The position numbers and the translations under genes were made by a program. DNA of 64,000 nt from Georgenia satyanarayanai (GTDB lineage Bacteria > Actinomycetota > Actinomycetes > Actinomycetales > Actinomycetaceae). This document shows, in pieces, positions 1-64,000 of the stretch. The notes under the pieces are model-generated. The model made no database searches. It saw nothing but the letters and a program-made list of their open reading frames with translations, and was not told the DNA's origin. The stretch is taken from NCBI RefSeq assembly GCF_900116375.1, contig NZ_UETB01000001.1, positions 124,001-188,000 on the forward strand. Direction: 5' to 3'. The first letter of the stretch is position 1; every line of letters begins with the position of its first letter.

Positions 1-519
1 GAGGTCCGCTTCCTCATGGGCTTCAACCGCGACGTCCTGCGCCGCCGGCGTGACCAGATGCACGAGTGGGGCGTGCGGGTGCGCTGGGCCGGACGCCGCC
101 CGCGGCTGTGGCGCTCGGTGATCTCCGAGCTCGAGGAGGCCGAGCGGCTCACCGCCGGCAACGACGTGTGCACGCTGACGATGTGCGTCAACTACGGCGG
201 GCGCGCCGAGATCGCCGACGCCGCGCGGCAGATCGCGCGGGAGGTCGCCGCCGGGCGGCTCAACCCGGAGAAGGTCACCGAGCGGACCGTCGCGCGCTAC
301 CTCGACGAGCCCGAGCTGCCGGACGTCGACCTCTTCCTGCGCACCTCGGGGGAGCAGCGCACCTCGAACTTCATGCTGTGGCAGGCGGCCTACGCGGAGA
401 TGGTCTTCCTCGAGGAGCACTGGCCCGACGTCGACCGCCGCAGCCTGTGGCGCGCCGTCGAGATCTACGCCTCCCGTGACCGCCGCTACGGCGGCGCCGT
501 CGACGCCGCCCAGGCCTGA
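1..519 (+). CDS. uppS: Isoprenyl (undecaprenyl/decaprenyl) diphosphate synthase, 3' part
   Basis: The reading frame is open from base 1 and stops at 517-519, so the 5' end lies outside the window; 172 codons are visible. This is a cis-prenyltransferase, which extends farnesyl or geranyl diphosphate with isopentenyl diphosphate to make the lipid carrier for cell-wall synthesis. Visible family signatures are the [16 protein letters not shown] helix, the [20 protein letters not shown] segment that binds IPP phosphates (RTSGE.R.S), and the terminal F/W-P-D box ([13 protein letters not shown]). Cytoplasmic and membrane-associated. The family is usually about 250 residues, so roughly 80 N-terminal residues with the catalytic Asp are missing. 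Identification is secure. The choice between a long-chain (Z) synthase and a shorter-chain one cannot be made from this fragment. Confidence 0.93.
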
Positions 520-552
520 CCCCCCTCGCCCCTCGCGACCCCCACCCCTTTG

Positions 553-604
553 CGCCGAGCGCTGAGTTGTTACGGCGGCGGCAGGAACAACTCAGCGCTC
601 GGCG
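553..604. repeat. Family A palindrome, copy 1
   Basis: Arms CGCCGAGCGCTGAGTTGTT (553-571) and its exact reverse complement (586-604) form a perfect 19-bp stem with a 14-nt loop. It lies between the convergent uppS and DedA-like genes. The whole block, including the upstream cctcgcgacccccaccc tract, is repeated 105 bp downstream. It probably works as a bidirectional terminator, but the arm sequence is conserved far beyond what termination requires. Confidence 0.85.
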
Positions 605-657
605 GGTGTGGGCCCTCGCCCCTCGGGCCCTCGCGCCTCGCGACCCCCACCCTTTTG

Positions 658-709
658 CGCCGAGCGCTGAGTTGTTACGGCGGCGGCAGGAACAACTCAG
701 CGCTCGGCG
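658..709. repeat. Family A palindrome, copy 2 (tandem duplicate)
   Basis: Both arms and the loop are identical to those of the copy at 553-604. The right arm contains the stop codon (697-699) of the minus-strand DedA-like gene, so the last codons of that gene are part of the repeat. Probable terminator or REP-like element. Confidence 0.85.
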
Positions 710-1209
710 GGTGTGGTGGGGCGGCGGCGGCGCCGGTGGACGACGACGGCGCCCACGACCGCGGCCGCGAGCGCGACGATCACCGCGATTCCCGCCGGGG
801 AGCCGGCCGCCGCGGCCAGCGCCGCGGTCCACACCGCGAAGCCGACCGTGGAGTAGATCGCCGCCCACGCGAGGGCGCCCGGGACCTGCGCCAGGGTGAA
901 GCGCGGCCACGGGACCTGCAGGATCCCGGCTCCGGCCATGACCATGCTCTGCACGCCCACGGTGAGGTAGGCGACCGGCACGGCGACCAGCCCCCAGCGG
1001 CGCACCAGCTCCACGCCCCGCTGGGCACCCTGCCCGCTGAGAGCGCGGTGGGTGCGCAGCCGCCAGCCCTCCGTCGGGTGGGTGTGGCGCAACGCCTGGA
1101 CGGTGGCGAGGCGCCCGAGCCAGTAGATGCCCTGGCCGCGGAGCATCGCCCCGGAGAAGAGGAAGGCGAAGACCAGCGCGAACGGCCAGCCGGTGAGGAA
1201 CTCAGGCAC
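697..1209 (-). CDS. DedA/VTT-like small membrane protein
   Basis: 170 residues starting at GTG 1209, with four or five hydrophobic segments: FALVFAFLFSGAML near the N-terminus, VAVPVAYLTVGVQSMV, ALAWAAIYSTVGFAVWTAAL and IAVIVALAAAVVGAVVV, ending in an Arg-rich tail. It resembles the short DedA/VTT-type integral membrane proteins that accompany metal-uptake genes in Actinobacteria; DedA relatives act as lipid scramblases or flippases. The start codon overlaps the zur stop by 8 nt, so the two are probably translationally coupled and this is the last gene of the zinc operon. A longer version of the same frame would be antisense-like sequence inside zur and is rejected. The 3' end lies in a family A palindrome. 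Function uncertain. Confidence 0.7.
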   Translation of the reverse strand: MPEFLTGWPFALVFAFLFSGAMLRGQGIYWLGRLATVQALRHTHPTEGWRLRTHRALSGQGAQRGVELVRRWGLVAVPVAYLTVGVQSMVMAGAGILQVPWPRFTLAQVPGALAWAAIYSTVGFAVWTAALAAAAGSPAGIAVIVALAAAVVGAVVVHRRRRRPTTPAER

Positions 1210-1603
1210 CCGCGCGCTGCCGCGAGCAGTCCGCGCACTGGCCGAAGAGGTCGATGGTGTGCTCGATGTCGGTGAACCCGTGCCGCGCGGCCATCTCCTC
1301 GGCCCACGCCTCCACCGCGTCCCCGCTGATCTCCACCGTGGTGCCGCAGGTGCGGCACACGAGGTGGTGGTGGTGCTTGGCGCTCTCGCAGCGCCGGTAG
1401 AGGGCCTCGCCGTCGTCAGTGCGCAGGACGTCGACCTCACCCACCTCCGCCATGGTCTGCAGGGTGCGGTACACGGTGGCCAGTCCGACGGCGTCCCCGG
1501 CGTCGCGGAGCGACTCGTGCAGCTGCTGGGCGCTGCGAAAGTCGTCGGTGCGCTCGAGGAGGTCGCTGACCGCGGCGCGCTGCCGCGTCATCCGGGGTCT
1601 CAT
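1202..1603 (-). CDS. zur: Fur-family zinc uptake regulator
   Basis: 133 residues. The winged-helix part (MTRQRAAVSDLLERTDDFRS; GLATVYRTLQTMAEVGEVD) is followed by the HHHHLVCRTC metal/dimerisation segment and a second CxxC (CADC), which is the Fur superfamily structural-zinc arrangement. Position in a znuABC operon indicates Zur rather than Fur: with Zn(II) bound it would repress the high-affinity zinc transporter. ATG 1603 overlaps the znuB stop as ATGA, indicating translational coupling. Because it sits in the operon headed by a Zur-like box at 4264-4278, it is probably autorepressed together with znuACB. Length is normal for the family. Confidence 0.93.
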   Translation of the reverse strand: MRPRMTRQRAAVSDLLERTDDFRSAQQLHESLRDAGDAVGLATVYRTLQTMAEVGEVDVLRTDDGEALYRRCESAKHHHHLVCRTCGTTVEISGDAVEAWAEEMAARHGFTDIEHTIDLFGQCADCSRQRAGA

Positions 1604-2505
1604 GTGGCCTCACGTAGCTCGACGTCGTCCTGAAGGTCCGGGTGCGGGTCGGTCGACGGGCGGCGCCGCCCGAGCAGCGGACGTGCCAGCGATACTACGC
1701 CGAAGATCCCGATCGCCAGCACGACGATCGTCGCTCCGGGTGAGAGCGGGTAGACGTAGGTCAGCGACAGGCCCGACACGCTCACGGCCAGGCCGATGAC
1801 CATGGCCGCCGCCATCGTCCCGCGGAAGGAGCGGGTGACGAGCTGGGCCGTGGCGACGGGCACGATCATGAGCGCGGACACGAGCAGGACGCCGACGACG
1901 CGCATCGCCACGGACACCGTGAGGGCCGCGAGCACCGCGACGACGATGTTGAGCAGCCGCACCGGCAGCCCGCTCGCGCGGGCGAACTCCTCGTCGTGCG
2001 ACAACGCGAAGAGCGCCGGCCGGAGCCCGATCCCCACGGCGAGGATCGAGACGGCCAGCCCGATCGTCAGCCACAGGTCGGTGAGCGTGACGGTGGCGAT
2101 CGAGCCGAACAGGTAGCCGTTGAGGTTGGCCGTGGTGCCACCGGCGATGCCGATGAGCAGGACGCCGCCGGCGATGCCGCCGTAGAACAGGAGCGCGAGG
2201 GCAAGGTCGCCGCTCGTGCGCCCGCGTTCGCGGACCAGCTCGATGACCACGGCGCCGACCATCGAGGCGACGACTGCTCCCGGGACGGCGAGCGCGTCGT
2301 GCGGCGTCACGCCCAGCGTCCCGCCCACGAGCCAGCCCACCGCCACGCCGGTCAGTGCCATGTGTCCGATGCCGTCCCCGAGCAGGGACAGGCGCCGCTG
2401 GACGAGGTAGGTACCCATGACGGGAGCGACCAGTCCGACGAGGACGGCGGCGATGAGCGCCCGCTGCATGAGAGGGCTGGCGAGCATGTCGAGCAGGACG
2501 GTCAT
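1600..2505 (-). CDS. znuB: Zinc ABC transporter, permease
   Basis: 301 residues, ABC-3 (ZnuB/MntB) family with eight or nine predicted membrane spans, for example MQRALIAAVLVGLVAPVMG, LALALLFYGGIAGGVLLIGI and TIVVLAIGIFGVV. The SLLGDGIGHMALTGVAVGWL segment is the typical GDxxSHA-like motif that contacts the ATPase. It forms the inner-membrane channel for Zn(II) delivered by ZnuA, powered by ZnuC. The start ATG 2505 overlaps the znuC stop by 4 nt and its stop overlaps the zur start by 4 nt. Manganese or other divalent specificity is possible for the family, but the Zur gene and the His-rich binding protein favour zinc. Confidence 0.93.
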   Translation of the reverse strand: MTVLLDMLASPLMQRALIAAVLVGLVAPVMGTYLVQRRLSLLGDGIGHMALTGVAVGWLVGGTLGVTPHDALAVPGAVVASMVGAVVIELVRERGRTSGDLALALLFYGGIAGGVLLIGIAGGTTANLNGYLFGSIATVTLTDLWLTIGLAVSILAVGIGLRPALFALSHDEEFARASGLPVRLLNIVVAVLAALTVSVAMRVVGVLLVSALMIVPVATAQLVTRSFRGTMAAAMVIGLAVSVSGLSLTYVYPLSPGATIVVLAIGIFGVVSLARPLLGRRRPSTDPHPDLQDDVELREAT

Positions 2506-3278
2506 GACAGCCCCAGCCGGAGCTCGGGGTTGTGCGGGTCGACCGGCACGTCCTCGTGGGCGTGGTGGTGCTCGTGCTCCGGGCCGCAGTGGCCGGCCGC
2601 GGCGGGCGGCGGAGCACCGTCGTGAACGACGCGCCCGTGGCGCAGCACGACGGCGCGCTCGAGCAGCCCGGCCAGCGAGCCGAGCTCGTGCAGGACGGTG
2701 AGGACACTGGTGCCGCGCTCCCGGAGGCCGGTGAGGGTGGCGGCGAGGGACTCCTGGGAGTCGCGGTCGATGCCGGTGAGGGGCTCGTCCAGGACGAGGA
2801 GGTCGGGGCGGCGCACGAGGGCCCGGGCGATGAGGACGCGCTGCTGCTGCCCGCCGGAGAAGACGCTGACCGTCTCGTGGGCGCGGTCGGCCAGCCCGAC
2901 CTCGTCGAGGGCGGACATGGCGGGCTCGCGCCAGCCGCGCGGCGGGCGCAGGCGCCGGTTGTCCAGCAGGCCCGAGGCAACGACCTCCAGCGCCGTCGCC
3001 GGCGTGCCGGAGGCCGCGCCCACCCGCTGGGGGACGTAGCCCACGCGCCGCCACGGCACGTGGCGACGGTCGGCGACGTCGGCGCCGAAGAGCGTCACGG
3101 TGCCCCGGCTCACGGGCACGACCGACAGGAGCGCCTTGACGAGGGTGGACTTGCCCGAGCCGTTGGCGCCGAGGAGGGCGACCATCTCGCCGTCGCGCAC
3201 GTCGAGGTCGACGCCCTGCAGGATGCGGGCGCCGCCGAGGGTGACGTGGAGGTCGCGGGCGCGCACGGGCAGGGCCAT
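2502..3278 (-). CDS. znuC: Zinc ABC transporter, ATP-binding protein
   Basis: 258 residues with the full ABC ATPase set: Walker A GANGSGKST, Q-loop YVPQR, signature SGGQQQR, Walker B LLVLDEP and the switch His in TVLHELGSL. The C-terminus is unusual, with a His/Cys-rich tail (GHCGPEHEHHHAHEDVP) that could bind zinc directly. It couples ATP hydrolysis to ZnuB. I chose ATG 3278. An in-frame GTG at 3308 overlaps the znuA stop (GTGA) and is a real alternative that would add ten residues; neither start has a convincing ribosome binding site. Second gene of the operon. Confidence 0.93.
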   Translation of the reverse strand: MALPVRARDLHVTLGGARILQGVDLDVRDGEMVALLGANGSGKSTLVKALLSVVPVSRGTVTLFGADVADRRHVPWRRVGYVPQRVGAASGTPATALEVVASGLLDNRRLRPPRGWREPAMSALDEVGLADRAHETVSVFSGGQQQRVLIARALVRRPDLLVLDEPLTGIDRDSQESLAATLTGLRERGTSVLTVLHELGSLAGLLERAVVLRHGRVVHDGAPPPAAAGHCGPEHEHHHAHEDVPVDPHNPELRLGLS

Positions 3279-3304
3279 GGGTCGGTATGGTGCCACGTCC
3301 CCGG

Positions 3305-4264
3305 TCACGAGGCGGAGCACGCGAGGGCCTCCTGCAGTGCGGCGAGGTTGGCGCGCATGACGTCGAGGTAGTCGGCGTCCGGGTCCTGCTGGTTCTCGAG
3401 CGGGTCGAGCACGGCGGTGCGCAGGCCGAGGTCGTCGGCCAGCGCCTGCGAGACCGCGGGGCTGAGGAGCGACTCGACGAACACGGTGTCGACGTCGTGC
3501 TCGGTGACGACACCGGCGATCTCCGCGAGGCGGGCGGGGGAGGGCTCGGCGTCGGGGTCGATGCCGGACAGCCCCTCCTGGTGCAGGCCGTGGGCGCTGG
3601 TGAGGTAGCCGTAGGCCTCGTGGGCGACGACGATCGTGTCGCGCTCGCAGGTGGCCAGGCCGGCGGCGATGTCGGCGTCGAGGTCGGTGAGGTCGGCGGC
3701 CACCCGCTCGGCGTTCGCGCGGTAGGTCGCGGCGCCGTCGGGGTCGATCGCGGCCAGCTCCTCCGCCAGGGCGGTGCCGACCTCGGCGAGACGGACGGGG
3801 TCGAGCCACAGGTGCGGGTCGAGGGTCTCGCCGTCGTGGTCGTGCGCGTCCTCGGCGTGGTCGTTGTGGCCGTGGTCGTGGCCCGTCGCGGTGAGGAGCT
3901 CGGTGTGCTCGGCGGCGTCGAGGGCGCGCACACCGGTGGCGGCGACGGCGTCGTCGACGGCTGCCTGGAGGCCGGACACGTGGACGACCAGCCCGGCGGC
4001 TCCCATGTCCGCGACCGCGCGGGGGGAGAGCTCCAGGGTGTGCGGGTCGGCGTTCGCCGGGGTGAGCGAGCCGACCGAGACGCGCTCGCCGCCGATCTCC
4101 TCGGCGAGGTACTCCAGGGGGTAGACGCCGGTGAGGACCGTGAGGCTGCCGCCGGCCGACGCGGCGTCGGTGGCGTCCCCGCCGGTGCCCTGGTCCTGGA
4201 AGGCCGCGCACCCGGACAGGGCGAGCACGGCGAGGACGGCGGACAGGGGGCGCGAGCGGCTCAT
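3305..4264 (-). CDS. znuA: Zinc ABC transporter, substrate-binding lipoprotein
   Basis: 319 residues. A short signal peptide ends in a lipobox (LALSGC), so this is a membrane-anchored lipoprotein. It has the cluster 9 (ZnuA/TroA) fold: PHTLELSPR with the first metal-ligand His, a His/Asp-rich loop HDHGHNDHAEDAHDHDG just before LDPHLWLDP, and the later HEAYGYL and HDVDTVFVESL segments carrying further ligands. The charged His loop is characteristic of zinc-specific members. I chose ATG 4264, which is 7 nt downstream of a GAGAAT -10 element and fits a leaderless transcript. In-frame ATG 4273 and TTG 4279 fall inside the promoter/operator. First gene of znuA-znuC-znuB-zur. Confidence 0.93.
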   Translation of the reverse strand: MSRSRPLSAVLAVLALSGCAAFQDQGTGGDATDAASAGGSLTVLTGVYPLEYLAEEIGGERVSVGSLTPANADPHTLELSPRAVADMGAAGLVVHVSGLQAAVDDAVAATGVRALDAAEHTELLTATGHDHGHNDHAEDAHDHDGETLDPHLWLDPVRLAEVGTALAEELAAIDPDGAATYRANAERVAADLTDLDADIAAGLATCERDTIVVAHEAYGYLTSAHGLHQEGLSGIDPDAEPSPARLAEIAGVVTEHDVDTVFVESLLSPAVSQALADDLGLRTAVLDPLENQQDPDADYLDVMRANLAALQEALACSAS

Positions 4265-4278
4265 GAGACTCATTCTCA
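4264..4278 (-). promoter_or_regulatory. Zur-type operator
   Basis: Read on the minus strand this is TGAGAATGAGTCTCA, an imperfect palindrome close to the TGAnAATnATTnTCA pattern known for actinobacterial Zur boxes. It covers the -10 element and reaches the proposed znuA start codon. A second partial inverted repeat (TTCTCA-N6-TTGAGAA) lies directly upstream. Repressor binding here would block RNA polymerase. Confidence 0.7.
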
Positions 4279-4301
4279 AGAATGCTGAGAACCGTTGTCA
4301 A
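4272..4301 (-). promoter_or_regulatory. znuA promoter
   Basis: On the minus strand: -35 TTGACA (4296-4301, perfect consensus), 18-nt spacer, -10 GAGAAT (4272-4277). The -10 element ends 7 nt before ATG 4264, so transcription would begin at about the start codon and produce a leaderless mRNA. Confidence 0.65.
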
Positions 4302-4357
4302 CTCGGGTGAGCGCCGGCCGGCCCGATCGTGGTGCACGGCACGCGCGCCCGCGGAGG

Positions 4358-4489
4358 TAGGTTGGGTCGGTGCCCGACGGGCACCACGTCCGCACCGCGG
4401 TGCGGCTGTCCGACGCTCGCACCAGCCAGGTGCGGGTCTGCCACGTTCGTACCAGCCAGGTGCGGACCAACGACATTGGAGTGATTGAC
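4358..4489 (+). promoter_or_regulatory. glyS leader with three 30-bp hairpin repeats
   Basis: A TAGGTT -10-like element (4358-4363) is followed by a leader containing three 30-bp units at 4388, 4418 and 4448. Each has a small inverted repeat (CGCACC...GGTGCG or CGTACC...GGTGCG); units 2 and 3 share ACCAGCCAGGTGCGG exactly. The units are in frame with glyS and would read [19 protein letters not shown] and [10 protein letters not shown] if translation began at GTG 4370. GGAG (4479-4482 region) precedes the canonical start at 4490. Role unknown. Confidence 0.55.
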
Positions 4490-5878
<1,389 letters not shown>

Positions 5879-5888
5879 GTCGCGCGGC

Positions 5889-5919
5889 GGCCGCGGCGAG
5901 CCCCGGGCTCGCCGCGGCC
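5889..5919. terminator. Hairpin terminator after glyS
   Basis: GGCCGCGGCGAGCCC (5889-5903) pairs perfectly with 5905-5919, directly downstream of the glyS stop. No T-tract follows, as is common in high-GC actinobacteria. Confidence 0.6.
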
Positions 5920-5986
5920 GGCCGCGGCCGCCCGAGCGGCCGCCGTCCCCGGGGCGGGGACGCCTCGGGCCTGCCACGCTGGGGCC

Positions 5987-7315
5987 GTGACCGCACTGCA
6001 GCGCCTCCGCGAGCGATTCTGGTTCCTGCCCGCCGTCCTGTGCCTGCTGGCCGTGCTCATGGTCGAGGTGCTCATCTGGGTGGACCGGGACGTCGAGCTC
6101 TCCCTGCCGGGCTGGGCCGAGGTGTTCCTCTACCGCGTCGGGGAGAGTGGCAGCCGCGACCTCCTCGGTGCGATCGCCGGGTCCTCGCTGGCGGTGGCGG
6201 GCACGACCTTCTCGATCACCATGGCGGTCCTCGCCCTCACCTCCTCCACCTACGGCCCGCGGCTGATCCGCAACTTCATGGCCGACCGCGGCAACCAGGC
6301 CGTCCTCGGTGTCTACGTCGCCACCTTCCTCTACGCGCTCCTCGTGCTGCGGTCGGTCCGGGCGCTCGGCGACCCCGGGGACCCCGAGGCCGATGTCTTC
6401 GTGCCGCACCTCGCGGTCAACGTGGCGGTGCTGCTCGCGGTGCTCAACGTCGCGGTGCTCATCTGGTTCATCCACCACATCTCCGACTCGATCCAGGTCT
6501 CGACGATCGCCCGCCGGGTGCGCGACGAGCTGCACGCCACGGTCGAGCGGCTCTACCCCGAGCCCGTCGGACGTGACGAGCGCGAGGTGGAGGACGAGGA
6601 CGTCCTGCCTGCGCGCCTCGACGAGGAGGGCGTGACCGTGCGGGCCGCGCACCCCGGCTACGTCACCTCCGTCGCGCACGAGAAGCTGCTCGAGGTCGCC
6701 CGCGAGGCGGACGTCCTCGTGGACCTGCGGATCCACCCGGGCAGCTACGTGCTGGGCGACGGCGTGATCGCCGTCGTCCACCCGCCGGAGGCCGCGGGGG
6801 AGGAGGTGCTGGAGGCGGTCGGCGCGACGATCGGCGTGAGCGTCGCCCGCAGCCCGTACCAGGACGTCTCCTTCGCCGTGCAGCAGCTCACCGAGCTGGC
6901 GGTGCGCGCCCTGTCCCCAGGGACCAACGACCCGTTCACCGCGGTCAACGCCCTGGACGATCTCTCCTCCGGGCTCGCGCTGCTAGCCCAGCGGGAGATG
7001 CCGTCGCCCTACCGCTACGACCGTGACGGCGTCCTGCGGGTGCACGCCCCGTTCGCCGGTGCGGTCGAGCTCACCTCCGGGGTGCTCGACAACGTGCGCT
7101 GGTACGCCGCTGCCTCCCCGGCCGTCATGTCCGCAGCGCTGGACCTGGTGCGACGCGTCGGGCGGGACACCGCGCACCGCGCCGTGCGTGCCCGGCTCCT
7201 CGCCCAGGTGCGGCTCCTCGAGGAGGCCTTCGTCCGGGCCGAGCACCAGCAGCACGACGTCGAGCTGTTCACCGCGCGGGCCCGGGACACCGTCCAGGTG
7301 CTGTCCAGAGCGTGA
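5987..7315 (+). CDS. DUF2254 membrane protein
   Basis: 442 residues from GTG 5987. The N-terminal half has four strongly hydrophobic segments (FLPAVLCLLAVLMVEVLIW, LAVAGTTFSITMAVLALTS, VLGVYVATFLYALLVL, VAVLLAVLNVAVLIWFIHH). The C-terminal half is soluble and contains SPGTNDPFTAVNALDDL, a strongly conserved stretch of DUF2254 proteins. The family is widespread in bacteria and has no established function. The gene stands alone between glyS and the YibE/F-like gene, with no obvious operon partner. A CACGCT sequence 8 nt upstream could act as a weak -10 element. Confidence 0.85.
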   Translation: MTALQRLRERFWFLPAVLCLLAVLMVEVLIWVDRDVELSLPGWAEVFLYRVGESGSRDLLGAIAGSSLAVAGTTFSITMAVLALTSSTYGPRLIRNFMADRGNQAVLGVYVATFLYALLVLRSVRALGDPGDPEADVFVPHLAVNVAVLLAVLNVAVLIWFIHHISDSIQVSTIARRVRDELHATVERLYPEPVGRDEREVEDEDVLPARLDEEGVTVRAAHPGYVTSVAHEKLLEVAREADVLVDLRIHPGSYVLGDGVIAVVHPPEAAGEEVLEAVGATIGVSVARSPYQDVSFAVQQLTELAVRALSPGTNDPFTAVNALDDLSSGLALLAQREMPSPYRYDRDGVLRVHAPFAGAVELTSGVLDNVRWYAAASPAVMSAALDLVRRVGRDTAHRAVRARLLAQVRLLEEAFVRAEHQQHDVELFTARARDTVQVLSRA

Positions 7316-7444
7316 ACGCCGGCCGTCCGCCGCCGTGTCGTGCCGGGCGGGACCCGTGCTGTGGTTACCGTGGTCCGGGCACCGTCGTGTGCCCGGGCGG
7401 TGGGGGCACCCGCCGTTCCCTCCCCCGGATCCCGGAGCGATCAC

Positions 7445-8686
7445 GTGGCCGCTGCGCCCCCCGTCCACCGCCACGACTCGCACGCGCAGATCCCGCCCGC
7501 GCAGGCGCGGCGGGCGCGGACCGTGCTGGCAGCGCTCGTCGTGCCGCTCATCCTCGCGACGCTGGCGGGTCTGGTGGCGCTGTGGCCGACGGGGGAGAGC
7601 CCGGTCGGCTCACGGGAGCTCCTCGCGGAGGGGATGACCGTCGAGATCGCCGAGGTCGTCGAGGTCACCGGCACGCCCGGCCAGGAGGTGCGCGCCGAGC
7701 TCCTCACCGGGGCCGGGGAGGGGCAGATCATCCCCGTCCAGGTCCCGCCCGAGGTCCTGGACAACGGGACCGACGTCGGGGACCGGATGCGGCTGCTCTT
7801 CAGCGCCTCCGGCCTCGGGTCGGGCAGCCCGTACATCTTCTGGGACTTCGAGCGCACCGTCCCGGTCGCCTGGCTCGCGGTCCTGTACGCCCTCGTCGTC
7901 GTCCTCGTCGCGCGGTGGCGCGGGCTGGCGGCGATGGCCGGCCTGGCCGCCTCCCTCGCCGTCGTCGTCGTCTTCGTGCTGCCCGCGCTCATGACCGGTG
8001 CGCCGCCGCTGCTCGTCGCGCTCGTCGGCTCGAGCGCGATGATGTTCTTCTCGGTCTACCTCGCCCACGGCGTCTCGATCCGCACCACGACGGCGATCCT
8101 GGGGACCTTCATCGGGCTCGCGGTGACCACGGGGCTGGCGACGTGGGGGACCCGGACCGCCAACCTCACGGGCACGACGTCGGAGACGGCGCTCATGCTC
8201 TCCGGCACCTTCCCCGGCCTGCGGCTCCAGGACCTGCTGCTGTGCGGCATCGTCATCGCCGGCCTCGGTGTCCTCAACGACGTGACGATCACCCAGGCGT
8301 CGGCGGTGTGGGAGCTGCACGCGGCGGACCAGACGATGGCGCGGCGCCGGCTGTGGCTCGGCGGCATGCGGATCGGGCGCGACCACATCGCCTCGACGGT
8401 CTACACCCTCGCCTTCGCCTACGTCGGTACCGCGCTGCCCGTGCTGCTCATGGCCGCCTCCTACGACCGCGCCTTCCTCGACACGCTCATGGCCGGGGAG
8501 ATCGCCGAGGAGATCGTCCGCACGCTCGTGTCCTCCGTCGGCCTGGTCCTCGCCATCCCGGCGACGACGGCGATCGCCGCGGCCCTCGTGCGGGTGAGCG
8601 CCACCCGCGCGCCCCTCGAGGGCCGGGCGCGCCGGGACGACGTCGTCGCGGCGCGTCGGCCCGAGCCGGGGGCGGACCAGGCCTGA
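7445..8686 (+). CDS. YibE/F-like membrane protein
   Basis: 413 residues from GTG 7445, chosen because CGGAGCGAT places GGAG about 9 nt upstream and because a basic N-terminus and first membrane span (ARTVLAALVVPLILATLAGLVAL) follow. After an extracytoplasmic domain of about 120 residues come seven or so membrane spans with the conserved DVTITQASAVWEL, MRIGRDHIASTVYTLAFAYVG and TSETALMLSG segments of the YibE/F family. A contribution to ion or solute transport has been suggested for relatives, but the substrate is unknown. Upstream in-frame GTG 7340 would add 35 residues of low-quality sequence and is less likely. Confidence 0.85.
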   Translation: MAAAPPVHRHDSHAQIPPAQARRARTVLAALVVPLILATLAGLVALWPTGESPVGSRELLAEGMTVEIAEVVEVTGTPGQEVRAELLTGAGEGQIIPVQVPPEVLDNGTDVGDRMRLLFSASGLGSGSPYIFWDFERTVPVAWLAVLYALVVVLVARWRGLAAMAGLAASLAVVVVFVLPALMTGAPPLLVALVGSSAMMFFSVYLAHGVSIRTTTAILGTFIGLAVTTGLATWGTRTANLTGTTSETALMLSGTFPGLRLQDLLLCGIVIAGLGVLNDVTITQASAVWELHAADQTMARRRLWLGGMRIGRDHIASTVYTLAFAYVGTALPVLLMAASYDRAFLDTLMAGEIAEEIVRTLVSSVGLVLAIPATTAIAAALVRVSATRAPLEGRARRDDVVAARRPEPGADQA

Positions 8687-8720
8687 GCCGCGGCACGCCG
8701 CGCGAGGCACCGCGACGTCC

Positions 8721-8793
8721 GCCGACCTCCCCGGACGTCCTCCGACCTCCCCCCTCGGCCCTCTCTCCGGCGAGGAGATCCGGGGAGGTCAGC
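8721..8793. repeat. Family C palindrome, copy 1
   Basis: GCCGACCTCCCCGGA (8721-8735) pairs with TCCGGGGAGGTCAGC (8779-8793) in 14 of 15 positions around a 43-nt loop. The core TGACCTCCCCGG/CCGGGGAGGTCA recurs in the element at 21012-21080. It sits in the 174-bp gap between the YibE/F-like gene and dusB. Confidence 0.6.
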
Positions 8794-8860
8794 GGTGCCC
8801 CCGCGCCGGCGTGAGGTCACCCACGGTGACGGCCCCGCCGGCGCCTGGGAGAATGCCGGG

Positions 8861-10075
8861 GTGACCTCCCTCCAGATCGGCCCGGTGTCGGTGGGCAGCC
8901 CGGTGGTGCTGGCCCCGATGGCCGGCGTCACCAACCCGCCCTTCCGCCGGCTGTGCCGCGAGGCCGGCCTCGCCGCCCTCGACGAGGACGCGCGCGCGGC
9001 CGCCCGCCCCGGTGAGTACGCGCCGGCGGGCCTCTACGTCACCGAGATGGTCACCTCGCGGGCGCTGGTCGAGCGGACGCCCGAGACGATGCGGATGGTG
9101 ACCGCCGACCCGCTCGAGCCGGTCCGCTCCGTCCAGCTCTACGGCGTCGACCCGGCGACCGTGTCCGCAGCGGTGCGCATCCTCGTCGAGGAGGACCGCG
9201 CCGACCACGTCGACCTCAACTTCGGCTGCCCCGTCCCCAAGGTCACCCGCAAGGGCGGCGGCGCGGCCCTGCCGTGGAAACGTGACCTCTTCCAGGCCAT
9301 CGTCACCGGCGCCGTCGCCGCCGCGCGGGAGGGCTCCCGGCACCGCGACCGCGAGGTCCCGGTGACCGTCAAGATGCGCATGGGCATCGACGACGACCAC
9401 CTCACCTACCTCGACGCCGGCCGCATCGCCGAGCAGGCGGGGGTCTCCGCCGTCGCCCTCCACGCCCGCACCGCCGCCCAGCACTACTCCGGCGAGGCCC
9501 GCTGGGAGACGGTCGCCCGCCTCAAGGAGACCGTCCGCAGCGTCCCCGTGCTCGGCAACGGGGACATCTGGTCCGCGGAGGACGCCGTCGAGATGGTGCG
9601 CCGGACCGGCTGCGACGGTGTCGTCGTCGGGCGCGGCTGCCAGGGACGGCCGTGGCTCTTCACCGACCTCGTCGCCGGGTTCGCCGGGTCCCCGCTGCGG
9701 GTCCGGCCCGGGCTGGCGGAGGTCGCCGCCGTCATCCGCCGGCACGCCGAGCTCATGGTCGAGCACTTCGAGAGCGAGACCAAGGCCCTGCGCGAGCTGC
9801 GCAAGCACATGGCGTGGTACCTCAAGGGCTACGTCGTCGGCGGGGACGCCCGGCGCGAGCTCGGCCTGGTGAGCACCCTGACCGAGCTCGACGAGCGCCT
9901 CGCCGTCCTCGACCTCACCCAGCCCTACCCGGGCGAGGGTGCCGAGGGTCCGCGCGGCCGCGCGGGGTCCCCGAAGGTGCCGCACCTGCCCGAGGCGTGG
10001 CTGGACAGCCAGGAGGTCGACGAGCGCCTGCGCCGGCTCCTCACCGAGGCCGAGCTCTCCGTCTCCGGCGGCTGA
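8861..10075 (+). CDS. dusB: tRNA-dihydrouridine synthase (DusB type)
   Basis: 404 residues. FMN-dependent TIM barrel that reduces uridines in the tRNA D-loop. Visible motifs are LAPMAGVTNPPFRRLCREAG at the N-terminus, the catalytic-Cys region VDLNFGCPVPKVTRKGGGAAL, VKMRMGI, ALHARTAAQHYSG, and the FMN-phosphate loop GNGDIWS...GVVVGRGCQGRPWLF. The C-terminal helical domain KALRELRKHMAWYLKGY is also typical. Start GTG 8861 has GGGAG 9 nt upstream; GAGAAT 6 nt upstream could alternatively be a -10 element of a leaderless transcript. Length is slightly above the usual 330-390 because of a linker near residue 365. Confidence 0.95.
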   Translation: MTSLQIGPVSVGSPVVLAPMAGVTNPPFRRLCREAGLAALDEDARAAARPGEYAPAGLYVTEMVTSRALVERTPETMRMVTADPLEPVRSVQLYGVDPATVSAAVRILVEEDRADHVDLNFGCPVPKVTRKGGGAALPWKRDLFQAIVTGAVAAAREGSRHRDREVPVTVKMRMGIDDDHLTYLDAGRIAEQAGVSAVALHARTAAQHYSGEARWETVARLKETVRSVPVLGNGDIWSAEDAVEMVRRTGCDGVVVGRGCQGRPWLFTDLVAGFAGSPLRVRPGLAEVAAVIRRHAELMVEHFESETKALRELRKHMAWYLKGYVVGGDARRELGLVSTLTELDERLAVLDLTQPYPGEGAEGPRGRAGSPKVPHLPEAWLDSQEVDERLRRLLTEAELSVSGG

Positions 10076-10090
10076 CAGCCCCCTCCCGAT

Positions 10091-10116
10091 CGCCGAGAGC
10101 TGCTCAGCTCTCGGCG
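10091..10116. terminator. Convergent terminator hairpin
   Basis: CGCCGAGAGCT (10091-10101) and AGCTCTCGGCG (10106-10116) form an 11-bp perfect stem with a GCTC loop between the convergent dusB and ABC permease genes. Confidence 0.7.
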
Positions 10117-10155
10117 ACGGGGCGACGGGCCGGTGGGGCCAGGAGGACGGGGGAG

Positions 10156-10983
10156 CTATCCGCGGGTGCGGTAGATGTGCATGGTGATCGGCGCGAAGAC
10201 CGCGGTCAGCACCGCCGAGGCGACGAGCACCCAGCCGACGTCGGAGAACGTCGCCCCACCGCCCATGAGGCCGCGCACCGCCGTGACGAGGTGGCTCACC
10301 GGGTTGACCTCGACGACCGTCTGCAGCGCCGAGGGCATGGTGCGCGGGTCGACGAAGATGTTCGAGGCGAAGGTCAGCGGCATGAGCACGAGCATCGACA
10401 CGCCCATGACGGCGTTGGGGCTGCGCATCACCAGGCCGAGGATCGTGAAGATCCAGCTGAGCGAGAAGGCGAAGACGAGCAGGAGCACCAGCGCCAGCAC
10501 CACCCCGGTGGCCCCGCCCTCCGGCCGGAACCCGAGGATCAGCCCCAGCACGAGCGTGACGCACGAGGCGATCGTGTACCGCACCGTGTCCCCGAGCAGC
10601 GCACCGACGATCGGTGCCGGCCGCCAGATCGGCAGCGAGCGGAAGCGGTCGAAGACGCCCTTGGTGATGTCGGTGTTGAGCGTGAACCCGGTGTAGACGC
10701 TGACGATGAGCACCGTCTGCACCATGATCCCCGGCAGCAGGAACTGCAGGTAGGTCCGGGTGTCCCCGGCGATCGCCCCGCCGAAGAGGTAGGTGAACAT
10801 CAGCGTGAAGATGATCGGGGTGAGCGTGACGTCGAAGAGCTGCTCGGGCACGTGCTTGATCTTGAGCAGCGCCCGGTGGGCGAAGGTGAGCGTCGAGGTC
10901 ACCGCCGAGGCCCGGCCGGGACGGTCGAGGACCTCCACGGCCTCGCGCAGGGCGGTGTTGGAACCGATGTCGAGGGACCTCAT
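10156..10983 (-). CDS. ABC-2 type exporter permease (DrrB-like)
   Basis: 275 residues with six membrane spans of the ABC-2 permease family: [82 protein letters not shown] and others. The [18 protein letters not shown] and [14 protein letters not shown] segments are typical of the DrrB/daunorubicin-resistance group. It pairs with the upstream ATPase: ATG 10983 overlaps that gene's stop as ATGA, so translation is coupled. The substrate cannot be deduced; such pairs export drugs, lipids or glycolipids. Confidence 0.88.
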
Positions 10984-11963
10984 GACGTGGCCTCCGCTGT
11001 CTGCTCGGCCGGCTCCTCGGCCGGGCTGCCGGTGAGGGCGAGGAAGACCTCGTCCAGGCTGGGCTGGCCGAGGGCGAACTCCGGCACCGCGACCCCCGCC
11101 GCGTGGAGGGCGGTGAGCGCCCGGGCGGGGGAGTCGGGGGCGTCGTCGGGCACCCGGGCGCTGAGGCCCAGGCCGTCGGGCAGCTCGATGACCGGGGTGC
11201 CGAGGACGTCGCCGAGGACGGCGACGGCGCGCGGCCGCTCGGCGCGGTCGGCCACCCTCACCGTCACCGTGCCCGTGCCGACGGACGCCTTGAGCTGGGG
11301 TGCGGTGCCCTCGGCGATGAGCCGGCCGTGGTCGATGACGGCGATCCGGTCGGCGAGCTGGTCCGCCTCGTCGAGGTACTGGGTGGTGAGCAGGACGGTG
11401 GTGCCCTGCGCGACGAGCAGCCGGACGATGTCCCACACCTGGTTGCGGCTGCGCGGGTCCAGGCCCGTCGTGGGCTCGTCGAGGTAGAGCACCCGCGGGC
11501 TCATGACGAGGCTCGCGGCGAGGTCGATGCGGCGGTGCATGCCGCCCGAGTAGTTCTTGACCTGCTTCCCGGCGGCGTCGGCGAGGTCGAAGGCGGCGAG
11601 CAGGTCGGCGGCCCGCTGCTTGGCCCGGGCGGCGGAGAAGCCGTACAGGCGGGCGAGGAGGACGAGGTTCTCCGTGCCGGTGAGGTCCTCGTCCACCGAG
11701 GCGTACTGGCCGGTGAGGCCGACGTCGGTGCGCACGGCGTCCGCCTCGGTACGGATGTCGTGGCCCAGGACGCGGGCCGTGCCGGCGTCCGGCACGAGAA
11801 GGGTGGCGAGCATGCGCACGATCGTGGTCTTGCCGGCGCCGTTGGGCCCGAGCAGGCCGAAGACGGTGCCGCGCTCGACGGTGAGGTCGACGCCGTCGAC
11901 GGCGATCGTCTCCCCGAAGCGTCTGACGAGGCCCTCGGCCTCGATGGCTGGTCCGTTTCCCAT
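10980..11963 (-). CDS. ABC exporter ATPase (DrrA-like)
   Basis: 327 residues. Walker [11 protein letters not shown]-loop [18 protein letters not shown] (typical DrrA wording), signature [15 protein letters not shown], Walker [17 protein letters not shown] and the switch His region replaced by [11 protein letters not shown], as in the DrrA family. The C-terminal domain (residues about 240-320) carries the [13 protein letters not shown] ending of this subfamily. Start ATG 11963 is preceded by GAAGGAG at a 5-nt distance. TACTCT at 12029-12034 is a possible -10 element. Operon of two genes with the permease. Confidence 0.92.
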
Positions 11964-12080
11964 GGTGGCTCCTTCGCGGTGGTGGTCGGTTGGACCGGCG
12001 CCGGACCTGGAAGTCATCGCCCGCTGGGAGAGTACGCCCCGCCGCCGACACCCGAACAGGTCTTTTCGGGCACCGCAGAC

Positions 12081-12116
12081 ACCGAGAGCCGGCCCCGGTG
12101 GGGGCCGGCTCTCGGT
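12081..12116. terminator. Family D palindrome, copy 1 (terminator of the alpha-glucosidase gene)
   Basis: ACCGAGAGCCGGCCCC (12081-12096) pairs perfectly with 12101-12116 around a GGTG loop, 12 bp beyond the alpha-glucosidase stop. The inner arms CCGAGAGCCGG/CCGGCTCTCGG recur at 55021-55060. Confidence 0.75.
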
Positions 12117-12128
12117 GGAGGACGGGCG

Positions 12129-13937
12129 TCAGTCGCGCGCGCGCAGCCACACGGTCGTGTCGGACGGCAGCGCTCCGTCGGCGAGCGGGCCGCTGGCGAG
12201 GAGGACCTCGTGGCCCGCGGGGAGCGCGACCGGCTCGCTGCCGAGGTTGGCCATGACGACGACGGCGCCGCGGCCCTCGCCGGTGTTCCGGACGGCGACG
12301 ACGTCCGCGCCCGCCGTCAGGAGCTCCACGGCGCCGGCGCCCAGGCGGTCCTCGGCGCGCAGGTCCAGCGCCTGGCGGTAGAGGCGCAGGGTCGAGCCCT
12401 CCTGCCGCTCCTGGACGTCCGGGGCGAGCGCGGCCCAGGACTCCGGCTGGGGCAGCCAGGTGCGCCCGGTGGGCGAGAAGCCCAGGCCCGGCGCGTCCGA
12501 GCGCCACGGCAGCGGCACGCGGCAGCCGTCGCGGCCCTTCTCGGCGTGCCCGGTGCGCCACCACGCCGGGTCCTGGCGCAGGGAGTCGTCCAGGGTGGTG
12601 TGTTCGGGCAGACCCAGCTCCTCGCCCTGGTAGACGTAGGCGCTGCCGGCCAGGCCGAGCATGAGGAGGGACGCGGCGCGGGCGCGGCGCAGGCCGAGCT
12701 CGGCGTCCGGCTGGGTGTCCTCGGCGCCGATCCCGTTGGGGCCCTTGCCGGTCTCGGCCAGCCCGAGCCGGGAGGCGTGTCGGACGACGTCGTGGTTCGA
12801 CAGCACCCACGTCGTCGGGGCACCGACGGCGTCGTTCGCGGCGTAGGACCCGGTGATCGACCGCCGCAGCTCGGCGGGGCTCCACCGCGTGACGAGGAAG
12901 TTGAAGTTGAAGGCCTGGTGCATCTCGTCCGGCCGCACGTAGAGCGCGAGCCGCTCGAGCGGCTCCACCCAGGCCTCGGCGACGAGGATGCGGTCGCCGT
13001 CGTACTCGTCGAGCACAGCGCGCCACTCGCGGTAGATCTCGTGGACGCCGTCCTGGTCGAACATGGGGCTGCGGCCGGTCTCGACGTCGTCGCTCGCGTC
13101 GGGGACGAGGACGTCGTCCTCAGCCGCGGCGAGCCCCTCCTCGACGTCGGACCCCTCGACCATGCGGACGTGGCCGGCCCAGTCCGGCAGCCCGGCTGCC
13201 TTGACCAGGCCGTGCGCGACGTCGACCCGGAAGCCGTCGACGCCCCGGTCGAGCCAGAACCGCAGGATGCTGCAGAACTCCTCGTGGACCTCGGGGTGGT
13301 CCCAGTTGAGGTCCGGCTGGCTGCTGTCGAACAGGTGGAGGTACCACTGCCCGTCACGCTCCCAGGCGCTGCCGGGGGCGTCGGGCCGGTCGCTCACCCG
13401 CGTCCAGGCGGAGCCGCCGAAGACGGACTGCCAGTTGTTCGGCGGCTCCTCGCCGCGCTCGCCGCCGCCCTCGCGGAACATGTAGCGGGCCCGGGCGGCC
13501 GAGCCGGGGCCGTCGGCCAGCGCCTGGCGGAACCAGGCGTGCTGGTCGGAGGTGTGGTTGGGCACGAGGTCCACGACGACCCGCAGGCCCAGCTCGTGCG
13601 CGCGGGCGATGAGCGCGTCGGCGTCGTCGAGCGTCCCGAAGAGCGGGTCGACGTCGCGGTAGTCGGCGACGTCGTAGCCGGCGTCCTTCTGGGGGGAGCG
13701 GTAGAAGGGGGAGAGCCACACGGCGTCGACGCCGAGCCGCGCGAGGTGCTCCAGCCGCTCGGTGGCGCCGGGCAGGTCACCGATCCCGTCGCCGTCGGCG
13801 TCCCCGAAGGAGCGCGGGTACACCTGGTAGATGACGGCGGTGCGCCACCACTCGGCGTCGGCGGTCGGGCGGTGCACGACCTCTCCGGTGAGCGTGGTCT
13901 GAGGCGGGTGAGGGCTGGCGGTCACGGGCGCGTCCAT
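12129..13937 (-). CDS. aglA: GH13 alpha-glucosidase (AglA/oligo-1,6-glucosidase type)
   Basis: 602 residues, cytoplasmic (no signal peptide). GH13 regions are intact: VYPRSFGDADGDGIGDLPG, region I VVVDLVPNHTSDQH, region II GFRVDVAHG with the nucleophile Asp, region III ILVAEAW with the acid/base Glu, and region IV WVLSNHDVVRH. It would cleave glucose from maltodextrins imported by the neighbouring malEFG system. A beta-sandwich C-terminal domain follows residue 510. Start ATG 13937 was chosen because it is the first Met after the promoter gap; GTG 13922 is an alternative. It is transcribed away from malR and ends at a strong hairpin. Confidence 0.92.
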   Translation of the reverse strand: MDAPVTASPHPPQTTLTGEVVHRPTADAEWWRTAVIYQVYPRSFGDADGDGIGDLPGATERLEHLARLGVDAVWLSPFYRSPQKDAGYDVADYRDVDPLFGTLDDADALIARAHELGLRVVVDLVPNHTSDQHAWFRQALADGPGSAARARYMFREGGGERGEEPPNNWQSVFGGSAWTRVSDRPDAPGSAWERDGQWYLHLFDSSQPDLNWDHPEVHEEFCSILRFWLDRGVDGFRVDVAHGLVKAAGLPDWAGHVRMVEGSDVEEGLAAAEDDVLVPDASDDVETGRSPMFDQDGVHEIYREWRAVLDEYDGDRILVAEAWVEPLERLALYVRPDEMHQAFNFNFLVTRWSPAELRRSITGSYAANDAVGAPTTWVLSNHDVVRHASRLGLAETGKGPNGIGAEDTQPDAELGLRRARAASLLMLGLAGSAYVYQGEELGLPEHTTLDDSLRQDPAWWRTGHAEKGRDGCRVPLPWRSDAPGLGFSPTGRTWLPQPESWAALAPDVQERQEGSTLRLYRQALDLRAEDRLGAGAVELLTAGADVVAVRNTGEGRGAVVVMANLGSEPVALPAGHEVLLASGPLADGALPSDTTVWLRARD

Positions 13938-13997
13938 CTCTCGGCGGGTGGAGGGGGTCCGCAGTACGGTACCCGCGCTCCGGAGCCGGGCCCAACG

Positions 13998-14420
13998 GTC
14001 CGACACGGGAAACGTCATCTCGGCACCCCGAGCTTCGACCAGCTGGCCCTCGCCGGCACGGTGAGCCCCACGCCGGGCGGTGAGCCGGGCGAGCCGACGC
14101 CCGAGCCGACGACCCCGCCGACCACCCCGCCGACGACGCCGCCCGCCACGCCGGGCACCGGCGAGGAGCCGCCCGGCGAGGCGCCGGGTGGGGACCCGGC
14201 GGGCGAGCAGCCCGCGGGCGAGCAGCCGGCCGGTGAGGAGCCGGCGGACGACGGGACCGGCGCGGCAGCCGGGGCCGGTGGCAGCGGTGGCGGTGGCCTG
14301 CCCGCCCTCGGAGCGCCGGTCCAGGCCGCGCTGACCGCGGCGGCACTCGCGGTGCTCACGGGCGGCACGCTCTACGCGCTGCACCGCCGTCGCACGTGGG
14401 GGAGCCTCGCCGCGGAGTGA
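13998..14420 (+). pseudogene. 3' remnant of a cell-surface protein gene
   Basis: The frame encodes a Pro/Thr/Glu-rich stalk (TPEPTTPPTTPPTTPPATPG, then repeated GEQPAGEQPAGEEPA), a Gly-rich spacer, GLPALG, a membrane span (VQAALTAAALAVLTGGTLYAL) and RRRTW: the C-terminal wall-sorting region of an exported protein. There is no signal peptide and no catalytic domain. The only nearby in-frame start (GTG 14061) would yield a protein that cannot be secreted. GLPALG looks like a decayed LPxTG (Thr lost). A large 5' part, perhaps an extracellular amylase or pullulanase given the maltodextrin context, appears deleted. The alternative is a small unrecognised membrane protein. Confidence 0.5.
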
Positions 14421-14655
14421 GGTGAGCGGCGCGGGGAGGGGTCGGGCGGCTCCTCCCCGTGCTGCGCTCGTGCGGCCGCGGTGAGCCGTCGCCGCGGCAC
14501 ACGGCCGGGCAGCCGCTGTCGCTGATCTGCACACACGTGCGCGACACGCCGGCGACACGCGGGGACAGGTGTCGCCCGGAGGCCCCGCTGCGGGACTTGT
14601 GTGCCGGATCCGTCCAGGGGCGGGCGCCGGGAGCGCAGCCGCGCGGCCGGGCGGG
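14421..14655. other. Gap between surface-protein remnant and malR
   Basis: 235 bp without a supported gene. It contains short GC-rich inverted repeats that may terminate the flanking convergent units, and nothing recognisable as an RNA gene. Confidence 0.4.
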
Positions 14656-15672
14656 TCAGTCGCGGTGCGGCGCGGCGGCCGTGGAGCCGCGGACGATGAG
14701 CTCGGCGACGAAGAGCAGCTCGCTGCGGGGGGCGCGGGAGCCGCTGATCTCGGCGACGAGGGACGTGACGGCCGCGTGGCTCATCGCGTCGACCGGCTGG
14801 CGCAGCGTCGTCAGCGGCGGGTCGGTGAAGGCCATGAGCGGGGAGTCGTCGAAGCCGACGACGGACACGTCCTCGGGTACCGACAGCCCACGGCTGCGCG
14901 CCGCGCGGACGGCGCCGAGCGCCATGAGGTCCGAGCCGCAGATGATGGCGGTGCAGCCCTGGTCGAGGAGGATGCCCGCGGCGGCCTGGCCGCCCTCGAA
15001 GGTGAACAGGGTGGGCACCACGTGCGCGGCGCCGTCGGGAAGGAGCGCGCCGACCGCGTGCTCGAAGCCCGCGCGCTTGCGCTGGGCGGGGACGAAGCGC
15101 TCCGGGCCGATGGCCAGTCCCAGCGACGTGTGCCCCTGGGAGACGAGGTGGCGCACCGCCAGCTCCATGCTGCCGGAGTCGTCGGTGGAGAAGGCGGCGG
15201 CGTCGAGCTCGCCGGTGTAGCCGTTGACGAGCACGAACGGCACGCCCTTGGACTGCAGCCGCTCGTAGCGGTCGACGTCGGCGTCCGTGTCGGCGTGCAG
15301 CCCGGAGACGAAGACGATGCCGTCGACGCCGTGGTCGAGCAGCATCTCGACGTACTGGTCCTCGGTGGTCCCGCCGGGGGACTGCGTGCACAGCAGGGGC
15401 GTGTAGCCGAGCGTCGAGAGCACCGACTCGATGGACTGGGCGAAGGCCGGGAAGACCGGGTTGGTCAGCTCGGGCACGACGAGCCCGATGAGCCCTGCCG
15501 AGCGGGGCCGCAGCCGCTCGGGACGCTCGTAGCCGAGCATGTCGAGGGCCGCGAGGACCGCCTTGCGGGTGTCCGCGGCGACCTCCGGCTTGCCGTTGAG
15601 GACCCGGGACACGGTCGCGGTGCTGACCCCTGCCTGGTCGGCCACGTCTGTCAGTCTGGTGCGTCCCTGCAT
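14656..15672 (-). CDS. malR: LacI-family repressor of the maltodextrin locus (MalR-like)
   Basis: 338 residues. The N-terminal LacI helix-turn-helix and hinge (RLTDVADQAGVSTATVSRVL, then TRKAVLAALDMLGYERPERL) precede a periplasmic-binding-protein-like sensor domain (GLIGLVVPELTNPVFPAFAQ, AIICGSDLMALGAVRAARSR, DVSVVGFDDSPLMAFTDPPL). Divergent from malEFG and sharing a 174-bp gap with two TGCAA-type palindromes, it very likely represses malE when no maltodextrin is present. Start ATG 15672 gives the standard N-terminus. The ligand is inferred from context only. Confidence 0.9.
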   Translation of the reverse strand: MQGRTRLTDVADQAGVSTATVSRVLNGKPEVAADTRKAVLAALDMLGYERPERLRPRSAGLIGLVVPELTNPVFPAFAQSIESVLSTLGYTPLLCTQSPGGTTEDQYVEMLLDHGVDGIVFVSGLHADTDADVDRYERLQSKGVPFVLVNGYTGELDAAAFSTDDSGSMELAVRHLVSQGHTSLGLAIGPERFVPAQRKRAGFEHAVGALLPDGAAHVVPTLFTFEGGQAAAGILLDQGCTAIICGSDLMALGAVRAARSRGLSVPEDVSVVGFDDSPLMAFTDPPLTTLRQPVDAMSHAAVTSLVAEISGSRAPRSELLFVAELIVRGSTAAAPHRD

Positions 15673-15713
15673 CGCAGACTCCTCCCTGCTGTCCTGTCGG
15701 TCCGGATATCCCG

Positions 15714-15726
15714 TGCAATCGTTGCA
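15714..15726. promoter_or_regulatory. MalR-type operator O1
   Basis: TGCAATCGTTGCA: TGCAA and TTGCA half sites around TCG, between malR and malE. It has the same half sites as O2 at 15737-15750, 23 bp away (about two helical turns). Confidence 0.65.
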
Positions 15727-15736
15727 TGAAAGTTAC

Positions 15737-15750
15737 TGCAACATGTTGCA
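15737..15750. promoter_or_regulatory. MalR-type operator O2
   Basis: TGCAACATGTTGCA is a perfect 14-bp palindrome. Its right half overlaps the -35 element of the malE promoter, so binding would block initiation. Actinobacterial maltose regulators are known to prefer TTGCA-containing sites. Confidence 0.75.
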
Positions 15751-15775
15751 CTCCGTTGCCGGAGCGGCTTACGCT
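15746..15775 (+). promoter_or_regulatory. malE promoter
   Basis: -35 TTGCAC (15746-15751), 18-nt spacer, -10 TACGCT (15770-15775). The leader to ATG 15847 is about 65 nt and carries a GAGGAGAG ribosome binding site. Confidence 0.6.
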
Positions 15776-15846
15776 CCCCGAAACGGCACAGCGACGCGGC
15801 TATGACGCCACGCGTCGCCTCGGCCCTGACAGAGGAGAGATACCGG

Positions 15847-17091
15847 ATGCGCCGTAGCATCGTGATCACCGCAGCCGTCGCACTGACGCTCGGACTCGCC
15901 GCTTGTGGCAGCGAGAACGAGGAGCCGGAGGAGACCACCCCCGAGGCCACACAGGAGCCGGAGGAGACCACCGCCGCCGACGGTGGCGCGCTCACCATCT
16001 GGGTCGACGACACCCGCGAGGCGGCCGTCGCAGCCGCTGCCGAGACCTTCGAGGCCGACACCGGGACCACCGTCGAGCTCGTCCAGAAGAACTTCGACGA
16101 CATCCGCCCGGACTTGCTCGCCCAGGTCCCCACGGGTGAGGGCCCGGACATCACCGTCGGTGCCCACGACTGGCTCGGCGAGCTCACCGCCAACGGTGTC
16201 GTCGCCCCGGTCGAGCTCGGGGACAAGGCCGGCGAGTTCGAGGACGTCGCGGTCGAGGCCTTCACCTACGAGGGGCAGGTCTACGGCCTGCCCTACGCGA
16301 TCGAGAACATCGCCATCTACCGCAACACCGCGCTCGTGGACGAGACCCCCGCGACCTTCGACGAGATGATCGCCATGGGCGAGGAGTCCGGCGCGGAGTA
16401 CCCCTTCCTCGTCCAGATCACCGAGGTCGGCGACCCGTACACGATGTACCCGTTCCAGACGTCCTTCGGGGCGCCGGTCTTCGAGACGAACGCGGACGGC
16501 AGCTACACGGCCGAGCTCGCCCTCGGCGGCGAGAACGGCAACGCCTTCGCCCAGTGGCTCGCCGAGCAGGGCGAGGCCGGCACTCTCAACACCTCCTGGG
16601 AGTACGACATCGTCGTGGAGGCCTTCGCCAACGGCGAGGCGGCCTACCTCCTCGGCGGCCCGTGGATGCTCGCCTCCTTCGAGGGCGTGGACGTCGCTGT
16701 CGACCCGATCCCCTCGGCCGGCGGGGAGCCCGCGCAGCCGTTCACCGGTGTCCAGGGCTTCTACGTGAGCGCGCAGAGCGACAACGCCCTGCTCGCCACG
16801 GACTTCCTCGTCAACTACATGGCCACCGAGGAGGCGCAGATCGCGCTGTACGAGGCCGGTGACCGCACGCCGGCGCTCACCGCCGCCGCGGACACCGTCT
16901 CCGAGGACCCGGTCGCGGCCGGGTTCCGCGAGGTCGGCACCGACGCCGTGCCCATGCCCTCCATCCCCGAGATGGGCGAGGTGTGGAACTTCTGGGGCGT
17001 CACCGAGGGGCAGATCATCTCCGGCCAGCTCGACCCGGTCGAGGGCTGGGAGAAGATGGTCGCGGACATCCAGGCCGCGATCGGCGGCTGA
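15847..17091 (+). CDS. malE: Maltodextrin ABC transporter, binding lipoprotein
   Basis: 414 residues. Signal peptide with lipobox LGLAACGS, then a Glu/Thr-rich linker (about residues 24-43), then the cluster B sugar-binding fold: GALTIWVDDTREAAVAAAAE, VPTGEGPDITVGAHDWLGEL, VYGLPYAIENIAIYRNTAL, GGPWMLASFEGVDVAVDPIP, QPFTGVQGFYVSAQS. The WxxPYxxE-like and PW elements match maltose/maltodextrin-binding proteins. It delivers sugar to MalFG from the outer face of the membrane. GGAGAG precedes ATG 15847 by 7 nt. A strong hairpin follows the stop. Confidence 0.93.
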   Translation: MRRSIVITAAVALTLGLAACGSENEEPEETTPEATQEPEETTAADGGALTIWVDDTREAAVAAAAETFEADTGTTVELVQKNFDDIRPDLLAQVPTGEGPDITVGAHDWLGELTANGVVAPVELGDKAGEFEDVAVEAFTYEGQVYGLPYAIENIAIYRNTALVDETPATFDEMIAMGEESGAEYPFLVQITEVGDPYTMYPFQTSFGAPVFETNADGSYTAELALGGENGNAFAQWLAEQGEAGTLNTSWEYDIVVEAFANGEAAYLLGGPWMLASFEGVDVAVDPIPSAGGEPAQPFTGVQGFYVSAQSDNALLATDFLVNYMATEEAQIALYEAGDRTPALTAAADTVSEDPVAAGFREVGTDAVPMPSIPEMGEVWNFWGVTEGQIISGQLDPVEGWEKMVADIQAAIGG

Positions 17092-17096
17092 CGCAC

Positions 17097-17130
17097 GGCG
17101 CGGCACGCCCGGCGACGGGCGTGCCGCGCC
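17097..17130 (+). terminator. malE-malF intercistronic hairpin
   Basis: GGCGCGGCACGCCCG (17097-17111) and CGGGCGTGCCGCGCC (17116-17130) form a perfect 15-bp stem with a GCGA loop, 5 nt after the malE stop. It probably causes partial termination or 3' end protection, so that binding protein is made in excess of permeases. Confidence 0.7.
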
Positions 17131-17176
17131 CCCGCACCTCCACCCCTCCGCCTCTCTCGCCCCGGAAAGGCCCGCG

Positions 17177-18790
17177 ATGTCCCAGCCCCAGGCTCCCCAG
17201 CTCTCGACGGCGGACGAGGAGCCCCAGACCTCCCACCTCCGCGGTACACCGCACTCGCGGACGTACACGCCGGGCTTCTTCGTCAAGGTCGCCCTCATGG
17301 CGCTCATCAACGCCCTCGGCGTCTTCATCGTCATCCAGGCGTGGGTGGCGGAGTCGTGGGGCGTGCTCGCGGCCATGGTGGCCCTCATCGTCGTGGCCGA
17401 CTACGTGTACTTCTCGCGCCGCGCGCTGCCGATGAAGTACATCCTCCCCGGGCTGGCCTTCCTCCTCGTCTTCCAGGTCTTCACGGTCGCCTACACCGGC
17501 TACGTCGCGTTCACGAACTACGGGCAGGGCCACAACTCGACCAAGGACGACGCGATCGAGGCCCTCCTCATCCAGAACGAGCAGCGGGTGGAGGGCTCGG
17601 CCTCCTACCCGCTCGCCGTCGTCGAGCGCGACGGGGAGCTGGGCTTCGCCGTCGTCGACGACGGCACGGTCCGGGCCGGCACCGCCGAGGAGCCGCTCGC
17701 GGACGTCGACGGCGCCGTCGTCACCGACGGGACCGTCGCGGAGGTGCCCGGCTGGGACCTGCTCGACCGGCAGGAGGTCCTCACCCGCCAGGACGAGGTC
17801 GTCGAGCTGCGCGTGCCGGTGTCCGAGGACGCCGAGCAGGGCTCGATCCGCACCCAGGACGCCCGCAACGGCTTCGTCTACCGCTCGGTCCTCGAGTACG
17901 ACGAGGCGGCGGACACGATGACCAACCTCGAGACGGGCGTCGTCTACACCCCCAACGACACCGGCCAGTTCGAGGCGGAGGACGGCTCCACCCTCAACGT
18001 CGGCTGGCGCGTGCCGGTGGGGCTGGACAACTTCACCACGGCCTTCGGTGACTCCCGCTACGCCGAGCCCTTCCTCAAGGTGCTGATCTGGACCTTCGCC
18101 TTCGCGATCCTCACCGTGGGGCTGACCTTCTTCCTCGGGCTGTTCTTCGCCCTCGTCCTCAACGACGAGCGGGTCCGCGGCCGCAAGATCATGCGGGCGC
18201 TGCTCATCCTCCCGTACGCCTTCCCCGCGCTCATGTCCTACCTGCTGTGGCGCGGCATGCTCAACACCGACTTCGGCTTCGTCAACCAGGTGCTCCTGGG
18301 CGGGGCGGAGGTGCCGTGGCTGACGAACGAGTGGCTCGCCCGCGCCGTCGTCCTCGGCGTCCAGCTGTGGGTGGGCTTCCCCTACATGTTCCTCATCACG
18401 ACGGGCGCGCTGCAGTCCATCCCCAGCGACGTCACCGAGGCGGCCCGCATCGACGGCGCCGGCCGGCTGCGGATCTTCCGCTCGCTCACGCTGCCGCTCC
18501 TGTTCATCGCGGTCGCCCCGCTCCTCATCTCCTCCTTCGCCTTCAACTTCAACAACTTCAACGGCATCGAGATGCTCACCGAGGGCGGGCCACGGTTCCA
18601 GGACGCCTCGGTACCCGTCGGCGCGACCGACATCCTCATCACGATGGTCTACTCGATCTCCGGCCTGGACGGCCGCGCGACGACGAACTACGGCCTCGCC
18701 TCGGCCCTGTCGCTCGTCATCTTCCTCATCGTCGCGACGATCTCGGCGATCACCTTCCGCAAGACCCAGGCGCTGGAGGACATCAACTGA
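17177..18790 (+). CDS. malF: Maltodextrin ABC transporter, permease MalF
   Basis: 537 residues. Eight predicted spans; the first three are followed by a large extracytoplasmic loop (about residues 120-280) equivalent to the MalF P2 loop, which is present in MalF but not in most sugar permeases. The EAA motif reads EAARIDGAGRLRIFRSLTLP, the contact site for the ATPase. No ATPase gene is nearby; a shared MsiK-type ATPase elsewhere is likely in this phylum. ATG 17177 follows GGAAAGG. Translationally close-coupled to malG (one base between stop and start). Confidence 0.94.
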   Translation: MSQPQAPQLSTADEEPQTSHLRGTPHSRTYTPGFFVKVALMALINALGVFIVIQAWVAESWGVLAAMVALIVVADYVYFSRRALPMKYILPGLAFLLVFQVFTVAYTGYVAFTNYGQGHNSTKDDAIEALLIQNEQRVEGSASYPLAVVERDGELGFAVVDDGTVRAGTAEEPLADVDGAVVTDGTVAEVPGWDLLDRQEVLTRQDEVVELRVPVSEDAEQGSIRTQDARNGFVYRSVLEYDEAADTMTNLETGVVYTPNDTGQFEAEDGSTLNVGWRVPVGLDNFTTAFGDSRYAEPFLKVLIWTFAFAILTVGLTFFLGLFFALVLNDERVRGRKIMRALLILPYAFPALMSYLLWRGMLNTDFGFVNQVLLGGAEVPWLTNEWLARAVVLGVQLWVGFPYMFLITTGALQSIPSDVTEAARIDGAGRLRIFRSLTLPLLFIAVAPLLISSFAFNFNNFNGIEMLTEGGPRFQDASVPVGATDILITMVYSISGLDGRATTNYGLASALSLVIFLIVATISAITFRKTQALEDIN

Positions 18791-18791
18791 C

Positions 18792-19694
18792 ATGGCCACC
18801 ACGACCGTCACCACCGGGCGCGCCACGACCACCCGCCAGTCCCGCCTCAGCCGCCGCCGCTGGTGGAGCGAGGTCGGCTGGCGCTACGTCGTCGCCGCCG
18901 TCGCGATCGTCTACGCCGTCTGGCCCATCGTCTACATCGTCTCGGCCTCGCTCGCCGAGCGCGGCACCCTCACCGGGTCGAACGCGCTCTTCGCCGACGT
19001 GAGCCCCGCCAACTACGACAGGCTCGGCGACACCTACTTCTGGACTTGGCTGGCCAACACCCTCGTCATCGCGTCGACGACGGCGGTCGGCACCGTGCTC
19101 ATGGGCGCGGCGGCCGCGTACGCGTTCTCCCGGTTCCGCTTCCGGGGCCGCCGCGGCGGGCTCATCGCCCTGCTCGTCGTCCAGATGTTCCCGCAGCTGC
19201 TCGCCTTCGTCGCGATCTTCCTGCTGCTGCTCGTCCTGGGCGACGTCACCCCGGTGCTCGGCCTCAACTCCCGGGTCGCGCTCATCATGGTGTACCTCGG
19301 CGGCGCGCTCGGGGTGAACACCTTCCTCATGTACGGGTTCTTCAACACCGTGCCGCGGGAGCTGGACGAGGCGGCGAAGATCGACGGCGCCACGCACGCG
19401 CAGACCTACTGGACGATCATCCTGCGCCTCGTCGCACCGATCCTCGCCGTCGTCGCGCTGCTCTCCTTCATCTCCAGCTTCTCCGACTTCCTCCTGGCCA
19501 AGCTGATCCTGCAGTCGGAGTCGAGGTGGACGCTGGCGGTGGGGCTCTACGGGTGGGTCTCGGACCAGCTCTCGGCGAACTGGGGCCTCTTCGCGGCCGG
19601 CGCGACGATCGGCGCGATCCCGATCGTGCTGATCTTCCTCTTCCTCCAGCGCTACATCGTCTCCGGCCTCACCGCCGGGTCGGTCAAGGGCTGA
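18792..19694 (+). CDS. malG: Maltodextrin ABC transporter, permease MalG
   Basis: 300 residues with six membrane spans. N-terminal anchor VVAAVAIVYAVWPIVYIVSASL, then the BPD_transp_1 core. EAA motif ELDEAAKIDGATHAQTYWTIILRLVAPIL, characteristic of MalG-type subunits, followed by SFSDFLLAKLILQSESRWTLAVGLYGWVS. It pairs with MalF to form the channel. ATG 18792 lies one base after the malF stop. The malEFG unit ends at the hairpin overlapping the following convergent gene. Confidence 0.94.
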   Translation: MATTTVTTGRATTTRQSRLSRRRWWSEVGWRYVVAAVAIVYAVWPIVYIVSASLAERGTLTGSNALFADVSPANYDRLGDTYFWTWLANTLVIASTTAVGTVLMGAAAAYAFSRFRFRGRRGGLIALLVVQMFPQLLAFVAIFLLLLVLGDVTPVLGLNSRVALIMVYLGGALGVNTFLMYGFFNTVPRELDEAAKIDGATHAQTYWTIILRLVAPILAVVALLSFISSFSDFLLAKLILQSESRWTLAVGLYGWVSDQLSANWGLFAAGATIGAIPIVLIFLFLQRYIVSGLTAGSVKG

Positions 19695-19696
19695 AC

Positions 19697-19720
19697 CCCG
19701 CCGTCCGCCTCAGCGGCGGG
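19697..19720. terminator. Convergent terminator after malG
   Basis: CCCGCCG (19697-19703) pairs with CGGCGGG (19714-19720). The stop codon of the minus-strand gene (19710-19712) lies in the loop. Confidence 0.55.
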
Positions 19721-20897
19721 CGCGGGGGTCGCGCTCGCGCGGGCGCGGCTCGAGCCACTGCCACACCGCGGTGCGCGGGGGGAGCGTGAGACGGCCGCCG
19801 GGGCCCTCGCTGAGCGGGGCGGAGGACAGCACCACCTCACGCTCGGGCGACAGCGGAACGTCCTCGTCACCGACGTTCGCGACGACGAGCACCTCCCCGC
19901 TGAGGAAGGCGAGGACGGTGTCCGGCACGGGCCCGTCGAGCTCGTCGACCCAGGCGAGCGGCGCCAGACCGAGGCGGTGGTCGGCGCGCAGCCGCAGGGC
20001 GGCGCGGACCGTCTCGAAGCACGAGCCGGCCCGCCCGCGCTGGTCCTCCTTGAGCCGGGCGGCCAGCGCGACGCGCTCGGGCTCGGGGTGCTGGGTGGTC
20101 TTGACCGGCATGCCGAGCTCGATGCCCTGGCGCAGGTAGACGGCGCCCGGCATGGCGAGCACCACGAGCGCCGTCGCGAGCGCCAGCTCGGGGGAGCCGG
20201 CCTCGAGGACGTCGGGCACGAGCCAGGCGCCCGCGCTGCCGAGCGCGTCGCGGATCCGCAGGCTGTCCGTCACCGACTCCATGACCTGCGCGGGATCACG
20301 GACGTCGAGGAGGTCGGCGTCCACGAGGTGGTGCAGCCAGTCCTCGTGGAGCATCTCCGCCGCCCGGGACTGGACGGCGGGGCTGAGGCGGGTCGAGAGG
20401 ATCGGGTCCTCGTTGCGGGCGTGCTCGGCCAGCACGGCGTGCAGCTGGCGGTAGCGCGCGTGGGACACCGGCTCGGAGTCGGTGACCGGGCCGAGGTCCA
20501 GGCCGTCGGCGCCGCGGCCGAGCCAGTAGCGGGCGCACGCCTCCTCGCGCGGGTCGAGCGGGTCGATGCGCAGCACCACGCGCAGCCCCGTGCGGTGGGC
20601 GCGGGTGAGGAGACCGACGACGGCGTCGATGATCTCCTCCGGCGCCTCGCCGGGCAGGGGAGGGCAGCCGATGCGTACGGCCTGCACGCCGAGGCGGGAG
20701 ACCGCGCGGATCTGCTCGACGCGCTCGGCCACCTCCGTGAGGGTGGTCGTGCCGCTGACGAGCGGTGGCTCGTTGACGTAGACGACGGCGGAGCGCCACC
20801 ACTCCGGGGATCCGTCGGGGGCGCGGTGGACCAGGCGGGTGGTCACCGTCCCCGGCGTCGCGGCCGTCGTTGGCGCGCTGGGTGCGGGGTCGGTCAT
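19710..20897 (-). CDS. GH13-fold protein lacking catalytic residues
   Basis: 395 residues, cytoplasmic. Aligns by eye with the active alpha-glucosidase at 12129-13937: EWWRSAVVYVNEPP against EWWRTAVIYQVYPR, VSRLGVQAVRIGCPPLP against LARLGVDAVWLSPFY, LAMPGAVYLRQGIELGMPVK against LGLAGSAYVYQGEELGLPEH. All four catalytic regions are altered: region I lacks the N-H pair (VVLRIDPLDPR), region II is GLDLGPV instead of GFRVD, region III is ILSTRLSP instead of a Glu-bearing strand, and region IV has no HD. It also lacks about 200 residues. No frameshift or internal stop is present and codon use is normal, so it looks maintained rather than decaying. Possibly a sugar-binding or regulatory partner of malEFG. 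Start ATG 20897. Confidence 0.8.
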   Translation of the reverse strand: MTDPAPSAPTTAATPGTVTTRLVHRAPDGSPEWWRSAVVYVNEPPLVSGTTTLTEVAERVEQIRAVSRLGVQAVRIGCPPLPGEAPEEIIDAVVGLLTRAHRTGLRVVLRIDPLDPREEACARYWLGRGADGLDLGPVTDSEPVSHARYRQLHAVLAEHARNEDPILSTRLSPAVQSRAAEMLHEDWLHHLVDADLLDVRDPAQVMESVTDSLRIRDALGSAGAWLVPDVLEAGSPELALATALVVLAMPGAVYLRQGIELGMPVKTTQHPEPERVALAARLKEDQRGRAGSCFETVRAALRLRADHRLGLAPLAWVDELDGPVPDTVLAFLSGEVLVVANVGDEDVPLSPEREVVLSSAPLSEGPGGRLTLPPRTAVWQWLEPRPRERDPRARR

Positions 20898-21109
20898 GGC
20901 GTCATTGTGGCACCAACGGCGTGTCCGGGCTGCGTCGATGGGGACCCACCCGGGGCGCAGGACGACATGAGGACCGGGTCGACGCGCCCGGTGGGTGGAG
21001 CGGCGCGAACGTGACCTCCCCGGTTCACCTCCCGCAGACGTGCGTCGACGCGGTAGGTCAGAGGACAACCGGGGAGGTCAGCGGTGAGGGAGCGAAGGGG
21101 GCCGTAGCG
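20898..21109. other. Gap between the GH13-like gene and the PPOX gene
   Basis: 212 bp with no supported gene. Upstream of the GH13-like gene lies sequence for its promoter (none clear), and most of the rest is the family C palindrome at 21012-21080. Confidence 0.4.
21012..21080. repeat. Family C palindrome, copy 2
   Basis: TGACCTCCCCGGTT (21012-21025) pairs perfectly with AACCGGGGAGGTCA (21067-21080). The loop of 41 nt has its own short inverted repeats. Arms share the TGACCTCCCCGG core with 8721-8793. It lies downstream of the PPOX gene. Confidence 0.6.
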
Positions 21110-21529
21110 CTAGCCGAGGTCCGCGCTGAGCCAGTGCTCGGGCTGCATCTCGATGACGACGTGGTCGGTGAGCTCGGTGCGCGCCATCGCGAGGTAGCCC
21201 TCCGCGGCGGCACCGGAGAGGTAGCGGTAGGTCATCTCGGTGACCTCCTCCTCCGTCTGCGGCCGCACGTCGGTGACCGGTCCCTCCACGGAGACGTAGC
21301 GGACGGTGGGCGTCACCCGCTCGGCCATGACGCTGAACCGGCCCGCGGCGCGGATGAGCCGCGCCTTGCGCGACTGCCCGCCGGTGAGCACCCACAGCCG
21401 CCCGCCGGGGGTGTACTGGTACCAGATGGGCACGACGAGCGGCGCGCGGCCCGGCTCGGCGGCCACGGACAGCGCACCGATGTGCGGCTCGGCCAGGAAC
21501 TGTTCACGGTCTTCTCGGGTCAGTGCCAT
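21110..21529 (-). CDS. PPOX-family flavin/F420-binding protein
   Basis: 139 residues, split beta-barrel of the pyridoxamine 5'-phosphate oxidase superfamily: FLAEPHIGALSVAAEPGRAP (N-terminal strand), VVPIWYQYTPGGRLWVLTGG, QSRKARLIRAAGRFSVMAER and the VTDVRPQTEEE region. Members of this size in Actinobacteria bind F420 or FMN and reduce small molecules; the cofactor cannot be decided here. Start ATG 21529 is the only good start; it is divergent from the dNTPase gene, with 78 bp between them. Monocistronic. Confidence 0.8.
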   Translation of the reverse strand: MALTREDREQFLAEPHIGALSVAAEPGRAPLVVPIWYQYTPGGRLWVLTGGQSRKARLIRAAGRFSVMAERVTPTVRYVSVEGPVTDVRPQTEEEVTEMTYRYLSGAAAEGYLAMARTELTDHVVIEMQPEHWLSADLG

Positions 21530-21594
21530 GGCCACACGGTAGCCGCGGGCACCGACACCGGCCCGGATGGGCCCGGCTTCGCACCGATCCGCCA

Positions 21595-21600
21595 TAGGCT
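21595..21600 (+). promoter_or_regulatory. -10 element of the dNTPase gene (leaderless)
   Basis: TAGGCT, followed by 7 nt and GTG 21608. No ribosome binding site is visible. Confidence 0.5.
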
Positions 21601-21607
21601 CGGGCCT

Positions 21608-22864
21608 GTGAAGGACTTGGACGCCCCGTACGGCGACGCCGACCGTGAGCGCTGGTGGCAGGAGGAGCCGAAGAACCCCAACCGCACCGCCTTCGAGCGG
21701 GACCGCGCCCGCGTGGTCCACTCCTCGGCGCTGCGGCGCCTCGGCGCGAAGACACAGGTGCTGGGGCCCTCGAGCGACGACTTCGTTCGCACGCGGCTCA
21801 CCCACTCCCTCGAGGTCGCGCAGGTGGGCCGCGAGCTGGGCAAGACGCTGGGCTGCGACCCCGACGTCGTCGACACCGCCTGCCTGGCCCACGACCTCGG
21901 CCACCCGCCCTTCGGGCACAACGGGGAGCGCGCGCTGGACGAGGCGGCCGCGGACATCGGCGGCTTCGAGGGCAACGCGCAGACCCTGCGGCTGCTCACC
22001 CGGCTCGAGCCCAAGGCCTTCACCGCCGACGGCACCCCCGTGGGCCTGAACCTCACCCGCGCGAGCCTCGACGCCGCGACGAAGTACCCGTGGCCGGTGG
22101 AGCAGGCGCCGAAGAAGCCGGGCGGGCGCCCGTCGCGCAAGTTCGGCGTCTACGCCGACGACCTGCCGGTGTTCACCTGGATGCGGGAGGGGGCCCCCGA
22201 GCGGCGGCTGTCGATCGAGGGGCAGGTCATGGACCTGGCCGACGACATCTCCTACTCGGTGCACGACGTCGAGGACGCCGTCGTCGGTGGCCGCATCGAC
22301 CTCGCGGTGCTGCGCCGGGCGGACCAGCAGGCCGCCGTCGTCGCCCAGACCCGCCAGTGGTACAACCCGGCCGTGTCCGACGACGTGCTCGGCGCGGCCC
22401 TCGAGCGGCTCGTCGCGCTGCCGGTGTGGCTCGACTCGTGGAGCGAGAGCCGCCGCGACCGGGCGGCGCTCAAGGACATGACGAGCCAGCTCATCGGCCG
22501 GTTCTGCAACGCCGCCCACGACGCCACCCGCGAGCGTTTCGGTGACGGGCGGCTCACCCGCTACGGCGCGGAGCTCGTCGTCCCGGACGACACGCTCGCC
22601 GAGATCGTCGTCCTCAAGGGCGTCACCGCGCACTACGTCATGGCGCCGCGGGAGAGCGAGCCGGTCTACCGCCGGCAGCGGACGATGCTCACGCAGCTCA
22701 CCGCGGCGCTCCTCGCCGCCGGGCCCGCCGAGCTCGAGACGACCTTCGTCGCCGACTGGGAGGAGGCGCGGGACGACGGCACCCGCCTGCGCGTCGTCGT
22801 CGACCAGGTCGCCTCCCTGACCGACACGAGCGCCCAGGCGTGGCACCAGCGCCTGTGCGGGTAG
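21608..22864 (+). CDS. dgt: Deoxyguanosinetriphosphate triphosphohydrolase-like protein
   Basis: 418 residues, HD-domain dNTP triphosphohydrolase that cleaves dNTPs to nucleoside and tripolyphosphate. The signature R...H...HD...D is present: NRTAFERDRARVVHSSALRR, RTRLTHSLEVAQ, and CLAHDLGHPPFGHNGERAL. Further along, GQVMDLADDISYSVHDVEDA carries the distal metal-binding Asp. Typical of the actinobacterial Dgt-like group found upstream of dnaG. Start GTG 21608 is supported by a TAGGCT -10 element 7 nt upstream. Convergent with the phosphatase gene, with only 21 bp between the stops. Confidence 0.92.
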   Translation: MKDLDAPYGDADRERWWQEEPKNPNRTAFERDRARVVHSSALRRLGAKTQVLGPSSDDFVRTRLTHSLEVAQVGRELGKTLGCDPDVVDTACLAHDLGHPPFGHNGERALDEAAADIGGFEGNAQTLRLLTRLEPKAFTADGTPVGLNLTRASLDAATKYPWPVEQAPKKPGGRPSRKFGVYADDLPVFTWMREGAPERRLSIEGQVMDLADDISYSVHDVEDAVVGGRIDLAVLRRADQQAAVVAQTRQWYNPAVSDDVLGAALERLVALPVWLDSWSESRRDRAALKDMTSQLIGRFCNAAHDATRERFGDGRLTRYGAELVVPDDTLAEIVVLKGVTAHYVMAPRESEPVYRRQRTMLTQLTAALLAAGPAELETTFVADWEEARDDGTRLRVVVDQVASLTDTSAQAWHQRLCG

Positions 22865-22885
22865 CCGGGGGCCTGTCCCCGAGCC

Positions 22886-24367
22886 TCAGCCCTGCAGGAG
22901 CGTGGGGTCCAGGTCGGCCTGGGCCTCGGTGGTCCACTGGACGAGGACGAGCGTCGCGTCGTCCTGCAGGACTCCCTTCTGGTGCCGCAGGAGGTCCTGG
23001 AGGACGGTGCGGGCGATCTCCGGGAGCGGCGTGGCGTCGCCAGCCGCACGCTCGATCGTGTCGATGAGGCGGGCGGTCCCGAAGAACTGACGCCGGGCGT
23101 CGCGGGCCTCGGTGATGCCGTCGGTGTAGATGACGACGATGTCACCGGCCTCCAGCCGCTCCTCACCGAGGGCCGCGCTCGAGACGTCCAGCCCGAGCAG
23201 TGAACGACGGCCCTGGTCGAGGGTCTTGACGACCTTGCCGCGGCGCAGGAGCAGGGGGGCGGGATGCCCGGGGACGAAGTAGCGCAGGCGACCGGAGTCC
23301 AGGTCCAGCTCGCCGAACACCCCGGTGGCGAAGACGTACTGCCCGCCGAAGTGCTCGGCGAGCGTGCCGTGGACGGCCTCGGCCTGCGCGAACAGGCCGT
23401 GGCCCTGGCGGCGCGCGTTGCGGTACGCCGCGAGGCTCACCGCCGCCGCCATCCCGGCACGGAGGTCGTGGCCGGTGGCGTCGACGACGGCGAAGTGCGC
23501 CCGGGTGGGGGACAGCGAGTAGTCGAAGACGTCCCCGCCGACGTCGTGGGACGGCTCGAGCCGGCCGCTGAGGAGGACCTTGTCGGTGCCGGCGGTCAGC
23601 GGCGGGAGGAGGCTCCACACGAGCTCGGCCTCGATGCTGCGCGGGTGCGTGCGGCGGACGGCGTCGATGCTGTCGCCGAACACCTCCAGCGCCGTGAGCA
23701 GGTGCCCGAGGTAGTGCGAGACCAGCCACACCTGGCGGTGCAGGACGGGGTCGTGCAGGTCGAGGGAGTCCTCCACCATGACGTCGAGCACGCCGAGGCG
23801 TTCGACGCCGTCGAGGATGGGCATCCAGATGCGGGGCTGACCGTCGCTGACTGTGGTCTGCGGCCTGAGGTGGCGGTAGGCCCGCCCCGCCAGGGTGGCG
23901 TCGATGGTCATCGGGGCCCGGTCGGTGCCGTGCCGGCCGGGGAAGGGGACGAGGACCTCGTTGGCGTAGTCGGCGAGGTAGATCACCGCCGTGAGCCCCA
24001 GGTGCGCGGCCGCCGCGTCCAGGGCCGCCGGGATCCGGTCCGGTGGCGCGAGGTGGGTGCCGCGCAGCAGCTCCCGGAGGGCGGCGAGGGCGGCGTCCTG
24101 GTCGCCGGCGGAGCGCAGGGGGCGCGAGTACGGCGCGCGCACCTTGCCGGCGAGCGCGTCGATGTGCTCGTTGATGGCCAGGGCGACACGGTCGCGCTGC
24201 TCGGGCGGGAGGTCGAGGGCGCCGTTGAGGTAGGCGTCCAGCTCGAGGGCGCCCGCGGTCCCGCCGACGGCGAAGTACCGCTTCCACAGCTCGTCGGTGC
24301 CGAGCCGGGCGCTCACCTGGGCGTGCCGGGACAGCTCCCGCTGGCGGCCCGGCGTGATGACGGCCAC
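22886..24367 (-). CDS. RsbU/SpoIIE-type PP2C phosphatase
   Basis: 493 residues. The first 240 residues look like a sensor region (a GAF-like segment around AVIYLADYANEVLVPFPGR); the C-terminal 230 form a SpoIIE/PP2C phosphatase with the metal-site Asp residues in HDVGGDVFDYSLSPTRAHF, VVDATGHDLRAGMAAAVSLA, GDIVVIYTDGITEARDARRQ and LQDDATLVLVQW. Such proteins dephosphorylate anti-anti-sigma factors to release an alternative sigma factor. No RsbV/RsbW gene is in the window. Start GTG 24367 lies 4 nt after the stop of the GAF-ANTAR gene, so both form an operon. Confidence 0.88.
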   Translation of the reverse strand: MAVITPGRQRELSRHAQVSARLGTDELWKRYFAVGGTAGALELDAYLNGALDLPPEQRDRVALAINEHIDALAGKVRAPYSRPLRSAGDQDAALAALRELLRGTHLAPPDRIPAALDAAAAHLGLTAVIYLADYANEVLVPFPGRHGTDRAPMTIDATLAGRAYRHLRPQTTVSDGQPRIWMPILDGVERLGVLDVMVEDSLDLHDPVLHRQVWLVSHYLGHLLTALEVFGDSIDAVRRTHPRSIEAELVWSLLPPLTAGTDKVLLSGRLEPSHDVGGDVFDYSLSPTRAHFAVVDATGHDLRAGMAAAVSLAAYRNARRQGHGLFAQAEAVHGTLAEHFGGQYVFATGVFGELDLDSGRLRYFVPGHPAPLLLRRGKVVKTLDQGRRSLLGLDVSSAALGEERLEAGDIVVIYTDGITEARDARRQFFGTARLIDTIERAAGDATPLPEIARTVLQDLLRHQKGVLQDDATLVLVQWTTEAQADLDPTLLQG

Positions 24368-24371
24368 GGGT

Positions 24372-25085
24372 CTAGGTCCCCGTGCTCGCGGAGCGGAGCA
24401 GCCGGGCGGCGGTCTCGTGGAGCGGCGTGCCCTCGCTCTGCGCGCGGCTCATGAGGTAGCCGAAGGCCCGGTCCTCCGGCACCTTCTCGCGGCCCATGAT
24501 GAGCCCGGTCGCTCGGGTGACGGTGTCCCGCTCGCGGAGAGCGGCCTGCACGTCCTCGCTCAGGTGGCCGGCGCGCTGGAAGGTCTGGGCACTGTTGACG
24601 AGGATCGCCGCCTGCGCGGCGAAGAGGGCCAGCGCGGCCCGGTCGGCCTCGTCGAAGGCCGCCGTGCGGCTCGAGTACAGCTTGATCGCCCCCACGGAGG
24701 CCTCCCCGGCCACGAGCCCGGCGCTCGCGACGGAGCGCAGGCCGAGCTCGACCGCCAGCGGCGCCCACCGGGGCCACCGTTCCTCGGCGGCGAGGTCGTC
24801 GGCCACGATGGAGCGGCGCTGGCGCCACGCGTCCAGGCACGGCCCCTCGTCCAGCTCGTACTGCAGCGCATCGGCCCGCTCCACGAGGGGGTCCGTGCCG
24901 GCCGCCGTGGCCCGCGAGCCGTCGCCGCCCAGCAGGGTGATCCCGGAGCCGACGGCGCCCGGGACCACGTGCAGCGCCGTCGCCGTCAGCAGGGGGAGCA
25001 CGGCCTCGACCACACGGCCGGACAGGAGGAGGCCCGACGCGCGCGCCATCGCGGGACCGAGGTCCTCGCCCAGCCTCACGTCCAT
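24372..25085 (-). CDS. GAF-ANTAR RNA-binding antiterminator-type regulator
   Basis: 237 residues. GAF sensor domain about residues 30-165 (YELDEGPCLDAWRQRRSIVA, GLRSVASAGLVAGEASVGAI, ALALFAAQAAILVNSAQTF) followed by ANTAR about 175-232 (ALRERDTVTRATGLIMGREK, AFGYLMSRAQSEGTPLHETA). ANTAR domains bind paired hexaloop hairpins in mRNA; GAF-ANTAR proteins are common in mycobacteria and relatives. No SD sequence precedes ATG 25085; instead a 25-codon frame with a good SD (25153-25076) overlaps the start, suggesting coupling. Co-transcribed with the PP2C phosphatase. Confidence 0.85.
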   Translation of the reverse strand: MDVRLGEDLGPAMARASGLLLSGRVVEAVLPLLTATALHVVPGAVGSGITLLGGDGSRATAAGTDPLVERADALQYELDEGPCLDAWRQRRSIVADDLAAEERWPRWAPLAVELGLRSVASAGLVAGEASVGAIKLYSSRTAAFDEADRAALALFAAQAAILVNSAQTFQRAGHLSEDVQAALRERDTVTRATGLIMGREKVPEDRAFGYLMSRAQSEGTPLHETAARLLRSASTGT

Positions 25086-25153
25086 GGCGGGCACACGTCG
25101 GGGTGGAGGGGGCGGGCGCCAGGTGCGCCGCCGCGAGGGGTCGGAGTCGGCAT
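25076..25153 (-). CDS. Possible 25-residue leader ORF overlapping the GAF-ANTAR start
   Basis: ATG 25153 is preceded by AGGAGAACCCG (strong SD). The frame reads MPTPTPRGGAPGARPLHPD... and stops at 25076, 10 nt inside the GAF-ANTAR gene. The downstream gene has no SD, so terminating ribosomes could reinitiate at ATG 25085. The peptide resembles nothing I recognise. A mis-assigned start of the larger gene is the main alternative. Confidence 0.35.
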   Translation of the reverse strand: MPTPTPRGGAPGARPLHPDVCPPWT

Positions 25154-25280
25154 CGGGTTCTCCTGGGTGGTCTGCAGGGATCGACCCAGGTCCTCGGTGG
25201 ACGACGGCCGCCGCCCCAGGAAACGCTGGGCCGCGCCCCGGGGGAGAAACAGAGTGCTCCTGACGGCTTGCCACCACGGT

Positions 25281-25286
25281 ATACCC
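25281..25286 (-). promoter_or_regulatory. GGGTAT -10-like element (possible SigB-type promoter)
   Basis: Read on the minus strand, GGGTAT lies about 195 nt upstream of the GAF-ANTAR start, with a GTGT 12 nt further upstream. This loosely resembles GTTT-N12-15-GGGTAT stress promoters. Weak evidence. Confidence 0.25.
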
Positions 25287-25364
25287 GAGTGACGTGGCAC
25301 ACGGTGGAACGGGTGCCGGCGGCCGAGCCGTGCGGAGGCCGCACGGGCGTCGGGGCGGACGACC

Positions 25365-25370
25365 TACACT
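25365..25370 (+). promoter_or_regulatory. -10 element of dnaG (leaderless)
   Basis: TACACT, then 6 nt, then GTG 25377. No SD is present. Confidence 0.5.
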
Positions 25371-25376
25371 CGGGAC

Positions 25377-27416
25377 GTGGCAGGGCTGATCAAGCGGGAG
25401 GACATCGCGACCGTCCGCGAGCGTGCCCGCATCGAGGAGGTCGTGGGCGCGCACGTGACGCTCCGCCAGGCCGGCGTCGGCTCGATGAAGGGGCTGTGCC
25501 CCTTCCACGACGAGCGCACCCCGAGCTTCCACGTGCGCCCCCAGCTGGGCCTGTGGCACTGCTTCGGCTGCGACGAGGGCGGGGACGTCATCTCCTTCGT
25601 CCAGAAGATCGACCACCTGTCCTTCGCCGAGGCGGTCGAGCACCTCGCGGGCCGCACCGGCATCCAGCTGCGCTACGAGGACGGCGGCCCCGCCCGGCCC
25701 GGCGGCGACCACGGCCGCCGCCAGCGCCTCATCGACGCCCACCGGGTGGCCGAGGAGTTCTTCCGCGAGCAGCTCCTCACCCCGCAGGCGCAGATCGGGC
25801 GCCGCTTCCTCGCCGAGCGCAGCTTCGACGAGCAGGCTGCGGCCACCTTCGGCGTCGGCTTCGCCCCCCAGGGGTGGGACGGTCTGCTGCGACACCTGCG
25901 CGGCCGCGGCTTCACCGAGCCCGAGCTCATCGCCTCCGGGCTCGTCTCCCAGGGCAACCGCGGGGTGTACGACCGCTTCCGCGGCCGCCTCGTGTGGCCG
26001 ATCCGGGACGTCACCGGGGACACGATCGGCTTCGGCGCCCGCAAGCTGTCCGAGGACGACCAGGGGCCCAAGTACCTCAACACCCCCGAGACGCCGATCT
26101 ACAAGAAGTCCTCCGTTCTTTACGGCATCGACCTCGCCAAGCGCGCGATCGCCAAGGACAAGCGGGTCGTCGTCGTCGAGGGCTACACCGACGTGATGGC
26201 CGCCCACCTCTCGGGCGTGGGGACGGCGATCGCGACCTGCGGCACCGCCTTCGGCCCCGACCACGTGCGCATCGTGCGCCGGCTGCTGGGGGACAGCAGC
26301 GACGCCGCGTCCGGCGTCATGCTCTCCTCCGGCACCACGCGCGGCGGGGAGGTCATCTTCACCTTCGACGGCGACGAGGCCGGGCAGAAGGCGGCGCTGC
26401 GGGCGTTCGGGGAGGACCAGAAGTTCGCCTCGCAGACCTTCGTCGCAGTCGAGCCCAGCGGCATGGACCCGTGCGACCTGCGGCAGCAGCGGGGCGAGGC
26501 GGCCGTGCGCGGCCTCGTCGACAGCCGCGAGCCGCTCTTCGCCTTCGCCATCCGCTCGGCGCTGCGGCGCGTGGACCTCAACACCGCCGAGGGCCGGGTG
26601 GCCGGACTGCGGTCCGCGGCGCCCGTCGTCGCCGGCATCCGCGACCGCGCCCTGCGCGCGGAGTACGCACGGGAGCTGGCGGGCTGGCTCGGGATGGACG
26701 AGGTCGCGGTGCGTCGCGCCGTCGGCCAGGCCGAGCGGGGCGGGGGCGGCGGGCGCGGGGGATCGGCCGGTGAGTCCTCGCAGGGGGGGCGGGGCGAGCA
26801 GGGCGGCCGGTACGGCGGCCAGTCCCGCGGCGGACGCGGCGACGACGGCGGTCGCTATGGGGCCGAGCCCACCTCCGCCCGTCAGGGCTCGCGGCCGGGT
26901 CGGGAGGACCCGGTGGCACGGCTCGAGCGCCAGGTGCTCGAGGTCGTCCTCCAGCTGCCCCACCTCGCGCTCGGCGCCGGCTTCGACGACCTGCCGCCGG
27001 ACACCTTCACCGTCCCGGCCTACCGCGGCGTGCACGACGCGATCCGCGCGGCCGGCGGCACCCGCGCCTACGGGACCGAGCTCGACCGCGCGAGCAGCGA
27101 GCGCGGCCGCGCCGACGGCGAGCGCCACGCCGCCAGCTGGTGGACGGAGACGCTGCGGGAGAACTCCGTCGGGCCGGTCGCCGGCGTCATCACCGAGCTC
27201 GCCGTCGCGCCGCTGCCCGAGGACCGGCCCGAGGCGCTGGGCAACTACGCCCGCGGTGTCCTGCTCTCCCTCATCCAGATGGGCCTGACCCGGCAGATCG
27301 CCGACCTCAAGGGCCGGCTGCAGCGCACACCCCCGGACAGCGAGGAGGCGGTGCGCCTCTTCGGTGAGCTCGTCGCCATGGAGAACCGCCGCCGCGCCCT
27401 GCGCGAGGACGGTTGA
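25377..27416 (+). CDS. dnaG: DNA primase
   Basis: 679 residues; synthesises RNA primers at the replication fork. N-terminal CHC2 zinc finger (CPFHDERTPSFHV...CFGC), RNA-polymerase core with YKKSSVLYGIDLAKRAI, TOPRIM motifs VVVVEGYTDVMAAH and FTFDGDEAGQKAAL, and a C-terminal helicase-binding region (from about residue 525). The TOPRIM domain has a roughly 15-residue insertion (DSSDAASGVMLSSGTTR) between its two acidic motifs. Between core and C-terminal domain is an unusual Gly/Arg-rich linker (about residues 452-505) with several RGG and GGRYG units. GTG 25377 is supported by a leaderless-type -10 element. Confidence 0.96.
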   Translation: MAGLIKREDIATVRERARIEEVVGAHVTLRQAGVGSMKGLCPFHDERTPSFHVRPQLGLWHCFGCDEGGDVISFVQKIDHLSFAEAVEHLAGRTGIQLRYEDGGPARPGGDHGRRQRLIDAHRVAEEFFREQLLTPQAQIGRRFLAERSFDEQAAATFGVGFAPQGWDGLLRHLRGRGFTEPELIASGLVSQGNRGVYDRFRGRLVWPIRDVTGDTIGFGARKLSEDDQGPKYLNTPETPIYKKSSVLYGIDLAKRAIAKDKRVVVVEGYTDVMAAHLSGVGTAIATCGTAFGPDHVRIVRRLLGDSSDAASGVMLSSGTTRGGEVIFTFDGDEAGQKAALRAFGEDQKFASQTFVAVEPSGMDPCDLRQQRGEAAVRGLVDSREPLFAFAIRSALRRVDLNTAEGRVAGLRSAAPVVAGIRDRALRAEYARELAGWLGMDEVAVRRAVGQAERGGGGGRGGSAGESSQGGRGEQGGRYGGQSRGGRGDDGGRYGAEPTSARQGSRPGREDPVARLERQVLEVVLQLPHLALGAGFDDLPPDTFTVPAYRGVHDAIRAAGGTRAYGTELDRASSERGRADGERHAASWWTETLRENSVGPVAGVITELAVAPLPEDRPEALGNYARGVLLSLIQMGLTRQIADLKGRLQRTPPDSEEAVRLFGELVAMENRRRALREDG

Positions 27417-27434
27417 GCGGTCCGCCCGCACCTC

Positions 27435-27471
27435 GTCACGCGAGGAAACCCGGGCGCAACTGCGGCGAAAC
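27435..27471 (+). promoter_or_regulatory. GlnR-like box array upstream of amidase
   Basis: GTCAC (27435), GAAAC (27445), GCAAC (27456) and GAAAC (27467). The last three have exact 11-bp periodicity with 6-nt spacers, as in the GTnAC-n6-GAAAC-n6 pattern of actinobacterial GlnR sites; the first spacer is 5 nt. The array ends 10 nt before a TAGCGT -10 element (27482-27487), the place expected for an activator. Confidence 0.5.
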
Positions 27472-27548
27472 ACGCCCCTCCTAGCGTGCGGGCCAGGGCC
27501 GCCGGTGGCCCTCGCGCCTCACGCGCGTCCTGCGAGACGAGGAGAACC

Positions 27549-29438
27549 ATGCGCACACCCGACACGAGACCCGCAGGCGCCAGACGGCGGGTCGGCGTCC
27601 TCGCGGCGACCGCGAGCGTCGCCTGCCTGAGCGTCGCCGCTCCGTCCGCCTTCGGTGTCGTCACCACCCCCGACCCCTACCCGGCCGTCGTCGAGCTCGG
27701 GGTGGCCGACGCCGCCGCCCTGCTCGACTCGGGCGAGACGACGTCCGTCGCCCTCGTCGGGCGCTACCTCGAGCGCATCGCGATGTACGACGACGCGTAC
27801 GACGACCAGCCCGGGCTCTCCTCGGTCATCACCGTCAACGACAACGCCCTCGCGGAGGCGGCGGCCCTCGACGCCGAGCGCGCCGCCGGCCGTGTCCGCG
27901 GCCCGCTGCACGGCGTGCCGATCGTGGTCAAGGACAACTACGACACCGGTGACATGCCGACGTCCAACGGCTCGGTGGCGCTCGCGGACTTCCAGGCGCC
28001 CGACGACGCGACGCAGGTCGAGCGGCTCCGGGCCGCCGGGGCGGTCGTCATCGCCAAGACCAACCTGCACGAGTTCGCCGCCGGCATCACGAGCATCAGC
28101 TCCCTCGGCGGGCAGACCCGCAACCCCTACGACCAGACCCGTAACCCCGGGGGCAGCAGCGGCGGCACCGGCGCCGGCGTGGCCGCGAGCTTCGCGACGG
28201 CGGGGCTCGGCTCGGACACGTGCGGCTCCATCCGCATCCCCGCGGCGCAGAACAACCTCGTGGGGCTGCGCCCGACGATGGGCCTGCTGAGCCGGGACGG
28301 GATCGCCCCGATGTCCGACACCCAGGACGTCGGCGGCCCGCTCGCCAAGACGGTCGAGGACGTCGCGATCTTCCTCGACGCCACGGTCGGCTACGACCCG
28401 AAGGACCCGGTGACCGCGCGCGCCGAGGGCCTGGTCCCCGACTCCTACCGCGACGTCCTGGACGACGACGCCCTCGAGGGCCGCACGATCGGCCTCCTCG
28501 TCAACCCGGAGTACCTCGGTGTCACCCCGGCCGAGGAGCCCACCAGCGCCCTCGTGCGGGCGGCGGCAGCGGACCTGGAGGAGCAGGGTGCGACCGTCGT
28601 CGAGATCGAGATGCCGCAGGAGTACGTCGACGCGATCGCCCAGTCAGGCGTCATCGGCGACGAGTTCAAGCGCGACCTCAACACCTACCTCGCGCAGGAC
28701 GGTGCCGAGTGGCCCGAGGGGCTGGCGGCCCTGACGGAGCCCGCGGACGCGCTCACGCTCTCCGACATCGTCGCGAGCGGTGACGTCACGCCCTCGGTGC
28801 TCACGACCCTCGAGCGTTTCGACGCCGCGCCGGAGATGCCCACGCCGGAGTACCTGGAGCGGCTGGAGAAGCAGCAGCAGGCCCGGGAGATCCTCGTCGA
28901 GACCTTCGAGGACGGCAGCCTCGACGCCCTGGCCTACCCGACGATCCGGCAGGTCGCCCAGCCGGTCGGGGAGTCCCAGCCCGGCACCAACTGCGCCTCC
29001 TCCGCGCAGACCGGCTTCCCCGCGCTCACCGTGCCGGCCGGCTTCACCGACGCCGGGCTGCCCGTCGGGCTCGAGCTCATGGGGCTGCCCTTCAGCGAGC
29101 CTGAGCTGCTCGCCATGGCCTACGACTACGAGCAGGCGACCGGCCACCGCACCGCGCCGGCCAGCACGCCGGAGATCGCGGCTCCCGAGCCTACGGAGCC
29201 CGAGCCGACGGAACCGGAGCCGACGGAGCCCGCACCCACCGAGCCCGAGCCGACCGAGCCGGCGCCGGAGCCGACGCAGCCGCCGGCCGCCGACCCGGCA
29301 CCGGTCACGCCGGCGCCGGCCACCGGCGGGTCGCTCGCGAACACCGGGGCCGGGGTCGGGGTGCTCGCGGGAGCCGCGGCACTGCTGCTCGCCGCCGGGA
29401 TCGCGCTGCCCCTGCTGCGCCGACGCCTCGCCGACTGA
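27549..29438 (+). CDS. Secreted amidase-signature protein with LAxTG-type sorting signal
   Basis: 629 residues. Signal peptide (residues 1-36, ending about APSAFG), then an amidase-signature domain (about 45-530) with the catalytic Lys in GVPIVVKDNYDTGDMPTSNG, cis-Ser in NPGGSSGGTGAGVA and nucleophile Ser in GSDTCGSIRIPA. A Pro/Glu/Thr stalk of PEPTE repeats follows, then SLANTG, a hydrophobic span and RRRLAD. LAxTG is the motif preferred by class E sortases of high-GC Gram-positives, so the enzyme is probably wall-attached. It would hydrolyse amides outside the cell and release ammonia; the GlnR-like box upstream fits that. GAGGAGAACC precedes ATG 27549. Confidence 0.88.
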   Translation: MRTPDTRPAGARRRVGVLAATASVACLSVAAPSAFGVVTTPDPYPAVVELGVADAAALLDSGETTSVALVGRYLERIAMYDDAYDDQPGLSSVITVNDNALAEAAALDAERAAGRVRGPLHGVPIVVKDNYDTGDMPTSNGSVALADFQAPDDATQVERLRAAGAVVIAKTNLHEFAAGITSISSLGGQTRNPYDQTRNPGGSSGGTGAGVAASFATAGLGSDTCGSIRIPAAQNNLVGLRPTMGLLSRDGIAPMSDTQDVGGPLAKTVEDVAIFLDATVGYDPKDPVTARAEGLVPDSYRDVLDDDALEGRTIGLLVNPEYLGVTPAEEPTSALVRAAAADLEEQGATVVEIEMPQEYVDAIAQSGVIGDEFKRDLNTYLAQDGAEWPEGLAALTEPADALTLSDIVASGDVTPSVLTTLERFDAAPEMPTPEYLERLEKQQQAREILVETFEDGSLDALAYPTIRQVAQPVGESQPGTNCASSAQTGFPALTVPAGFTDAGLPVGLELMGLPFSEPELLAMAYDYEQATGHRTAPASTPEIAAPEPTEPEPTEPEPTEPAPTEPEPTEPAPEPTQPPAADPAPVTPAPATGGSLANTGAGVGVLAGAAALLLAAGIALPLLRRRLAD

Positions 29439-29480
29439 GGCGAGGGAGGGGCGGCCGGCTGCCGGCCGCCCCTCCCACCC

Positions 29481-30254
29481 TCAGCCGTGCCAGCCGCGCT
29501 CGACGTCCACGACGAGGGCGCGGTGGTCGGAGATGCCGGTGGCCACGGAGCGCGCCTCGCCGGCGGGCCGGACCGCACCCTCGGCGAGGATGTGGTCGAT
29601 CTGCCGGTCGGGGTGGGAGACGGGAAAGGTGAGCGCGTCGGCCAGGGACCGCCAGCCGGTCGCGACGGTGGGGCGGGAGCCGGCCATGTTGAGGTCGCCC
29701 ATGAGGACGGCCGGGCGCGGCATCTCGGCGAGGGCGGCGACGAGGCGCTCGAGCTGCACCGCCGTCCAGTCGGGGATGAAGGTGAGGTGGGTGGAGACCG
29801 CCGTCATCTGTCCCTCGGGCGTCTCGACGACGGCGGCGACGGCGACGCGCGGCTCGTCGACCACCATCGTGGGCTCCTCCGCCCCGTCGAAGACGACCGG
29901 CACCGGACCGTGCATGGCGTCCAGCGGGATGACGGTCCATGAGCGGACGGGCCAGCGCGAGAGGAGCGCGACGCCGTAGCTCGCGGTCCCCGGCTGGAGG
30001 TCGCCGGTGGCGGCGGACCACGTCGTCGGGAGCCCCGCGAGGGTGGCGGCGAAGCGGTGGTCGGCGGCACCCATCGCCTCGGCGGCGATCGTCGTGAGGT
30101 CGGCGCCGTGGGAGCGCGGCTGGTCCCGGTCCACCTCCTGGAGGGCGAGGATGTCGGCGTCCAGGGCGCGGACCGCTCGGGCGTACCGGTCCAGGTCCAC
30201 CTCGTCGTCGACCAGCGAGCGTCCGTGCAGGATGTTGAAGGTAGCCAGGCGCAT
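29481..30254 (-). CDS. Endonuclease/exonuclease/phosphatase-family hydrolase
   Basis: 257 residues, no signal peptide. EEP fold: N-terminal MRLATFNILHGRS with the metal-site Asn, ILALQEVDRD with the catalytic Glu, THLTFIPDWTAVQLERLVA, VLMGDLNMAGSRP with Asp/Asn, and the terminal ISDHRALVVDV with the Asp-His pair. All metal and catalytic residues are present. The family cleaves phosphodiesters in nucleic acids, phospholipids or sphingolipids; substrate unknown. GAGG precedes ATG 30254. It is convergent with the amidase and divergent from the nucleotidyltransferase-like gene. Confidence 0.85.
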   Translation of the reverse strand: MRLATFNILHGRSLVDDEVDLDRYARAVRALDADILALQEVDRDQPRSHGADLTTIAAEAMGAADHRFAATLAGLPTTWSAATGDLQPGTASYGVALLSRWPVRSWTVIPLDAMHGPVPVVFDGAEEPTMVVDEPRVAVAAVVETPEGQMTAVSTHLTFIPDWTAVQLERLVAALAEMPRPAVLMGDLNMAGSRPTVATGWRSLADALTFPVSHPDRQIDHILAEGAVRPAGEARSVATGISDHRALVVDVERGWHG

Positions 30255-30311
30255 GACCTCGATTGTGGTTCTCACGGTGCAGGAGCGCACACCCTCGTGT
30301 AGACCCGTGCC

Positions 30312-30914
30312 ATGGCAGACGAGGAACGAGAGGCGCTGCACGACGCCCTGCGCATGGCGGCCGTCGCGCTGACGGAGGCCGACATCCCGTTCGCGCTGTG
30401 CGGCAGCTACGCGGCCTGGGTGCGGGGGGCGCCGGAGCCGGAGCACGACGCCGACTTCGTCATCAAGGAGGAGCACATCGACCAGGCGCGCGCCGCGATC
30501 GGCGCGGCCGGTCTCGACGTCCACGAGCCCGCGGAGAACTGGCTGTTCAAGGCGTACCACAAGGGCCAGCTCGTCGACGTGCTCTACCGGATGTCCGGCG
30601 AGCCGGTGCACGACGAGCTCTTCGAGCGGGCCGACGTCCTCGAGGTGCTGGCCGTGCGGATGCCGGTGCTCAGCGCCACCGACGTCATCTCCTCCAAGCT
30701 TCGGGTGCTGGGGGAGCACTACTGCGACTTCGGCCGCCTGCTGCCCTTCACCCGCGCGCTGCGCGAGCAGATCGACTGGCAGCGGGTGCGCGACGAGGTC
30801 TCCTACAGTCCTTACGCGCGGGCGTTCCTCCAGCTCGTGGAGGACCTGCAGATCATCGAGCCGGCGACGGTGAGCGGAGGCACGGCCGTCAGTCCTGCTG
30901 GGCGAGGCGGGTGA
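30312..30914 (+). CDS. Nucleotidyltransferase-fold protein
   Basis: 200 residues. The pattern FALCGSYAAWVRGAPEPEHDADFVI matches the Pol-beta nucleotidyltransferase core: a GS turn followed by an acidic D-x-D-like pair (HDADF), with a third acidic position in VDVLYRMSG. Similar small proteins are annotated as nucleotidyltransferase or AbiEii-like; substrate unknown. Its last 26 bp overlap the 3' end of the convergent SMI1-type gene, so one transcript is antisense to the other. TAGACC 6 nt upstream of ATG 30312 may be a -10 element of a leaderless mRNA. Confidence 0.7.
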   Translation: MADEEREALHDALRMAAVALTEADIPFALCGSYAAWVRGAPEPEHDADFVIKEEHIDQARAAIGAAGLDVHEPAENWLFKAYHKGQLVDVLYRMSGEPVHDELFERADVLEVLAVRMPVLSATDVISSKLRVLGEHYCDFGRLLPFTRALREQIDWQRVRDEVSYSPYARAFLQLVEDLQIIEPATVSGGTAVSPAGRGG

Positions 30915-31545
30915 GCTCGGCAGGGGAGAGCGGGCGCTCGTAGGGGTCCGGGCGCGGGTCGGGCAGGTCGGGGGAGCCCCAGGCGAGCAGGCGCAGGAGG
31001 TGCTCCTCGTCGTCCGGGCTGGTGAGCGGCGCCGGCGCGCCGAGCTCGGCGAGGCAGTCGGCGATGGCGGGGTCGTCGCCCGGGTCCCCGAGGGGCAGGA
31101 AGTAGGCCGACCACGCAGCGAGGAAGCCGGCGAGGCTGGTACCGAGGACCGCGAGGGCCGGCTCGTCCAGCGGCGAGCCCATCGTCACGACGAGGGTGCG
31201 CTGTGCCTCGGGCACCACCCAGACGCCGAGGACCTCCTCCCCGCCGCTGTCCCCGAGGACGACCAGCTCCTCGGGCACCGGCCAGTCCCACTGGCGCAGC
31301 TGCCGGGACCCTCCGGTGACGCCCTGGTGCTCAAGGCCGACGAGCGGGTGGAGGACGAGGTCACCGGAGGCGAGCGACATCCCGTTGCCCGCGGCGTAGA
31401 GCTCCCGCACCTCCCGGGGCAACGGGAGTCCGAGCTCGGCCTCCGCTCGGGCGATGAGAGCCTCGTCGGCGGGCTCGCCGAGCTCGATGTGGGCGCCGGC
31501 GGCCCGCCAGGCGCGCAGCACGCGCTGGATGTCGGGTGTGGTCAT
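30889..31545 (-). CDS. SMI1/KNR4 (SUKH)-family protein
   Basis: 218 residues. SUKH-type pattern: IARAEAELGLPLPREVRELYAAGNGMSLASGDLVLHPL, then VPEELVVLGDSGGEEVLGVW and a C-terminal FLAAWSAYFLPLGD. SUKH proteins often serve as immunity proteins against nuclease or deaminase toxins, but many are solitary housekeeping-like proteins. No toxin gene is adjacent. Start ATG 31545 was chosen because the upstream continuation of the frame is low-complexity. The 3' end overlaps the convergent nucleotidyltransferase-like gene by 26 bp. Confidence 0.7.
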   Translation of the reverse strand: MTTPDIQRVLRAWRAAGAHIELGEPADEALIARAEAELGLPLPREVRELYAAGNGMSLASGDLVLHPLVGLEHQGVTGGSRQLRQWDWPVPEELVVLGDSGGEEVLGVWVVPEAQRTLVVTMGSPLDEPALAVLGTSLAGFLAAWSAYFLPLGDPGDDPAIADCLAELGAPAPLTSPDDEEHLLRLLAWGSPDLPDPRPDPYERPLSPAELTRLAQQD

Positions 31546-31857
31546 GCCAGCAGTGTGCCGGAGGGGACGTGTCCCCCGAGACGTGCTCCCCGGGGAGAGT
31601 TGGCCCGGTATGTGCCGGTATGTCGTCGTGGATGCGCAGCGCGCCGTGTGCCGTCCGCCACATCCCCTCTCTCCTACTTCCGGAGGACGCTGTCCGGTAC
31701 TAACGTAGGACTGCACCGCCCCGGATCCCGGGTTCCTCCTTCTCCCCCCAGAGGTAGGGACACCGCCCGGGGCGGTGCCTTCATGTCCGGGCAGCGCGGC
31801 CGGCCACGCGGGTGCGGAGGTACGGCCGATCTGGTGGTGGCCGTGAACGGAGAGCCC
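31546..31857. other. Intergenic region with inverted repeats
   Basis: 312 bp without a convincing gene. It contains a 12-bp inverted repeat GCACCGCCCCGG (31713-31724)/CCGGGGCGGTGC (31767-31778), a compact hairpin at 31761-31777, and on the minus strand a TACGTT -10-like element near 31703 that may serve the SUKH gene. Confidence 0.4.
31761..31777. terminator. Hairpin terminator for the 50-residue ORF
   Basis: CACCGCC-CGG-GGCGGTG, a 7-bp stem. It lies about 80 bp beyond the stop of the small minus-strand ORF. The left arm of the larger repeat at 31713 competes for the same strand. Confidence 0.4.
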
Positions 31858-32010
31858 CTACAGGTACTCCTCGATGTCCCCGTCGTCCTCGATGGCGACG
31901 CGGAGCCGCGCCTGCTGGAGCTCGTGCTGTGCCGCCACGACGTCGTGCCAGGGCGACCTGCGCGTGGTGGTGGTCTCCGGGGTCGTCGAGGTGATCGGTC
32001 GCTTGCCCAT
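31858..32010 (-). CDS. Small hypothetical protein (50 residues)
   Basis: ATG 32010 is preceded by GGGAGGGAACCC, a strong SD at the correct distance, in a region with no other gene. The protein has a Thr-rich basic N-terminal half (PITSTTPETTTTRR) and an amphipathic helix with an acidic end (AAQHELQQARLRVAIEDDGD). No similarity recognised. It ends at a TAG codon and is followed by hairpins. The good ribosome binding site and isolated position make it more credible than the usual GC-rich chance frame. Confidence 0.5.
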   Translation of the reverse strand: MGKRPITSTTPETTTTRRSPWHDVVAAQHELQQARLRVAIEDDGDIEEYL

Positions 32011-32179
32011 GGGTTCCCTCCCGTTGGGTGCCGGCGCCACCGCCCGTGGCGCCGATCAACAGCTGGCCCCAACGTAGCCCGGACCTGGGCGTAAACCCGG
32101 TGCTTTCGGGCAAATCGGGCCTTTGCAGGGCGCGCGCCTCCGTCGAAAGGAGGGGGACTTGCTCACGCACCGTCGTCGG

Positions 32180-32253
32180 TGCCCCAGGTGGGGCTTGAAC
32201 CCACGACCGACGGATTATGAGTCCGCTGCTCTGACCGGCTGAGCTACTGGGGC
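32180..32253 (-). tRNA. tRNA with CAU anticodon, probably tRNA-Ile2
   Basis: 74 nt cloverleaf on the minus strand. Acceptor GCCCCAG (32253-32247) pairs with 32187-32181; discriminator A; no encoded CCA. Anticodon CAT at 32219-32217 in loop CTCATAA on stem CGGA/TCCG. C4-G69 and C5-G68 in the acceptor stem are the pairs recognised by lysidine synthetase TilS, favouring Ile2 (lysidine-modified, reads AUA) over elongator Met. Initiator Met is excluded by the paired position 1. Confidence 0.88.
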
Positions 32254-32304
32254 GCGGGCGGCGGGCCGCCACGGCCCGGCAATCCTAGCGGCCGGTCGGC
32301 GGGA

Positions 32305-32310
32305 TACCGT
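32305..32310 (+). promoter_or_regulatory. -10 element of the 168-residue gene (leaderless)
   Basis: TACCGT, then 6 nt, then GTG 32317. No SD. Confidence 0.45.
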
Positions 32311-32316
32311 GAGGGC

Positions 32317-32823
32317 GTGCCGATCTTCCGTCGTTCCGCCCGCCTGCCCGACGCCGTCGCCGCGCACCTGCCCAAGGCTGACCGGCCGCTCGCCTTCGCC
32401 GCGATGACGAACGGCTCCTTCGCCGTCGTCGCCCGCGACGCGCTGATCGTCGTCGGCGAGGACGGGCTCGGTCAGCGCACCGCGTGGCACGAGATCGAGA
32501 ACGGCTCCTGGGACGGGGAGACCCGCACCTTCACGATCACGTGGGCCGACCGGGAGCGCCCCGAGCAGCCGCTCGTCCTCGAGTCCGACGACGTCGAGGT
32601 GCTCACCTCCGCGCTGCGCGAGCGCGTGCAGGCCTCCGTCGTCCACCACGAGACCGTCGAGATCGGCGGCACCCGCGTGCGGGCCGTGGTCCGCCGTCGG
32701 GAGGACGGGAGCCTGTACTCCCAGGTCACCGCCTTCGGCCCGCTGCCCCGCGGCGAGGACGCGGACCGGGAGATCGACGAGCTCGAGCGGAGGGTCCGCG
32801 AGGCCGTCGGCCTGACCTCCTGA
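32317..32823 (+). CDS. Conserved hypothetical protein between tRNA genes
   Basis: 168 residues, soluble, no signal peptide. I do not recognise a named domain. Features are a basic N-terminus (MPIFRRSARLPDAVAAHLPK), two beta-rich stretches (FAVVARDALIVVGEDGLGQR; TRTFTITWADRERPEQPLVL) resembling a PH-like fold, and a charged C-terminal helix (DREIDELERRVREAVGL). Proteins of this size and pattern occur beside tRNA genes in other actinobacteria (from memory). GTG 32317 is supported by TACCGT at -12 to -7, consistent with a leaderless mRNA. Confidence 0.65.
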   Translation: MPIFRRSARLPDAVAAHLPKADRPLAFAAMTNGSFAVVARDALIVVGEDGLGQRTAWHEIENGSWDGETRTFTITWADRERPEQPLVLESDDVEVLTSALRERVQASVVHHETVEIGGTRVRAVVRRREDGSLYSQVTAFGPLPRGEDADREIDELERRVREAVGLTS

Positions 32824-32904
32824 AGTGCGGCCCAACTCACAGCCCGGGCGCCCGGGGGCGACTCCCGGACCACGCCGCCGTCCTGTTAGAGTCGATCCGC
32901 ACGA

Positions 32905-32977
<73 letters not shown>

Positions 32978-32982
32978 CCGAC

Positions 32983-33012
32983 AAGGCCCGGACCCTCACG
33001 GTTCCGGGCCTT
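32983..33012 (+). terminator. Terminator after tRNA-Asn copy 1
   Basis: AAGGCCCGGA (32983-32992) pairs with TCCGGGCCTT (33003-33012), then TTGTG: a Rho-independent type hairpin. Confidence 0.75.
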
Positions 33013-33093
33013 TGTGCTTCCTGCGTTCGCGGCCGGCCGCGCCGGCGCGCACCATGGCAGGGCCCAACACCCACGCACCCGGGAGGCCCACGC

Positions 33094-33948
33094 ATGACCA
33101 AGATCCCCACCGTCACGCTCAACACCGGCACGACGATGCCCATCCTCGGCTTCGGCGTCTTCCAGGTGCCTCCGGAGGAGACCGAGCGGGTCGTCACCGA
33201 TGCGCTCGCCGCCGGCTACCGCCACCTCGACACCGCGGCCGGGTACCGCAACGAGGAGGCCGTGGGGCGCGCGATCGCCGCCAGCGGCATCCCGCGCGAG
33301 GAGCTCTTCATCACCACCAAGCTGTGGAACCACGACGGCGGCGAGGAGGGCACCCGCCGCGCCTTCCAGACCTCGCTGGAGAAGCTCGGTCTCGACTACC
33401 TCGACCTCTACCTCATCCACCAGCCCTTCGGTGACTACTACTCCTTCTGGCGTGCGATGCAGGAGCTGCACCGGGAGGGCGCGGCCAAGGCGATCGGCGT
33501 CTCGAACTTCTTCCCCGACCGCCTCGTCGACCTCGTCCAGCACAGCGACGTCGTCCCGGCCGTCAACCAGATCGAGACCCACCCCTTCTACCAGCGCACC
33601 ACCGACCAGGAGGTCATGGCGGGCCTGGGCGTGCAGATCGAGTCGTGGGGCCCGCTCGCCGAGGGCAAGAACGACATCTTCACCAACTCCACCCTCACGT
33701 CGATCGGCGAGGCGCACGGCAAGACCGTCGCGCAGGTGGCCCTGCGCTGGCTCGTGCAGCGCGACATCGTCGTCATCCCCAAGTCGGCGCGCCCGGAGCG
33801 GATGGCGGAGAACATCGACGTCTTCGACTTCGAGCTGAGCGAGGAGGAGATGGGCCGCATCGCCGAGCTCGAGACGGGTCGGTCGATCGCCCTCGACCAC
33901 CACGACCCCGAGGTGGCCAAGCGCCTCGGTGGCATCCGGCTCGACTGA
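33094..33948 (+). CDS. Aldo/keto reductase (AKR5-like)
   Basis: 284 residues, NADPH-dependent TIM barrel. The catalytic tetrad is visible: Asp and Tyr in [15 protein letters not shown], Lys in [10 protein letters not shown] and His in [18 protein letters not shown]. The cofactor-binding C-terminal segment is [20 protein letters not shown]. Closest in pattern to 2,5-diketo-gluconate reductase-like AKRs; real substrate unknown. GGGAGG precedes ATG 33094. The gene stands alone between two tRNA-Asn genes, each followed by a terminator. Confidence 0.92.
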
Positions 33949-34032
33949 CCCCGTGTGGCGGGCGTTCCGCCGTCGTCGCCATGACGACGACGGCGGAGCG
34001 TTCGCTCCGCCCTGGTAGCATCGTCCCCGCAA

Positions 34033-34104
34033 TCCCGCGTAGCTCAACGGCAGAGCATCCGACTGTTAATCGGACGGTTGCTGGTTCGAATCCAGCCGCG
34101 GGAG
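34033..34104 (+). tRNA. tRNA-Asn (GTT), copy 2
   Basis: 72 nt. Acceptor TCCCGCG (34033-34039) pairs with CGCGGGA (34097-34103); discriminator G. Anticodon GTT at 34065-34067. Nearly identical to copy 1, with a D-loop one base shorter (AACGG in place of AATTGG) and two compensating T-stem changes. Followed by a terminator. Confidence 0.95.
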
Positions 34105-34112
34105 CAGGAAGG

Positions 34113-34130
34113 GCCCTCCTCCGGGAGGGC
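34113..34130 (+). terminator. Terminator after tRNA-Asn copy 2
   Basis: GCCCTCC...GGAGGGC (34113-34130) followed by TTTCG. Confidence 0.7.
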
Positions 34131-34215
34131 TTTCGCGTCGGTCAACGCCTCCGGCCGCGGACCGCCAGGACCCGTTTGCTGCGCGGCGGCAGGTTGGTGC
34201 CCTTACTGTCGCTCC

Positions 34216-34722
34216 ATGGAGTGGACTGGTCCGGTCATCGACCTCGTGGTCGGGCTGGTCGCAGCCGCCGCAGGCGTCTTCATGGGTCTGCGCGCGGACC
34301 GGCACATCGAGCGGCGCCGTCAGAGGCGTCGAGAGACGCTCCTTGTACAGGCGCTTCTCAATCGCCTCGCGAGCAGGCGAGCGTTCAGCCACTCTGCGGA
34401 CGTCGGCCTGGTTGACGATGAGGAGGATCGCCGTCGCTGCAACGGTTCCGTCCTGGATCTGCGAGACCGGATCGCTGGGCTCTGCGACCAGATCGAGGAG
34501 CTCGACGGTGCGGTGGTGAAGGCTCTCCGCCAGATGGAGGCCGACTGCGCGGCCTACCTCAACCATGTCGACGTCCACGAGACGCGATATGCCATCGCCC
34601 TTGTTCGGCTGCGTGATCGCCTCTACGTCTCGGGCCTGGCTCTGAAGGACATCGTTCCTGAGCTGAACGTGCTGGTTCCGGGGAGCTGGACGCCACGGGA
34701 GCCGGAGTGGTTGACGCTGTAG
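34216..34722 (+). CDS. Hypothetical membrane-anchored protein beside tRNA-Asn
   Basis: 168 residues. One N-terminal membrane span (VIDLVVGLVAAAAGVFMGL) followed by a basic cluster (ADRHIERRRQRRRE) and a soluble helical region with Cys residues (RRCNGSVLDLRDRIAGLCDQ). No recognised domain. Base composition and codon use differ from neighbours: AT-richer, with CTT, TTG, GTA, GTT and ATA codons rare elsewhere in the window. Together with its place directly 3' of a tRNA gene this suggests horizontal acquisition. No integrase or attachment-site duplication is visible. ATG 34216 lacks a strong SD. Confidence 0.6.
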   Translation: MEWTGPVIDLVVGLVAAAAGVFMGLRADRHIERRRQRRRETLLVQALLNRLASRRAFSHSADVGLVDDEEDRRRCNGSVLDLRDRIAGLCDQIEELDGAVVKALRQMEADCAAYLNHVDVHETRYAIALVRLRDRLYVSGLALKDIVPELNVLVPGSWTPREPEWLTL

Positions 34723-34770
34723 GTAGGTGCGATCGGATCGAGAGAGGTCGTCGGGGATGGCACCAGCGAA

Positions 34771-34802
34771 GGGCCCCGTCAGGCGATCGCCTGACGGGGC
34801 CC
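34771..34802. terminator. Perfect 32-bp palindromic terminator
   Basis: GGGCCCCGTCAGGCGA (34771-34786) and its exact complement (34787-34802), followed by TTTCTCG on the plus strand. It lies between the convergent hypothetical gene and the xylanase gene. Confidence 0.85.
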
Positions 34803-34818
34803 TTTCTCGCTCAGCCGG

Positions 34819-37800
34819 TCACCCGGTGGTGGTCGTCCGGCGGCGGGCGACGAGCCCACCCCCGCCCGCCACCAGGAGCAGCGCGAGCAGCAGGGCGGTG
34901 AGCTCCACACCGGTCACGGGCAGGCCCCCGCGGCCCGGACCGTCCGGTCCGCCCGCGGCCTGCGGGGTGGCGCCGTCGGTCGGCCCGTCCGTCGGTGCCG
35001 GGGAACCGGTCGGCGGCTCCGTCGGCTCCTCGGTGGGCGGCGTCGTCGGCTCCTCGGCCGCGTCCACGAGCTGGCCCACGCCCCACCGCGCGGTGCTCTG
35101 GTATCCGAGCCCGGTCGGGTCGGCCCAGTTGCGGATCGAGGTGCGGGTCGCGACGCCGTCGACGGTGCTCGCGTCGTTGACCTGGAAGTCCAGCCCGTGG
35201 AAGGTTCCCAGGCCGCCCTCCTCGAGGAGGCTGATGGCCACCTCGACGACGTAGCCGCCCTCGGTCAGCGACGTCGCGCTCTCCACGCGGTTCGCCTGGA
35301 ACGCCTCGTCGCCGGTGCCGAAGGACACGACGTTCTCGTAGCTGATGCGGATCTGCGTGTCGTCGTAGCGGTACGGGCCGTTCTTGTAGTTGCCCGCGTC
35401 GACGTAGATCTCCACCGAGTCCTGCGCCCACGGGTCGCTGTGCTCGGCGTTGAGCTCGTCGTCGGTCACCTCCATGAGGACGTAGAGCGTGTTCTCGTCC
35501 CACAGCGTGCGGACGTCGGCCGTCGCCGCCTCGTCGGGATCCGTCCCCTCGGCGAGGAGCGTCTGCTTGTCCGTGGTGACGACGTTCGCCGACTCCCACA
35601 CGTCCTCGACCTCCCCGTCGACGGCCGGCAGCCCCTCGGCCGGTGCCACCTCGAGGTAGGACAGCGGCTCCACGAGCGTGAGCTGCGCGAGCGTTCCCGG
35701 CGAGCTCCACCCGGCCGCTCCGTCCTCACCGACGACCCGCAGGTCGAAGCCGAGGAGGTCACCCTCGGTCGCGGCGTCGAGCGGCACGTGGACGACGGCG
35801 AGCCAGGCGTCGTCGAGGTCCTCGGTGATCGCCTCGGCGTCGCCCGAACCGTCGCGCGCGACGGTGTAGGAGTCCTCGCCGACGACGATCTCGATGGCGT
35901 CCGCGTCGCCCGTGACGGCGGCGAGCACCGTGAGGTGGTCCTCCGCCCAGCGCAGCTGGAACGCCGCGAGCTCCTCGAGCTCGTCGTCCTGCACCGTGTG
36001 GAGCGGGAGCTGAGCCCACTCGACGGCGTCCCACGCGTCGTCGTCGAGGGCGACGTCACCGGCGAAGACGAACGCCGAGCGCTGGCGGGCGGGCAGCTCG
36101 TCGCTGTCCACGGCGCCGTAGTACGCGGGCTTGGCGGTGAGCGTGCCGTCGAACAGCAGCGGCGCGCCGTTGTCGTTGCGCCAGCTGCGGGTGTCGATGA
36201 GCCCCCAGACCGTCACCGAGTACAGGTCCTCGGCGTACTCCCGGAAGACACGGAACGCGTCGCGGTAGTAGTAGCCCTGCTCGACGAGCAGCGCCTGCGT
36301 CACCGGCGTGCCGGTGGTGACGTCGAGCTCGGTGACCACCTGGACGAGCCCGGTGTCCTGGAAGCGGACGATCGCGTCCTCCAGCGCCTGGACCGGCATG
36401 GCGAGGTTGACGTGGAACTGGTGGCCCACGCCGTCGATCGGCACGTCCCGGTCGACGAGCCGGTGGACGAGGTCGTAGTAGCGGGTCTGCTTGCCGGACT
36501 GCTCGGTGTTGTAGTCGTTGATGAACAGCGTGACCGGGCGGTCGGTGCCCGGGGCGGCGTAGACGTCGTTGAACGCCTCGTCGGCGTACTCGAAGGCGAG
36601 GTCGATGAACTCCTCACCGAGGATCCGGTACCACTCGCTGCGGCGCAGCCCGTCGGAGAACTCCCCGCTGTCGGAGACGACCTCGTTGACGACGTCCCAG
36701 GCGTTCAGCGGGTTCGTCGCACTGCCGAACAGGCCGTACTCGTCGCTCATCGTCTCGGCGATGGAGAAGATGTGCTCCCGCATCCGCTCGCGCAGGACCG
36801 CCTGGTCCGCCTCGCTGGTGGTGAGCGGCTCGCCGCCCTCGTCCTGGAAGAACCAGGCCGGGGTCTGGCTGTGCCACACGAGCACGTGGCCGTACACGTC
36901 GAGGTCCTCGGCCTGGGCGAAGTCCATGATCGCCGCAGCCTCCGGGTGCATCCGGAAGGTGCCCTCGTCGTCGTACCAGGCCTCGGGCTTCATGTGGTTC
37001 TCACCGGTCACCTGGGTGAAGTGGCGGGTGGTGAGGTCCGCGGAGTCGCCGAGGGTCTCGCGCCGGTCGATCGCCACGCCCACGGGGAAGGGCACGGTGT
37101 CCTGCAGGGGCGTGAGGTCCTCGATGCCGGTGCTGTCCTGGGCACGGATCGTCACGTCGTCGACGAGGAAGTCGCCGTCGCCACCGGTGTTGTAGCTCGT
37201 CTCGAAGTAGATCCGGGCGCTGTCCGCGGCCGGCATCGTGAAGGTCGCCGTCACCTCGGTCCAGTCCGAGGAGGTGACGCCGGGGACCTGGGCGACGGTG
37301 TCGAACGCGTCGGCGCCGTCGGTGGTGCGCTGCATGCTCAGCCAGATGTCGTCGGTGTCCTCACCGGCCGCCATCTTCACCCAGGCGGTGACCTCGTAGG
37401 TGGTGCCCGTCTCGACCCGTCCGGTGAGGTCGAGGCCGATGCCGTCACCCTGGGAGGTGCGGCCCGCGACGAGGGCAGCCTGCGCGCCGCCGTGCGCCTC
37501 GGCGTCCGTCACGGACACCGTCGGGTCGCCGTCCGCGTCGCCGCGCGGCTCCCAGCCCTGCAGGCCGTCCTCGAAGTCGAAGGTCAGGTCGAGCGGCGCG
37601 ACGGAGTCGAGGAGCCCGCCGCTGGGCAGCGCGAAGGTGAAGCCCTCCGCGAGCCGCTCGGTGACGACGGTGCGGACGGCCGCGATCGAGTTTCTCCGGT
37701 CGCCGCCGCCGTCGTGCACGAGGACGACGGCGCCCGGGGCGACGGCGGTGCGCAGGTTCGCCGTCAGCGTCGCCTCGGACAGGTCGTTGCCGTCCCAGTC

Positions 37801-38844
37801 GAAGATGAGGTTGCCCAGGCCGAGCGGCTGCATGCCGAGCGCGACGGCCACCTCGGGCGTGACGCCCCAGCTGCCGTTCGGCGCCCGGAAGTAGGGGACC
37901 GGGTGGTCGGGGTCGTCGAGCGCCCCGCGGATGATGGCGAGGTTCTCCTTGAGGTCGGCCTCGACCTCCTCGTGGGACCACGCGCCCATGTCGGCGTAGC
38001 TCGTCGTGTGGTTGCACAGGGTGTGGCCCTCGTCGACCATCCGGCGCAGCAGCTCCGCGCCGCCCTCGGCCTGGATGTTCTGGCCGATGACGCAGAACGT
38101 CGCGGTGAGGTCGTTCTCCGCGAGGTAGTCGAGGAGGTCGGCGGTCTCGCCGGGGTTCGGGCCGTCGTCGAAGGTCAGCGCGGCGACGTCGCCGGTGCCG
38201 CGCGCCGTCGTCACCTGGGCCTCGACCGGGTCGGTCGCCCCGCCCGGGACGAAGTCCGGGTCGGGGGTGGGCTCCCACCCGTCGTCGTCTCCGCCGTCGG
38301 GTGCCGCGGTGATGAGGAGGTCGTCGAGGAGGTAGGCGTAGGTGCCCTCGGGGAGGTCGCCGGTGCCGATGTAGACCTGGCCGTCCGCGGGCGCCGTGAG
38401 GGTGCCCGTGACGGTGGTCCAGGCGTCGGCGGTCATCGTCGTGTTGCCGATCCACGTGTAGTCCGGCTTCATGACGAAGCGGACGCCGGCCTCGCCGGGC
38501 GTGCCCTCGGCGAGCCGGGCGCGCATCGAGAAGGTGTACTCGGTGCCCTCCTCGAGGAGCCCGGCCGGCGTCTGGATGCCGATGTAGTCGGCGGTCCGGC
38601 CCGCGACCTGCAGGGCCTTGCCACCCCCGTCGACCTCGACGACGGAGAGGGTGGGCTCACCGCTGAGCGTCCACGGCTCCCAGGAGCCGTCCTCGAAGTC
38701 GGTGCTCGCGACGACGACGGGGTCGCCTGCCGCCGCAAGGGCCGGAGTGTCACCCGGCGCTGCCGCAGCCGTGACCCCTCCGGTCATCGTCAGGGCCAGC
38801 AGGCCGGCCCCCAAGGGTCGCCAACGTGGTCGGTTCCGCGTCAT
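34819..38844 (-). CDS. Wall-anchored bifunctional acetylxylan esterase/xylanase (CE4-GH10)
   Basis: 1341 residues, exported. Order: signal peptide (about 1-38); CBM4/9-like carbohydrate-binding module (about 44-185); NodB/CE4 deacetylase (about 215-400) with TFDDGPN, GHTLCNHTTSY, FRAPNGSWG and LVHDGGGD; second CBM4/9 (about 415-565); GH10 xylanase (about 575-905) with acid/base Glu in AWDVVNEVVSD and nucleophile Glu in VVTELDVTTG; two CBM9-like modules (about 920-1245, the first degenerate); Pro/Thr stalk; LPVTG, hydrophobic span, RRRTTTTG. It would deacetylate and cut xylan at the cell surface. ATG 38844 is preceded by AAGGAG. All catalytic residues of both enzymes look intact. Confidence 0.93.
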   Translation of the reverse strand: MTRNRPRWRPLGAGLLALTMTGGVTAAAAPGDTPALAAAGDPVVVASTDFEDGSWEPWTLSGEPTLSVVEVDGGGKALQVAGRTADYIGIQTPAGLLEEGTEYTFSMRARLAEGTPGEAGVRFVMKPDYTWIGNTTMTADAWTTVTGTLTAPADGQVYIGTGDLPEGTYAYLLDDLLITAAPDGGDDDGWEPTPDPDFVPGGATDPVEAQVTTARGTGDVAALTFDDGPNPGETADLLDYLAENDLTATFCVIGQNIQAEGGAELLRRMVDEGHTLCNHTTSYADMGAWSHEEVEADLKENLAIIRGALDDPDHPVPYFRAPNGSWGVTPEVAVALGMQPLGLGNLIFDWDGNDLSEATLTANLRTAVAPGAVVLVHDGGGDRRNSIAAVRTVVTERLAEGFTFALPSGGLLDSVAPLDLTFDFEDGLQGWEPRGDADGDPTVSVTDAEAHGGAQAALVAGRTSQGDGIGLDLTGRVETGTTYEVTAWVKMAAGEDTDDIWLSMQRTTDGADAFDTVAQVPGVTSSDWTEVTATFTMPAADSARIYFETSYNTGGDGDFLVDDVTIRAQDSTGIEDLTPLQDTVPFPVGVAIDRRETLGDSADLTTRHFTQVTGENHMKPEAWYDDEGTFRMHPEAAAIMDFAQAEDLDVYGHVLVWHSQTPAWFFQDEGGEPLTTSEADQAVLRERMREHIFSIAETMSDEYGLFGSATNPLNAWDVVNEVVSDSGEFSDGLRRSEWYRILGEEFIDLAFEYADEAFNDVYAAPGTDRPVTLFINDYNTEQSGKQTRYYDLVHRLVDRDVPIDGVGHQFHVNLAMPVQALEDAIVRFQDTGLVQVVTELDVTTGTPVTQALLVEQGYYYRDAFRVFREYAEDLYSVTVWGLIDTRSWRNDNGAPLLFDGTLTAKPAYYGAVDSDELPARQRSAFVFAGDVALDDDAWDAVEWAQLPLHTVQDDELEELAAFQLRWAEDHLTVLAAVTGDADAIEIVVGEDSYTVARDGSGDAEAITEDLDDAWLAVVHVPLDAATEGDLLGFDLRVVGEDGAAGWSSPGTLAQLTLVEPLSYLEVAPAEGLPAVDGEVEDVWESANVVTTDKQTLLAEGTDPDEAATADVRTLWDENTLYVLMEVTDDELNAEHSDPWAQDSVEIYVDAGNYKNGPYRYDDTQIRISYENVVSFGTGDEAFQANRVESATSLTEGGYVVEVAISLLEEGGLGTFHGLDFQVNDASTVDGVATRTSIRNWADPTGLGYQSTARWGVGQLVDAAEEPTTPPTEEPTEPPTGSPAPTDGPTDGATPQAAGGPDGPGRGGLPVTGVELTALLLALLLVAGGGGLVARRRTTTTG

Positions 38845-38883
38845 GTCTGCTCCTTCGCAGATCGTCAACTGGTGCCGGACAGC

Positions 38884-38912
38884 ACGGTAACCGAGTTCGA
38901 AAACGATGTCGA
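38884..38912 (-). promoter_or_regulatory. Xylanase promoter
   Basis: On the minus strand: -35 TCGACA (38907-38912), 17-nt spacer, -10 TACCGT (38884-38889). Two direct repeats CGTT(A/T)TCGA lie over and just upstream of the -35 element and could be regulator sites. Confidence 0.5.
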
Positions 38913-38946
38913 TAACGGTGTCGAGATTCGGGGACGACGGACGACG

Positions 38947-38985
38947 CCGGACGCCCGGCTGGAATGGCTCCAGCCGGGCGTCCGG
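38947..38985. terminator. Terminator of the GH43 gene
   Basis: CCGGACGCCCGGCTGGA (38947-38963) pairs perfectly with 38969-38985 around an ATGGC loop, 30 bp beyond the GH43 stop and upstream of the xylanase promoter. Confidence 0.8.
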
Positions 38986-39015
38986 TGTTCGTCGCGCCGC
39001 CGGCGGCGCCGGGTC

Positions 39016-42000
39016 TCAGCCTGCCGTGGGCCGGCGGATGCCCAGGGTGTCGGTGCCGTCACCGTTCCAGTCACCCACGTGCACCTCGTCGCCCAGGCGG
39101 CCGAAGGTCAGCACCGTGTCCGCCTCCCCGCCACGCAGGGAGTTGTTCACGTAGTACGTGCGACCCCGCTGGACGGCCAGGGTGTCGCTCCCGTTGCCGT
39201 CCCAGTCACCGGTCAGGGTGACGTCACCGGCCCGGCCGTAGGTGAACACCGTGTCCGCGTCCCCACCACGCAGGGAGTTCTTCACGTGGTACGTCGCGGC
39301 CCGGCGCACCGCGAAGGTGTCCGTCCCGTTGCCGTCCCAGTCACCCACGAGCACCATGTCGGCCTCCCGGCCGTAGTGGAACACCACGTCGGCGCCCCCA
39401 CCGGTCAGGGAGTTCTTCACGTGGTACTCGGCCCCGCGACGCACCGCGAAGGTGTCGGTGCCGTCCCCGTCCCAGTCACCCACGAGGATGACGTCGTCGG
39501 GCCGCCCGTAGGTGAGCACGACGTCCGCGTCCCCACCCTGCTGGGCGTTGGACACGTGGAACCGGTTCCCGCGCCGCACGGTGATGGTGTCCTGGCCGTC
39601 ACCGTCCCAGTCACCGATGAGCACCTCATCGACCCAGCGGCCGTACATGAAGTGCACGTCCGTGGACCCGGCCCAGCTGTTGGACAGGTGGAACTCGGCG
39701 GTCCGACGGTCGGTCGGCTCCTCGGGCTCGTCCGGTCCGGGGGAGACGACCACCACGGCGCTGTCCGCCGAGGCCTCGAGGATGTCGAAACCGGCGAACT
39801 CGGCCGTGACGGTGTGCTCGCCCGGGGCGAGGTCGGCCGGCAGGGTCGCCGTGGCGACGCCGTCCTCGAGGAGGACCGTCTCGGACCACGAGCCGGCGCT
39901 GAAGGTCACCTCGCCCCCGGTCTCGAAGGTGTCCTCCGCCGTGACGGTGGCGGTGACCGAGGCGGTCTCACCCTCCTGGACCTCCGCGTCGACGGTGAGC
40001 TCCGTCGTCGTCGACACGTCCTCGTTCTCGATGCCGCGGATGTCGTTCCACTCCCGGAGCGTGATCGGGATGACGGTGCCGTGACGGGGGCGCGGGACGC
40101 CGGCGTTGGTCATGGTGATCTGCTCGGCGTCCCAGGTCTCGGCCTCGATGTCCTCGCTGCACGCCGCCTGGTAGCCGCCGCCGTTGGTGTAGCGGTCACC
40201 CCACAGGTAGAACTCGCCGGGGCACGCCGTGTCACCGGGGTTCGCCCGGAAGAGGACCGGGCCCTCGTAGCCCTGGTTGGGGTCCCACGTGGTGCGGCCC
40301 AGGGCGGGGGCGAGCAGCTCCCAGTTGTCGAGGTCGCTGTCGAGGAAGTCGGTGTGCTTCTCGGAGAAGAGGTCGGACCCGGCGTTGCCCGCCTCGTCCT
40401 TCGTCACGCGGTAGTAGTAGTCGCCCACCTTGAGCGCCGTGGTGTCGATCGAGGACCGCGGGAAGGGGTCCTGCCACACCTGGGGCTCGGAGAAGGTCTG
40501 GAAGTCGCGCGTGATGTTGTACCACATCTGGGCGTTGCCCTGGCCGGTGCGGTTGACCGGGTCGTCCCACAGCGACTGGGCCCAGAACACGGCGTAGGCG
40601 CCGATCTCCTCCACCCACAGCGACTCCGGCGCGAAGGCGTTGCCGGCCTGGTCCGGAGCGACCTGGACGTGCCGCTGCGGCGTCCAGTTGACGAGGTCGT
40701 TGGACTCGAAGACCTCGATGTTCTGGGTGTCGTTGATGTTGTACCCGCCCTGGTCGTACCAGTTGAGGTCGGTGGCGATCATGTAGAAGGTGTCGCCGTC
40801 GGGGGAGCGGACGATGTGCGGGTCGCGCAGACCCTGGTCGCCCAGCTGGGAGATGAGCGAGGGCTGCCCGCCGGTGAGGCCGGTCCAGTCGAGGGCGGTG
40901 TTGCCGTTCGACGTCGCGAACATGATCTGCTCGCCGTCGGCGATGTTCTCGCCCTTGAAGTAGCCGAGGAAGTAGCGCTCGTACTCCTCGACGCGGGGCA
41001 TGGCCCTGACGGTGGCCTCGAAGGTCTTCGTCTCCGACGCCTCGCCCTTGGTGGCGGTCGCGGTGAGAGTGACGTCCGCGTCCGGGTGGCCGTAGGCCGG
41101 GCGGGTCACCTCACCGGTCGGGCTCACCAGCTCGGGTGCGCTGGACTCCCACGTGATGGTCGAGCCGAACTCGCCCTCCGCGGGCAGGGTGATGTTCCCG
41201 CGGACGTCGTCGGTGGCGTAGAGCTCGAGGTCGTAGATGTCCCGCTCGACGGCCGGGCCGTCCTGGAACTCCGCCTTGACGGTGACCTCGATGTCCCGGG
41301 TGACGACCTCGCTGCCCTTGCTGACGGTCGCCGTCAGCGTCGCCGTGGCGTCGGGCTCCCCGACGGCGGGCCGGGTGATGCGGCCGATGACGTCGACCTT
41401 CGGGGCGCTCGCCGGCGGGGTGACGACCTCGACGACGGACGGGTCGGAGGACTCCCAGGTGATCGTGGAGCCGGCCACCGTGCCGAACTTGGGCAGCGTG
41501 ATGTCACCGACGATGGCCTCGACGAGGCCGAGGTCGATCGCGGCGGCGTCCTCCTGGGCGCCGGTGGCGACCGTCTCGGCGGCGAGCGCGGCCGCGTCGT
41601 CGGCGTCCACGGCGCGGTCGTAGACGCGGAAGTCCTTGAGGGTCCCGCGGAAGGAGTAGTCGCCGGACGTCTGGGAGCGACCCAGGAAGTTGCAGTTCGT
41701 GCCCGCCTCGGCGTTGACGGACGGGGGCGTGGTGAGGTCGGTTGCCTGGCTCTGCTGGGTGCCGTCGACGTACACCGTGCCGGTCCAGGTGGTGCCGTCC
41801 TCGTTGAGGGACTGGGTGTAGGTGACGTGCTTCCAGGCCCCCTCGCGCAGGCGGTCCTGGTACAGCGGCTGGTCCCCGACGACGATGCGGAACCGGGCAC
41901 CGGGCCGCGCCGAGGTGTTCGAGGCGAAGATGGAGCCCTCGAGCCCCGTGTCGGCGTCGCAGGAGCCGGCCTTGCTGGCCAGGCTCCAGATCTGGTGGTG

Positions 42001-42393
42001 GCCGACGTTCGCAGGGTCGACCCACACGTCGTAGTCGACGGTGAGCTCCGTCATGCCCGCGGTGAGGTCGTCCGGCAGCTCGACGTACGCACCCTCGAGG
42101 GCGGTCTCGTAGGAGTCGGGGTTGAGCCGCACCCCGTCGCCGGTCAGCGTGGCCCTGTCCGGGTTGACGAGCGTGGCCGGCGTCCCGGCGGAGCCGGAGT
42201 TCGCCAGCACGGTCCCGCTCGTCTCGTCGAGCTCGAAGTGGTGGACCAGCCCCTCGAGGTCCGGCTCCGCGTCCGGGGAGACGGAGCCCGCAGCTGCCGC
42301 GGTGCCGAGCCCGCCGATCCCCACGGTGAGGACGGTGATGGCGCCGAGCAGCCGCGTGCGCCGCTGTCTCGTCGCGGTCAGGTCAGGTGTCAT
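39016..42393 (-). CDS. Secreted GH43 glycosidase with LamG, Ig-like and FG-GAP-like repeats
   Basis: 1125 residues. Signal peptide (1-36, LGTAAAAGS); LamG/concanavalin-like domain (about 45-270); two Ig-like units sharing STITWESSDPSVVEV and STITWESSAPELVS (about 290-480); GH43 catalytic domain (about 485-790) with base Asp in LRDPHIVRSPDG, modulator Asp region in FYMIATDLNWY and acid Glu in GYEGPVLFRANPG; an Ig-like spacer; five 45-residue repeats with GDWDGDGTDT calcium-type loops to the C-terminus. GH43 enzymes are arabinofuranosidases, arabinanases or xylosidases; the neighbouring xylanase favours arabinoxylan. No LPxTG, so probably released. GGAG lies 11 nt before ATG 42393. Confidence 0.9.
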   Translation of the reverse strand: MTPDLTATRQRRTRLLGAITVLTVGIGGLGTAAAAGSVSPDAEPDLEGLVHHFELDETSGTVLANSGSAGTPATLVNPDRATLTGDGVRLNPDSYETALEGAYVELPDDLTAGMTELTVDYDVWVDPANVGHHQIWSLASKAGSCDADTGLEGSIFASNTSARPGARFRIVVGDQPLYQDRLREGAWKHVTYTQSLNEDGTTWTGTVYVDGTQQSQATDLTTPPSVNAEAGTNCNFLGRSQTSGDYSFRGTLKDFRVYDRAVDADDAAALAAETVATGAQEDAAAIDLGLVEAIVGDITLPKFGTVAGSTITWESSDPSVVEVVTPPASAPKVDVIGRITRPAVGEPDATATLTATVSKGSEVVTRDIEVTVKAEFQDGPAVERDIYDLELYATDDVRGNITLPAEGEFGSTITWESSAPELVSPTGEVTRPAYGHPDADVTLTATATKGEASETKTFEATVRAMPRVEEYERYFLGYFKGENIADGEQIMFATSNGNTALDWTGLTGGQPSLISQLGDQGLRDPHIVRSPDGDTFYMIATDLNWYDQGGYNINDTQNIEVFESNDLVNWTPQRHVQVAPDQAGNAFAPESLWVEEIGAYAVFWAQSLWDDPVNRTGQGNAQMWYNITRDFQTFSEPQVWQDPFPRSSIDTTALKVGDYYYRVTKDEAGNAGSDLFSEKHTDFLDSDLDNWELLAPALGRTTWDPNQGYEGPVLFRANPGDTACPGEFYLWGDRYTNGGGYQAACSEDIEAETWDAEQITMTNAGVPRPRHGTVIPITLREWNDIRGIENEDVSTTTELTVDAEVQEGETASVTATVTAEDTFETGGEVTFSAGSWSETVLLEDGVATATLPADLAPGEHTVTAEFAGFDILEASADSAVVVVSPGPDEPEEPTDRRTAEFHLSNSWAGSTDVHFMYGRWVDEVLIGDWDGDGQDTITVRRGNRFHVSNAQQGGDADVVLTYGRPDDVILVGDWDGDGTDTFAVRRGAEYHVKNSLTGGGADVVFHYGREADMVLVGDWDGNGTDTFAVRRAATYHVKNSLRGGDADTVFTYGRAGDVTLTGDWDGNGSDTLAVQRGRTYYVNNSLRGGEADTVLTFGRLGDEVHVGDWNGDGTDTLGIRRPTAG
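39019..39693 (-). repeat. Five tandem 135-bp coding repeats
   Basis: Each unit encodes 45 residues of the form (H/Y)V-N-S-L-x-GG-x-AD-x-V-x-x-YGR...GDWDGDGTDT-x-x-V-R-R. Units 2-5 are the most alike. FG-GAP/VCBS-like units usually form a beta-propeller, with the DxDGDG loops binding calcium. Confidence 0.85.
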
Positions 42394-42515
42394 GGATCGC
42401 GTACTCCTTCGTCGTGATCGGGCCTGCGAGCGCGCGCGGCTGGAGGGTCCCCCGACCACGGCGCGCGGCCGGTCCGCGTCGGCGTGGACCGGTGGAAATG
42501 CGCCTGAGCATTGGA

Positions 42516-42529
42516 TGTTGCCGCTCACA
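42516..42529. promoter_or_regulatory. LacI-type operator upstream of the GH43 gene
   Basis: TGTTGCCGCTCACA matches 11 of 14 positions of TGTGAGCGCTCACA, with a perfect CGCTCACA half site. It lies about 120 bp upstream of the GH43 start and 117 bp upstream of the divergent flavoprotein start. It shares the TGTG-N6-CACA geometry of the GH42 operators. Confidence 0.45.
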
Positions 42530-42645
42530 TCAACGGGTGTCAAGGGTCCTCTCACGGAGGGGACGCCGACGTCGCCCCGGCGGACCGGTGGCCCGCTAGC
42601 CTGGCCCGCGACGGTGAGGGAGCCGTCGCGAGGAGGGGAGATCGC

Positions 42646-44295
42646 ATGGACGCGGACGTCATCGTCGTCGGGGCGGGACTGGCCGGGCTCGTCGCCACGG
42701 CCGAGCTCGCAGGTGCCGGACGCCGGGTGGTGCTCGTGGACCAGGAGCCGCTGCAGAACCTCGGCGGGCAGGCGTACTGGTCCTTCGGCGGGCTGTTCCT
42801 CGTCGACTCTCCCGAGCAGCGGCGCATGGGCGTGCGCGACGACGTCAAGCTCGCCTGGCAGGACTGGCAGGGCACCGCCGGTTTCGACCGGCCGCGCGAG
42901 GACCGCTGGCCCGAGCGCTGGGCACGCGCCTACGTCGACTTCGCCGCGGGGGAGAAGCGCGCCTGGCTGCACTCCCTGGGCGTGCGCTTCTTCCCGGTCG
43001 TCGGCTGGGCCGAGCGCGGCGGGACCCTGGCGACCGGCCCGGGGAACTCCGTGCCGCGCTTCCACATCGTGTGGGGGACCGGACCCGGGCTCGTCGCCCC
43101 CTTCGCGCGGCAGGTGCGCGCCGCCGTCGACGACAAGCTCGTGCGCCTGGCGCCGCGCCACCGCGTCACCCGGCTCACCACGACCGGCGGCGTGGTCGAC
43201 GGCGTGGCCGGTCAGGTTCTGGCGCCCGACGCCGCCCCGCGCGGTGAGGCGACCTCCCGCGCCGTCGTCGGGGACTTCACGCTGCGGGCGCAGGCCGTCG
43301 TCGTCGCCTCGGGCGGGATCGGCGGGAACCACGAGCTCGTGCGCCGCTGGTGGCCGCAGTCCCTCGGAGCACCGCCGCAGCGGATGCTCACCGGCGTGCC
43401 CGCCTACGTCGACGGCTCGATGCTCGAGGTCGCGGCCGACGCGGGCGCGAGCCTCGTCAACCGCGACCGCATGTGGCACTACACCGAGGGCATCGAGAAC
43501 TACGCGCCCGTGTGGCCCGGGCACGGCATCCGCATCCTGCCCGGCCCGTCGTCGCTGTGGCTCGACGGCGCCGGCCGCCGGCTGCCCGCCCCGCTCTTCC
43601 CGGGCTTCGACACCCTCGCCACCCTGCGCCACCTGCGCGCCACCGGCTACGACCACAGCTGGTTCGTCCTCACCCAGCGGATCATCGAGAAGGAGCTCGC
43701 CCTCTCGGGCAGCGAGCAGAACCCCGACCTCACCGGGAAGGACCTGCGCCGGCTCGCCGAGCGGCTGCGCCCCGGCGCACCCGGCCCGGTGGCCGAGTTC
43801 ATGCGGCGAGGGGCGGACTTCGTCGTCGCGGACACGCTCGAGGAGCTCGTCGCGCGGATGAACCGGGTGACGCCGGAGGCGCCCCTCGAGCTCGACGTCG
43901 TCGCCCGGGAGGTCCACGCGCGCGACCGGGAGATGGCCAACGAGTTCACCAAGGACGCCCAGGTGACGGCGCTGCGCCAGGCCCGCACCTACCGCGGGGA
44001 CCGGCTCATCCGCGTCGCCCCGCCCCACCGTCTCCTCGACCCCGCGGCCGGGCCGCTCGTCGCGGTCAAGCTCCACGTCCTCACCCGCAAGTCCCTCGGC
44101 GGCATCGAGACCGACCTCGACGGCCGGGTCCTCAGCGCCGACGGAACCGCGCTTCCCGGCCTCTTCGCTGCCGGTGAGGCGGCGGGCTTCGGCGGAGGAG
44201 GGGTGCACGGCTACCGCTCGCTCGAGGGCACCTTCCTCGGCGGCTGCCTCTTCTCCGGCCGCCAGGCCGGGAGGGGCGCCGTCGCGGCCACGTAG
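42646..44295 (+). CDS. FAD-binding dehydrogenase (KstD/fumarate-reductase-like)
   Basis: 549 residues. N-terminal dinucleotide fold [20 protein letters not shown] followed by the second FAD contact [22 protein letters not shown]-terminal FAD-binding end [34 protein letters not shown]. Middle capping domain contains the [11 protein letters not shown] and [12 protein letters not shown] stretches characteristic of this putative FAD-binding dehydrogenase group, related to flavocytochrome c and 3-ketosteroid dehydrogenase. Substrate unknown. No signal peptide. AGGAGGGGAG precedes ATG 42646. Divergent from GH43; ends at a hairpin. Confidence 0.87.
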
Positions 44296-44307
44296 CCCAA
44301 CCTCACC

Positions 44308-44338
44308 GGCGAGCCGGAGCCACCCGCGCCGGCTCGCC
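44308..44338 (+). terminator. Terminator after the flavoprotein gene
   Basis: GGCGAGCCGG (44308-44317) pairs with CCGGCTCGCC (44329-44338). Confidence 0.65.
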
Positions 44339-44354
44339 GTCGTCGGCGCCCGGT

Positions 44355-44401
44355 CATCGTGTGGGGTTCGTGCTCTCCTGGAACCCGAACCCCACACGAT
44401 G
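44355..44401. repeat. Long palindrome between flavoprotein gene and def
   Basis: CATCGTGTGGGGTTCG (44355-44370) pairs perfectly with CGAACCCCACACGATG (44386-44401) around a 15-nt loop. It follows a complete terminator and lies 60 bp before def, so it is not needed to end the upstream gene. It resembles the other long palindromes in the window in architecture but not in sequence. Confidence 0.7.
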
Positions 44402-44461
44402 GCCGAGGGGCACACAGCGCGAGAGCGTGATCCCGAGCACTGCGTGAGCCGTGGGAAACTG

Positions 44462-44956
44462 ATGCCCATGGCTATGCGAGACATCCGCGTCGTGGGTGAC
44501 CCCGTCCTGCGCACCCCGTGCGAACCGGTCACGGACATCGACGAGCGCGTCAAGGCCCTCGTCGAGGACCTCCTCGAGACGGTCGACCACGAGGGGCGGG
44601 CAGGACTGGCCGCCAACCAGATCGGTGTCAGCCTGCGCGCGTTCTCGTGGAACATCGACGACGAGATCGGCTACGTCCTCAACCCGCGCCTCGTCGAGGT
44701 CTCCGAGGAGGAGTACCAGGACGGCGACGAGGGCTGCCTGTCCGTGCCGGGGCTGTGGTTCCCCACCGAGCGCGCCTGGTACGCCCGCGTCGAGGGCACC
44801 GACCTGGACGGCAAGAAGGTCGTCGTCGAGGGGGAGGAGCTCATGGCCCGCTGCCTCCAGCACGAGTGCGACCACCTCGACGGCATGCTCTACATCGACC
44901 GCCTCGAGCGTGCCCAGCGCAAGAAGGCGATGCGCGCGATCCGCGAGATGCTCTGA
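44462..44956 (+). CDS. def: Peptide deformylase
   Basis: 164 residues; removes the N-formyl group from nascent proteins with a metal-dependent active site. All three motifs are present: motif 1 [11 protein letters not shown], motif 2 EGCLSVPGL with the metal-ligand Cys, motif 3 [10 protein letters not shown] with two His ligands and the catalytic Glu. Three closely spaced in-frame ATGs exist (44462, 44468, 44474); I chose the first because GGGA lies 6 nt upstream, giving [16 protein letters not shown]. Uncertainty of a few residues only. Stands alone between a long palindrome and the symporter leader. Confidence 0.95.
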
Positions 44957-44983
44957 GCTCTTTCGCCCACGCCGATTGTCGGT

Positions 44984-44989
44984 TAAAGT
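44984..44989 (+). promoter_or_regulatory. Probable -10 element of the symporter transcript
   Basis: TAAAGT, unusually AT-rich for the region. A TTTCGC 17 nt upstream could be the -35 element. A hairpin GGTCCG...CGGACC (44998-45014) would be the first structure of the leader. Confidence 0.45.
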
Positions 44990-45032
44990 AAGCGGCTGGT
45001 CCGGCCCTCGGACCTCACCTTGGGGAGGGTGT

Positions 45033-45113
45033 GTGCTCAACCGCTGGAACCTCACCGCGCGCTACGACCGCGACCTCGGTCGTCAGGCCAGCGCGCTGTG
45101 TTGTCGTCCCTGA
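45033..45113 (+). CDS. Cysteine-codon leader peptide (26 residues)
   Basis: GTG 45033 is preceded by GGGGAGGG (strong SD at 45022-45029). The peptide begins VLNRWNLTARYDRDLGRQ and ends SALCCRP followed by TGA; the two adjacent Cys codons (TGT TGT) come just before the stop. Tandem Cys codons in short upstream frames are known in Actinobacteria as cysteine sensors that regulate sulfur-assimilation genes. The next gene, 160 bp downstream, is a DAACS-family symporter, the family that includes cystine importers. Low Cys-tRNA would stall the ribosome and change folding of the leader. Confidence 0.7.
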   Translation: MLNRWNLTARYDRDLGRQASALCCRP

Positions 45114-45273
45114 GCACCCGCGGGACCTGAGCCCCGGACGCCCCCGGCAACGACGCCGACCCTGAACCACCTCGCCGACCCGTGTCGGCACGCGTCCGAG
45201 TACCCGCGCCGACGCACGCGTCGTTCGCGTGCGCCGCCACCCTTGTCACCTTCGCGTACCCGGAAAGGCAGCC
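45114..45273 (+). promoter_or_regulatory. Leader region between Cys peptide and symporter
   Basis: 160 bp with several overlapping inverted repeats, including CGCACGCG-tcgtt-CGCGTGCG about 45-60 bp before the symporter start. It is the expected place for a structure that responds to ribosome position. GGAAAGG precedes ATG 45274. Confidence 0.4.
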
Positions 45274-46710
45274 ATGTCCACGTCCACTGCACCCACCCGA
45301 CGGCGTCTGCGGGCCCCGTCCTTCACCGTCCAGATCCTCGCCGCCCTCGTCCTGGGCGTGCTGCTGGGCTGGTGGGCCCTCGCCATCGGGGAGGGCCCCA
45401 ACGAGGAGCCCAACGGCCTCACCGTCGCGCTCAGCACCATCGGCTCGACCTTCGTCAGCCTGCTGCGCGCCACCGTGCCGCCGCTCGTCTTCACCGCGAT
45501 CGTCGCCTCGATCGCCAACCTGCGCGGTGTGGCCAACGCGGCCCGCCTCGCCGGCCAGACGCTCCTGTGGTTCGCCATCACCGCGGCGGCCTCCGTGGTC
45601 ATCGGCATCGGCCTGGGCCTGCTCATGCAGCCGGGCATCAACACCTCCGTCGGTGCCGACGCCGCGAGCGACCCGGGGCGCTCCGGCAGCTGGCTCGACT
45701 TCCTCAGCGGACTCGTGCCGGTGAACTTCCTCGGGCTCGAGACCTCCGCCTCGCTCCAGACGAGCGAGGCCGGTGACATCACCGGCGTCGGCAGCTCGCT
45801 GAGCTTCAACGTCCTGCAGATCCTCGTCATGGCCCTGGTCGTCGGCATCGCCGCGCTCAAGGTGGGGGACAAGGCCGAGCCGTTCCTCTCGGTCAACCGC
45901 TCGCTGCTCGCCATCATCCAGAAGGTGCTGTGGTGGATCATCCGCCTCGCGCCGCTCGGCACCCTGGGCCTCATCGGCCGCGCGATCGCCACCTACGGCT
46001 GGGACGCCCTCGCGCCGCTCGGCACCTTCGCCGGCGCCGTCTACATCGGTCTCGCGCTCGTCCTCCTCGTCGTCTACCCGATCGTCCTGCGGACCAACGG
46101 GCTCGGCGTCATGCGCTTCTTCCGTGGCGCGTGGCCGGCGATCCAGCTGGCCTTCGTCTCCCGCTCCTCGATCGGCACGCTGCCGCTGACCCAGCGGGTG
46201 ACCGAGCGCAACCTCGGTGTCCCGCCGGCCTACGCGTCCTTCGCCGTGCCGCTGGGTGCGACGACCAAGATGGACGGCTGCGCCTCGATCTACCCGGCCC
46301 TCGCCGCGATCTTCGTCGCCCAGTTCTTCGGCCTGGAGCTCGCGGTCACCGACTACCTGCTCATCGCGTTCGTGTCCGTCGTCGGCTCCGCGGCGACGGC
46401 GGGGCTCACCGGAGCGCTCGTCATGCTCACCCTCACGCTGTCCACCCTGGGTCTGCCGCTCGAGGGTGTGGGCCTCCTCCTCGCCATCGACCCGATCCTC
46501 GACATGGGCCGTACGGCGACGAACGTCGCCGGCCAGGCGCTCGTGCCGACCGTCGTCGCCAAGCGCGAGGGGATCCTCGACGTCGAGCGGTACAACTCCG
46601 CCAACGCCGAGAACCTCTTCTCGGACGAGGACGAGGAGCGTGCCGCCGAGGCGCCCGAGCAGGTGAGCGGGCGGCCCGCGGCCGCCGAGCCGCAGCCGGC
46701 ACGCGCCTGA
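45274..46710 (+). CDS. DAACS-family dicarboxylate/amino acid:cation symporter, probable cystine importer
   Basis: 478 residues, eight membrane spans plus two re-entrant loops. N-terminal span FTVQILAALVLGVLLGWWAL; serine-rich hairpin 1 FVSRSSIGTLPLTQRV; PLGATTKMDGCASIYP with the conserved substrate-site motif (N replaced by K in NMDG); hairpin 2 region GLTGALVMLTLTL; DPILDMGRTATNVAGQ with the Na+/substrate-binding Asp-Arg-Asn triad. The Cys-codon leader peptide upstream suggests cystine transport, as for TcyP of Bacillus, rather than glutamate. The C-terminus is acidic then Pro/Ala-rich. ATG 45274 with GGAAAGG upstream. Confidence 0.88.
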   Translation: MSTSTAPTRRRLRAPSFTVQILAALVLGVLLGWWALAIGEGPNEEPNGLTVALSTIGSTFVSLLRATVPPLVFTAIVASIANLRGVANAARLAGQTLLWFAITAAASVVIGIGLGLLMQPGINTSVGADAASDPGRSGSWLDFLSGLVPVNFLGLETSASLQTSEAGDITGVGSSLSFNVLQILVMALVVGIAALKVGDKAEPFLSVNRSLLAIIQKVLWWIIRLAPLGTLGLIGRAIATYGWDALAPLGTFAGAVYIGLALVLLVVYPIVLRTNGLGVMRFFRGAWPAIQLAFVSRSSIGTLPLTQRVTERNLGVPPAYASFAVPLGATTKMDGCASIYPALAAIFVAQFFGLELAVTDYLLIAFVSVVGSAATAGLTGALVMLTLTLSTLGLPLEGVGLLLAIDPILDMGRTATNVAGQALVPTVVAKREGILDVERYNSANAENLFSDEDEERAAEAPEQVSGRPAAAEPQPARA

Positions 46711-46715
46711 GCCGA

Positions 46716-46755
46716 GCGCCGGGACGGCTCCTGACGTGGAGGGCCGTCCCGGCGC
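46716..46755 (+). terminator. Terminator after the symporter gene
   Basis: GCGCCGGGACGGC (46716-46728) pairs perfectly with GCCGTCCCGGCGC (46743-46755), 14-nt loop. Confidence 0.7.
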
Positions 46756-46800
46756 CGGTGTGGCATGATGAGCGCGTTACGTCGTGATCGTGACGAGCCG

Positions 46801-46856
46801 CTGGTTCCAGCACTGAGGTCGTAGGGGAAGACGTACCTCAACCGGAACCAGGAGGG
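46801..46856 (+). promoter_or_regulatory. Structured leader of DUF3145 gene with sequestered SD
   Basis: CTGGTTCC (46801-46808) is complementary to GGAACCAG (46844-46851), which runs directly into the SD AGGAGGG (46850-46856) six bases before ATG 46862. An inner near-palindrome TGAGGTCGT...ACGTACCTCA occupies the loop. The fold could limit ribosome access. Confidence 0.4.
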
Positions 46857-46861
46857 TCGAC

Positions 46862-47362
46862 ATGAGTGGTGCCATCACCCGCGGCGTCATCTTCGTGCAC
46901 TCTGCGCCCCGTGCGCTGTGCCCGCACATCGAGTGGGCGGCGGGGACGGTCCTCGACGGCCGTGTCTCCCTGGAGTGGACGGAGCAGCCTGCCGCGCCCG
47001 GACTCTTCCGCGCCGAGTACTCCTGGGCCGGGCCCGTGGGTACCGGGGCACGCCTCGCCTCGGCGCTGCGCGGCTGGACGCACCTGCGGTACGAGATCAC
47101 CGAGGACCCCGCGCCCGGCGTCGACGGCGGACGCTGGTCCCACACGCCGGAGCTGGGGATCTTCCACGCCCAGACCGACGCGCACGGTAACGTCGTCGTC
47201 CCCGAGGACCGCATCCGCGCCGCCCTCGAGTTCGCCGCCGACCCGGCCCGGATGCGCCACGAGATGAACCTCGCCCTCGGCCAGGCCTGGGACGACGAGC
47301 TCGAGCCCTTCCGCTACGCCGGCGCCGGCGCCCCGGTGCGCTGGCTCCACCGCGTCGGCTGA
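46862..47362 (+). CDS. DUF3145 protein
   Basis: 166 residues, soluble. Recognised from the N-terminus GVIFVHSAPRALCPHIEWAAG, the WTEQPAAPGLFRAEYSWAG strand pair and the C-terminal ALGQAWDDELEPFRYAGAG, all characteristic of the actinobacterial DUF3145 family. The family is nearly universal in Actinomycetes and has no assigned biochemical role; genes usually lie near fatty-acid or lipoate genes, as here. ATG 46862 has AGGAGGG upstream. Monocistronic and convergent with lipA. Confidence 0.9.
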   Translation: MSGAITRGVIFVHSAPRALCPHIEWAAGTVLDGRVSLEWTEQPAAPGLFRAEYSWAGPVGTGARLASALRGWTHLRYEITEDPAPGVDGGRWSHTPELGIFHAQTDAHGNVVVPEDRIRAALEFAADPARMRHEMNLALGQAWDDELEPFRYAGAGAPVRWLHRVG

Positions 47363-47371
47363 CCCTCACCT

Positions 47372-47439
47372 CGAGTACGCACGAACGGTCACCCAGCACC
47401 TCCGGAACGGGGGCGGTGGTGACCGTTCGTGCGTACTCG
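47372..47439. repeat. Family B palindrome, copy 1
   Basis: A perfect 22-bp stem: 47372-47393 (begins CGAGTACGCACGAACGGTCA) against 47418-47439, with a 24-nt loop, between the convergent DUF3145 and lipA genes. Copy 2 is at 49217-49287. Confidence 0.85.
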
Positions 47440-47465
47440 CGTGGGAGGGTGGGGTGCGCGACGTG

Positions 47466-48464
47466 TCAGCGGAGGAGGGCCGCGGCCTCCTGGCGGGACT
47501 CGGCCGGCTCCAGCAGGTGCTGCAGCGATGGCGGCACGGGCTCACCGCGCCGGCGCATCGCCGTGCCCCACAGCCGTCCGGCCCGGTAGGACGAGCGCAC
47601 CAGCGGACCGGCCATGACCCCGAGGAAGCCCATCTCCTCGGCGGCCTCGGACAGGTCGACGAACTCCTCCGGCCGCACCCACCGCTCCACCGGGTGGTGG
47701 CGCACGGAGGGACGCAGGTACTGGTTGATCGTCAGCAGGTCACAGCCCGCGTCGCGGAGCTGCTCCATCGCCTCGAGCACCTCGGTCATGGTCTCGCCCA
47801 TGCCGAGCATGAGGTTGGACTTGGTGACGAAGCCGTCCGCCCGGGCCGACCGGAGCACGCTCAGCGAGCGCTCGTAGCGGAAGCCGGGCCGGATCCGGCG
47901 GAAGACCCGCGGCACCGTCTCGACGTTGTGCGCGAGCACCTCGGGACGGGAGGAGAAGACCTCGGCCAGCTGATCGGGCTCGGCGTCGAAGTCCGGGATG
48001 AGGAGCTCGACGCCGGTGCCGGGGTTCTGCGCGTGGATCTGGCGCACCGTCTCGGCGTAGAGCCAGGCGCCGCCGTCGTCGAGGTCGTCACGGGCCACGC
48101 CCGTCACGGTCGCGTACCGCAGGCCCATCGTGGCGACCGAGCGGGCCACCTTCACCGGCTCGAGCCGGTCGAAGGCGTCGGGCTTGCCGGTGTCGATCTG
48201 GCAGAAGTCGCAGCGCCGGGTGCACTGGGAGCCGCCGATGAGGAAGGTCGCCTCGCGGTCCTCCCAGCACTCGAAGATGTTCGGGCAGCCGGCCTCCTCG
48301 CACACCGTGTGCAGGCCGTTGCCGTGGACGAGCTGCTTGAGGTCCCGGTACTCCGGGCCCATCGTCGCGCGGGTCTTGATCCAGGCCGGCTTGCGCTCGA
48401 TCGGGGTCTGCGCGTTGCGGGCCTCGACCCGCAGCATGCGGCGGCCCTCGGGGGCGATCGTCAT
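47466..48464 (-). CDS. lipA: Lipoyl synthase
   Basis: 332 residues. Radical-SAM enzyme that inserts two sulfurs into protein-bound octanoate. The auxiliary cluster Cys are in [12 protein letters not shown], the SAM-cluster motif is CTRRCDFC, and the C-terminal SSYRAG carries the conserved RSSY serine. Supports the lipoylated E2 subunits partnered by AceE elsewhere in the window. ATG 48464. Follows lipB by 22 bp on the same strand, so lipB-lipA is an operon. The stop lies 27 bp from the family B palindrome. Confidence 0.97.
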
Positions 48465-48486
48465 GGTTCTCCGTTCGGGCTGGCAG

Positions 48487-49188
48487 CTACGGGGCAGGGA
48501 CGGCTGACGGGGCGAGGACCGCGGGGCCGCTCGGCGGGGCGCCGTCGTCGGGCGGTGAGGCCAGGCACGGGGCCACGGCGGCGGGCAGGTGGCGCTCCAC
48601 GGCGTCGGCGACGTCCAGCACGGTGACCGGCCGACCGGCCTCCATGGCCAGCGACGTGACGCCGGCGTCGCTGATCCCGCAGGGGACGATGCTGGAGAAG
48701 GGGCTGAGGTCGGCGTCGGCGTTGACCGCCACCCCGTGCATGGTGACCCCGCGGGCGACCCGGACGCCGACGGCGGCGAGCTTGCGTTCCGGGGTGCCCG
48801 CGACCCAGACGCCCGACCGGCCCGGGACGCGACCGCCGGTGACACCCCACTCGGCGGCCGTGTCGATGACGGCCTGCTCCAGGGCGCGGACGTAGGCGAC
48901 GACGTCGACCGGGTCGGCGAGCCGCACGATCGGGTAGGCGACGAGCTGCCCCGGGCCGTGCCAGGTGAGGCGCCCGCCGCGGTCGACGTCGACGACGTCG
49001 CTGCCGTCGGTGGGCCGCTCTGAGCGCGCGGTGCGCCGCCCGGCGGTGTAGACGCTCGCGTGCTCGAGGAGCAGCACGGTGTCCGGACGGCGCCCCGTGA
49101 CGACGTCGTCGTGGATCTCCCGCTGCAGCGCCCAGACGTCTCGGAAGCCCACCAAGGAGATTCCTAGACGCAGTCGAACAATGTCCAC
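48487..49188 (-). CDS. lipB: Octanoyl-[ACP]:protein octanoyltransferase
   Basis: 233 residues. Transfers octanoate from acyl carrier protein to lipoyl domains. Conserved stretches: [35 protein letters not shown], the catalytic Lys in [14 protein letters not shown] and catalytic Cys in [16 protein letters not shown]. The C-terminal 30 residues are low complexity. I chose GTG 49188 because TAGTGT (49196-49201, minus strand) lies exactly 7 nt upstream, the leaderless arrangement; GTG 49197 three codons upstream overlaps that element. Confidence 0.95.
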
Positions 49189-49195
49189 GCCGGCC

Positions 49196-49201
49196 ACACT
49201 A
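49196..49201 (-). promoter_or_regulatory. -10 element of lipB (leaderless)
   Basis: TAGTGT on the minus strand, 7 nt before GTG 49188. Confidence 0.5.
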
Positions 49202-49216
49202 CCCGCTCCCCCGCAC

Positions 49217-49287
49217 CCGAGTACGCACCAACGGTCATCAGGCTGCGCCCTTCAGGGGCGCCCCGATGACCGTTTGTGCGTACTCGG
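49217..49287. repeat. Family B palindrome, copy 2
   Basis: A 23-bp stem with one mismatch: 49217-49239 (begins CCGAGTACGCACCAACGGTC) against 49265-49287. The loop has its own GCGCCC-TTCA-GGGGCGC hairpin. It lies 28 bp beyond the fabF stop, so it may terminate the fab operon. Confidence 0.85.
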
Positions 49288-49314
49288 CGGGGGTGCGGGG
49301 GTGGGGGCGCTGCG

Positions 49315-50556
49315 TCAGGCGTTGCGCACGGCGAGGGCGACGTTGTGGCCGCCGAAGCCGAAGGCGTTGTTGACGCCCACGACGTCTCCCGAGCGCAGCT
49401 CGCGCGGCGTGCCGCGGACGAGGTCGATCTCGAGGTCGGCGTCCATCTCGGTGACGTTGATCGTCGGGGGAGCGGTGCGCTCCTTGATCGCGAGCACCGT
49501 GAAGATCGTCTCGAGCGCGCCCGCACCGCCGAGGAGGTGGCCGGTCATCGACTTCGTCGCGGAGATCGTCACGTGGTCGGCCTCGGAGCCCAGGCCGCGG
49601 CGGATCGCGGCGGCCTCGATGCCGTCGCCCACGGGGGTGGACGTCGCGTGGGCGTTGACGTGGACGACGTCGCGGCCGGTGACGCCCGCGTCCTCCAGGG
49701 CCAGCCGCATGGCGCGCTCCTGGCCCTGGCCGGTGGGGTCGGGCGGCGCGATGGCGTAGGCGTCGGACGTCATGCCGACGCCGCAGACCTCGGCGTACAC
49801 CCGGGCGCCGCGGGCGGCGGCGTGCTCCGCGCTCTCCAGGACCACGATCCCGGCGCCCTCGCCCATGACGAAGCCGTCGCGGCTCACGTCGTAGGGACGG
49901 GAGGCGCCCGCGGGGTCGTCGTTGCGGGTGGACAGCGCCTGCATCTTGGCGAAGGCGGCCAGCGGCATCGGGTGGATCGCGGCCTCGGTGCCACCGGCGA
50001 CGACGACGTCGGCGCGGCCAGAGCGGATCATCTCCACGCCCATGGCGATCGCCTCGGCGCCGGAGGCGCAGGCGGAGACGGGGGCGTGGGCCCCGGCCCG
50101 GGCGCCGACCTCGAGGGAGACGTAGCCGGAGGGGGAGTTGGGCATGAGCATGGGCACGGTCAGCGGCATGACGCGACGCGCGCCGCGCTCCTTGACGGTG
50201 TCCCAGGCGTCCAGCAGCGTCCACACGCCACCGATCCCGGAGGAGACCACGGCGCCGAGGCGCTCGGGCTCGACCTCGGGGGCGCCGGCGTCGGCCCAGG
50301 CCTCACGCGTGGCGATGACGGCGTACTGCGCGCTGGGGTCCATCTTGCGGGTCTCGTTGCGCGCCAGGACGTCCGCGGCGGGCACGGCGAGCTGGCCGGC
50401 GAAGGTCACCGGGATCTCGTAGCGCTCGGACCAGTCGTTCTCGAGGGTGCGCACACCCGAGCGTCCGGCGAGGGCACCGGCCCAGGTGGAGGGCACGTCG
50501 CCGCCCAGCGGCGTGGTGGCTCCGAGCCCGGTGACGACGACGGTGGGGGTGGCCAT
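49315..50556 (-). CDS. fabF: 3-oxoacyl-ACP synthase II
   Basis: 413 residues, elongating condensing enzyme of type II fatty-acid synthesis. Catalytic Cys in VSACASGAEAIAMG, His in HVNAHATSTPVGDGIE, the KSMTGHLLGGAG Lys/His motif and the FGFGGHNVALAVR ending are all present. Start ATG 50556. Last gene of fabD-fabH-acpP-fabF. Length is standard. Confidence 0.96.
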   Translation of the reverse strand: MATPTVVVTGLGATTPLGGDVPSTWAGALAGRSGVRTLENDWSERYEIPVTFAGQLAVPAADVLARNETRKMDPSAQYAVIATREAWADAGAPEVEPERLGAVVSSGIGGVWTLLDAWDTVKERGARRVMPLTVPMLMPNSPSGYVSLEVGARAGAHAPVSACASGAEAIAMGVEMIRSGRADVVVAGGTEAAIHPMPLAAFAKMQALSTRNDDPAGASRPYDVSRDGFVMGEGAGIVVLESAEHAAARGARVYAEVCGVGMTSDAYAIAPPDPTGQGQERAMRLALEDAGVTGRDVVHVNAHATSTPVGDGIEAAAIRRGLGSEADHVTISATKSMTGHLLGGAGALETIFTVLAIKERTAPPTINVTEMDADLEIDLVRGTPRELRSGDVVGVNNAFGFGGHNVALAVRNA

Positions 50557-50622
50557 GACAGCTCCTCGGTGTGGCAGGGGTGGGGGACGACCGGGGCGGC
50601 GGGGCCGCCCCGGTCGACTCGG

Positions 50623-50874
50623 TCAGGCGGTCTGGGCGCCCTGGATGAAGGAGACGGCGTCCTGCACGGTCGCGAGGCCCGCGACCTCCTCGTCGGGGAT
50701 GCGGACCTCGAACTTCTCCTCGGCCAGCGTCACGATCGTCATCATCGACAGGGAGTCGATGTCGAGGTCGTCGGTGAAGGACTTCTCCGGGGTGACGGCG
50801 TCGACCGGCAGGCCGGTCTCCTCGTTGACGATCTCCGCCAGTCCAGCCAGGATCTCCTGCTCGCTGTAAGCCAT
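50623..50874 (-). CDS. acpP: Acyl carrier protein
   Basis: 83 residues, acidic. The phosphopantetheine attachment Ser is in DDLDIDSLSMMTIV. Carries acyl chains among the Fab enzymes. ATG 50874. Located between fabH and fabF with gaps of 82 and 66 bp, the usual actinobacterial order. Slightly unusual DIDSLS in place of DSLD, as in streptomycete-type FAS ACPs. Confidence 0.96.
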   Translation of the reverse strand: MAYSEQEILAGLAEIVNEETGLPVDAVTPEKSFTDDLDIDSLSMMTIVTLAEEKFEVRIPDEEVAGLATVQDAVSFIQGAQTA

Positions 50875-50956
50875 GGGCGTTGCTCCAATTCGGTGTGGGT
50901 TGGTTCGAGAAACAGTGTGGTCTACGACGTGCTCGCCGCTCGGGGTGACGCGCCCG

Positions 50957-51964
50957 TCACGGCAGGGCCACCACCTGGGCGGCGTAGGCGAGACCGGCGC
51001 CGAAGCCGATCTGCAGGGCCAGCGCCCCGGGCTCCACCGCGCCCTCCCGCTGCAACCGCTCGGTCGCGAGGGGGATGGAGGCGGCGGAGGTGTTGCCGGT
51101 CTGGGCGATGTCACGGGCGATGACCACGGACTCGGGCAGCCCCAGCTGCTTGGCGAGCTGGTCGATGATGCGCATGTTGGCCTGGTGCGGGATGAACACC
51201 TCGATGTCCTCCGGGCGCAGCCCCGCGGCCTCGATGGCCTCCTTCGCGACCTTCGCCATCTCGAAGCTCGCCCACTTGAAGACGGTGGGGCCCTTCTGGC
51301 GCAGCGTCGGCCACGACGTGTCCGTCCCGTCGCGGAAGGTGAGCCAGGAGTGCGTCTGGTAGATCGCGTCGGCCTGACCGCCGTCGGAGCCCCACACGGT
51401 GGGGCCGATACCGGGGGTGTCGGACGGGCCGACGACGGCGGCGCCCGCGCCGTCGCCGAGGATGAAGGAGATCGTGCGGTCGGTCGGGTCGATGAAGTCC
51501 GACATCCGCTCCGCGCCGACGACGAGCACGTAGTCGGCGGCGCCGGCCCGCACGAGCGCGTCGGCCTGGGCGATGCCGTAGCAGTACCCGGCGCACGCGG
51601 CGGAGATGTCGTAGGCCGCGGCCGGGGTGGCGCCGATGCGGTCGGCGATGATCGTCGCCAGCGCCGGGGTCTGCTCGAGGTGGGTGACCGTGGCGACGAT
51701 GACGGCGCCGAGCTGGGAGCCCTCGACACCCGCGGCGGCCAGCGCCTGCCGCGCGGCCTCCTCGGTCATCGCCGCGATCGTCTGCTCCTCCGTCGCCCGG
51801 CGGCGCTCGATGATCCCCGTGCGCTGCTGGATCCACTCGTCGGAGCTGTCGATGGGGCCGACGATGTCGTCGTTGGGCACGACGTTCTCGCCACGCACAC
51901 CACCGATGCCGAGGATGCGCGAGTAGGTGGTGGGCTGCGCCGAGCGCAGGCTGGGACGGGTCAT
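50957..51964 (-). CDS. fabH: 3-oxoacyl-ACP synthase III
   Basis: 335 residues; starts chains by condensing acyl-CoA with malonyl-ACP and determines straight or branched starters. Catalytic Cys in DISAACAGYCYGIAQ, His in FIPHQANMRII and Asn in IAQTGNTSAASIP. DEWIQQRTGI near the N-terminus is also typical. ATG 51964 overlaps the fabD stop as ATGA. Confidence 0.96.
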   Translation of the reverse strand: MTRPSLRSAQPTTYSRILGIGGVRGENVVPNDDIVGPIDSSDEWIQQRTGIIERRRATEEQTIAAMTEEAARQALAAAGVEGSQLGAVIVATVTHLEQTPALATIIADRIGATPAAAYDISAACAGYCYGIAQADALVRAGAADYVLVVGAERMSDFIDPTDRTISFILGDGAGAAVVGPSDTPGIGPTVWGSDGGQADAIYQTHSWLTFRDGTDTSWPTLRQKGPTVFKWASFEMAKVAKEAIEAAGLRPEDIEVFIPHQANMRIIDQLAKQLGLPESVVIARDIAQTGNTSAASIPLATERLQREGAVEPGALALQIGFGAGLAYAAQVVALP

Positions 51965-52887
51965 CGGGAGCCTCCGTGCTCGCGCACCAGCTCGCGGGCC
52001 GCGTCGATCTGGTCGGGGGACTTCAGGGCGAGGGTCTGCACGCCGGGCAGCGTACGTCGGGCCAGGCCGGTGAGGACACCGGCGGGCGCGAGCTCGATGA
52101 CGGCGGTGACGCCGAGCTCGAGCATCGTCTCGCAGCACAGGTCCCAGCGGACCGGGCGGGCGACCTGGGCGACGATGCGCTCGATGGCCTCGGCGCCGGA
52201 GGTGACGGCGGCGCCGTCGGCGTTGGACAGCAGGGTGGCGCGCGGGTCGGCCGGCGTGATCGCGTCGGCGGCGGCGCGGACCTCGGCGACGGCGGGGGCC
52301 ATGTGTTCGGTGTGGAAGGCGCCGGCCACCTGGAGCGGGACGACGCGCGCCTTGGCGGGCGGCGCGTCGGCGAGCGCGGCGAGCTGCTCGAGCGTGCCGG
52401 CGGCGACGACCTGCCCGCCGCCGTTGACGTTGGCGGCGGTGAGGCCGTGGGCGGTGAGGGCGGCCTCGACCTCGGCCGGGTCCCCGCCGACGACGGCGCT
52501 CATCCCGGTGGGCGTGACGGCGGCGGCCGCGGCCATGGCGCGCCCGCGCACCCCGACGAGCGTGAGTGCGTCGGTGGCGCTCAGCGTCCCCGCGACGGCC
52601 GCGGCGGCGAGCTCACCGACGGAGTGCCCGGCGGTGACGTCGACGGCAGCGGTGTCCTCACCGAGCAGGGCGCGCAGGGAGAGCAGGGACGCGGCGACGA
52701 TGAGCGGCTGCGCGTACTGCGTGTCGCGGATCGTCTCGGCGTCCGCCTGCGTGCCGAGCTGGCGCAGATCGGCCGCGGCGGCCTCGCTGAGGGCCTCGAG
52801 GGAGGCGTCGAGAGCGGGCAGCTCCAGCCAGGGGCTGAGCATGCCGGGGGCCTGGGCGCCCTGACCAGGGCAGAGGATGGCGAGCAC
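51961..52887 (-). CDS. fabD: Malonyl-CoA:ACP transacylase
   Basis: 308 residues. Loads malonate onto ACP. N-terminal LAILCPGQGAQAPGML, catalytic Ser in VTAGHSVGELAAAAVAGTL, and active-site His in LQVAGAFHTEHMAPA. Start GTG 52887 is preceded at 7 nt by CAGAGT (leaderless-like); GTG 52896 is a less likely alternative. First gene of the fatty-acid operon, 122 bp downstream of fasR, with an inverted repeat in the gap. Confidence 0.95.
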   Translation of the reverse strand: MLAILCPGQGAQAPGMLSPWLELPALDASLEALSEAAAADLRQLGTQADAETIRDTQYAQPLIVAASLLSLRALLGEDTAAVDVTAGHSVGELAAAAVAGTLSATDALTLVGVRGRAMAAAAAVTPTGMSAVVGGDPAEVEAALTAHGLTAANVNGGGQVVAAGTLEQLAALADAPPAKARVVPLQVAGAFHTEHMAPAVAEVRAAADAITPADPRATLLSNADGAAVTSGAEAIERIVAQVARPVRWDLCCETMLELGVTAVIELAPAGVLTGLARRTLPGVQTLALKSPDQIDAARELVREHGGSR

Positions 52888-52956
52888 GGATTCCACTCTG
52901 CCAACAAAACGACGCCCGCCCACGCCTACGACGCCTACCAACTCGATTCCGGGGCC

Positions 52957-52973
52957 TTGTGGAGTGTCCACAA
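52957..52973. promoter_or_regulatory. Inverted repeat upstream of fabD, candidate FasR site
   Basis: TTGTGG-AGTGT-CCACAA, 70 bp upstream of the fabD start and just beyond the fasR stop. FasR activates the fab operon in Streptomyces and mycobacteria; the site here is inferred from position and symmetry only. Confidence 0.45.
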
Positions 52974-53009
52974 AGCCGGGGCTGCGTCGTCGTCGTCGTG
53001 CGACGGCCG

Positions 53010-54203
53010 TCACACCCCGGAGTGGTCACCCGCCCCGGCGGAGAGCCGGCCGACGACGAGCGCCACCTGGAGGACGAAGGCCTCGCGCGGGACGGTCGCG
53101 TCCCAGCCGACCACCTGGGAGATGCGGCGCAGGCGGTAGCGCACGGTGTTGGGATGCACGTACAGGGCACGGGCGGCGGCCTCGAGGGAACGGCCCTGGG
53201 CGAGGTACTCGCCGAGCGTCTCCAGCAGCGGGCCGCCGGCGGTGGCGAGAGGCCGGTAGATCTCGGCGAGGAGGGTGCGGCGCGCGAGCGGGTCGCCGTT
53301 GACGAGCCGCTCGGGCAGCAGCTCGTCGGCCTCGACGAGCTCGGGGGCGTCGGGCCACGCGGGGGCGGCGAGGAGACCGGCGAGGGCGGCGCGGGCGGAG
53401 CGTCCGGCGTCGGCGATGTCGGCCACCTGCGGGCCGATGACGACGGTGCCCGGGCGCAGCCGCGGCATGAGGGAGTCGGCGGCGGCGCGCAGCTCCTCGC
53501 CGCCCAGGACGATGACGAGCCGGTCGCCCTGGATGCCGACGAGGGCGTCGTGGGCGGCGCGGCGGCAGGCGCGGCGCAGCTCGGCGGTGCTCCGCTCGTC
53601 GAGCGGGCCGCGGGTGGTGCCGACGAGGACGACGGTGGAGCCGGTGCCCGACCACCCGAGCGCGGAGGCGCGTGAGCGCAGGGAGGCGTCGGTGTCCCCG
53701 CGCACGAGCGAGTCGACGACGAGCGCCTCCAGGCGCGCGTCCCACGCTCCCCGGGCCTCGGCGGCGCGGGCGTAGACCTCCGCGGCGGAGAAGGCGACCT
53801 CGCGGGAGTAGCGGAGCACGGCGTCGCGCAGGTCGCGCTGCTGGCCGGGGGCGGCGAGCTGGACGGCGTTGTCCTCGACGACCTCGACGACGAGCCGCAC
53901 GAGCTGGAGCGTGTGCTGCAGGGAGATGGAGCGGGTGAGCTCGGGCGGCGCGGCCCGGAAGATCTCGGCCGCGTTGTAGGTGGCCGCCGAGGAGCTCTCG
54001 TACCAGGTGATGAAGGCGGCGATGCCGGACTGGGCGACGAGCCCGATCCACGAGCGGTCCTCGGCGGCGAGCTCGCGGTACCACGGGATCTCGGCGTCGA
54101 GCCGCTTGAGCGCCGCGGAGGTGAGCAGGTCGGTCCCACCCCGGAGACGACGGACGACGTCGGAGCTGTCGTGCGCGTCGGCGGAGGTACTGGCAGGGGC
54201 CAT
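53010..54203 (-). CDS. fasR: PucR-type regulator of fatty-acid synthesis (FasR-like)
   Basis: 397 residues. C-terminal PucR-type helix-turn-helix (YLAQGRSLEAAARALYVHPN, then TVRYRLRRISQVVG), preceded by a GGDEF-like/PucR middle region and a helical N-terminal part (ALKRLDAEIPWYRELAAEDR, WIGLVAQSGIAAFITWYESS). Position directly upstream of fabD matches fasR of Streptomyces and other actinobacteria, a transcriptional activator of the fab genes. ATG 54203 lies 7 nt after TATGCT, which argues for a leaderless mRNA and against the upstream ATG 54215 that overlaps that element. Confidence 0.88.
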   Translation of the reverse strand: MAPASTSADAHDSSDVVRRLRGGTDLLTSAALKRLDAEIPWYRELAAEDRSWIGLVAQSGIAAFITWYESSSAATYNAAEIFRAAPPELTRSISLQHTLQLVRLVVEVVEDNAVQLAAPGQQRDLRDAVLRYSREVAFSAAEVYARAAEARGAWDARLEALVVDSLVRGDTDASLRSRASALGWSGTGSTVVLVGTTRGPLDERSTAELRRACRRAAHDALVGIQGDRLVIVLGGEELRAAADSLMPRLRPGTVVIGPQVADIADAGRSARAALAGLLAAPAWPDAPELVEADELLPERLVNGDPLARRTLLAEIYRPLATAGGPLLETLGEYLAQGRSLEAAARALYVHPNTVRYRLRRISQVVGWDATVPREAFVLQVALVVGRLSAGAGDHSGV

Positions 54204-54210
54204 GAGCCAG

Positions 54211-54216
54211 AGCATA
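54211..54216 (-). promoter_or_regulatory. -10 element of fasR (leaderless)
   Basis: TATGCT on the minus strand, 7 nt before ATG 54203. Confidence 0.5.
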
Positions 54217-54321
54217 GGGGAGCGCTTGTGGGAAGCCGACAAGAGCGCCCGGCTGGTGAGAATCGACCGCCGACGTGGAGGCGGGTGGCGCCGTCGGCGT
54301 GAGGGGAGAGCCAATCGACAG

Positions 54322-54327
54322 TAGGGT
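54322..54327 (+). promoter_or_regulatory. -10 element of the 222-residue gene (leaderless)
   Basis: TAGGGT, then 7 nt, then ATG 54335. No SD. Confidence 0.5.
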
Positions 54328-54334
54328 CGGTCAC

Positions 54335-55003
54335 ATGGCTCTCCTCGCGCGACTGAAGGCGCTGCTCACCCGGCGCAGCCCGATGCGGCGTCCGGGCACC
54401 CGGCAGGCCACCACCGCGGCCCGCAGTGCGGACCTCCCACGGGAGGACACGCTGCGCGCCAAGCTGGTGGACGACCCCAACGACATCCAGGCGTTCCGCG
54501 AGCTGGCCGAGCTGGTCCGCCGCCGCGCGGACTCGGTGGAGCCGGTCGACCCGCTCATCGCCGAGCACGATCCCGCGGAGCACCACATCAGCGCCGACGT
54601 CGCGATCTGGGCGCTGGCCGAGGAGCTCGCGGGCAACCCGCGGGCCTGGTACCCGCTCATCGAGCTCGCCCGCCTGTCCCTCCACGACGACCACGAGGGC
54701 GCGATGCGCCGCCTCAACGCCGCCTGCGAGCGGGAGCACACCGGTCTGGCCCTGGCCGAAGGTGTCCGCACGCTCCGCGAGGCGGACCTGCCGGGTGACG
54801 GCCTGGGGCTGGGCGTGGGGCAGTGGTCCCCGCGCGACCACGTGGTCGAGGCCGGCCGGCAGATCGTGCTCGCCGCCCTGGACGCCGAGCGCCCCCTGGA
54901 CGCGCGCCGCCACCTCGACGAGCTCAAGGCCCGCGACGACGCCGAGACCCGGGCCGTCGTCACCGAGCTCGAGCCCCGCGTCGAGGCCGCCGAACGCGCC
55001 TGA
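54335..55003 (+). CDS. Conserved hypothetical protein with TPR-like helices
   Basis: 222 residues, soluble. Basic N-terminus (ALLARLKALLTRRSPMRRPG) followed by an all-helical region: LVDDPNDIQAFRELAELVRR, ISADVAIWALAEELAGNPRA, WYPLIELARLSLHDDHEGAM. Spacing suggests degenerate tetratricopeptide repeats. I do not recognise a family name, though similar proteins occur next to fasR in other actinobacteria (from memory). ATG 54335 has a leaderless-type -10 element. Divergent from fasR, 131 bp apart. Confidence 0.7.
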   Translation: MALLARLKALLTRRSPMRRPGTRQATTAARSADLPREDTLRAKLVDDPNDIQAFRELAELVRRRADSVEPVDPLIAEHDPAEHHISADVAIWALAEELAGNPRAWYPLIELARLSLHDDHEGAMRRLNAACEREHTGLALAEGVRTLREADLPGDGLGLGVGQWSPRDHVVEAGRQIVLAALDAERPLDARRHLDELKARDDAETRAVVTELEPRVEAAERA

Positions 55004-55020
55004 CGGCCCGTCCCTTCTCA

Positions 55021-55060
55021 CCGAGAGCCGGTCTCCTCCCAGGAGGACGCCGGCTCTCGG
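55021..55060 (+). terminator. Family D palindrome, copy 2 (terminator)
   Basis: CCGAGAGCCGG (55021-55031) pairs with CCGGCTCTCGG (55050-55060). The loop contains a smaller TCCTCC...GGAGGA hairpin. Follows the hypothetical gene. Arms identical to the inner arms at 12081-12116. Confidence 0.75.
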
Positions 55061-55188
55061 CGCACCCGGGGACGGGCGGGACGTGGGTCCCCCGTCGCGG
55101 CGGTCCGGCGCTGGTTGACTCGGTGGTAGCACCGCACCGGTGAAGCAGCCCGAGGGCTCGGCCCTCGGCACGAGCCAAGGAGGACACC
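55061..55188. other. Promoter region of alcohol dehydrogenase gene
   Basis: 128 bp without a gene. TTGACT (55115-55120 region) is a reasonable -35 element; the -10 is not obvious. AAGGAGGACACC precedes the start codon. Confidence 0.35.
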
Positions 55189-56220
55189 ATGTCCGAGACC
55201 ATGCGCGCCGCCGTCGTCCCCGAGCTGGGCCGCCCGCTCGAGGTCCGGGAGCTGGCCGTACCCGAGCCCGGGCCCTACGAGGCACTGGTCAAGGTCGAGT
55301 ACACCGGCGTGTGCCACACCGACCTCCACGCCGCCCACGGCGACTGGCCGGTCAAGCCGACCGCCCCGTTCGTCCCCGGCCACGAGGGCGTGGGGACCGT
55401 CGTCGCCGTCGGTGACCGTGTCGAGCGCGTCGCGGTCGGCGACACCGTCGGCAACGCGTGGCTCGCCAGTGCGTGCGGGGAGTGCGAGTACTGCCAGACC
55501 GGCTGGGAGACGCTGTGCGAGTCGCAGCAGAACAGCGGCTACTCCGTGGACGGCTCCTTCGGGCAGTACATGCTCGTCGACTCCCGGTACTGCCCCGTCA
55601 TCCCCGACGGCGTGGACCCGGCCGCCGCCGCCCCGATCCTGTGCGCCGGGGTCACCGTCTACAAGGGCCTGAAGGTCACCGACACCAAGCCGGGGGAGTG
55701 GGTCCTCATCTCCGGCATCGGCGGGCTCGGGCACATCGCCGTCCAGTACGCCGTCGCGATGGGGCTGCGCGTCGCCGCCGTCGACGTCGAGGACAGCAAG
55801 CTCGAGCTCGCCCGCTCGCACGGCGCCGAGGTGACCGTCAACGCCCGCACCAGCGCGGACCCGGCCGCCGAGATCAAGGCCGCCACCGGCGGCGTGCACG
55901 GCGCGCTCGTCACGGCGGTCAACGCCCACGCCTTCCCGCAGGCGGTCGGGGCGCTGCGCCGCGGCGGCACGGTGTCCCTCGTGGGCCTGCCGCCGGAGGA
56001 GTTCCCGCTCGACATCTTCACCACCGTGCTCTTCGGCCTCACGGTGCGGGGCTCGATCGTGGGCACCCGCAAGGACATGGCCGAGGCGCTGGACTTCTTC
56101 GCCCGCGGCAAGGTCAGCCCCACCTACACGGTGCGCCCGATGGACGACATCAACGAGATCTTCACCGAGATGGAGCAGGGCCGGATCGACGGCCGCGTCG
56201 TCATGAGCATGGCCGGCTGA
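55189..56220 (+). CDS. adhP: Zinc-dependent alcohol dehydrogenase (AdhP type)
   Basis: 343 residues. Catalytic zinc ligands in YTGVCHTDLHAAHGDW, PGHEGVGTVVAVGD and a distal Cys (PILCAGVTVYKG); structural zinc Cys cluster ACGECEYCQTGWETLCE. NAD-binding GISGIGGLGHIAVQYA. Propanol-preferring AdhP type; interconverts alcohols and aldehydes. Strong AAGGAGG 6 nt before ATG 55189. Ends in a family A palindrome shared with the convergent aceE gene. Confidence 0.94.
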   Translation: MSETMRAAVVPELGRPLEVRELAVPEPGPYEALVKVEYTGVCHTDLHAAHGDWPVKPTAPFVPGHEGVGTVVAVGDRVERVAVGDTVGNAWLASACGECEYCQTGWETLCESQQNSGYSVDGSFGQYMLVDSRYCPVIPDGVDPAAAAPILCAGVTVYKGLKVTDTKPGEWVLISGIGGLGHIAVQYAVAMGLRVAAVDVEDSKLELARSHGAEVTVNARTSADPAAEIKAATGGVHGALVTAVNAHAFPQAVGALRRGGTVSLVGLPPEEFPLDIFTTVLFGLTVRGSIVGTRKDMAEALDFFARGKVSPTYTVRPMDDINEIFTEMEQGRIDGRVVMSMAG

Positions 56221-56244
56221 CACCCGCACCCCCCCCCAGAAAAG

Positions 56245-56287
56245 CGCCGAGCGCTGAGTTGTTCCAGGAACAACTCAGCGCTCGGCG
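56245..56287. repeat. Family A palindrome, copy 3
   Basis: CGCCGAGCGCTGAGTTGTT (56245-56263) and its exact complement (56269-56287), with only a CCAGG loop. The arms match the copies at 553-604 and 658-709 at every base; the loop differs. It lies between the convergent adhP and aceE genes, flanked by C-run and G-run. Confidence 0.9.
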
Positions 56288-56309
56288 TTTGTGTGGGGGG
56301 TGCGGGGGC

Positions 56310-59051
56310 CTACGAGTCGCCGCCGGCGGTGCCGGACTCACCGGCGTTGACGTCGGAGAGGCGGTAGCGCTCGGCCGCCTGACGCGGGAAGTCGGCGTCG
56401 ATCGTGCCCTGGGCCGCGAGGGCCTGCAGCGCCTTGACCACCATCGAGTGGGAGTCGATGAGGAACTGGCGGCGCGCCGCGGGACGGGTGTCGGAGTAGC
56501 CGAAGCCGTCCGCGCCGAGGACGTGGTAGTCGCCCGGCACCCACTGGCGGATCATGTCCGGGACCATGTGGTCCCAGTCGCTGGAGGCGATGAACGGGCC
56601 GCCGGCGTCACGCAGCTTGGCGGTCACGTAGGCCTCGCCGTGGTCGCCGCCCGGCTCGAGCAGCCGCTGGCGCTCGACCTGGAGGGCCTGGCGCCGCAGC
56701 TCGCCCCAGCTCGTCACCGACCACACGCCGGCGCGCACGCCCCAGTCCTCGGCGAGGATCTCGCGGGCGTGCAGCGCCCACGGGACACCCACACCGGAGG
56801 CCATGAGCTGCACCCACGGCCCGTCGCCCTCGGACGCGGCGATCTGGTGGATGCCCTTGAGGATGCCCTCGACGTCCACGTCCTCCGGCTCGGCCGGCTG
56901 GACCATCGGCTCGTTGTACACCGTGAGGTAGTACATGACGTTCGGGTCGCGGGGGTCGTCGGCGCCGTACATGCGCTGCAGGCCGTCACGCACGATGTGG
57001 CGGATCTCGTAGGCGTAGGCCGGGTCGTAGTTGACGAAGGCCGGGTTGGTCTGGGCGAGCACGAGGGAGTGCCCGTCCATGTGCTGCAGGCCCTCACCGG
57101 CGAGCGTGGTGCGCCCGGCGGTGGCGCCGATGACGAAGCCGCGGGCCAGCTGGTCCCCGGCGGCCCAGAAGGCGTCACCGGTGCGCTGGAAGCCGAACAT
57201 CGAGTAGAAGATGTAGACCGGCACGAGCGGCTCGCCGAGGGTGGCGTAGGACGTGCCGACGGTCTGGAAGACCGCGGCCGAGCCCGCCTCGTTGATGCCC
57301 ATGTGCATGATCTGGCCGGTCTCGGACTCCTTGTAGGAGAGCATGAGCTCGGCGTCCACGGCGGTGTAGTTCTGGCCGTGGGTGTTGAAGATCTTCGCCG
57401 TCGGGAAGATGGCGTCCAGGCCGAAGGTGCGGGCCTCGTCCGGGATGATCGGCACGATGCGGCTGCCGATCTCCTTGTCCTTCATCAGCTCCTTGAGGAG
57501 CCGGACGAAGGCCATGGTCGAGGCGACCTCCTGCTTGCCCGAGCCGCTCTTGAGCACCTCGTAGGGCTTGTCGTCCGGGAGGGTCAGGCTGCCCTTGTCG
57601 TGGCGGCGCTCGGGCACGAATCCGCCCAGCGCCTTGCGCCGCTCGAGCATGTACTGCAGCGCCGGGTCGTCGTCCTCGGGGCGGTAGTACGGCGCGTTGA
57701 ACGGGTCCTCGAGCTGCTCGTCGGAGATCGGGATGCGCAGGGCGTCGCGGAGCGCCTTGAGGTCCGTCGTCTTCATCTTCTTCATCTGGTGCGTGGAGTT
57801 GCGACCAGCGAAGCTCGGGCCCAGGCCGTAGCCCTTGACCGTCTGCGCGAGGATGACCGTGGGCTGCCCGGTGTGGTCCATGGCGGCCTTGTAGGCGGCG
57901 TAGATCTTGCGGTAGTCGTGGCCGCCGCGCTTGAGCGCCCAGATCTCGTCGTCCGTCATGTCCTTGACGAGCTCCTTGGTCCGCGGGTCGCGGCCGAAGA
58001 AGTGCTCACGGACGTAGGCGCCGTCGTTCGCCTTGTAGGTCTGGTAGTCACCGTCGAGCGTCTGGTTCATGAGGTTGACCAGCGCGCGGTCCTTGTCGGC
58101 GTTGAGCAGGGAGTCCCACTCGCGGCCCCACAGCACCTTGATGACGTTCCAGCCGGCGCCGCGGAAGAAGCCCTCGAGCTCCTGGACGATCTTGCCGTTG
58201 CCGCGGACCGGTCCGTCGAGGCGCTGCAGGTTGCAGTTCACGACGAAGGTGAGGTTGTCCAGGCCCTGCTGCGCGGCGAGCTGGAGCATGCCGCGCGACT
58301 CGGGCTCGTCCATCTCGCCGTCGCCGAGGAAGGCCCACACGTGCTGCTGGGAGGTGTCCTTGATCCCGCGCTCGTGGACGTAGCGGTTGGTGAAGGCCTG
58401 GTGGATGGCCTCGGCCGGGCCCAGTCCCATGGAGACCGTGGGGAACTCCCAGAAGTCGGGCATGAGGCGCGGGTGCGGGTAGGAGGGCAGTCCGCCGCCG
58501 GGGTGGGAGTGCTCCTGGCGGAAGCCGTCGAGGTCGTCCTCGGACAGGCGCCCCTCGAGGTAGGCGCGGGCGTAGTTGCCCGGCGCGGAGTGACCCTGGA
58601 AGAAGACCTGGTCGCCGCCACCGGGGTGGTCCTTGCCGCGGAAGAAGTGGTTGAGGCCCACCTCGTAGAGCGTGGCGATCGAGGCGTAGGAGGAGATGTG
58701 GCCACCGACGGAGACGCCGGGGCGCTGGGCGCGGGTGACCATGACGGCGGCGTTCCAGCGGATCCAGCCGCGGTACTTGCGCTCGGCGGCCTCGTCGCCC
58801 GGGAAGTACGGCTCCTCGTGGACGCCGATGGTGTTGACGTACGGGGTGGTCATGGGGGCCGGCACGGCCACGTTGCGCTGACGTGCGCGGCGCAGCAGGT
58901 TGAGCAGCATGTACCGGGCCCGGGGGCCGCCGCGCTCGTCGATGAGACCGTCGAGGGACTCGAGCCACTCCTGGGTCTCAGCGGTGTCGATGTCCCTGAC
59001 CTGGCTCAGCAGGCCGTCGATGAGCGGTCCAGATCCGTCCTGTGGACTCAC
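56310..59051 (-). CDS. aceE: Pyruvate dehydrogenase E1 component (homodimeric)
   Basis: 913 residues; decarboxylates pyruvate and transfers the acetyl group to lipoylated E2. TPP-binding motif [20 protein letters not shown]...[42 protein letters not shown] near the N-terminus, and the pyrimidine-binding [20 protein letters not shown] region are clear. GTG 59051 gives VSPQDGSG and has AGAGGAC upstream. Usual length for the single-chain AceE of Actinobacteria. The E2 gene is not in the window; lipA/lipB at 47-49 kb supply its cofactor. Confidence 0.96.
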
Positions 59052-59319
59052 ACGTCCTCTTTCCCTCAGGCGTCGGCGCGCCGACGCGCGTGGCTGGTGC
59101 TCGGTGTCATCCAGACTAGGCCCATTCTCGCGCGCGAAGACAGCCAGAACGATGGCCTTGAGGGCCTGGGTGCTATGACCTTGGCAACAGGCACCGACGC
59201 GACGCGGGGCGGTTCGTCTGGGATTGCGAACGTCCCGGCAGTAGCGTTGTGCCCGTCCCCACGACCGGTGGGGTGGATCGGCGCACCTGAGCGCCACCGA
59301 GACGAGAGTGGGAGTACAC
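59052..59319. other. Divergent promoter region of aceE and DUF3052 gene
   Basis: 268 bp without a gene. Minus strand: TAGTCT at 59113-59118 is a likely -10 element for aceE. Plus strand: TAGCGT near 59240 is a possible -10 element for the DUF3052 gene. A CCCCACGACCGGTGGGG hairpin lies near 59257-59273. Confidence 0.4.
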
Positions 59320-59742
59320 GTGGCAGCGACCGCTGGCCCTGATGCCGGCAGCCGGTTCGGCTTCGCCCCCGGGCAGGAGATCCAGGAGTTCGGGTACGAC
59401 ACCGATGTCGACGAGGCGGTCCGCTCGGCCGTCTCTGACGTCACGGGGACGGACCTCGTGGACGAGGAGTACTCCGACGTCGTCGACGGCGCCATCATCT
59501 GGTGGCGCGACGACGACGGCGACGAGAGCGACCTCACCGACCTCCTCGTCGACGCCCTCGACAACTTGGACGACGCCGGGACGATCGTCGTCCTGACCCC
59601 CAAGCCGGGCCGTGGTGGCCACGTGGGACCCGCCGTCGTGGAGGACGCGGCCCGCACGGCCGGCCTTCAGCCGACCGGCTCCGTCGCCGCCGGTGCCGAC
59701 TGGAACGGGCTGCGTCTGCTCGCCCGTGGTCGCGGTCGCTGA
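59320..59742 (+). CDS. DUF3052 protein
   Basis: 140 residues, acidic, soluble. Pattern [20 protein letters not shown], ...[40 protein letters not shown], and [14 protein letters not shown] is that of the actinobacterial DUF3052 family, whose genes sit beside aceE in mycobacteria as well. Function unknown; the linkage suggests a role around pyruvate dehydrogenase or its regulation. GTG 59320 with GGGAG upstream. Overlaps the next gene by 17 bp. Confidence 0.88.
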
Positions 59743-60172
59743 CCGGGCGCCCGTCCTCGAGCTGCCCGACACGCACGGCACGCCCGTGCGTGTCGGCGGC
59801 GTGCGCACGCGCCCGCAGCTCGTCGTGTTCCTGCCCTTCGCGTTCTCGCGGGTGTGCGGCGGTGAGCTGCGCGACCTCGTCGCGGAGCCGCTCGTCGGTG
59901 CCGACGTCGTCGCCGTCACCTGCGACCCCGTCTTCGCCCTGCGCGCGTGGGGCGAGCAGGAGGGGGTGAGCGTCCCGCTGCTGTCGGACTTCTGGCCGCA
60001 CGGCCGGGCCGCCCGTGCCTTCGGCGTGCTCGACGACGCGTCCGGCGCCCCGCAGCGGGCCACCTTCCTGCTCGACGACGACGGCGTGGTGGCCTGGTCC
60101 GTGCGCTCGCCGGCCGGGGTGGCGCGGTCCGTCGCCGACTACCGCACCGCCGTCGCGGCGCTCACCGGTTGA
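59726..60172 (+). CDS. Peroxiredoxin (AhpE-like)
   Basis: 148 residues, thioredoxin fold, cytoplasmic. The peroxidatic site is VVFLPFAFSRVCGGELRDL, with a Cys in the position of the family PxxxTxVCxxE motif; the AhpE group has a similar FxLAFTxxCxGEL wording. APVLELPDTHGTPVRVGGV precedes it. It reduces hydroperoxides. No convincing second conserved Cys, suggesting a 1-Cys mechanism. Start GTG 59726 overlaps the DUF3052 gene by 17 bp, so the two are co-transcribed. Confidence 0.85.
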   Translation: MVAVADRAPVLELPDTHGTPVRVGGVRTRPQLVVFLPFAFSRVCGGELRDLVAEPLVGADVVAVTCDPVFALRAWGEQEGVSVPLLSDFWPHGRAARAFGVLDDASGAPQRATFLLDDDGVVAWSVRSPAGVARSVADYRTAVAALTG

Positions 60173-60195
60173 GCGGAACACGCCATGATCTCCTC

Positions 60196-60648
60196 ATGAC
60201 ACACCAACGGGTCAGGCAGCTGCGGGTCGTCGTCGAGGCGGAGGACTACGACGAGGCGGTCCGGTTCTTCCGGGACGTCCTCGGCATGGACGAGCAGGCG
60301 GCCTTCGCCGAGGGCGACGACGACCGGGTCGCCATCCTCGACGCCGGCCGCGCGACGCTCGAGATCGCCTCGCCTACGCACAAGCGTGAGATCGACCGCG
60401 TCGAGGGCGTGACTGTGCCGAGCCCGCGCATCCGGCTCGCCTTCGAGGTCGACGACTCGCCGGCGGTGACGGCCGAGCTCGCGGCCGCCGGCGGGGAGGT
60501 CGTCGCCGAGCCGGTGATGACCCCGTGGCGTTCGGTGAACTCCCGCCTGGAGGCACCGGCCGGGCTGCAGATCACCCTCTTCCAGGAGGCCGAGACGCTG
60601 GAGGAGCGCAGCGCGCGCGAGGGCTTCGGCACGGGCGACCGGCCCTGA
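60196..60648 (+). CDS. VOC-family (glyoxalase-like) protein
   Basis: 150 residues, two beta-alpha-beta-beta-beta units: RQLRVVVEAEDYDEAVRFFRDVLGMDEQAAF and PRIRLAFEVDDSPAVTAELAAAGGEVVAEP. The N-terminal metal-ligand His typical of glyoxalase is absent (RQLRVV), but Glu residues in LEIA and QITLFQE remain. Could be a resistance-type, binding or isomerase member; substrate unknown. Start ATG 60196; CATGAT 6 nt upstream may be a -10 element. Follows the peroxiredoxin by 23 bp. Confidence 0.8.
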   Translation: MTHQRVRQLRVVVEAEDYDEAVRFFRDVLGMDEQAAFAEGDDDRVAILDAGRATLEIASPTHKREIDRVEGVTVPSPRIRLAFEVDDSPAVTAELAAAGGEVVAEPVMTPWRSVNSRLEAPAGLQITLFQEAETLEERSAREGFGTGDRP

Positions 60649-60685
60649 CCAGTACGCTTGCCCCTGGCAGCCGCTCGGCTGCGTG

Positions 60686-60759
60686 GGGCCTGTAGCTCAG
60701 TTGGTCAGAGCGCCGCGTTTACACCGCGGAGGTCGTCGGTTCGAGGCCGGCCGGGCCCA
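60686..60759 (+). tRNA. tRNA-Val (TAC)
   Basis: 74 nt. Acceptor GGGCCTG (60686-60692) pairs with CGGGCCC (60752-60758) including one T-G pair; discriminator A; no encoded CCA. Anticodon TAC at 60720-60722 in loop TTTACAC on stem CCGCG/CGCGG. T-loop TTCGAGG. Its 3' half (60719-60759) is overlapped on the other strand by the DUF418-like gene. Confidence 0.93.
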
Positions 60760-62134
60760 CCGTCACGGGGCGTGGTGCCAGCCGGGCCGACGCCCGGGCG
60801 GTGAGGCGTTCCAGGGGCCCGCGGCCGAGCAGCAGGGCCCAGAGCGTGCACCCGAGGAGCAGGCCGGCGGCGAGTAACCAGAACAGCTGCGGGGGCTGGC
60901 TCCACCCGCCCGGCCCCATGACGGCCCAGATGGCGACGACGTGAGCCGTGTACGCCGTCAGCGGCATCGTCCCGACCGCGGCGAGCGGCAGGAGGACGTA
61001 CCGCAGGGCCTCGCCCGTGAGGAGCAGGAGGCCGATGAGCGCGAGGGCGAGCCCGCCCGAGCCGAGGATCTCCATCGTGCCGCCGGAGTGTGGGCTGCTC
61101 GAGAGGAACGCGCTGAGCATGGTCCCGCCGACGTCCGCGGTGGCGACGGCGTCCGGGTAGGTCGCCCACCCGTTGGCGTCCTCCTCGAGGGCGAGGTCGT
61201 CACTCGGGAACTCGGTGTAGTCCTCCTCCGGGTAGCAGGAGAGGTAGCCGTCCCCGTAGTCCTCGCACACCATGCCGGTGAGGTCGGCCTCGTCGCCGGG
61301 GACCATCTCGGGCTCGTACCACTCGTCGACGAAGGACGACGAGCCGGTCTCCGACGAGAAGAACCAGCTGCTGTCGTCCCCGTACTGGTCCTGGGCCCAG
61401 ACCCCGCCGACGGTGTAGCCGACCGCGGAGAGCACGACGCCGGCTGCCAGGGCCAGGGCGGCGGTCTTCCGCCTCGTCACGTCGAGCCGGCCCAGGGCGA
61501 GCCCGGCGAGCATGAGCGCGGTCCACACGATGATCGAGTAGGTGCCGTCGAGGACGAACGAGATGCCGCTGCCCGAGGACGACAGTGCGAGCGCCATGAG
61601 CCCGGCGACCAGGGCGGGTCCGGCGACGGCCAGGCTCGCGGCCCAGATGACGATCCTGGACACGCGCATGCCGATGAACAGGATCGCGAGCGCGTACACG
61701 GCGCCGTAGAACGTGAGGATCACCGCGATGCTCGTGCCGAGGAGCTCGAGCACGAGGCCGATCGCGAAGATCACCAGGCCGCGCGCGACCAGCCGCAGAC
61801 GCGCGTGCGCCAGCTCGGGCCCGGCCGGGATGCGGGTGCGGCCGGTCATGATCGCGATCGAGATGCCCGCCAGCACGGCGAAGAGGATCGACGAGCGTCC
61901 GTTGACGAGGTCGACCCACGTCGAGGGGTCGTCCCAGCGCAGCTCACCGGGGAGGGCCGCGGTGTGCGCGGCCGCCATGCCGAGGACCGCGATCCCGCGG
62001 GCGATGTCGAGGGCCACGACGCGCGGGGCGCGCCCGAAGCTCCTCAGGCGGCCGGGCCCGGGCTGCGCTGTGGGCGGTGCCAGCGAGGCCACGAGCGTGT
62101 CCGGCCGCGGGGGCAGGGGCAGGGTCGTCGTCAT
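60719..62134 (-). CDS. DUF418-like multi-span membrane protein
   Basis: 471 residues, about ten membrane spans. N-terminal LDIARGIAVLGMAAAHTAAL and NGRSSILFAVLAGISIAIMTG are the hallmark of DUF1624/DUF418 acyltransferase-like membrane proteins; C-terminal TMPLTAYTAHVVAIWAV is the DUF418 signature. An acidic extracytoplasmic loop with Cys residues (residues about 265-335) is unusual. Function in the family is unknown. The last dozen codons (GPAGLEPTTSAV) are the antisense of tRNA-Val and the TAA stop lies inside the tRNA, so the natural stop appears to have been lost. AAGGAA precedes ATG 62134. Confidence 0.8.
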   Translation of the reverse strand: MTTTLPLPPRPDTLVASLAPPTAQPGPGRLRSFGRAPRVVALDIARGIAVLGMAAAHTAALPGELRWDDPSTWVDLVNGRSSILFAVLAGISIAIMTGRTRIPAGPELAHARLRLVARGLVIFAIGLVLELLGTSIAVILTFYGAVYALAILFIGMRVSRIVIWAASLAVAGPALVAGLMALALSSSGSGISFVLDGTYSIIVWTALMLAGLALGRLDVTRRKTAALALAAGVVLSAVGYTVGGVWAQDQYGDDSSWFFSSETGSSSFVDEWYEPEMVPGDEADLTGMVCEDYGDGYLSCYPEEDYTEFPSDDLALEEDANGWATYPDAVATADVGGTMLSAFLSSSPHSGGTMEILGSGGLALALIGLLLLTGEALRYVLLPLAAVGTMPLTAYTAHVVAIWAVMGPGGWSQPPQLFWLLAAGLLLGCTLWALLLGRGPLERLTARASARLAPRPVTVGPAGLEPTTSAV

Positions 62135-62258
62135 GACGCGTTCCTTCGCGATGGAGCAGACGGGGCGCGCGACTGCACGCCCGGGCACGTCCAACGAAAC
62201 GCTCAGGGTCAGCCCGGTGTCGCAGAGTGCTCCCGAACCTTACTGCTGAGCGGCTCGT

Positions 62259-62282
62259 CCCGGGCGTGACGTCTCGCCCGGG
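62259..62282 (-). terminator. Terminator after the lacI-type gene
   Basis: CCCGGGCG (62259-62266) pairs with CGCCCGGG (62275-62282), adjacent to the stop codon at 62283-62285. Confidence 0.55.
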
Positions 62283-63326
62283 CTAGGTGCTCTCCCGCAC
62301 GACGAGCGTCGCCGGCATCGTCACGGACTTCGTCGCGCTGCCGGCGACGATCTCGAGCAGGAGGGAGACCATCTCGGCGCTGATCCGGTCGAAGGGCTGG
62401 CGCATCGTCGTGAGGGGCGGGTCGAGGTTGACTGCGAGGCCGGAGTCGTCGAAACCGCCGACGGCGACGTCCTCGGGGATGCGCCGCCCGGCGCGCCGCA
62501 GCACGGTGATCGCGCCGGCGGCCATGGCGTCGGACGCCGCGAAGATGGCGTCGAGGTCCGGTGCGCGCTCGAGCAGCTCCGCCATCGCGGCCGCGCCGGA
62601 CTCCGTGCCGTAGTCGCCGTGGGCGACCAGCGCGGGGTCGTAGTCCGCGCCGAGCTCCGCGCGGTAGCCCTCGAGGCGGTAGCGGCCACCGGGCAGGTCG
62701 AGCGGCCCGGTGATCGTCGCGATGCGCCGGCGGCCCCGCTCGCGCAGGTGCGACACCATCTCGCGGGCGCCGCCGGCCTCGTCGACCGAGACCGACGCGA
62801 CGCGGTCGGTGCGCCCCAGGGGAAGTCCACAGGACACCATCGGCACGCCGCCCGCGAGGAGCTCGTCGAGCAGCGGCTCGTTCTCGTGGGAGGAGATGAG
62901 CATCGCGCCGTCGACGTGGCCGGCCTCGACGTAGGCGACGACGTTCTCCCGCTCCTTCGGCGTGCCCGCGACGAGGAGGGTGAGGGTCATCTCCCGGGCG
63001 GCCAGCGCCTCGGCCGCGCCGCGGAGCAGGGGGGCGTAGGTGGGGTCGGCGAACAGGCGGTCCTGCGGCTCGGCGAGGAGGAACGCGATGGCGTTCGCGC
63101 GGCCGGTGGCCAGCGAGCGGGCGTGCTGGTTGGCCCGGTAGCCGGTCTGCTTGATGGCCCGCTCGACGGCGTCCCGCGCCTCGGGGGAGACCCACTTGCC
63201 GCCGTTGAGGTAGCGCGAGACCGTGCCGCGCGAGACGCCGGCCTCCGCCGCGACGTCACGGATCGTCGGGCGGCGGCGCGCGGCCTCGCCAGCCGGTGCC
63301 GCGGTCGCCGTCGAGCTCGTGTTCAC
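62283..63326 (-). CDS. LacI-family repressor divergent from GH42
   Basis: 347 residues. LacI helix-turn-helix and hinge (TIRDVAAEAGVSRGTVSRYL, then AIKQTGYRANQHARSLATGR) and a sugar-sensing core (TLLVAGTPKERENVVAYVEA, AIFAASDAMAAGAITVLRRA, DVAVGGFDDSGLAVNLDPPL). Most likely represses the divergent beta-galactosidase gene; two identical-type palindromes lie between them. I chose GTG 63326 because TATGGT (63334-63339, minus strand) is 7 nt upstream, as for a leaderless mRNA. ATG 63338 overlaps that element and would add four residues. Confidence 0.9.
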   Translation of the reverse strand: MNTSSTATAAPAGEAARRRPTIRDVAAEAGVSRGTVSRYLNGGKWVSPEARDAVERAIKQTGYRANQHARSLATGRANAIAFLLAEPQDRLFADPTYAPLLRGAAEALAAREMTLTLLVAGTPKERENVVAYVEAGHVDGAMLISSHENEPLLDELLAGGVPMVSCGLPLGRTDRVASVSVDEAGGAREMVSHLRERGRRRIATITGPLDLPGGRYRLEGYRAELGADYDPALVAHGDYGTESGAAAMAELLERAPDLDAIFAASDAMAAGAITVLRRAGRRIPEDVAVGGFDDSGLAVNLDPPLTTMRQPFDRISAEMVSLLLEIVAGSATKSVTMPATLVVREST

Positions 63327-63368
63327 CGGGCAGACCATACGCCGCTCCGGGAGGTCACGGGAACGGAC

Positions 63369-63382
63369 TGTGCCCGATCACA
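63369..63382. promoter_or_regulatory. LacI-type operator O1 (GH42 locus)
   Basis: TGTGCCCGATCACA, embedded in CTGTG-N6-CACAG. Same symmetry as O2 at 63437-63450. Confidence 0.6.
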
Positions 63383-63422
63383 GTGGGACCAGCAGACCGA
63401 ACATTCCCGATCGTTGTCGCAC

Positions 63423-63452
63423 TTGACATCCCAGGCTGTGCGCGGTCACAGT
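63423..63452 (+). promoter_or_regulatory. GH42 promoter
   Basis: -35 TTGACA (63423-63428, consensus), 18-nt spacer, -10 CACAGT (63447-63452). The -10 overlaps operator O2. Confidence 0.55.
63437..63450. promoter_or_regulatory. LacI-type operator O2 (GH42 locus)
   Basis: TGTGCGCGGTCACA, embedded in CTGTG-N6-CACAG, overlapping the spacer and -10 element of the GH42 promoter. Centres of O1 and O2 are 68 bp apart. Confidence 0.65.
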
Positions 63453-63502
63453 ATGGGCACGGCGCAGCGTCCGCGCCGGTTTCACCGAGGCGACGGAGCG
63501 TC

Positions 63503-64000
63503 ATGTCGAACCACCCCTGGCCCACCCCCGCGACGATCGCGTACGGGGGTGACTACAACCCCGAGCAGTGGCCTCGGGAGGTGTGGGACGAGGACGTCGT
63601 CCTCATGCGCGAGGCCGGCGTGACGATGGTGAGCGTGGGCATCTTCTCCTGGGGGCTCCTCGAGCCGGAGGAGGGTGTCTTCGACTTCGCCTGGCTCGAC
63701 GAGCTGCTCGACCTCCTCCACGCGAACGGCATCGCCGTGGACCTCGGCACACCGACCGCCTCACCGCCCGCCTGGTTCTTCGCCACCTACCCCCACGCGC
63801 TCGCCGTCGACAAGCACGGCGTGGTCCAGGGCTTCGGCTCGCGCGGCATGGCCTCCCACTCCGCGCCGGAGTACCGGCGGGCCGCCGCGCGCATCGCCGG
63901 CGAGCTCGCCCGCCGCTACGGCCAGCACCCCGCCGTCGTCATGTGGCACGTCCACAACGAGTACGGCGTGCCGGTGGGCGAGGACTTCTCCCCGAACGCC
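63503..64000 (+). CDS. GH42 beta-galactosidase, 5' part
   Basis: The first 166 codons of a gene cut by the window end. Starts TPATIAYGGDYNPEQWPREVW, then GVTMVSVGIFSWGLLEPEEG, PTASPPAWFFATYPHALAVD and VVMWHVHNEYGVPVGEDF, where the Glu of HNEYG is the acid/base catalyst of GH42. No signal peptide, so cytoplasmic. Members act on galactosides such as galactan or arabinogalactan oligosaccharides from plant cell walls. GGAG precedes ATG 63503. Divergent LacI repressor and two palindromic operators precede it. Confidence 0.92.
   Translation, partial: MSNHPWPTPATIAYGGDYNPEQWPREVWDEDVVLMREAGVTMVSVGIFSWGLLEPEEGVFDFAWLDELLDLLHANGIAVDLGTPTASPPAWFFATYPHALAVDKHGVVQGFGSRGMASHSAPEYRRAAARIAGELARRYGQHPAVVMWHVHNEYGVPVGEDFSPNA

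Follow-up and report, generated by a model that had tools for sequence, protein, structure and literature searches.

A carrier gene of the sodium:dicarboxylate symporter (DAACS) family in Georgenia satyanarayanai is preceded by a short open frame with two adjacent cysteine codons near its end. This raises two questions: whether the frame encodes a leader peptide that places the carrier under the control of cysteine, and what the carrier imports. The frame and the carrier gene lie in the window, that is, the whole stretch of 64,000 nucleotides that was analysed. The frame starting at 45033 is very probably a translated, cysteine-responsive leader peptide that controls the symporter as part of a sulfur-supply response, as judged by sequence comparison. 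The leader, its conservation, its family and sulfur-gene company, the UGU rule and the C-rich spacer were all computed here. We favor this reading because the leader is conserved, keeps the company of sulfur genes and has kin in NCBIfam, because the codon at its cysteine register is UGU in 111 of 112 cases, and because the spacer is skewed and has no terminator.

The short frame at the symporter locus

The locus has the following features.

45022..45029, + strand: Shine-Dalgarno-like GGGGAGGG of the leader, read from the sequence
45033..45113, + strand: leader frame, GTG start at 45033, 26 codons and TGA, from the sequence and from upstream conservation across orthologues
45099..45101, + strand: TGT cysteine codon at the conserved register (+10 from the V of VDL, here R), from the codon count of leaders
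45102..45104, + strand: second TGT cysteine codon, found by sequence comparison in the genus and in part of its near kin
45111-45113, + strand: TGA stop of the leader, from the sequence
45114..45273, + strand: C-rich, G-poor spacer (0.46 C, 0.29 G), by base composition a candidate for Rho loading, with no terminator-like site
45262..45268, + strand: GGAAAGG, read from the sequence, likely the ribosome-binding site of the symporter gene
45274..46710, + strand: DAACS carrier, 478 aa (PF00375, E 6.2e-98)

The first-pass annotation had described a 26-residue frame with a strong Shine-Dalgarno sequence and an end reading SALCCRP and stop, with two TGT codons, and all of these are present; the full translation is VLNRWNLTARYDRDLGRQASALCCRP. 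Conservation of the Shine-Dalgarno sequence at orthologous loci was also seen, since GGAG is retained in all six aligned loci of the genus with no loss. The ATG of the symporter gene at 45274 lies 160 nt past the leader stop. A perfect 7-nt inverted repeat (GTGCTCA/TGAGCAC, 45033-45039 and 45111-45117) links the start and stop of the leader and is mostly retained in the genus. Among known RNA families, only four tRNAs reached gathering scores within the window. The minus strand has a very long open frame at 39016-44655; its listed start overlaps other genes, and by eye its later part resembles a repeat-containing secreted glycoside hydrolase.

We searched the genome (3.9 Mb) with a leader profile of 12 rows, the window peptide among them. 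The best match was the 45033 leader (E 2.8e-15); one further match was credible (E 0.0018), and three weaker rows look like chance. The window peptide fits the core LxxRxxVDLxRxxSxxC with its Cys at +10 near the stop, a fit that is not independent of a profile containing it. The D, L, R and Cys are in place and the V of VDL is replaced by R.

Conservation upstream of symporter orthologues

Our first search gave 24 orthologues at 63–100% identity, the window included, with relatives near 30%. In the oriented loci the leader occurs upstream of 14 of these 24, including L001-L009 and L017, which lacks the Cys. By profile search it was found upstream of 35 of 80 named orthologous loci, corresponding to 35 of the 63 that are actinobacterial, raw counts that are slightly inflated by records common to both collections (L002/L096, L003/L097, L011/L103, L019/L167). 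Carriers of the leader include Cellulomonas, Cellulosimicrobium, Actinotalea, Jiangella, Nocardioides, Nocardiopsis and Blastococcus. A Streptomyces-like genome, so assigned by inference, has it ahead of its own 60%-identical DAACS gene (L197). The profile found no leader at many actinobacterial orthologues, for example in Arthrobacter, at any of the 17 alphaproteobacterial orthologues checked or upstream of the six paralogues that were fetched. In the alphaproteobacterial set, Ensifer, Phyllobacterium and Sphingomonas have the same DAACS subfamily at 62–71% identity without the leader.

The DAACS leaders share the conserved core W.LT.R..VDL.R.AS..C. Cysteine number varies: the genus and its closest relatives have CC or more, and most other relatives have a single Cys. 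The pair that had been taken as the key is thus a local feature, and the conserved element is one Cys at a fixed register. The first-pass annotation had expected conserved Cys codons behind variable upstream residues. One Cys is conserved as expected, but the residues ahead of it are strongly conserved too, the opposite of what was predicted, and the Leu and Arg codons show synonymous change. Conservation of the leader lies at the level of the peptide. Four DAACS leaders keep the peptide core without Cys at the register, which is a stop (TGA) in L017, L125 and L126 and Trp (TGG) in L130.

A leader family that precedes sulfur genes

The same peptide, LxxRx(H/A)VDLxRxxSxxC, precedes genes for CysD, CysO-CysM, rhodanese, SsuE, SsuA, SfnG, cysteine dioxygenase and a sulfite/nitrite-reductase-like protein, and the family also includes poly-Cys leaders of the mycobacterial type. 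Profile matches were found elsewhere in 59 related genomes; there are 3 to 12 in each Streptomyces-like genome and others in presumed mycobacterial kin, both names being inferred. We scanned the downstream proteins at 28 family loci outside the symporter set. The best match was of a sulfur type at 16 of them, including sulfonate or taurine ABC parts and TauE/SafE besides CysD, SsuE, SsuA, SfnG, CysO-CysM and rhodanese; one further locus is the DAACS gene of L197. Matches above curated cut-offs were CysD, SsuE, SsuA, SfnG and cysKM, and in Pfam CDO_I, TauE and ThiS. For the sulfite/nitrite-reductase-like gene the best model was nitrite reductase, below its cut-off, so its substrate may be nitrite. 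At the other 11 loci the next gene is not clearly related to sulfur: alcohol dehydrogenase, peptide- or sugar-type binding proteins, 2OG oxygenases, isochorismatase, an FAD protein, flavin reductase and the protein of L068, which had no match yet resembles the cysteine dioxygenase of L071. The proposed kinship of a Cys leader before a DAACS carrier with actinobacterial sulfur leaders is borne out, in that the leader is conserved and its family precedes sulfur-assimilation genes. Outside the window, the genome carries one more leader of this type (MYRLHLTSRRHIDLARVHTMICRS; L065, G000 contig C24:253096-253158, minus strand), which precedes a zinc-type alcohol dehydrogenase gene and is also found in G007 (L066).

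NCBIfam already names this leader family (NF042934, NF042933, NF042936). The window peptide matched none of the NCBIfam families and is below the NF042934 cut-off of 27 bits. Related DAACS leaders exceed it (L007 36.1, L008 28.4, L102 37.5, L109 36.7, L122 30.9), and the DAACS leaders L005, L148, L197 and L120 are below it. NF042934 scored above its cut-off in 7 of the 59 related genomes, including the symporter leaders of G007, G026 and G051, and in none of 14 control genomes. By alignment, then, the window peptide appears as a relative at the same locus as NF042934 members that is too diverged to be a scored member. The symporter is a new target gene for an already known kind of actinobacterial leader. 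We counted against the cysteine-leader reading the NCBIfam-unmatched window peptide, the four DAACS leaders lacking Cys, the unclear targets at 11 of 28 loci and the leaderless orthologues.

The carrier and its likely substrate

The carrier belongs to the DAACS family (PF00375, 328.8 bits against a gathering cut-off of 27.9) and is the sole PF00375 gene found in the G. satyanarayanai genome. Its nearest named records are from Georgenia satyanarayanai and Oceanitalea stevensii, with 97% identical symporters, a comparison from which the window's own record was possibly left out. It had been proposed that the leader assigns cystine, and not glutamate, as the substrate. This does not follow, because the carrier is at a near-equal distance from the Escherichia coli carriers TcyP (29.98% identity), GltP (30.2%) and DctA (26.9%) and retains DMGR.

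Since the regulatory company of the leader is sulfur genes, a sulfur source is the expected substrate, most likely a sulfur amino acid such as cystine. We rank cystine first, at somewhat better than an even bet; this ranking comes from regulatory company and is not a result. A serious competitor, to which we give rather less than even weight, is that the switch responds to cysteine but the carrier moves glutamate/aspartate or a sulfonated amino acid (cysteate or sulfocysteine, for example). The equal distances and the retained DMGR fit this, as does a tree in which the carrier clade is not joined to TcyP, itself a very long branch elsewhere, and the leaders also precede sulfonate genes. Against it stand the sulfur-gene company and two local signatures, GCAxxYPA and PxxDMGRTAxNVxG, which, of the four E. 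coli carriers compared, only TcyP has in common with it. Neighbouring genes gave no clue to substrate in six regions around alphaproteobacterial and plasmid orthologues, two of them without gene annotation. We found no literature on a cystine symporter and sulfur limitation in Actinobacteria, a weak absence as subscription literature was mostly outside the search. These data place a carrier annotated merely as a dicarboxylate/amino-acid symporter in the sulfur response of many Actinobacteria and give it a testable substrate.

The spacer RNA and the output of the proposed switch

In the switch we propose, scarcity of charged tRNA-Cys would make the ribosome pause at the conserved UGU, a few codons before the stop, with VDLxR in the exit tunnel. 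The paused ribosome would cover the start of the C-rich spacer and block Rho, so that the symporter is made. With plentiful cysteine the ribosome would finish and leave, and the C-rich RNA would let transcription end before the symporter gene. A stalled ribosome that shields a Rho site was proposed for cys leaders by Seliverstov et al. (PMC1262725), in the part of that paper available.

The spacers are consistent with this. The C-over-G skew in the first 100 nt past the leader stop is 0.265 in 33 loci, all positive, compared with –0.006 upstream of the leaders and 0.026 in 26 leaderless actinobacterial orthologues. The control set excludes 13 of 39 initially ‘leaderless’ orthologues (mean 0.071 for the 39) in which the profile found a leader and whose own mean is 0.161. 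Downstream of 80 other leaders the skew over the first 60 nt is 0.273, again all positive, and the skew after symporter stops is 0.078 (76% positive). The register Cys is separated from the stop by 1–10 codons in the 33 DAACS leaders. No intrinsic terminator was found in the spacer, and TTTT occurs in the spacer of one of 36 loci; a classical trp-type attenuator with alternative hairpins and an intrinsic terminator was not found. A C-rich, G-poor spacer without a terminator fits Rho-dependent control. C-rich RNA is only suggestive of Rho, and we rate Rho as the agent at a little under an even chance.

Cysteine sensing of the same kind could instead act on translation, if the RNA hid the ribosome-binding site of the symporter gene until a ribosome pausing over the Cys codons opened it. 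We consider this possible, with the odds leaning against it. Mycobacterial poly-Cys leaders, which citing papers describe in the passages available as working by translation attenuation, favor it, and spacers over 33 leader loci have a mean fold z of –1.45, with 8 below –2. By contrast, the spacer in the window, described by the first-pass annotation as a 160-bp structured leader before a DAACS gene, has that length and position but folds no better than dinucleotide shuffles (z 0.38, –0.10 and –0.84 for three segments). Pairing is no stronger in the start region than elsewhere (unpaired 0.44 compared with 0.40), and the Cys end shows no excess of pairing with RNA further downstream (mean z 0.14 and –0.14), a candidate we rejected.

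A hairpin inside the leader was also rejected. RNAalifold gave no pairs with all 91 rows that were long enough (of 115), nor with 70 non-DAACS rows; 21 DAACS rows gave a weak hairpin (–1.2 kcal). A covariation scan of the leader found no run of paired columns.

A UGU codon at a fixed register

We collected 120 leaders, of which 115 were unique after removal of identical cores (34 DAACS and 81 other, with L197 among the other). Matches in long frames were left out as chance (L077, L083, L084, L182, L184), and where the downstream gene was beyond view the locus was left out and the leader kept (L074, L080). The leader set is also without L215, L226, L246, L252, L241 (frame ends early), L248, L192 and L200, and loci L066, L072, L180, L188, L191, L195 and L202 were judged by eye only.

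Cys is at +10 from the V of VDL in 112 of the 115 unique leaders; the other three have Gly (two) or, in L017, a stop. The +10 codon is TGT in 111 of 112 (33 DAACS, 78 other) and TGC once (L208). Elsewhere in these peptides Cys is encoded by TGC 94 times and by TGT 35 times (Fisher 9e-36, which is not a clean probability given the common descent of the leaders). TGT is most strongly preferred at +10, though not there alone: it also prevails at +11 (11 compared with 3) and +8 (4 compared with 1), and TGC at +9 (8 compared with 3), +6 (15 compared with 1) and +3 (30 compared with 5). The symporter genes of the 80 named loci have 68 TGC and 12 TGT codons. Nine DAACS leaders found later have TGT likewise, and the window leader has it at 45099-45101. 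The Ser codon at +7 is AGC in 85 of 97 leaders, compared with 0.20 of Ser in the symporter genes, so an RNA-level element is possible. One tRNA-Cys(GCA) gene was found in the genome among the 32 of 47 tRNA genes examined; this tRNA reads UGU by wobble.

We regard the position-specific UGU as the most interesting part of these results, and it may help explain the switch. A near-fixed synonymous codon over 112 leaders, when most other Cys codons are TGC, is a sharp clue to mechanism. Tentatively, and with more doubt than confidence in all of its steps together, we suggest that the family could be nascent-chain-assisted, codon-specific cysteine sensors instead of plain hungry-codon attenuators. 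VDLxRxx(S) would sit in the exit tunnel at a fixed distance from a UGU read in the A site by G-U wobble of tRNA-Cys(GCA), a single Cys would suffice for the stall, the C-rich Rho-loading stretch right past the stop would convert stalling into expression, and a dispersed sulfur regulon that includes the symporter would be run by this one device.

An arrest peptide triggered by something other than charged tRNA-Cys, perhaps a small sulfur metabolite within the tunnel, with the Cys codon as the stopping place only, seems improbable to us. VDLxR is conserved as much as the Cys, and the four DAACS leaders with a stop or Trp at the register retain the peptide, both of which favor this alternative; the near-invariant register Cys of the collection and the poly-Cys tracts of relatives argue against it. 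Lastly, many short frames are open in high-GC DNA, but we reject a chance frame, whose probability is negligible, because peptide, register and codon are conserved over many genera and none of 110 antisense control stretches reached at least 15 bits with the leader profile.

Comparison with known systems

The closest known entries are NF042934 (cis_reg_atten, ‘putative leader peptide’), NF042933 (Ms5788A family) and NF042936 (Ms4527A family), with which the cysteine leaders share the core LxxRxxVDLxR..C. NF042934 differs from the unmatched window peptide, which has RDL for VDL, and the model is a name only, with no target gene or codon rule.

The mycobacterial poly-Cys leaderless short ORFs of Canestrari et al. 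(2020), as described in citing papers, are similar in that they lie ahead of sulfur genes and have their Cys codons close to the stop. The window leader differs in its Shine-Dalgarno-led start, its one or two Cys, its secondary transporter target and the lack of any sign of a hidden ribosome-binding site. The mycobacterial leaders are reported as cysteine-responsive attenuators in what is available of the citing papers, and there was earlier speculation to this effect. The leader of L183, with six consecutive Cys, has the LTKRRAVDLCRVA core in common with Streptomyces-like leaders ahead of rhodanese.

The cys/cbs leaders of Seliverstov et al. (2005) are likewise actinobacterial, with Cys runs near the stop and no conserved terminator, and Rho was suggested, as it is for the window leader; the accessible portion names only cys operons and cbs as targets, and the word ‘transporter’ is absent from the text. 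The short leader uORFC-8-2 before cysS in Rhodobacterales (PMC8632094) likewise carries a tandem pair of Cys codons and, in the section available, differs in dominant UGC, a terminator stem downstream, phylum and gene. This motif was the sole relevant case among the matches listed for UGU-codon leaders, a weak absence, and the leader core strings occurred only in papers on viral epitopes or fusion peptides, judged by title. A Streptomyces lividans metL leader (PMC8079986), termed a methionine leader in the part of the paper available, carries three Cys close to its end and is possibly a Cys leader.

For the carrier, the comparison is with the TcyP/YdjN cystine symporter of E. coli and B. subtilis (PMC4383340, in the excerpt available), which has the DAACS fold, is sulfur-regulated and shares the two short signatures. 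It stands apart in its overall identity of about 30%, its long tree branch and its proposed control by CysB instead of a leader. E. coli YdjN is reported there as a cystine symporter that is proposed to belong to the Cys regulon, which gives sulfur control of a DAACS carrier as such a precedent.
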